Position numbers and translations under genes: made by a program
Virus record (IMG/VR): IMGVR_UViG_3300025853_000677
Coordinates: 1 to 23,507 of that record
From: a virus
Strand: one strand, 5' to 3'
Length of the DNA stretch: 23,507 nt
In this document: piece after piece, positions 1 through 23,507 of the stretch
How positions within the stretch are numbered: position 1 is the stretch's first letter
Layout of the letters: every line of letters begins with the position of its first letter
Notes under the pieces: generated by a model
The model's input: only the letters and a program-made list of their open reading frames with translations
What the model was told of the DNA's origin: nothing
Databases searched by the model: none

Positions 1-1621
1 TGATTCCGCCATTTATCTGTGGTTCCATAGGAACATCGCCAAGCATTTCTCCACCACCTTCTGCTGGCAATGGTTCTCCCGTAATTGGATCAATAGAACT
101 TGGATCTGGAATAATTCCATCCTCAATTTCCTGCTCAATTTGTTCGTCCATTTCGATCATTTCTGCGTCTGTTTGACGAAGAACTTTTCTACGAACCCAT
201 TGTGTAGAATAATATTTTCCAATATAAGGTTCAATAGTTGCTAAAGTTCCGAGACGATCATTAAGCATCTCAGTTTCTTTAAGTTCGGCAAATTGATTGT
301 CATATAGGAAATCATATTGAATGTGATCACTAATTTTTTCCCAATCATCAGGTGACACAATATTTTTGAGAATCAACTGAGTTTTTAACATATCATTAAA
401 CATCTGAGCAAATCTTTTTCTCAAACGACCAACAAACTTTGCAAACTTAAGTTCGTCTCTCAGAATCTCGGAAGAACGACCAAGATTAAAACCCCCATCA
501 GCGGCAATTCTTGATTCTGGAACTCCAAGTGCTCTATAGAGTTTCTTTTGGAAATATTCAATATCAGCAAGTTCTCCAAGATTTTGTCCACCAGGAAGAG
601 TTGTAATTTCAGTTCCTCTACCACCCTCTCTTCTAGGAAGCCAAAAATCTTCCATCATACTCATAAATTTACGATCATCACGAACTTCACCAGTGTTGGC
701 ATCATACACAAGTTTGTTACGATAACGCATCATAACATCACGAAGATATTGTTCCGCCTTGATCTTTGGAAGATTGCCAACATCAATATAGAAAATTCTA
801 CGTTCCGGTGCTCTTGATAAACGATAAATGACTAATGAATCCTCAATCATTCTGAGTTGATTGAGTGCTTTAATTGCCTTATGCATATAAGACAATACAG
901 TTCCCTTATTTCTATCTACAAGACCGGAAGTACAATATGTAATTGCATCTTTTGCAATTTTTGTTCCTTTATTTCCTCCGCTTGGTAAATTGCCGGTAGG
1001 ATAATTTGGTTTGGGAGTATAGACAAAGTATTCTTCAATTTCTGGTGCAATTCCATTTTTTGCTTCATCACGACCGGGAATATTTGGTCCAATGATATTC
1101 TTATCCTTTTTCTTTTCCTGACGAACAAACTTCATCTTCATTGGATCAATGTACCTCAGTTCCTTAATTCCCTCCTGAGGTTTCTTAAGATCAATTACTT
1201 TGTGATAATATAATCTTCCATCAATATACCAATTTCTAAAAATCTCATGAGATTTTTTATCAAAATCTAAAATTTCTTTGATGTATTTAAACTCTTGTCT
1301 AATTGCTTTTTTTAATTTATCTGTAGCATTAAGATTTGAAAGTTCAATTTCAATCGGAGAATCATAAAGATCGCTTACGATTGCTTCATTAACAACATCT
1401 TCAATGGCACCATCACACTCTGGGTGAAGTGACATTTCTCTATATCTTCTAATTAAATCAAACTCTGTTCTATATTGACCTTCAATATCTACATATGAAC
1501 CATAAAATCCACTACTAATATAATTGTCAACCCCGTCCTCATTATTTTGAGGAACGGGGGAAACTATATCTTTGGATTTTTTTTCTGAATCCTCAATAGA
1601 AAAACCAAAAAGTTTTGCCAT
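1..1621 (-). CDS. 20: Portal vertex protein gp20 (C-terminus cut by window edge)
   Basis: Portal protein: forms the dodecameric ring at the unique head vertex, through which DNA is packaged and ejected; it nucleates prohead assembly and docks the terminase and then the neck. I translated the minus strand from the ATG at 1621 and the frame stays open for 540 codons to the window edge; T4 gp20 has 524 residues and cyanophage versions are somewhat longer. Visible T4-family blocks are PERRIFYIDVGNLPK near residues 270-285 and MMEDFWLPRREGGRGTEI near 320-338, followed by LPGGQNLGELADIEYFQKKL. The visible C-terminus is acidic and Pro/Gly-rich. The start MAKLFGFSIEDSEKKS is typical of cyanophage portals as I remember them. 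No clear Shine-Dalgarno precedes the ATG. The gene follows gp19, as in T4, and has its own candidate late promoter. Identity is very secure. Confidence 0.97.
   Translation of the reverse strand, partial: MAKLFGFSIEDSEKKSKDIVSPVPQNNEDGVDNYISSGFYGSYVDIEGQYRTEFDLIRRYREMSLHPECDGAIEDVVNEAIVSDLYDSPIEIELSNLNATDKLKKAIRQEFKYIKEILDFDKKSHEIFRNWYIDGRLYYHKVIDLKKPQEGIKELRYIDPMKMKFVRQEKKKDKNIIGPNIPGRDEAKNGIAPEIEEYFVYTPKPNYPTGNLPSGGNKGTKIAKDAITYCTSGLVDRNKGTVLSYMHKAIKALNQLRMIEDSLVIYRLSRAPERRIFYIDVGNLPKIKAEQYLRDVMMRYRNKLVYDANTGEVRDDRKFMSMMEDFWLPRREGGRGTEITTLPGGQNLGELADIEYFQKKLYRALGVPESRIAADGGFNLGRSSEILRDELKFAKFVGRLRKRFAQMFNDMLKTQLILKNIVSPDDWEKISDHIQYDFLYDNQFAELKETEMLNDRLGTLATIEPYIGKYYSTQWVRRKVLRQTDAEMIEMDEQIEQEIEDGIIPDPSSIDPITGEPLPAEGGGEMLGDVPMEPQINGGI
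1531..1559. other. GC-rich hairpin inside the 5' part of g20
   Basis: On the plus strand CCCCGTCCTCA (1531-1541) can pair with TGAGG-A-ACGGGG (1548-1559): 11 base pairs with one bulged A and a 6-base loop, TTATTT. On the g20 mRNA it covers about codons 21-31 (the PVPQNNEDGV region). It stands out in AT-rich DNA. No U-tract follows directly on either strand, so it does not look like a classical terminator. Its role is unknown. Confidence 0.6.
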
Positions 1622-1650
1622 AGTATAAACTGACTAGACTGTTATTTTAT

Positions 1651-1657
1651 TATTTAG
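1651..1657 (-). promoter_or_regulatory. Candidate late promoter for g20 (CTAAATA)
   Basis: The minus strand reads CTAAATAATAAAATAACA here, with the CTAAATA element about 30 bp upstream of the g20 ATG in a 58-bp gap between g19 and g20. T4-type late promoters are a TATAAATA -10 element read by the gp55 sigma factor, and CTAAATA variants are known in cyanophages. The position in the largest gap near g20 supports the call; no transcript data are available. Confidence 0.6.
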
Positions 1658-1679
1658 TTTACTTTAAAAATAAGATAAA

Positions 1680-2291
1680 TCAAACATCACCTGCGAGAAT
1701 GTCTTGCCCACCAGATGTTGAAGCAGTGCCTTTCTTAGCCTCCCAATACTGAACTTGCATTTCTACTGTGAATTCTTGTATAGTGTCAGTTGTTTCATAA
1801 TTTAAATCAATGGTAGAAATATTTGTTGGGAAGATGTCTCTAAAATAATATGATCTGAGTATTTGACCCTCTCTATCCAATTGATGAACGGTAGCATCTT
1901 TTTGATATTCTGTTGGGTCAGTTTCACCTTTTCCACTATTCATTTCATTAATGTAATTCATCCACTTTTCAAAAGCAGATCTAATTTTGAATGTGGTGTC
2001 GTTAATAACTGTAATGGTCCAAGTTTCAAATGTTCTATCACCGGCAATTTTTAAAGTTCTTCCTCTGAATGGAATTTCAATTGGTGCTATAGTGGAAGCA
2101 GGTAAAGCAGCTGCTTTTACAAGAATTCTTGCATCTTCAACAACTCCTGATGCATTATCTACGTCGGCACTACCAGGAAAAGATAATATGACTTCAAATA
2201 AATTTGGTCTTGCACCACCACCTGTTAATTTACTTTTAAATTTATTAATAGTTTTAAAGGAAGGAGTTTCCTGTGGATACGAAATAGCCAT
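1680..2291 (-). CDS. 19: Tail tube protein gp19
   Basis: Tail tube subunit; hexameric rings stack into the inner tube that is driven through the host envelope and conducts DNA. The 203-residue product is longer than T4 gp19 (163). It starts MAISYPQETPSFKTINKFKS and continues with a Gly/Ala/Arg-Pro-Asn stretch, then LFEVILSFP, which is typical of T4-like tube proteins; the middle (FRGRTLKIAGDRTFETWTIT) and the WMNYINEMNSG segment also match the family as I know it. A Gly/Ser/Thr-rich tail ends the protein. GAGG lies about 10 bases before the ATG. It sits directly after g18 with a 19-bp gap and no promoter motif, so it is probably co-transcribed with the sheath gene. The sheath, tube, portal order is that of T4. 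Confidence 0.95.
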   Translation of the reverse strand: MAISYPQETPSFKTINKFKSKLTGGGARPNLFEVILSFPGSADVDNASGVVEDARILVKAAALPASTIAPIEIPFRGRTLKIAGDRTFETWTITVINDTTFKIRSAFEKWMNYINEMNSGKGETDPTEYQKDATVHQLDREGQILRSYYFRDIFPTNISTIDLNYETTDTIQEFTVEMQVQYWEAKKGTASTSGGQDILAGDV

Positions 2292-2310
2292 TGTTCTTTA
2301 AACCTCTAAA

Positions 2311-4989
2311 TTAAACGTTACCAACTACTTCTTGAAATGAAACGCCAGTTCTAGTGGCAACAAATGTAAGACCAACGAAGTTGATTGACCTTGCAGGTTT
2401 GATGAAAATGTCAGCCACAAACTCATTATTATCTATCACGGCAGGAGTATTATTTGTTTCATCACAAATGACAAGATATTCAAAAATTCCTCTCTTTGCC
2501 TGAACATCACGAAGGAAAGGATCAACAATATTTACAAAATTGGTTCTTGTAATTTCATCATTAAACTCAAAGAGTTGATCTCTTGCCGCAGCAGAAATTG
2601 CATTTTCAAGGTAAATAAACAGACGACGCACGTTAATTCTATCAAAGGCAGATGCTCTAGCAAGACCTGTCTTATCCCCAAAGAGAATAATGCCAGAACC
2701 TGGAGAGAAAATTACTGGATTAACTCTTGCTGAATATAATCTATCTCTTTGAGATTTTGATGGATTATACGCAAGTTTTACAGCATTTAAGACAGATCCT
2801 CTGGAAGTTCCTGCAGGAGAGAACCAAGGGAAATTATTAAGGTCATTACGAGCACAAATTCCAGCAATATCAGCATTTAATGGAACATATCTAAAGGTGT
2901 TTGCAAATCTATCAAACATATATTTGTATCCACTATCAAAAACTGCATAAGATGATGATGGAACAAATGTATAATATGAAAGAATCTCATCAGTAATTGT
3001 TTCATCATTATTAATGACGTTTGAAGAATTATCACTAGATTCTGTTAAGAAGGCACCTCTGTATGGTGAAATAAATGCTACAGCATCACCTCTTTCTTCG
3101 GCAACAGCAATCAACTTGGATGCAAGTGAAGCAGATTCTGCTTTAGAATAATTTGCGGATCCCATAATAAGGAAATCTACGGCATAATTTTCTGCATTCT
3201 CAAAAAGACTATATCCGGAAAGAAGTTTTGATAAATCTGCAGAAAGTGCTCCTGTTGCCTCAACAATACTACCACCATTATAATCAAGACCACCAGTGAG
3301 TTCTAGATTGTTGTTTCCTCCTCCACCAAAAATAATAGGACCACTTGCACTATCTTCTGCATTTTGATCCCAACCATTATCTGTAGTTGCAAGATATCCT
3401 GAACTGAATCCAGAAGCAGTAAGAGTCTCTGGAGCATCACCACCAAAAATGTATGCAGAATTATTCTTTAAATATTGTCTCCAATATGAAGGAGAACCAG
3501 AAGCAAATCTTCCATCTTTTGCTTTTGAAAGATTTAAGTGTTTCTCTAGAATAGTTCCTGATGTTCCCGTGATTTTACCCTCACCATCAATTACTACAAC
3601 ATGAAGTTCATCAAATCTAGATCCTCTTTCAGAAGCATAATTTGAAGTTCCTGGTCTTTCGGCAATAGTATTCCAATTTACTTTCTTTACTACCTCTGTT
3701 CCACCAATAGTTTCTTTAGAAACAGAAAGTGTTTGAGCATCAAACCAATCGGTCACTGCTGTTGGAGTTTGAGCCGATGAACCTCCATCTGCAAATGCAG
3801 TAACCGTAACAAACTCAGTATTAAATTTCAATAAACCTCCAATATTAACTTTTTGTTCCAGGTTGGTTGTTGATGAATTAATTTTAACCTGAGTGGCACT
3901 ACTGCTAATCGTTTCAGATATTGTTCCAATATCATATTTTTTGACGTATTTTACTGTTGCACCATCATTGTGTGTTGCTGCAGAGGTTCCCTCTTCACCT
4001 CTAGCAACTCCCGTAATTTGACCTGTTCCAATTGTAGCACTACTAAGTGAAATTACTTCGTTTCCAATAACTAAGAAATAATCGTTACCAACTGTAATTC
4101 CAGTAGTGGAAATGCCAATTGTTGTCCCATCAGCACTTAATGGTACTCCACCAGACGTATCAAGAGCCAATGTGGACTCCAAATAATATGAATTTATAGT
4201 CCCACTGGCAGACTGTTCATCAGCAGTACTGCCTAATGCTCCTCTAGTAATATTTGCGAAAGTTGTTCCTGCACCAGCTCCTACAAAAGATGTTACGACA
4301 TCTTTACTAAAAGAATACACTCCATTATATGAATAATCGGTTGGTTTTTCTGTTCCTGCGGCAGAAACATGCGAAACAAATTTTACATCAACGGATCCAC
4401 TTCCTACTTTTGTAACAATACCTTTAAAGTATCCATCTAAAACAGAAGTGCCTGCTGCTCCAGATATGACAGTATTATCGGGAACGGTTTGAGAAACCCC
4501 GAGACCAACAGATAACCCTGTTGTTGATCCTACTGAAAGGGTTTGATCTGCTTGTCCATCAATAACACCGATTCTAATTCCATTTGCCCAAGAACCTGGA
4601 TTTCTGGCAAATACTACACGGCCATCAATAACATTTTCATCATATAATTTAACTTCATAGTCTTCTACACTATTAACTTTAATCGCAGATCCACCACTAC
4701 GAGCATTACTTAAATTATCGTCATCAACTCTAACAACTCTCATTTGGCCACCATATGCAAGATATGATGATGCACTTAACCAATGCTCATAATGATTATC
4801 ATTACTATATGATTTTCCAAAAACTTCAAGTAAATCTCTTTCTGATCCTATTACTATTGGAAGATTTACTGGACCCTGAGAAAAAGGTGCTACAAGACCA
4901 CCAATTTTTCCAGTCGCAGGGTCAACTCTTCCTACGGTAAGGTCTACTTCCCTTACTGTGATTCCAGGAGATGCTAAATTAACTGGCAT
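2311..4989 (-). CDS. 18: Contractile tail sheath protein gp18
   Basis: Tail sheath subunit; assembles around the gp19 tube and contracts to inject DNA. I place the start at the ATG at 4989 (product MPVNLASPGITVREVDLT, 892 residues), because GAGGAA lies about 8 bases upstream; a TTG 21 bases further up would extend the frame but overlaps this ribosome-binding site. The conserved sheath core is seen at both ends: the N-terminal SPGITVREVDLT and LAYGGQMRVVRV, and the C-terminal FIKPARSINFVGLTFVATRTG. T4 gp18 has 659 residues, so this sheath carries roughly 230 extra residues, mostly a Ser/Thr/Gly-rich beta-like region between about residues 150 and 430. That region includes a segment also found in the giant protein upstream (see repeats). 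A late promoter motif lies just upstream. Confidence 0.97.
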   Translation of the reverse strand: MPVNLASPGITVREVDLTVGRVDPATGKIGGLVAPFSQGPVNLPIVIGSERDLLEVFGKSYSNDNHYEHWLSASSYLAYGGQMRVVRVDDDNLSNARSGGSAIKVNSVEDYEVKLYDENVIDGRVVFARNPGSWANGIRIGVIDGQADQTLSVGSTTGLSVGLGVSQTVPDNTVISGAAGTSVLDGYFKGIVTKVGSGSVDVKFVSHVSAAGTEKPTDYSYNGVYSFSKDVVTSFVGAGAGTTFANITRGALGSTADEQSASGTINSYYLESTLALDTSGGVPLSADGTTIGISTTGITVGNDYFLVIGNEVISLSSATIGTGQITGVARGEEGTSAATHNDGATVKYVKKYDIGTISETISSSATQVKINSSTTNLEQKVNIGGLLKFNTEFVTVTAFADGGSSAQTPTAVTDWFDAQTLSVSKETIGGTEVVKKVNWNTIAERPGTSNYASERGSRFDELHVVVIDGEGKITGTSGTILEKHLNLSKAKDGRFASGSPSYWRQYLKNNSAYIFGGDAPETLTASGFSSGYLATTDNGWDQNAEDSASGPIIFGGGGNNNLELTGGLDYNGGSIVEATGALSADLSKLLSGYSLFENAENYAVDFLIMGSANYSKAESASLASKLIAVAEERGDAVAFISPYRGAFLTESSDNSSNVINNDETITDEILSYYTFVPSSSYAVFDSGYKYMFDRFANTFRYVPLNADIAGICARNDLNNFPWFSPAGTSRGSVLNAVKLAYNPSKSQRDRLYSARVNPVIFSPGSGIILFGDKTGLARASAFDRINVRRLFIYLENAISAAARDQLFEFNDEITRTNFVNIVDPFLRDVQAKRGIFEYLVICDETNNTPAVIDNNEFVADIFIKPARSINFVGLTFVATRTGVSFQEVVGNV
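3930..4110 (-). repeat. Beta module in gp18 shared with the giant virion protein
   Basis: This part of g18 encodes YFLVIGNEVISLSS, then GVARGEEGTSAATHNDGATV. The giant protein encodes an analogous stretch at 15918-16065: YVKIGEEIISYTN, then IVERGVDNTIIETHDINAPV. The shared pattern is hydrophobic-IG-[NE]-E-[VI]-IS, a short gap, V-x-RG, then T-x6-H-[ND]-x3-V. The similarity is at protein level, seen by eye. Confidence 0.55.
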
Positions 4990-5023
4990 CTTGTTTTCCT
5001 CGCAATCCAAATTTAACTAAAAA

Positions 5024-5031
5024 TATTTATG
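5024..5031 (-). promoter_or_regulatory. Candidate late promoter for g18-g19 (CATAAATA)
   Basis: The minus strand reads CATAAATATTTTTAG in the 80-bp gap between the zinc-motif gene and g18. It matches seven of eight bases of the T4 late consensus TATAAATA. It lies 35 bp upstream of the chosen g18 ATG, leaving room for a short leader with the GAGGAA ribosome-binding site. Strong separate expression would suit the sheath and tube proteins, which are needed in many copies. Confidence 0.7.
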
Positions 5032-5069
5032 AAAAGGGGTATTTTCAGTGGGGAAACAATGCGTGATAT

Positions 5070-5300
5070 TTACCAATCAGGATATTCCCAAATAATATTC
5101 CTTTTTATTGATAGTCTTTTTGTATTCACCCTTTTTTTAGTGCATTCTTTACACTCATAAGAATATGATGATGCTATGGTCTTTCTATTTTTTCTTGTGA
5201 GATAATAGTCTTCAATCAAATTTTTAACTTTTCCACATACTCTACATTTACGATCAAAAAATAATAGGTGTTCTACCTCAATCTCATCATCAAAAGTCAT
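5070..5300 (-). CDS. Small zinc-motif protein between gp17 and gp18
   Basis: A 76-residue product starting MTFDDEIEVEHLLFFDRKC. I chose the ATG at 5300 because it overlaps the gp17 stop as TAATG, the coupling used elsewhere in this window; an upstream GTG at 5315 would add five residues. Two CxxC pairs, C19/C22 and C50/C53, probably bind one zinc ion as a zinc ribbon; between them lies a basic segment (YLTRKNRK), and the C-terminus is basic before ending WEYPDW. This resembles the zinc-binding part of phage HNH or endonuclease VII-type proteins, but no catalytic HNH residues are visible, so it may only bind nucleic acid or protein. I recall similar small proteins at this place in cyanophages. 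T4 has no gene between 17 and 18. Function is unknown. Confidence 0.8.
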   Translation of the reverse strand: MTFDDEIEVEHLLFFDRKCRVCGKVKNLIEDYYLTRKNRKTIASSYSYECKECTKKRVNTKRLSIKRNIIWEYPDW

Positions 5301-6946
5301 TACATGTAATCCCACATATAAGATCTATCTCCATATTCATCGGTATGCCATCTATCACCTGAAGCATCTACAAAACTTGTTTCATCATTAAATCCATCCG
5401 AAATAAATCCAAAAGGAGACATGTCTTGTTCAATTTGATTTCTTTGTTCTTCATAAATTCTTTTACGCACATCATTATCTGTCATTTCTCTAAAATAATC
5501 CTGTGCAACCAACCAAGAAAAAATTACAAGACACATTGCAAGATCATCATTACACCCTTCTTCTGCTTCAAATGAATTTCCTTTCTGTGCAAATGTTGTG
5601 AGTTCTGATATAATTTCGTAGTCACTTGTCACTAATTTATCATCTTCAATTAGGGTTTTTAAATTTGAGCAACCTAATTTTTTAACTGATGAAGTTGTTC
5701 TGACTCCAAGTTGAGATTTTTTTCCACTAAATCCGGATCCTGCAATTTGCCCATTTCTACCTCTCATGGAACACATAAGAATATTTTCATATTCTAAGTC
5801 ATATTGAAGAATACTTGCTACTTGGTCTCCAATATCATTAACTTCAATCAATAACCAAGATTGATTGTATGCATTTGCAACATCCAAAATTATATTTGGA
5901 AAAAGCATAGGTTTAATTTCATTATTTCTATATTTTCCTACAACTCTATATGGAAATTCTGTAATGTCAAAAATTATAAATGCCGAATAGTCATTGCCCA
6001 ATCCACGAGCAACATCAACTGTGATTAGATAATTGTGTTCTTTATTTGGTTCTTCGTAAATATCCAATCCAGCATTTCTCTTAATTGGATCATCATATAC
6101 CAACATTTTTAATTTTGCTGGATTAATTAGTGTATTGACAGATCCTAAAAACTCACATTCAAACTCAACTTTAAATTGTTGCTCGGAAGTATTTGCAATC
6201 GTTTGTTCTTTCCAAACAATATCTCTACCAGGAACTTCCGACCAATGTACTTCAGTGGGAATATATTCATTCTTACTTTTTTCCGCATCATGCCACATAC
6301 GGTAGAAATGATTCATACCATGTGGTGTGGATACAATAATTACCTTGGTGTTTTTACCAGAAGTAATAGTAGGATAAACAGATGCAAAGAACGAGTCAGC
6401 AACGTGATTTGGGACGAATGCGAACTCGTCGAGAAAGAGGATGTTAAACGACATACCTCTGACAGCACTTGCAGACGTAGAAGCTGCCAATATCTTACTG
6501 CCATTTTCTAACTCGATAGAACCTTTATTCCAAGATATAATACCTTGTTGCATCCATTTAGGCAAGTTTTCATAAGCAGTCGCTAATCTTCCTAACAATT
6601 CTCTTGCGGTTGCTGCCTTGTTTGCCAATATGCCAATATTAACACTATCATTAAAAATAAGATAATGCAAAAGATATGATACCACAGTAGTAGACTTGCC
6701 GGTCTGTCGAGGCATCTTGCAGATATTAAATCTGTTATTGTGAAAATTGTGTATTAATCTTTCTTGAAAGTGATATGGATGAAACTGTGTCAAACCTTCA
6801 TCAAGAGAGACAATCTTTACATAATTATTTGCAAAATAAATTGGATCATCTTTACATTTAATGAACTCAATAACTTGCTTTTCAGTAAATTCAATAGCAG
6901 TGTTTGCTTTCTTTAATAATGGATTACCAAGATATACTTCACTCAT
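5300..6946 (-). CDS. 17: Large terminase subunit gp17 (packaging ATPase and nuclease)
   Basis: DNA packaging motor: the N-terminal ATPase pumps DNA into the prohead through the portal, and the C-terminal RNase H-fold nuclease cuts the concatemer for headful packaging. The 548-residue product has Walker A MPRQTGKS (78-85), Walker B ILFLDEF (169-175, D173 and E174), and a coupling motif VSTPHG (205-210). The nuclease acidic residues are D311 in LITVDVARG, E368 in LLIEVNDIGD and D467/D468 in GCNDDLAM. T4 gp17 has 610 residues; the shortening is mainly at the N-terminus before Walker A. The start has AAAGG about 11 bases upstream and lies 6 bp after the previous gene. The gene is intact and all key residues are present. 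Confidence 0.98.
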   Translation of the reverse strand: MSEVYLGNPLLKKANTAIEFTEKQVIEFIKCKDDPIYFANNYVKIVSLDEGLTQFHPYHFQERLIHNFHNNRFNICKMPRQTGKSTTVVSYLLHYLIFNDSVNIGILANKAATARELLGRLATAYENLPKWMQQGIISWNKGSIELENGSKILAASTSASAVRGMSFNILFLDEFAFVPNHVADSFFASVYPTITSGKNTKVIIVSTPHGMNHFYRMWHDAEKSKNEYIPTEVHWSEVPGRDIVWKEQTIANTSEQQFKVEFECEFLGSVNTLINPAKLKMLVYDDPIKRNAGLDIYEEPNKEHNYLITVDVARGLGNDYSAFIIFDITEFPYRVVGKYRNNEIKPMLFPNIILDVANAYNQSWLLIEVNDIGDQVASILQYDLEYENILMCSMRGRNGQIAGSGFSGKKSQLGVRTTSSVKKLGCSNLKTLIEDDKLVTSDYEIISELTTFAQKGNSFEAEEGCNDDLAMCLVIFSWLVAQDYFREMTDNDVRKRIYEEQRNQIEQDMSPFGFISDGFNDETSFVDASGDRWHTDEYGDRSYMWDYM

Positions 6947-6952
6947 AAAAAA

Positions 6953-8230
6953 TTACCTTTGTTCAATCCAGTTCAATACTGCGAGTGCTGCTTTGTTAGT
7001 ATTAGGTGAAGCACATGCTAAAGTGTATATATCACTGATCGTTCCAATACCACTTCTACCAATTTGTAGTGCTGCCTTATCATCAATGTCTACAAGAGAA
7101 GAACCACCAGAAATCGTAAATCCACTCAGGACAATATTTCCACCAGTTGTAGCAGTAGCACTTGTGTCGTATTGGATAAAGGAGTTTGGATCTGGATGAT
7201 CTGTCCAACTTGCACCAGTTAATGTTGGGTTCTCAATCAATCTCCAATAGACATTAGTATTATCATTCGTTGCTGTTTGTAGAGATCTTAACAAAGCAAC
7301 AGCAGCCAATGAACCAGATTTTAATCTGAGACTTACGACTGGATAAAATGTATTTGCATCTATCAGTGTAGTTCCAGTAATCGGATTAGCAACACTTTCA
7401 AGAATACCAAGTTTCTCTGGTTCACCTTCCTGAATCAGAGAATTGGAACCCTGATACATGTAATGAGTTCCTGCAACACCAGTTACATTTTCAATCTCAA
7501 CACGAATGGGTAAGAATGGAGTAGAACACCAAACAAAGTCATTAGTATTTGAATTATCAAATGTATGAGACGGAATTGTCTCATTTTGCATTAACCAGGA
7601 AAACTCTACAAGACCAGCACCATACCATTCATAGTTGATGGAAATCATCTGCTGTTTTGTTGCATCAGCAGTTACACCAGTATATCCATTACCATCAAAC
7701 TTTTCACCATTCCAATTGTCTCTAGTGACTCTGGTTTCTGTAACAATGCCTGTTGTATTACTACGAATTACATAAGAATAAGTTCCACCATCATCCTCAA
7801 AGAAAACACCATTATTTTCATCAAATAATCCAAACCTTCTACGAATACCGACCTGTGGAGTATCAAGACGAATTGCAAACGCAAGAGTAGCAGCTCTGCC
7901 AGGAATGTATCTCATTACATTCTTGGTCTGTCGAATTACTTTACTTCCAGATGCAGAACCAACCTGCATTACTACATTACTGGAATTTGCATTATAAGTA
8001 GAAGTTGCACCGACTCCTACTACACTCTCATCCCAGACATCAGTTTCCTTGCCATATTGAAAAGTGTTGAAGAACACTGTCTGATATGGAGCAACCTTTA
8101 ATCTGTTATTATTAGAAAATTGAGGTCTCCAGTCGGTCTGGTTTCCCCAGTGATCAGCAATATTATATACCTCAAATAGAGATCTTTCCTGGTTTAGAAA
8201 GTCCTGTGTGTTCTTATTCCACTGAGCCAT
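6953..8230 (-). CDS. Probable virion structural protein, 425 aa
   Basis: I recognise this as a family that recurs in T4-like cyanophages and other marine phages, but not with a proven function. The product has no signal peptide or membrane segment. It is rich in aromatic, Gly, Asn and Thr residues and looks all-beta. The block RRRFGLFDENNGVFFEDDGG near residues 130-149, with nearby TYSYVIRS, resembles jelly-roll or lectin-like virion proteins that I remember by pattern. Its ATG overlaps the stop of the 102-aa gene (TGATG), with GGAG upstream, and gp17 follows after 6 bp, so it is transcribed with them. In T4, g16 and g17 are directly adjacent; here this gene and two others separate them. A capsid or tail decoration role is inference only. 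Confidence 0.8.
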   Translation of the reverse strand: MAQWNKNTQDFLNQERSLFEVYNIADHWGNQTDWRPQFSNNNRLKVAPYQTVFFNTFQYGKETDVWDESVVGVGATSTYNANSSNVVMQVGSASGSKVIRQTKNVMRYIPGRAATLAFAIRLDTPQVGIRRRFGLFDENNGVFFEDDGGTYSYVIRSNTTGIVTETRVTRDNWNGEKFDGNGYTGVTADATKQQMISINYEWYGAGLVEFSWLMQNETIPSHTFDNSNTNDFVWCSTPFLPIRVEIENVTGVAGTHYMYQGSNSLIQEGEPEKLGILESVANPITGTTLIDANTFYPVVSLRLKSGSLAAVALLRSLQTATNDNTNVYWRLIENPTLTGASWTDHPDPNSFIQYDTSATATTGGNIVLSGFTISGGSSLVDIDDKAALQIGRSGIGTISDIYTLACASPNTNKAALAVLNWIEQR

Positions 8231-8538
8231 CAGTCACTCCAAGTTAATCTTTCTGGTTGATATCTTTGTGCGTTTTTGATTTTTGAAGAAGGAGAATTTC
8301 CTGGATAAATTTGATGAACAATTGCACCTGGATATTCTCCTTGAATCTGCTCTGCCAATTCATTTTTGGAAAGCATTTTACCTTCTATTTCAAGACGGTA
8401 TAACTTACCTTCCCAAACAACATCGGCAAAAAATGACTCTGATGCCTGTTCTGGTTGGGAACTTCCCACATTGAGAGTTCCATTGAAATCACCATTGATG
8501 GTGATGCTTTCTGAGAGAAATTGTTGAAAACTTTTCAT
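8230..8538 (-). CDS. Candidate internal head protein with T4-like capsid-targeting sequence
   Basis: A 102-residue product beginning MKSFQQFLSES. T4 internal proteins, which are packed in the head and ejected with the DNA, start MKTYQEFIAEA; that ten-residue capsid-targeting sequence is removed by the prohead protease gp21 after Glu10, at a consensus [LI]-x-E followed by a small residue. Here L8-S9-E10 followed by S11 has the same spacing. The rest has a short beta-like segment (ITINGDFNGTLNV), a linker, and a compact domain with VVWEGKLYRLEI and LAEQIQGEYPGAIVHQIYPG, ending in a basic KIKNAQRYQPERLTWSD. I remember related small proteins in cyanophages. GGAAG lies upstream of the ATG. The head-internal role is inferred from the N-terminus and the position between terminase genes. 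Confidence 0.8.
   Translation of the reverse strand: MKSFQQFLSESITINGDFNGTLNVGSSQPEQASESFFADVVWEGKLYRLEIEGKMLSKNELAEQIQGEYPGAIVHQIYPGNSPSSKIKNAQRYQPERLTWSD
8509..8538 (-). other. Predicted capsid-targeting peptide and gp21 cleavage site
   Basis: These bases encode the first ten residues, MKSFQQFLSE, of the 102-aa protein. They align without gaps to the T4 internal-protein leader MKTYQEFIAE: M1, K2, Q5, F7 and E10 are identical and the others mostly similar. Cleavage after E10 would release a protein starting at S11. The phage must encode a gp21 homologue, expected beyond the left edge of the window after g20. Confidence 0.5.
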
Positions 8539-8541
8539 TGA

Positions 8542-9702
8542 TCAGCACTTCCAACGACGACGGGCTTTACACACGGGTTTGTCTGGGGTCTTAGAGCAAT
8601 CGATATTATGCATGTCTTGCTGACCCTTAGAACGAGCGCAGAATGACTTGCGTCTCTTTGCATCCTTACTTCCTGGTTTTGGATCACCAGTTACGGCAGT
8701 CTTAAGTTTGGAACCTGGGTTCTCACGACGATAGGCATTAACTGCTTTCTGACTCATACCATCAGTTTTATCCCCTTTATTGACTTTCTGCCAATCCTCA
8801 CCAAGTTGAGATCTCCAATCAGAAAATTCTTCAAATCTAACTTTTGGTTTTAACTTTTTCTTTCCATCTGGTGATGGAATAAACTCTCCCATTTCTGATG
8901 CTTTTGGATCTTTGGAATCTACATCACCATCAACATCAGCATCAACTCTTTTTGCTGCTTTTGCTGAAAGTTTTTTCAAATCTTTTGAACTGGAACCAGA
9001 TGGAACTTCGTGTGGAGTATGTGCCTGTGAATGAATCTCATTAACTTGTTCCACTTCTTCTTTCTTTACACAGTTGTTATAGGTCTTACCAAACATCTTT
9101 TTGGTTCCCTTTTTCTCATAACCCTTCCAACACTTTTGTCCTTCATCAATATCTTGACCACCTTTGATTGGTTCTGCTTCAACAATATCAATAAACTCAT
9201 ATTCAGTTGCCTGGAAATCATCTCTCCAGTTAGAGAACTCATAAGACTCTGACTTATTACCCCAGTTATCAGCACCAACCTTACGGCACTTGACTAATGC
9301 TCCAGATGCATAAGCAGAAGGCCATACGGAGTAACGTGACTTGACCTTATGGTAACAGGCATCTTTCTTACCACTACCTTTACCTGGTTTATCCTTTGCT
9401 TCGGTTACTTCTACTTCTTCTTTTTTCATTTTCTTTTTTGGATCTGTAGAAACATATGTTGGTTTAGCAGCACCTGATTTTTGTTGCTGTCCTGGATCTG
9501 CTTTTTTCTTTCTTCTTTGAGCAGAAAGTCTCTCTGCCTTACTCATACTTGCCCTCTTTGCAGAAGAGACACACTTAGGAGTTCCCTCACCGGGTTCATC
9601 ACTTGCACAGGTTCCACCTGTTACAACATTAACCCAACCGGATTTGCCATCTTTTGATTTGGACTTTCCGAACCAATCGCGGAGTCCCTCTTCATTTATC
9701 AT
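8542..9702 (-). CDS. Lys/Cys-rich mosaic protein with EF-hand-like loop, 386 aa
   Basis: An unusual basic protein that looks assembled from separate cysteine modules. Module A, residues 8-88, has WFGKSKSKDGKSGWVNV, C32 and C44, then a Lys/Arg run. Module B, 112-149, runs from KKDACYHKVKSRYSVWPSAY to LVKCRKVGADNWG. Module C, 187-214, is CWKGYEKKGTKKMFGKTYNN then C211. An EF-hand or dockerin-like loop DADVDGDVDSKD occupies 254-265. Module D, 316-386, has four Cys including KSFCARSKGQQ and the final residue. A motif [YE]EFS[ND]WR occurs twice, at 154-160 and 291-297. I remember modules B and D as separate small phage proteins (module D perhaps DUF6321-like, from memory). A possible gp21 site, IVE followed by A, is at 173-176. 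It sits directly after g16 with its own late promoter motif. Function is unknown; a virion-internal, DNA-associated role is conjecture. Confidence 0.85.
   Translation of the reverse strand: MINEEGLRDWFGKSKSKDGKSGWVNVVTGGTCASDEPGEGTPKCVSSAKRASMSKAERLSAQRRKKKADPGQQQKSGAAKPTYVSTDPKKKMKKEEVEVTEAKDKPGKGSGKKDACYHKVKSRYSVWPSAYASGALVKCRKVGADNWGNKSESYEFSNWRDDFQATEYEFIDIVEAEPIKGGQDIDEGQKCWKGYEKKGTKKMFGKTYNNCVKKEEVEQVNEIHSQAHTPHEVPSGSSSKDLKKLSAKAAKRVDADVDGDVDSKDPKASEMGEFIPSPDGKKKLKPKVRFEEFSDWRSQLGEDWQKVNKGDKTDGMSQKAVNAYRRENPGSKLKTAVTGDPKPGSKDAKRRKSFCARSKGQQDMHNIDCSKTPDKPVCKARRRWKC
8908..8943 (-). other. EF-hand-like calcium-loop codons in the mosaic protein
   Basis: The encoded loop DADVDGDVDSKD has Asp at positions 1, 3, 5 and 12, Gly at 6 and Val at 8, which fits the 12-residue EF-hand/dockerin calcium loop. 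No clear flanking helix pair is visible, so calcium binding is a prediction. Confidence 0.5.
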
Positions 9703-9714
9703 TTTTAAAGAAGA

Positions 9715-10134
9715 TTACTCTTTATTATTTAGGAAACCCTGCTTCAACATTTTTTGAAGTTCGGAAGTTGATCCAACAAACACGGCATTATTAGTTACAT
9801 TATTTGTAGTTTTCTTCGAATCTTCTTCAACGTCTTTAAGTTTTTTCTGAAGATCAATTAATTTATCAGTCGTATCGGCAACACTCTTAATCAACTGTCC
9901 TGCGACCTCATATGCCCTTGGACTGCCTCCTTCACCTGCTACCTCCATAATACCATTAATTGCCTCTTGACCCTTCTCTATGAGGGAATAGAGATTGGCA
10001 CGACTATACTCATAGTCCTTTTCAATGTCATTGGATTTTGATTTTACAACCTCTAGTTTTTTGGGGGATTCCACTTCAGTAATGTCACTCGTTGTGTTGA
10101 GTGCACTATCGATAGAATCATAATTATTACTCAT
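9715..10134 (-). CDS. 16: Small terminase subunit gp16
   Basis: Small terminase: recognises phage DNA and regulates the gp17 motor during packaging initiation. The 139-residue product is a little shorter than T4 gp16 (164). It matches T4 gp16 along its length: EVVKSKSNDIEKDYEYSRAN corresponds to the T4 segment around EVKS and DLEDDYGVVRRN. A helical, coiled-coil-like core follows (about residues 45-105, with GGSPRAYEVAGQLIK resembling T4 ADSPRHMEVFATLM), and then the C-terminal NAVFVGSTSELQKML resembling T4 NATVFMGSPTELMDEI. The start lies 5 bp after gp15. The C-terminal codons contain a late-promoter motif that probably serves the next gene. In T4 gp17 follows at once; here three genes intervene. 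Confidence 0.93.
   Translation of the reverse strand: MSNNYDSIDSALNTTSDITEVESPKKLEVVKSKSNDIEKDYEYSRANLYSLIEKGQEAINGIMEVAGEGGSPRAYEVAGQLIKSVADTTDKLIDLQKKLKDVEEDSKKTTNNVTNNAVFVGSTSELQKMLKQGFLNNKE
9726..9732 (-). promoter_or_regulatory. Candidate late promoter for the mosaic gene (CTAAATA), inside g16
   Basis: The minus strand reads CCTAAATAATAAAGAG across the last codons of g16 (encoding FLNNKE). The CTAAATA element is 24 bp upstream of the mosaic gene ATG. The 12 bases CTAAATAATAAA are identical to those in front of g20. It would let the inserted genes and gp17 be transcribed apart from g16. Confidence 0.5.
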
Positions 10135-10139
10135 AAGTA

Positions 10140-10979
10140 TTAAATATCAGTTTGTTGTGTTGGACTATATTCTTTAGAATCTTGGAAGAAACTCCAATCA
10201 TCATTAAATCCAAAATCATCACCCGGTTCAAGTAAGGCATCATCTGTTGCGTTTATTACTCCATCACTGTTTTTGTCTTCAAGTGCCTTTGGAGTAACTG
10301 TATATCTTACTTCACGTTTTGCTGTAGTATCACTTGTCGAATGAAGATCGACTTGGACCTTACGAATAATTCCATCGGCAGTATCCGAAATAGGACCAAA
10401 TATATAAGTTTTTGCAGTAAATCTTAAAGTATAAATTAAAGCTCTTCTGGTTGAAAAATCACCCTCATAATCGTCTTGAAAATCTATACTATCAAGAACA
10501 ATTGGAATATCTCTTTTCTCACCAATAGAAGTAACTAAATCTACCGTTAGATTAAAGGATGGTTGAAAAAACGGTAATATTTGCTCTATAATTTGAAGAG
10601 CATCATCACTCAGTTTACTAAAAATATTTAATTCAAAATTAATATTGTATGGAACAGGCATAAAAACCTTTTTTAAGTTTGTTCCATCGGATGCTTTAAA
10701 TGTTTGAGTTATTCCAGTTTTTCTTGTAGAATCATATTGTATCCCTGTCATCTCAAATGACATTCTTGGCAAAGTAATCGCAACAGATTTTGATAATTCT
10801 GATTGTTGTTGAATTTTTGCTAAAAACTTTTGAGATGGTCCATATGATAATCCGACTTTGGTTTCTTCGGCAACAGTACCATCTTTATTCAAATGTCTAA
10901 TATAAATTGAATTAAAAAGAGTACCAAAACCAACGATGGTTTTTCTTATAAGTTCGTGATAAAAATAAGTTCCTAGCAT
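10140..10979 (-). CDS. 15: Tail terminator / sheath stabiliser gp15
   Basis: Tail completion protein; its hexamer caps the tube and sheath and joins the tail to the neck of the head. The 279-residue product matches T4 gp15 (272): the start MLGTYFYHELIRKTIVGFGT parallels T4 MFGYFYNSSFRRYATLMGDL. The central FELNIFSKLSDDALQIIEQI and LPFFQPSFN parallel T4 YELSIFTRYEDDMFQIVEQI and LPYFQPHFN. The conserved pieces SRR/STRR and DGIIR are also present. The C-terminal part, from about residue 225, is not T4-like and contains an EF-hand-like loop (DKNSDGVINATD, 235-246) followed by an acidic stretch. Its ATG overlaps the gp14 stop as TAATG, with GGAG upstream, suggesting translational coupling with the neck proteins. 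Confidence 0.95.
   Translation of the reverse strand: MLGTYFYHELIRKTIVGFGTLFNSIYIRHLNKDGTVAEETKVGLSYGPSQKFLAKIQQQSELSKSVAITLPRMSFEMTGIQYDSTRKTGITQTFKASDGTNLKKVFMPVPYNINFELNIFSKLSDDALQIIEQILPFFQPSFNLTVDLVTSIGEKRDIPIVLDSIDFQDDYEGDFSTRRALIYTLRFTAKTYIFGPISDTADGIIRKVQVDLHSTSDTTAKREVRYTVTPKALEDKNSDGVINATDDALLEPGDDFGFNDDWSFFQDSKEYSPTQQTDI
10242..10277 (-). other. EF-hand-like calcium-loop codons in gp15
   Basis: Residues 235-246 of gp15, DKNSDGVINATD, fit the EF-hand/dockerin loop: D1, N3, D5, G6, I8 and D12. T4 gp15 as I remember it has no such loop. An acidic EPGDDFGFNDDW stretch follows. Calcium binding is a prediction only. Confidence 0.45.
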
Positions 10980-12427
10980 TAATATTCTCCAAATGGATTC
11001 GATTCAGTAAAGTCTAATATGTTGTCTGCTTCAGTTTCAATTTCTTCATTGATATCAAATGACTCCTCATAAAAATCATCGTCATATGATTTAAGTATAT
11101 ATGTTGCCGAAGAACCAGACCCAACAATAAGTTCTCCTGGAGAGAATTTTCCATTAACACTAGAAACTCTTAGTTCTCCTGGTGGATTAAAAAGATCCAA
11201 ATCCGTTCTCAAGTTATAATATCTAACTACAGCACTGGTATTTGAGAGAGAACCCGTAACAGTTTCATTATAGATAAAAGTTCCTCCAGTACTTACAGTA
11301 GAAGGGGCAGTGATTGAAACGGAAGGTTGTTGAGTATATCCATATCCCGCATTAACGATCTGAATTTGGGAAATAGACCCATCAGAATTTATAACTGCTT
11401 CCGCAATAGCTGTAGATCCGGCACCTGGTGCTGCTGGATTTGGAACAGTCACTACTGGATTTGAGAAATAATTATTTCCAGAATTTGTAATTGTAAATCC
11501 ATTTATTCCACCATTAACAACTGAAGCAGTTGCTTGTGCTCCAGATCCTCCACCACCAGATATGGTAACTGTTGGTAGAATTGATGTACTATACCCACTT
11601 CCACCATTTGTAATTCTTATTGATTCTATTGATAAGAAATTGGAACCACTAATCGAACTTGTTATTGCCACTGCGGTAGCTCTAGTTCCATCACTACTAC
11701 TCGGAGCAGAAATAGTAACAATTGGAGTGGATGTATATGAATATCCATCATTATTTAAAGTTATCTTACCTATAACACCGTCACCTATCGATGCATTGGA
11801 CGTTGCAGTTATCTGCTCTGAAGGACCTAAAGTTAATGTTGTTATATAACCCTCTTCTTCTACAGTTTTATCAATCTCCTCTATTGAAGTGTCTATTTCT
11901 TCATCCTGATATTCATAAAGTTCGCACTGAAGTTCATATACATAATTTCTTCCTAGTTGATAAAACGGTTTTTCGTGCTCAACTCTTTTTATTTCGAATA
12001 ATCTTTCACCTAATGGAAAATAAATTAAATCCCCCTCTCTTGGTCTTGTCACAATACCCATATCATAATCTGTTATTGTTCCCTTCGTAATTCCTGTCTG
12101 TCTTCCATCTAACAGTGGAACAATAAACTCTTCAAACCTTTCTTTAGATATAACTAAATTTATTTCATTTTTTAATCTAAGACCAAATTTAGTCATCAAA
12201 TCACTTCCTGGTGCATATCCATCATAATTATCAAGATATGCCTCAATGACAAAATTATCATCAAATTGAGAAGTTTCCACTTCCCTTAAAATATTATCAC
12301 TTTTTACAAATTTTCTTGGAATATAGTAAACTTCTATTCCATACATCTTCAATTGTTCATTAATTAAATCCTGAATCAAATATTGTTCAGTAGATGTACC
12401 GTTTAAGAAAAATGGATTTAATGCCAT
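10979..12427 (-). CDS. 14: Neck protein gp14 with inserted beta-repeat domain
   Basis: Head completion / neck protein; with gp13 it seals the filled head at the portal and forms the tail docking site. The first 175 residues (start MALNPFFLNGTSTEQYLIQD, then MYGIEVYYIPRKF, REGDLIYFPLGERLFEIKRV, and YVYELQCELYEYQDEEI) are the neck-protein core. T4 gp14 has 256 residues, but this product has 482. The excess is mainly residues 217-376: four copies of a repeat of about 41-49 residues with the pattern I-x2-[IF]-x-[IL]-x-N-x-G-x-[GSN]-Y, then P-x-V-x-[IV]. The C-terminus (from about 385) is acidic, ends ESNPFGEY, and may belong to the neck core. The assignment rests on the core and its place between gp13 and gp15. 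The start is 3 bp after gp13. Confidence 0.92.
   Translation of the reverse strand: MALNPFFLNGTSTEQYLIQDLINEQLKMYGIEVYYIPRKFVKSDNILREVETSQFDDNFVIEAYLDNYDGYAPGSDLMTKFGLRLKNEINLVISKERFEEFIVPLLDGRQTGITKGTITDYDMGIVTRPREGDLIYFPLGERLFEIKRVEHEKPFYQLGRNYVYELQCELYEYQDEEIDTSIEEIDKTVEEEGYITTLTLGPSEQITATSNASIGDGVIGKITLNNDGYSYTSTPIVTISAPSSSDGTRATAVAITSSISGSNFLSIESIRITNGGSGYSTSILPTVTISGGGGSGAQATASVVNGGINGFTITNSGNNYFSNPVVTVPNPAAPGAGSTAIAEAVINSDGSISQIQIVNAGYGYTQQPSVSITAPSTVSTGGTFIYNETVTGSLSNTSAVVRYYNLRTDLDLFNPPGELRVSSVNGKFSPGELIVGSGSSATYILKSYDDDFYEESFDINEEIETEADNILDFTESNPFGEY
11300..11779 (-). repeat. Four-copy GGxGY beta-repeat in gp14
   Basis: Copies begin near residues 217, 266, 307 and 351. Examples are IESIRITNGGSGYSTSILP, INGFTITNSGNNYFSNPV and ISQIQIVNAGYGYTQQPSV. 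Each ends in a short strand such as VTISAP or VSITAPS, followed by a Gly/Ala-rich link. Similar units occur in gp8 and in the giant protein. Confidence 0.75.
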
Positions 12428-12429
12428 GA

Positions 12430-13269
12430 CTATCCAATTAAATCTAGAGGTGGTAATTCATATTCCATCGACATCTTTTGAGTTAAATCTTCCAATTCCC
12501 TCAAAGCATCTTCATAAATCTGTCTCCCATTTAATTCAATCCCTCCAGGAAGTTTAACACCATTAAATTTAATTAGATTTTGTCCCCACTGCCTTTTAAT
12601 TGATGATGTTAAATATTTTTTCAGAAAACTATCATTATAAACTTTACTGAATTCTGTAGGATCTAAAGCTCTGTAGCAATCAATAACAAAAAAAGTATCT
12701 TTTGCCTGAGATTCCCAGTCAATATCCAAATATAACCTATTTTGTCTTTTGTTAAATCTTACTTGCTTATCAGATGTTAAAAGAAAATCTATATCTTCCA
12801 AATAAGATTTGGTCATAGCATATTGTAAAAGTTCAACAGAATTAAAATAATATAAATCATTTAAAAATAATTGATATTTAATACTAAACATTCCACCAGA
12901 AATGCTACTAGTATCAAATTTATAAATTTTTTCAATTCCAATTACAGAATCTGGAACTTGTATATAATTTGATGTTTCATAAAAATTGAAGGTGGTTGCG
13001 GCGCCAACAATAGTAGATGTTCCGGTGGTTGTTACTATTCCTACACCATCTGTTCCACCTGCTCTACCTCTATCAAGATCTTCCTGTGTAATTTTATATT
13101 TTAAATACATCCTCTCGACACCATCAAAGTGTCTTTCATTAAAATACTGTAAGGCGTCGTCCACAATATCATCTATTTGCTCATCGGCAACATTAATTTC
13201 TAAAACCGGTGCACCTAACTGCCTTAAAGCATAATCTATTAATTCTTGTCTTGTTGTTGGTTTTGCCAT
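12430..13269 (-). CDS. 13: Neck protein gp13
   Basis: Head completion / neck protein that binds the portal after packaging and works with gp14 to allow tail joining. The 279-residue product (T4 gp13 has 309) has a family-typical N-terminus: TTRQELIDYALRQLGAPVLE, then NVADEQIDDIVDDALQYFNE and the YLKYKITQEDLD segment. A short Gly/Thr-rich loop (GTSTIVGAATTF near residue 85) interrupts it. C-terminal conserved parts include WESQAKDTFFVIDCYRALDP, YLTSSIKRQWGQNLIKFNGV and LPGGIELNGRQIYEDA. GGAGG lies about 10 bases before the ATG, which overlaps the stop of the fibre-like gene as TAATG. The acidic helical C-terminal end (LEDLTQKMSMEYELPPLDLI) is also characteristic. Secure identity. Confidence 0.96.
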   Translation of the reverse strand: MAKPTTRQELIDYALRQLGAPVLEINVADEQIDDIVDDALQYFNERHFDGVERMYLKYKITQEDLDRGRAGGTDGVGIVTTTGTSTIVGAATTFNFYETSNYIQVPDSVIGIEKIYKFDTSSISGGMFSIKYQLFLNDLYYFNSVELLQYAMTKSYLEDIDFLLTSDKQVRFNKRQNRLYLDIDWESQAKDTFFVIDCYRALDPTEFSKVYNDSFLKKYLTSSIKRQWGQNLIKFNGVKLPGGIELNGRQIYEDALRELEDLTQKMSMEYELPPLDLIG

Positions 13270-14315
13270 TAGTATTCTCCTCCATCAATGACCGATGTCC
13301 AAGTGGGAATTCCTACTGCATTAGTAGTTAGTACAAAATAAGTTTCTGTTAGTGCATTTTCTGTACTAGCAGCACCTATAAGTTTTCCAGTATTATCAAA
13401 ATATGCAATTCCATTTGGTCCATCATAATCATCAGAATCATAATAAAGACCCTCTGTTACAGTAACAAATCCGGTGATATTTACATCAGAATTTATATCT
13501 AAAGCACTATCAAAAGTTGAAATTCCGGATACATATAAATTTGAAGATGTTAATAGTCCAGAAAACTTACCATTTCTCCATCTTTGGGAATCAATTCCTA
13601 AATCATAAGTATTATCAACATCCGGAACCAAATTTGATATAAATTCACCGACGACGTTAATATCGTCCGTATTTTCATTACCTATACCAATTGTTCCACC
13701 TTTAAAAGTTACATTTCCTTCGAAGAAAGATTGTCCCTGTACTCTTAAATTGTTTCCAATATATGCATCAGTTCCTACATAAAAATCACCACCTGTAGTA
13801 GTAATTCCCGAATCAGATGCTAATGTGGTTACTCCGGTAATTTTTAAACTTGTTGCTTCTAAAGCACCATCAAGATTCAGAGATGGTGCGGTAATTCCAT
13901 CATCAGAACTTATTGTAACTCCTGTACCAACTCTTAAAATATCATTATCACCATCAATAACTATGGAAGATGATCCAAAAGTTGCAACACCAACTACATT
14001 TAGAGATCCCCCAATATTTAAATTCTTACCAACACCAACACCTCCAGTTACGACAAATGCACCGGATGTTACTGAACTCGAATCTGTAGCATCTGTAAAA
14101 GCACTTATACCGTTTACTGTCAATGATGAAGAATCAATGACACTTGTCATGATAAATGTTTGGGTTCCTAAATCCCAAACAAGAAGCATTCCATCTACAG
14201 TTTTTAACGTAGTATTTACGTCAAAAAGATCTATTAAATTTGATGGTGGAGATGAAGCGTTTGCTAATACACGAATTACATTTTGAGAACCAATCCTATC
14301 GTTGATAGTAGCCAT
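13269..14315 (-). CDS. Fibre-like virion protein in the wac (fibritin) position
   Basis: A 348-residue beta-rich protein made of short repeats typical of marine phage fibres: SGAFVVTGGVGVGKNLNIGG, GSLNVVGVATFGSSSIVIDG and LASDSGITTTGGDFYVGTDA. A later motif, NTYDLGIDSQRWRNGKFSG (about residues 235-253), resembles the YDLG-RW element common in tail-fibre shafts. There is no clear chaperone or protease (S74) domain at the C-terminus, which ends TWTSVIDGGEY. In T4 the gene before g13 is wac, encoding the whisker fibritin, and g12 encodes the short tail fibre; either role is possible by position, but there is no sequence similarity that I can see to fibritin. It starts immediately after the stop of the 112-aa gene and overlaps g13. 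Confidence 0.8.
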   Translation of the reverse strand: MATINDRIGSQNVIRVLANASSPPSNLIDLFDVNTTLKTVDGMLLVWDLGTQTFIMTSVIDSSSLTVNGISAFTDATDSSSVTSGAFVVTGGVGVGKNLNIGGSLNVVGVATFGSSSIVIDGDNDILRVGTGVTISSDDGITAPSLNLDGALEATSLKITGVTTLASDSGITTTGGDFYVGTDAYIGNNLRVQGQSFFEGNVTFKGGTIGIGNENTDDINVVGEFISNLVPDVDNTYDLGIDSQRWRNGKFSGLLTSSNLYVSGISTFDSALDINSDVNITGFVTVTEGLYYDSDDYDGPNGIAYFDNTGKLIGAASTENALTETYFVLTTNAVGIPTWTSVIDGGEY

Positions 14316-14654
14316 TTATCTAGTAACTCCTGGTCTTACTAATACTACTCCTTCCACCAATTTTAAAATAGATCCTCTAGTATCGGTAGCTTTAACATCG
14401 TAAACATATCTTCCTTCTTTCAGAGCAGATGTTTCAGTGTGTCCTAAAGATATTTGAACCATCCCCCTAAGAGGAACTGTAATCGTGCTAGCAAAAGAAA
14501 CCGCAGTAGAAGAATTGTATGTTTTTCTAAGTTGAGACTCTACAGAATATCCAGTCAAATTCAAAAAATTTGTTGTTGAAGTATCTTCCATTATAAATGT
14601 AGTATCAAAATCATATCCTTGCTCAATTACTATATTTGATACATATACTGCCAT
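14316..14654 (-). CDS. Small conserved phage protein, Ig/BppU-like, 112 aa
   Basis: A 112-residue beta-rich protein. It starts MAVYVSNIVIEQGYDFDTTF, then has LTGYSVESQLRKTY and a C-terminal GRYVYDVKATDTRGSILKLV ending in VRPGVTR. This pattern (a Y-x-V-x-x-Q-[LI]-RK strand, a GRYVYDV strand and a final V-E-G-x-V strand) resembles the N-terminal baseplate-binding domain of BppU-type proteins and small baseplate or fibre-attachment proteins of many phages, recalled from memory. Its stop is immediately followed by the fibre-like gene, so it may connect that fibre to the virion; this is inference. It is preceded by a late promoter but has no obvious Shine-Dalgarno. Confidence 0.75.
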   Translation of the reverse strand: MAVYVSNIVIEQGYDFDTTFIMEDTSTTNFLNLTGYSVESQLRKTYNSSTAVSFASTITVPLRGMVQISLGHTETSALKEGRYVYDVKATDTRGSILKLVEGVVLVRPGVTR

Positions 14655-14682
14655 TATTCAGATGAACATATGTTTCTATAGA

Positions 14683-14690
14683 TATTTATA
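14683..14690 (-). promoter_or_regulatory. Candidate late promoter for the 112-aa gene and neck genes (TATAAATA)
   Basis: The minus strand reads ATATAAATATCTATAG in the 54-bp gap after the 67-aa gene, an exact match to the T4 late promoter TATAAATA. It lies 29 bp upstream of the ATG at 14654. Genes from here through g16 are packed without another intergenic promoter motif, so this may drive the whole fibre-like, neck and small-terminase block. Two small palindromes follow in the leader (TCTATAGA 14675-14682, AACATATGTT 14665-14674). Confidence 0.75.
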
Positions 14691-14708
14691 TTATCAAATA
14701 AAGGAGTA

Positions 14709-14912
14709 CTATTTATTCAAAACTTCTCTCAACAAAAACTTGATTTCTTCAATATCTTTTTTTATGTTATCCAACTCCTCCTTTTGAGATTTTTCTTTTT
14801 CTATCTTCGATAATCTCTGATTATATGCACTAATATCATAATTTACTATTGCTCCGGTGTTCTCATCTCGATAGAGATGGGAATGATCTTTGACCTTAAT
14901 TAAATTTTTCAT
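14709..14912 (-). CDS. Small coiled-coil protein, 67 aa, unknown function
   Basis: A 67-residue charged protein starting MKNLIKVKDHSHLYRDENTG, then AIVNYDISAYNQRLSKIEKE. The second half (residues 35-66) is rich in Lys, Glu, Ile and Leu with heptad-like spacing, ending DIEEIKFLLREVLNK, so a short coiled coil is likely. Its ATG overlaps the stop of the giant gene as ATGA, which suggests translational coupling. I have an impression of similar small proteins next to the giant protein in other cyanophages. A structural or assembly-helper role for the giant protein is inference. Confidence 0.75.
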   Translation of the reverse strand: MKNLIKVKDHSHLYRDENTGAIVNYDISAYNQRLSKIEKEKSQKEELDNIKKDIEEIKFLLREVLNK

Positions 14913-17900
14913 TTTAGTGCTATTGTTCTAAGATCTTTAATAATAGGAGTATTTGCCTGATCAGTTCCGTTCATAATTATTTTTACTCTATATCCACTAA
15001 AATCTGGAAGATCATTAGCAGTATATTCATATTCTAAGAATTGGTTTTCTTCACTTACTGGAACTTTAAAATCAGAATGTCCATTATTTAAGGAGGAATC
15101 AACAACTTTTAATGATCCACTTGAAGTTGTTTCTAGATTTTCATATCCTGGGAATAATTCAAACTCTTGCTCAACTTCTGAGGAATCATCTCTAATAAGA
15201 CCATAAAGAACTCTAATATCCGCAGAAGAAGGTCTATATGCATTTAATATAACTTTTAATGTAGATGCTGGTTGTCCCAACCTAATTAATTTTGATACAT
15301 AAACAGCAGAATGTGGATCATTTGTAATTGAATTTGGTGAAGAATCCGATGTAAAGTCTGTTACTGGTTTATCAATAATATCCGATAAAAATTCTACATT
15401 AGAACTTTCAAGGTTAATGAATGGGGAGATATTTTCATTTAAAGATGATAATACGATAGCAGTAGTAAAAGATCTTCTTCCGACAACATTATCAAATACT
15501 GCTTGATTCTCTTCATTTGTTCTGGAACACACCATTCTATTAGAACTTAAAGTATTTGGTTGATTCAAAATTACTGAATCAATTTCATTTAATCTTTGGA
15601 ATGATGTTTCTGTCCCATCAATACTTGTTGCTGTTGTTGTTCTTATAGTTGCTGATGTTATTGTATCTTTTCCTGGAGAAGTGACATCGAATTGTGGATT
15701 AATTCTATTGAAGATAATATTCTCAGAGGCTTTAATGTTTGATCCTCCACCAGTTAATCTGTTTGTAAATGATAATTCGGTAGATGATGATTTGTCCTCA
15801 CTTCTATTGGCACCATTAGAAGATCTATCAATCCCTATGTAATACTCATTTGCTTTAATATTAGTTTCATATATGTCATGAACTACATTATTGATTCTTC
15901 TGAGGGATACTCCGACAAATTCATATTTATGTACCGGTGCATTAATATCGTGAGTTTCTATAATTGTATTATCAACACCCCTTTCAACTATTTCCAATGA
16001 AGTTCCGGTAGGATTTGTATATGAAATAATTTCTTCACCAATTTTTACATAACCAGTATTTGCTGCTCCTACAGAAATTCCCTCAAAATTGGAAAGATTT
16101 GCTATACTTGCTACGTTAATGGTTCCTCCTGCTATCGTGGTAGAAGGTAAATTAGATGTCAATTTAGTTGGAGATACATCAGATTCAACACCAATTAATT
16201 TTAACTTATTTGTATTTTCATACATTCCGTGGTTGAAATGTTCAACTTTTAATATATTTCCAGATTCTAAACCGGTACCAAATGTAATGCTGGTTATTTC
16301 TGTAGTCGCTGCCCCAATTATATTATTATTGTCATCATAATATGTAATTCCTACTCCAGTAGCAAATGCTGGAGTGCCACCAGACTTTGTTCCTTGAACA
16401 TCGGTTAGATATAAAGTATCAATTCCTCCAATTTCGGTAATTGTAATTCTTGCATCTCTACCAGTAAAATCATCACTTGATATAGTAACAACATCACCAA
16501 CAGCATATCCATTTCCAAGATTAACAGTTGTTAGTCCAGTAATTGCCCCATTCGAGTCGGCAGTAATATTGAATGTTAATCCTTCTCCTTTACCAATTAA
16601 TGTGGTTGTCGATGCATCATTGCGGGTGGTATAATTTGCTCCACCGGATGTAATCGTTGAACTGGATACAGAACTTCCAACAGAAACAATTCTTGCCGAA
16701 GAATTGACTATTGCATTCTGATTGCCAAACAATCTTCTTCCTGCCGTCAAAATCCCTATAAAACTATCATCAGAAGCAACTGTTGTAATACCAATCCTCA
16801 TTGTTTTGGGAAGTGCAGTCAATGAATTTGGTGTTAATGTCTGAACATATCCATTACTTTCATCTAAAGGAGGATTACTAAAATGTGCTATGCCAGTATT
16901 TGCAGTAAATCTTGCTTTATAAAGTTTGAATTTCAAATCAGATTCTTGTGCTGGAGTCCAAGTAGATCCATTTTGAGATTTGAATAAACTTCCAAGTGCA
17001 TATTGCTTACTATATCTAACAGCTTCGGCATCTGGTAAAGTCTGTGTATTTACAGTTTTTTCTCCTATTTTTGCCGTCCATACTTCGTATTGATCTGTTG
17101 ATGGAGATAAAAGAGTTAGTGCATACTCATTTCCAGGAGATAAGAAAATGGGTTGGTCAAATGTGACTCTGGTAGCAGTTTCTCCAGTTGTTGAGACATT
17201 TATATCACTTGGTAACAATACTTTTGAGTTCCCTACCATAGATAAAGTTGGAGAACCTAACTCCATTGTTCTTATTTGAACGATTAAAGGAGCATTTTCT
17301 GATGGTTTTTTGGAGAAGAACAAATCAACAGCAGTCAAGAATGCTCCATTGTCATCATCATTTTTTCCATTACCATCTTCCAATCTTATATCACTACCAA
17401 CGGCAAATGATTGTGCTAATGGACTTTTTCTAGAAACTGAAGTAGTTTTTGTAATTAAGTTTTCTGTTCCACCAATAGCATTATATATTGCCTCTCCCAT
17501 AGAAATAAGAGAGCTTCCGGGCAATTGGGAAGAATTTGTGACACTACTTGTAAGTTTAAATGTTTTCTTTCCAGTCCTGATAAGAGGATTTGGTTTTGGA
17601 TTTGTATATGGATCTTTGATAAAGAATGATCCATATAAATCTCCATTATTATCTGAGATTAGTCTTAAGTTTTTAACATATGCTATAGCTTTACTTGTTT
17701 GTCCAATAATTTTGGCACCTATTTTTAAATACCCATAAAAATTGCCTTGATCCTCTGCAGAAAGAGAATTTAAATCTATATTAATAGTTTTTGAAGATTG
17801 GCTATATGATGAAGGTATATTTTCTTGTCTTATATATGGATTTACATTGTAAGTTTTGCTTGCTGAGTTATATTTTCCTTCTTTGTGATTGGAAGATGCT

Positions 17901-20900
17901 AATCTAAACTTTCCTATAATTTTATCATTATATAATACGTGAATAGTTTCTCCTTCTGCAAATGAATTATTGGCAGAACCATAATTTACTCTTGTTGCAC
18001 TATTTGCAATTTCGACTAATTTCGGAATGAAATCTACATTACTGTGATTATCTAAGAACTGATAATGTCTTGCGAATGGTGTAAGTCCCCTAGCAAAAAA
18101 TGAAACATTACGAGAACTAATATAATCATTATAGATTTCATTAGTTCTTCCACCGTGTATAGATGGAACTCTTATAGTTCGAGTTCTATTATCAAGTCTA
18201 GGAACTAGTGTAACGACACCTGTTCTATCTAATACTCCAAATGGATTAACATTTTCCGATCTTGTGGCAAGTGCTTGTTCTATCCAACCGATGGAGTCAT
18301 ATTTTAAAGTGATTAAATTTCCAGTTTTCTGAACATTTGGATCTAATAAGTCATAATTTTCCGATAAATCTAATGTGCTCTCAGAAATTTGTGATGCTGG
18401 AATTGGTCTTTGTTTTAAAGTATTTGAAAAAACTGAAGGTCTAAGAGTTTTATTTCCAATTCTAGCTTTTGTTAAATTTTCATCTGATAATGAGTTGTCA
18501 GTAAAATCATCAACAAATATTCCAGATTTAAATCTACTATTTCCTGCAGAATCTTCAATAATAAGTGATTTTACTCCAAGTTCAAGTAAACTCAGAGAAG
18601 TAACTTTTTCTAAATTTTCTATTCTATCTTCAATTGATCCAATATCACGCATTGTATATCTTCTGTTATCAATTAACCTTACAAAAGCATCATCTACATT
18701 ATAAAGATATGCTGGAAGTCTTACTTCGGCAAGATGCATTAAATCTACATCTTGATTTACGGGAGGTTCTGGATTTTTTGAAGAAATTCCTCTTCTTACT
18801 AAAATGTTCCCAAACTTATCAAGATAAACATTGTCAATTCTTGGTAGATAAAAGTCATAACCTACGACAGAACTTTCTCCAGATTTTAAATTAAATCGAG
18901 TCGAATTTGTAGTAAAAGTTCTGGAATCAAATGCAAAGGGAGATTGTGTTGTTGAAGAATTATTTTGAACTCTGGGTCTAAAATCGAGAACATCAGAAGC
19001 TTTTATATTTCTTGATCCTATTCGAGGAATATCTCTAGAATATCTATCTCTATCATAACTCAAAACTGTGAATACGTCACCATTATCCGATGATGGGACA
19101 GTATAATGATCGTATACGACCAAAAGTCTTCTTTCTGGAGTTTGAGAACCAACTCTTACTATTCTAGAATAATCATAATAATCATTTTTTTGTCCTTTAT
19201 TAAGTCTAAAATTAGTTGTTACGTTTTTATAATTGCCTAAGGTAATTGATTGAATGGTAGATTCTATGTTAGATTCTCTAAATTTTACGGTTTCTCCGAC
19301 TAAAAATGTCTCTTCATTTAAATATACAATTCCAAGATGATTTGAAGATTCTGCCGCTGGTGAAGAATTTGAATTTGATACAATTCTAGCAACAGCACCA
19401 CTACTAGACCCTACAATATTTTCTCCAATGATAGCATTGGTTCCTACACTGGATATACTAGAAAATTCAATTTCATCTAACAATGGGTCACCAGTTCCAG
19501 TCGATTCATATACAACCAAAATATTTGCAACATCAGGAACATCTAAAGAAATTTCTTCATCTTGAACTCTCAATCCGTAATATTGATTATAAATCAATCC
19601 ATCAACTATTGATGAAGATCCATTACCAACGGCAACAGATCCAGATTCTGCATATTTAGAAAGATTTATAACTTTTACGGCACTTCTAGTATATTCTTTA
19701 ATTTTACTCTTGATACCAGTTTTTTTCAAAGTGGTATTTACAACAAGACCACCATTACCCGTGCCCTGATTGGGTAAAAGGCCTCTAATAGTTACAGTAT
19801 TTGTTGAAGAATCTATAGAAAAAGCATCGGATGTAATTGTTCCAATTCCAGCACCACTATATCCTATTCCATATCTTTCTTGATCAAAAGATTCAAAGGT
19901 TACGTTAGTAATATCGGAAACAGAACTGGTGTTAAAAGTCACTACTCCGGAAGAGTTAGTTGTTTCTCCTGTTATTTGTTTTGATATTAATAATTGAGAA
20001 TCTGAAAGATTTATGGAAGAAATATTACTTTCTGGAAGTTTTGCGTAAAGGTATGAGTCTTCACTGTCTCTTAATTTTGGAACTCTGAGTTCTGCTACAT
20101 AATTTCCATTCGTAATTGTTCCACCTTCAAAAACACCAGTAACTGTGGAAAGAGTCCCGGCAAGAGTAAGAGATGTTAAATCACTACCTACAGTATTTAC
20201 TCTATCATATTTCAAATCACCATCAACAATTACACTAATAATGTCTCCATATTTAAATCCAGTGAATAATTTGCCAGGACTTGTTAATGTACTTCCAGTA
20301 ATATTAACTTCTGTTATTCCATTTGGAAATTTTTTAGATTCTAATACAGAGTCTGCTGTAAAAGTTTGAAACCCAACATGTCCAGATTGAGCAACAGATT
20401 TAACATCACTAGAACTATAAACACTGATACTTTTTACCGATACAGGTGTATCAATTCCATTGATTATTAATTGCTCACCAACTGCAAAAGTCCCTGAAGT
20501 TTGAGTAAGTGCAAAATTATCATCAGATGAAGAATTTACAACATATCCACTGGCACCACTGCTTTTTCCTTTTACAAAAAATGAAGGTTCTACAGAAATA
20601 TCTCTATTTGTTGTAATTGTTGTATGTGTTTGTACATCATAAAGATAAAGATCCCACTGAGTAGAATCTCCAGAATATGCGGAATCTGTTAGATTGAAAC
20701 CGTAAACTCTTGCTTTTCCAATTGTGTTTACACCAACACTATCACCTTTTAATTCCCTTCTCAAATCAATAGTTTCATTTTCCTTTAAAAATCCATTTAC
20801 ATTATTAATCCTCAATAAATTACCCATTTCAAATGGAATACCAACATTAGATGCACTTTGTGTATCTCTTGGTTTTTGGACATCAATGGATTGTGTCGAG

Positions 20901-22006
20901 TCAAACTCAACATCATATCCTGCTACATATGCCTTTCCGGGAGAAACCTGAAAACACATCAGATTTTCAGAAGGTGCATTTCCTTGATCGGTAATTTCAT
21001 CTTCTAAATATATACCATCATTAGAAATTCTATCATTTAATGATTCTTCAACATTTAAGGTGAATGGATCAATAGTATAATGTCCAGATTCATCATAAGT
21101 TCTTTCTGCAAAATAATCTCTTAATATATTATATGTCGTTTTATTGGATATTTTTTTAATTCTTCCATTTTCTACTCTGAGTATCTCTATGAAATCAGTA
21201 TCACTTAAATCCGTTAATGGTTTTTTATCTAAAGTTAATCCAATTTTGAATCTATCTGCACCTGGAGAAGCAAAATTGCTAAATCCTTTTGCATTGTCAA
21301 AAAGTGAACTATCATCTTTCGAGTTTACAATATCTTCCGATATTCTTAGTCCTACTCTGTAAGATGGTGTATTTGTATAAAAATCTAATATAATTGTTTG
21401 CCTTGAAACATTTACAAAAGAACCTCTGACAAAATAAACACCGTTGTCAATAGACGCTGCAGATCCAACAGATGTTGCATTTACTCCCAATAATGAAGCA
21501 AATGTGGTTCCGGAAACAATCGTGGTGTTTCCATAGGTAACATTTTCACTGGCAAACAATGATTCGCCATCTTGAAATGTTGTTGTTTGAGAATCGAAAC
21601 CAACATTAATATATTTGACGTAAATCGTCACATTGTCTACAAGACTACTATCTGAAGGCAAAGCTACGTACTGCACAGTAGCTGTGACACCAGAAAGTTG
21701 TCCAGTTATTGTTTTTCCAACAAAATTCTTTATATAAAGAGAAATATCTATTCCAAGATTTAATGTATTTAATCTTACCGCAGAAAATTGACTATCAAAA
21801 GTAACATCTCCAGGAAGAACCATTGATCCTTCCTTGAAAAAATTATTTCCAAAAGACTCTATTTGACCCTGTAAAATAGATTGAAGAGTTGTTAATTCTC
21901 TAGCTTGAACTGGATATCCTGGTTTGAATAAAACTTTATAAAAGTTTTTATTCTGATCAAAATCATCATAATATGGATTGATATTTAAATCGGTTTTTTG
22001 TGCCAT
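14909..22006 (-). CDS. Giant virion protein (DUF4815-like), probable baseplate periphery, 2365 aa
   Basis: The largest gene here. The N-terminus, LNINPYYDDFDQNKNFYKVL then PVQARELTTLQSILQGQIES, resembles the DUF4815 family of phage tail proteins as I remember it. Further blocks fit it: VVYDHYTVPSSDNGDVFTVL and RDRYSRDIPRIGSRNIKASD near residues 955-1000, YDFYLPRIDNVYLDKFGNI near 1055, and DNRRYTMRDIGSIEDRIENL near 1110-1130. The later half is Ser/Thr/Gly/Asn-rich and beta-like, with modules shared with gp14, gp8 and gp18. The C-terminus ends GTDQANTPIIKDLRTIALK. There is no signal peptide or membrane segment. It starts 6 bp after gp8, where T4 has g9, g10, g11 and g12. A baseplate rim or fibre-anchoring function is inferred from position only. 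The frame is continuous across all 7.1 kb. Confidence 0.9.
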   Translation of the reverse strand: MAQKTDLNINPYYDDFDQNKNFYKVLFKPGYPVQARELTTLQSILQGQIESFGNNFFKEGSMVLPGDVTFDSQFSAVRLNTLNLGIDISLYIKNFVGKTITGQLSGVTATVQYVALPSDSSLVDNVTIYVKYINVGFDSQTTTFQDGESLFASENVTYGNTTIVSGTTFASLLGVNATSVGSAASIDNGVYFVRGSFVNVSRQTIILDFYTNTPSYRVGLRISEDIVNSKDDSSLFDNAKGFSNFASPGADRFKIGLTLDKKPLTDLSDTDFIEILRVENGRIKKISNKTTYNILRDYFAERTYDESGHYTIDPFTLNVEESLNDRISNDGIYLEDEITDQGNAPSENLMCFQVSPGKAYVAGYDVEFDSTQSIDVQKPRDTQSASNVGIPFEMGNLLRINNVNGFLKENETIDLRRELKGDSVGVNTIGKARVYGFNLTDSAYSGDSTQWDLYLYDVQTHTTITTNRDISVEPSFFVKGKSSGASGYVVNSSSDDNFALTQTSGTFAVGEQLIINGIDTPVSVKSISVYSSSDVKSVAQSGHVGFQTFTADSVLESKKFPNGITEVNITGSTLTSPGKLFTGFKYGDIISVIVDGDLKYDRVNTVGSDLTSLTLAGTLSTVTGVFEGGTITNGNYVAELRVPKLRDSEDSYLYAKLPESNISSINLSDSQLLISKQITGETTNSSGVVTFNTSSVSDITNVTFESFDQERYGIGYSGAGIGTITSDAFSIDSSTNTVTIRGLLPNQGTGNGGLVVNTTLKKTGIKSKIKEYTRSAVKVINLSKYAESGSVAVGNGSSSIVDGLIYNQYYGLRVQDEEISLDVPDVANILVVYESTGTGDPLLDEIEFSSISSVGTNAIIGENIVGSSSGAVARIVSNSNSSPAAESSNHLGIVYLNEETFLVGETVKFRESNIESTIQSITLGNYKNVTTNFRLNKGQKNDYYDYSRIVRVGSQTPERRLLVVYDHYTVPSSDNGDVFTVLSYDRDRYSRDIPRIGSRNIKASDVLDFRPRVQNNSSTTQSPFAFDSRTFTTNSTRFNLKSGESSVVGYDFYLPRIDNVYLDKFGNILVRRGISSKNPEPPVNQDVDLMHLAEVRLPAYLYNVDDAFVRLIDNRRYTMRDIGSIEDRIENLEKVTSLSLLELGVKSLIIEDSAGNSRFKSGIFVDDFTDNSLSDENLTKARIGNKTLRPSVFSNTLKQRPIPASQISESTLDLSENYDLLDPNVQKTGNLITLKYDSIGWIEQALATRSENVNPFGVLDRTGVVTLVPRLDNRTRTIRVPSIHGGRTNEIYNDYISSRNVSFFARGLTPFARHYQFLDNHSNVDFIPKLVEIANSATRVNYGSANNSFAEGETIHVLYNDKIIGKFRLASSNHKEGKYNSASKTYNVNPYIRQENIPSSYSQSSKTINIDLNSLSAEDQGNFYGYLKIGAKIIGQTSKAIAYVKNLRLISDNNGDLYGSFFIKDPYTNPKPNPLIRTGKKTFKLTSSVTNSSQLPGSSLISMGEAIYNAIGGTENLITKTTSVSRKSPLAQSFAVGSDIRLEDGNGKNDDDNGAFLTAVDLFFSKKPSENAPLIVQIRTMELGSPTLSMVGNSKVLLPSDINVSTTGETATRVTFDQPIFLSPGNEYALTLLSPSTDQYEVWTAKIGEKTVNTQTLPDAEAVRYSKQYALGSLFKSQNGSTWTPAQESDLKFKLYKARFTANTGIAHFSNPPLDESNGYVQTLTPNSLTALPKTMRIGITTVASDDSFIGILTAGRRLFGNQNAIVNSSARIVSVGSSVSSSTITSGGANYTTRNDASTTTLIGKGEGLTFNITADSNGAITGLTTVNLGNGYAVGDVVTISSDDFTGRDARITITEIGGIDTLYLTDVQGTKSGGTPAFATGVGITYYDDNNNIIGAATTEITSITFGTGLESGNILKVEHFNHGMYENTNKLKLIGVESDVSPTKLTSNLPSTTIAGGTINVASIANLSNFEGISVGAANTGYVKIGEEIISYTNPTGTSLEIVERGVDNTIIETHDINAPVHKYEFVGVSLRRINNVVHDIYETNIKANEYYIGIDRSSNGANRSEDKSSSTELSFTNRLTGGGSNIKASENIIFNRINPQFDVTSPGKDTITSATIRTTTATSIDGTETSFQRLNEIDSVILNQPNTLSSNRMVCSRTNEENQAVFDNVVGRRSFTTAIVLSSLNENISPFINLESSNVEFLSDIIDKPVTDFTSDSSPNSITNDPHSAVYVSKLIRLGQPASTLKVILNAYRPSSADIRVLYGLIRDDSSEVEQEFELFPGYENLETTSSGSLKVVDSSLNNGHSDFKVPVSEENQFLEYEYTANDLPDFSGYRVKIIMNGTDQANTPIIKDLRTIALK
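15918..16065 (-). repeat. Giant-protein module resembling a segment of gp18
   Basis: About residues 1982-2029 read GYVKIGEEIISYTNPTGTSL, then EIVERGVDNTIIETHDINAP. This matches the pattern of the gp18 segment at 3930-4110. It is a protein-level resemblance by eye. Confidence 0.5.
16426..16680 (-). repeat. GGxxY beta-repeats in the giant protein
   Basis: Two units near residues 1776-1860: STITSGGANYTTRNDAST, and ITGLTTVNLGNGYAVGDVVT, the second followed by ISSDDFTGRDARITI. They follow the same pattern as the gp14 and gp8 repeats: a hydrophobic strand, N-x-G-x-x-Y, and a second strand. Confidence 0.55.
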
Positions 22007-22012
22007 CTTTTT

Positions 22013-23507
22013 TTAGAATTCCAGAATAATTTTAACGTCTTCTTTTTGTTTAGAGTCTCTCTGAACAATGGGTCGGTTGTCAATGTAAATTATATCCCCT
22101 GTCTTTTTATTTATCTCAGGATTTGCCAGTCCTTCTGTGAAAGTTACATCCAGATTAATTACTTTACCATCACTCGTAGTAATTGTGTTTGTGCCATCCA
22201 CATTTGTATCTATACTAACATCAACATTATTAACAGTAATACCTTGAGAAGAAACAAAAGAAACTATTTTCTCAGTGTCATCCGAATGAGTTTGATCAAT
22301 CCCACCATCATAACCATAAGATAATGATCTGTCCTGATAGTATTTTAAAATCTTAGAATCTTTATCATATGATGCAACATAACCTTTTGCAATTCCAACT
22401 CCATCTATGTTTTGAGTTATTTTATCTCCAATATTGGGATTAAACTCTGCATTATCATCATCAATTGCGATTGAATATAAAGAAGAAAAAGTATTTGCTG
22501 TATATGTCACTCCGGTTCTTTTTCCGGTGGAAGAAAAAGTTTCTGGATTTTTTATAACTCCAACTTGTGAAAATTTAGTATCTGTTGGAAAGTCTTTTGT
22601 AGAATCATCAAATCTTGCATATAGTAAAACCTTATCAGCACCGAGTTCTTGATATATATCAAACCCATGACCTCTTGATGGGGGAATAATGGGTATTAAT
22701 TTTGCTCCCGTTCCACTGGTTGGCATTTTTACTGATCCATATGTATATCCATATCCACCATTCGTTACAATTACTTTTGTTATTGTGCCATTTTCTACTG
22801 TTACACTAGCAGTTGCTCCAACTCCATCTCCTATTATGTCAGCATTAAAATTAGATGTATACTTTGTTCCACCTTGCTCAATATATACGGTTTTAATTTG
22901 ATTACTATTAGAATCAGAATTTCCCCCATCTCTAATTGATTGAATTTCAGAATCGGTGCTAGTGGACCAATTATTTGGTAAAGTAATGTATTCGGTAGAA
23001 TCAAATTTTATAATATCTGCTGGTGATATTTTATATAAGTATTTCCATCTATATCCATCACTATAAGAAACGGGTTCTATATCAGTATGATTTGGTTCTT
23101 GTGTCGATCCAGAAATAGTGGGACTTGTCCCCGAAGATCCATTTTCTATACAAATATAAACTTTATATTCACTCGTAACTACATAATAATTCGCACTATA
23201 TAACCTTTCTGCATCTGATACTGGAGATGGTTTTCCGTCCCTATAATCATGCCTATACATGTCATAAGGGGTATTTGATATCCAATCATATTTTTTTACA
23301 ACTCTTCTAACATTCTCCGATGTTATTTTTTTGCCAAATAGACTTGTATCTCTATAATGTGACAAATAATCATAATTATCGATAGGATTATTTGCCGTAC
23401 TAGTATTCCAATCAGTATTCCTACCAAATCCAGTTGCAGTTGGATTTGATAATCCTAAAAATGCATAATATGAATTATTACTGATAGAATCTACAAAAGA
23501 ACCGGCA
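22013..23507 (-). CDS. 8: Baseplate wedge protein gp8 (N-terminus beyond window edge)
   Basis: Baseplate wedge subunit. The match to T4 gp8 is clear at landmarks: GYRWKYLYKISPADIIKF with STEYITLPNNW corresponds to T4 GYVWEYLFEIPPDVSIN and NEYIVVPWP, VGVIKNP to T4 ISIITNP, and TGDIIYIDNRPIVQRDSKQK with EDVKIILEF to T4 SGEMIYMENRPPI and EINILFTF. The reading frame does not begin in the window: upstream of the TTG at 23365 it stays open to the edge, encoding SFVDSISNNSYYAFLGLSNP, which parallels T4 FYNSIGSG and IFITFGRSEPW near the start of gp8. So only a short N-terminal piece is missing. About 497 residues are visible against 334 in T4; the excess includes a beta-repeat insert and a beta-rich stretch near the C-terminal third. 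Confidence 0.95.
   Translation of the reverse strand, partial: AGSFVDSISNNSYYAFLGLSNPTATGFGRNTDWNTSTANNPIDNYDYLSHYRDTSLFGKKITSENVRRVVKKYDWISNTPYDMYRHDYRDGKPSPVSDAERLYSANYYVVTSEYKVYICIENGSSGTSPTISGSTQEPNHTDIEPVSYSDGYRWKYLYKISPADIIKFDSTEYITLPNNWSTSTDSEIQSIRDGGNSDSNSNQIKTVYIEQGGTKYTSNFNADIIGDGVGATASVTVENGTITKVIVTNGGYGYTYGSVKMPTSGTGAKLIPIIPPSRGHGFDIYQELGADKVLLYARFDDSTKDFPTDTKFSQVGVIKNPETFSSTGKRTGVTYTANTFSSLYSIAIDDDNAEFNPNIGDKITQNIDGVGIAKGYVASYDKDSKILKYYQDRSLSYGYDGGIDQTHSDDTEKIVSFVSSQGITVNNVDVSIDTNVDGTNTITTSDGKVINLDVTFTEGLANPEINKKTGDIIYIDNRPIVQRDSKQKEDVKIILEF
22108..22115 (-). promoter_or_regulatory. Possible late promoter inside g8 for the giant gene (GATAAATA)
   Basis: The minus strand reads GAGATAAATAAAAAGAC within g8 codons (PEINKKTGD). 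It is about 100 bp upstream of the giant gene start and matches the T4 late element except at the first base. Since it lies in coding sequence and codon choice alone could produce it, this is only a weak candidate. Confidence 0.25.
22691..22890 (-). repeat. GGYGY beta-repeat insert in gp8
   Basis: Encodes YTSNFNADIIGDGVGATASV, then ITKVIVTNGGYGYTYGSVKM, then PTSGTGAKLIP. The pattern I-x-K-V-x-V-x-N-G-G-x-G-Y matches the gp14 repeats. T4 gp8 has no equivalent that I can recall, so this is an insertion into the wedge core. Confidence 0.65.

Follow-up and report, generated by a model that had tools for sequence, protein, structure and literature searches.

According to passages of PMC9026906 on T4, the protease gp21 cuts after L/I-x-Glu, and the internal proteins of this phage reach the prohead by means of an N-terminal targeting peptide (CTS), which is removed at an L/I-x-Glu site. 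In the T4 record (NC_000866), IPII and IPIII begin with MKTYQEFIAE↓A (the arrow marks the cut position) and gp23 contains FGSFLTE↓A. At the place of this FLTE↓A, cyanophage gp23 has a hydrophobic-x-Glu triplet in 9/9 cases examined (ILTE↓T, FLAE↓A, LLTE↓A, MIAE↓Q). T4-like cyanophages abound in the ocean. For many proteins of their virions the annotation is unknown or names a 'non-structural' enzyme, whose presence there is puzzling. No description of a CTS in cyanophages, or of a polyprotein of the kind discussed here, was found in the open-access literature searched, which is not proof of novelty.

The window, the whole stretch of 23,507 nucleotides (23.5 kb) analysed, is an IMG/VR virus record that covers the head-neck-tail block of a T4-like cyanophage. 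Its minus strand carries, in order, gp13, gp14, gp15, gp16 (TerS), a 386-aa ORF, a 102-aa ORF, a 425-aa virion protein, gp17 (TerL), an endonuclease-VII-like gene, gp18 and gp19. The 386-aa ORF is probably a head-internal cargo polyprotein of this phage, which gp21 would cut into basic, Cys-paired peptides; its loading into the head and its cutting are considered probable because nearly every piece of it is preceded by the T4 head-protease cut signal.

8542-9702, minus strand: whole ORF, 386 aa, ATG start, T4-GC 119 family, between gp16 and gp17
9715-10134, minus strand: gp16 (TerS)
5300-6946, minus strand: gp17 (TerL)

The ORF belongs to T4-GC 119, a cyanophage-only structural protein family, with which it has in common both homology (tblastn matches to the GC 119 proteins of S-SM2, P-SSM2 and S-B43) and the same gp16/gp17 neighbourhood. 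Its orthologues are annotated as hypothetical, 'structural protein, cyanophage only' or 'virion protein', and the T4-GC 119 literature gave structural or hypothetical labels only, with no description of modules, CTS or cleavage. Two of the neighbouring genes have features of their own: gp14 (10979-12427) carries a long insertion that matches repeats of baseplate wedge and tail fibre PHROGs, so that the same beta-repeat is common to neck and tail proteins, and gp15 (10140-10979) has near its C-terminus an EF/dockerin-like loop, DKNSDGVINATDD, which is also found in Syn1 gp15 and gives a weak Dockerin_1 match.

The ORF is modular. Four Lys-rich segments with clustered Cys had been proposed in a preliminary description of this DNA, and all four are present, each with two Cys that do not vary among 25 aligned proteins (C32/C44, C116/C139, C191/C211 and C355/C386). 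The module order is N1-M2-M4-(EF-type loop)-DUF6321:

9409-9690, minus strand: module N1, residues 5-98 (LxxWF...GWVxxxxGxxCA...PKC), charge about +9
9253-9399, minus strand: module M2, residues 102-150 (KDACYHKVKSRYSVWPSAYASGALVKCRKVGADNWG), charge about +8; separate small genes in other phages
9064-9141, minus strand: module M4, residues 188-213 (GQKCWKGYEKKGTKKMFGKTYNNCVK)
8908-8943, minus strand: EF-hand-type loop DADVDGDVDSKD, residues 254-265, in a predicted disordered segment
8545-8796, minus strand: DUF6321 module, residues 303-386, charge about +14

Only the C-terminal piece is recognised by Pfam, as a member of DUF6321 (PF19846), a family without assigned function (residues 311-384, E = 2e-11, 44.7 bits against a gathering cut-off of 28.5); NCBIfam gave no match. 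Since the DUF6321 match takes up about 74 residues, or the final fifth of the ORF, no single known domain extends over its full length. One match per genome is seen in 13/13 phage records where DUF6321 was found. Homologue alignments and a scan of about 390 loci delimit eight recurrent pieces (N1, M2, M4, DUF6321, M7, ZR, C3 and HEY), which are combined in about 450 homologous proteins into more than 60 architectures, nearly always with DUF6321 as the last piece; 131 of these proteins have DUF6321 alone, and multi-module loci are T4-like in 138/148 cases.

In phages that are not T4-like, DUF6321 mostly stands as its own gene of about 95 aa (T4 markers are missing from 117 of 123 short standalone loci), which often lies directly after the major capsid gene in podovirus-like contigs; the capsid gene of locus L101 was identified. 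In the few kb fetched around 126 standalone DUF6321 loci, an M2-like small gene is present in 50 and an N1-like one in 43. The small standalone M2-like proteins match the first half of Pfam DUF5872 (PF19197) and the N1-like ones its second, C-terminal half, so that N1 and M2 are probably remote relatives of DUF5872; the window protein itself has no Pfam match to this family, and the order of the halves is reversed in it (N1 before M2). Because N1-like, M2-like and DUF6321 proteins stand as separate neighbouring small genes outside T4-like phages, the ORF joins into one chain proteins that are encoded side by side, yet separately, in other phages. This agrees with what the preliminary description suspected, as the modules do occur independently and in other orders, both as DUF6321 alone and as small genes beside it in non-T4 contigs. 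A fusion of another kind is found in a contig of an uncultured-bacterium MAG (L392:4534-6165), where a nucleotidyltransferase-like N-terminus is joined to a C-terminal DUF6321. No weight was given to the name of an Sf-CH8 'cytidyltransferase' that has an M4 module, since its translation has no evident nucleotidyltransferase part.

The fusion had been read earlier as a multi-site binding protein, possibly for metal, and the loop as a calcium motif. A metal (zinc) and calcium sensor or storage protein would be consistent with the invariant Cys pairs and with DADVDGDVDSKD, which fits the 12-residue DxDxDG EF-hand loop pattern and is kept in about 25 homologues. The pattern is therefore real, but calcium binding by it is unsupported, because it is a single isolated loop, with neither a Pfam EF-hand match nor flanking helices, within a segment (216-294) that is predicted to be disordered. 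A zinc finger or ribbon would need four ligands per module, and each module has two invariant Cys and no invariant His, for which reason the zinc-site reading was dropped. Searches of solved structures, by sequence and by the fold of the DUF6321 model (a predicted compact four-helix domain, pLDDT 89), gave nothing useful, and a viral structure library returned DUF6321 proteins or unnamed ones. A metal and calcium protein, which would also leave the boundary sites described below unaccounted for, is extremely unlikely; of the binding function proposed earlier, the link to the phage head finds support, whereas metal or calcium binding does not.

The full-length AlphaFold model consists of folded pieces on disordered linkers and, because its confidence is poor (mean pLDDT 48), it was used for the disorder pattern alone. 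All four Cys modules of the ORF are directly preceded by a hydrophobic-x-Glu triplet, [LIVMF]xE (after residues 4, 101, 187 and 302), an arrangement with a chance probability of P = 5e-5 in 20,000 shuffles; the 386 aa contain eight such triplets. As far as sequence can tell, these boundary sites are the consensus of the T4 gp21 prohead protease, which had been missed in the preliminary description and is new in this analysis. All eight triplets lie below pLDDT 50, as expected for accessible sites, and so do 58% of the residues.

9691-9699, minus strand: putative gp21-type site INE↓E, after residue 4, directly before N1
9400-9408, minus strand: putative gp21-type site VTE↓A, after residue 101, before M2
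9178-9186, minus strand: putative gp21-type site IVE↓A, after residue 175
9142-9150, minus strand: putative gp21-type site IDE↓G, after residue 187, directly before M4
9037-9045, minus strand: putative gp21-type site VNE↓I, after residue 222
8797-8805, minus strand: putative gp21-type site LGE↓D, after residue 302, directly before DUF6321

The same signal is found at the boundaries of the homologues (MSE↓GTLHKWF, LTE↓VKDKKGKG..DACY, LDE↓KCWKGY, VSE↓GAAWTKK and VEE↓AVRMPAKTGN are examples). Among non-redundant relatives, from which near-duplicates were removed, a site at a fixed offset precedes 45% of N1, 38% of M2, 46% of M4, 55% of DUF6321 and 77% of M7 instances, against 2-6% in shuffled linkers (2% for N1), with offsets that were picked from the data and margins that are far above any shuffle. 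The residue at P3 is hydrophobic, given Glu at the site, with a frequency of 0.70-0.98, versus 0.16-0.33 at other Glu nearby. For about half of the module instances the consensus is missing from the modal offset; boundary sites are not enriched before ZR, and the instances of HEY and C3 are too few to judge. The P1' residues K and D differ from the E↓A of T4 IPII/IPIII and gp23, P3 with V or M is looser than the L/I of T4, and for part of the conserved sites inheritance of the flanks from a common ancestor may be the cause.

A gp21 signal is expected just where gp21 exists, and therefore T4 and non-T4 contexts were compared. The signal precedes DUF6321 in 83/129 T4-context loci versus 4/122 non-T4 standalone loci (P = 2e-27), and in 14/18 versus 2/32 when the loci are made non-redundant (P = 3e-7), so that it is restricted to the T4 context. 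This comparison bears on the possibility that the protein is never cut, and that it acts as a multi-domain virion protein, with beads on a flexible string that reach several capsid, neck or DNA sites at once and with triplets that are ordinary parts of acidic linkers. Such a protein is near to the multi-site binding proposed earlier; the virion presence of a homologue (see below) fits it equally well, and the folded modules on disordered linkers of the AlphaFold model and the location of the gene among neck and tail genes also speak for it. However, linker composition fails to yield a fixed-offset, P3-specific pattern, this pattern is nearly absent from non-T4 standalone DUF6321, and multi-module loci are almost all T4-like (138/148), which together make an uncut protein unlikely. 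What remains of the multi-site claim is that the modules can be separated, occur by themselves and are joined in this ORF, while the putative cut signals at their boundaries make a cargo polyprotein the better explanation of the fusion.

The EFS[ND]WR motif, reported as twice repeated, was located at both places:

9223-9240, minus strand: first motif EFSNWR, residues 155-160, CTS-like; the surrounding linker is acidic (charge -5) and has IVE↓A at its end
8812-8829, minus strand: second motif EFSDWR, residues 292-297, CTS-like, followed by LGE↓D; predicted helix 296-304

This motif is better explained as the upstream half of a putative targeting-plus-cleavage signal of the CTS/gp21 type than as another binding site. 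Homologues contain it in signals such as EEFSNWREELAE↓GAAW, SFSNWREELGE↓DWQK, SFSNWREELGE↓AKKCW and YSNWREELQNLQE↓KEGKKDACY, and other boundaries are near to the N-terminal CTS form (KSFGQFME↓DWQ, SFQQFQE↓KCW, KTFAEFQAE↓CW). Several standalone DUF6321 proteins in T4-like loci (Syn1, L373, L376) have CTS-like starts, MKNFAQYIE↓, MKSFKQLRIDINE↓ and MKSFSQFIEE↓. A further example lies in the window itself, in the gene next to the ORF:

8230-8538, minus strand: companion gene, 102 aa, phrog_1742 (no assigned function), CTS then M7
8509-8538, minus strand: N-terminal CTS of the companion gene, clear and of T4 type, MKSFQQFLSE↓S

In many relatives the companion gene is conserved, immediately downstream of the gene for DUF6321. 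M7, which is here a separate gene with an N-terminal CTS, lies in many relatives inside the fusion protein, where [LIVMF]xE↓A stands before it and xE↓A is seen in about 80%, and the companion M7 and the fused M7 are homologous (HHalign probability 97%, with an M7 model built from internal copies alone, without the 102-aa protein of the neighbour). The record of S-SCSM1 does not label its M7 CTS protein as a virion protein. It might be proposed that CTS-bearing internal proteins became fused and that their old N-terminal signals are now passengers, neither needed nor cut. Internal stretches such as KSFGQFME↓DWQ do resemble former N-termini, and both M7 and DUF6321 exist as separate CTS-bearing genes. 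Nevertheless, relic sites are quite improbable, as 38-77% of boundaries still have hydrophobic-x-Glu although the sequences have diverged, a retention not easily accounted for unless selection acts, and the varied signal forms (FSNWR..LxE, SFxxFxE, VDE, LDE) have mainly the cut site in common.

A homologue of the ORF is present in the S-CREM2 virion. In the proteome of CsCl-purified S-CREM2 (PMC10665884, Table 3), ORF137, a DUF6321 homologue, was detected with 4 peptides and 4.1% coverage, and ORF160, in which N1, M4 and M2 are found, is in the same published proteome. The records of S-SCSM1 and S-B43 label the orthologue of the ORF as a virion/structural protein; a remark in a record, 'similar to Synechococcus phage S-SM1 protein', was not taken as evidence from proteomics. 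These data concern the proposal that the ORF encodes a cytoplasmic DNA-binding or host-takeover protein, detected in virions by carry-over. The modules are strongly basic, and DUF5872-like relatives of N1 and M2 occur in an algal virus, with no known head role (PMC12085832; Pfam match), as such a protein would have it. Detection in CsCl-purified S-CREM2, the labels of both records and the location of standalone DUF6321 directly after capsid genes in podovirus-like contigs all speak against it, and a cytoplasmic protein is very unlikely.

In S-CREM2 (OR473000), the proteins with a CTS-like sequence at or near the N-terminus are ORFs 6, 12, 13, 14, 136 and 154, which comprise a SAM hydrolase, a Cas9-like nuclease, a kinase, a cytidylyltransferase and two unknown proteins. 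Among the virion proteins of this phage, CTS-like N-termini are found in the SAM hydrolase (MKDFDSFLEE), the kinase ((M/V)KRFDAFLTE), the cytidylyltransferase (MKNFSSFLTE), ORF13 and ORF136, and the Cas9-like nuclease has RFASFMAE↓A slightly inside its N-terminus. All five S-CREM2 proteins that match the CTS pattern were detected in the virion (hypergeometric 6e-4), a value that is optimistic, and supportive rather than decisive, because the pattern was composed after viewing the S-CREM2 N-termini. No other match was found among the 942 ORFs of S-CREM2, and none at 7,582 internal Met positions in other genomes. The cytidylyltransferase (T4-GC 190), which has a CTS in P-SSM4, S-SM1 and Syn9, has been reported in the S-SM1 virion (PMC3037559). 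The CTS-like stretches at or near their N-termini suggest that these S-CREM2 virion proteins are head cargo.

A separate observation concerns a second protein that carries a copy of the phage's own mature gp23 N-terminal arm (e.g. TTGYTGGDxxTGPxAGYDP), found in 7/9 cyanophage genomes:

gp23-arm proteins: Syn9 154429-154953; P-SSM4 157936-158475; P-HM1 146124-146828; S-SM1 152805-153353; S-SCSM1 93082-93306; S-SM2 91376-91804; S-CREM2 128342-129235

In S-SM2 the copy starts precisely where the CTS before it would be cut off (MKTLKQFLKE↓TPTNSVGNGGYTS), and in S-CREM2 it is fused to the modules N1-M4-M2, in a protein that is in the virion.

The model of a cargo polyprotein proposes that a number of small phage proteins, rich in Lys and with paired Cys, were joined into a single chain, whose linkers carry CTS-like peptides ([F/Y]S[N/D]WRxELxE or [S/K]FxxFxE) ending in hydrophobic-x-Glu directly before each module. 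These repeats would draw the polyprotein into the prohead core, like T4 internal proteins, and gp21 would cut at the module starts during head maturation. The acidic linkers would thus be removed (the EFSNWR linker has a charge of -5), leaving the basic peptides (+8, +9, +14) with the packaged DNA, from where they might be ejected into the host. A wider and more tentative proposal, somewhat short of probable, is that T4-like cyanophages have a general targeting code, in which N-terminal CTSs load enzymes (SAM hydrolase, kinase, cytidylyltransferase and probably the Cas9-like nuclease), and internal copies load and release swappable basic peptides from a polyprotein. If true, such a readable targeting-and-cleavage code would explain the enzymes found in virions and predict injected or DNA-packed proteins from sequence, and orphan families that are widespread (DUF6321, DUF5872-like) would gain a role. 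The polyprotein would, moreover, represent a design not described for T4, a head-internal polyprotein with shufflable modules freed by the head protease. The cargo-polyprotein reading is directly testable on existing mass-spectrometry data.

Two described systems are comparable. The inner-body and ejection proteins of phiKZ and SPN3US, cut by gp175/gp245, are similar in having several Glu-ending cut sites in head proteins and redundant propeptide sites; this likeness is one of description, and in the passages of PMC9026906 on these phages the multiple sites remove propeptides and no chain of swappable small modules is described. T4 IPI, IPII, IPIII and Alt, as far as they are treated in PMC9026906 and in NC_000866, are also basic cargo of a gp21 phage, with a hydrophobic-x-Glu cut after a short Phe-containing targeting peptide, and the CTS of IPII/IPIII, MKTYQEFIAE↓A, has its counterpart in the MKSFQQFLSE↓S of the companion gene. 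The gp21 consensus at the start of the mature part, which characterises T4-type internal proteins, is found at 4/4 modules of the ORF and family-wide. The ORF itself begins with MINE↓EGLRDWF, a site without the F..F targeting part of an N-terminal CTS, its CTS-like stretches being internal; for this reason it would work like an internal protein, but it is not filed as one. In these two sources, T4 internal proteins are single proteins with one N-terminal CTS, whereas the ORF joins unrelated modules, with internal CTS-like repeats and many sites.
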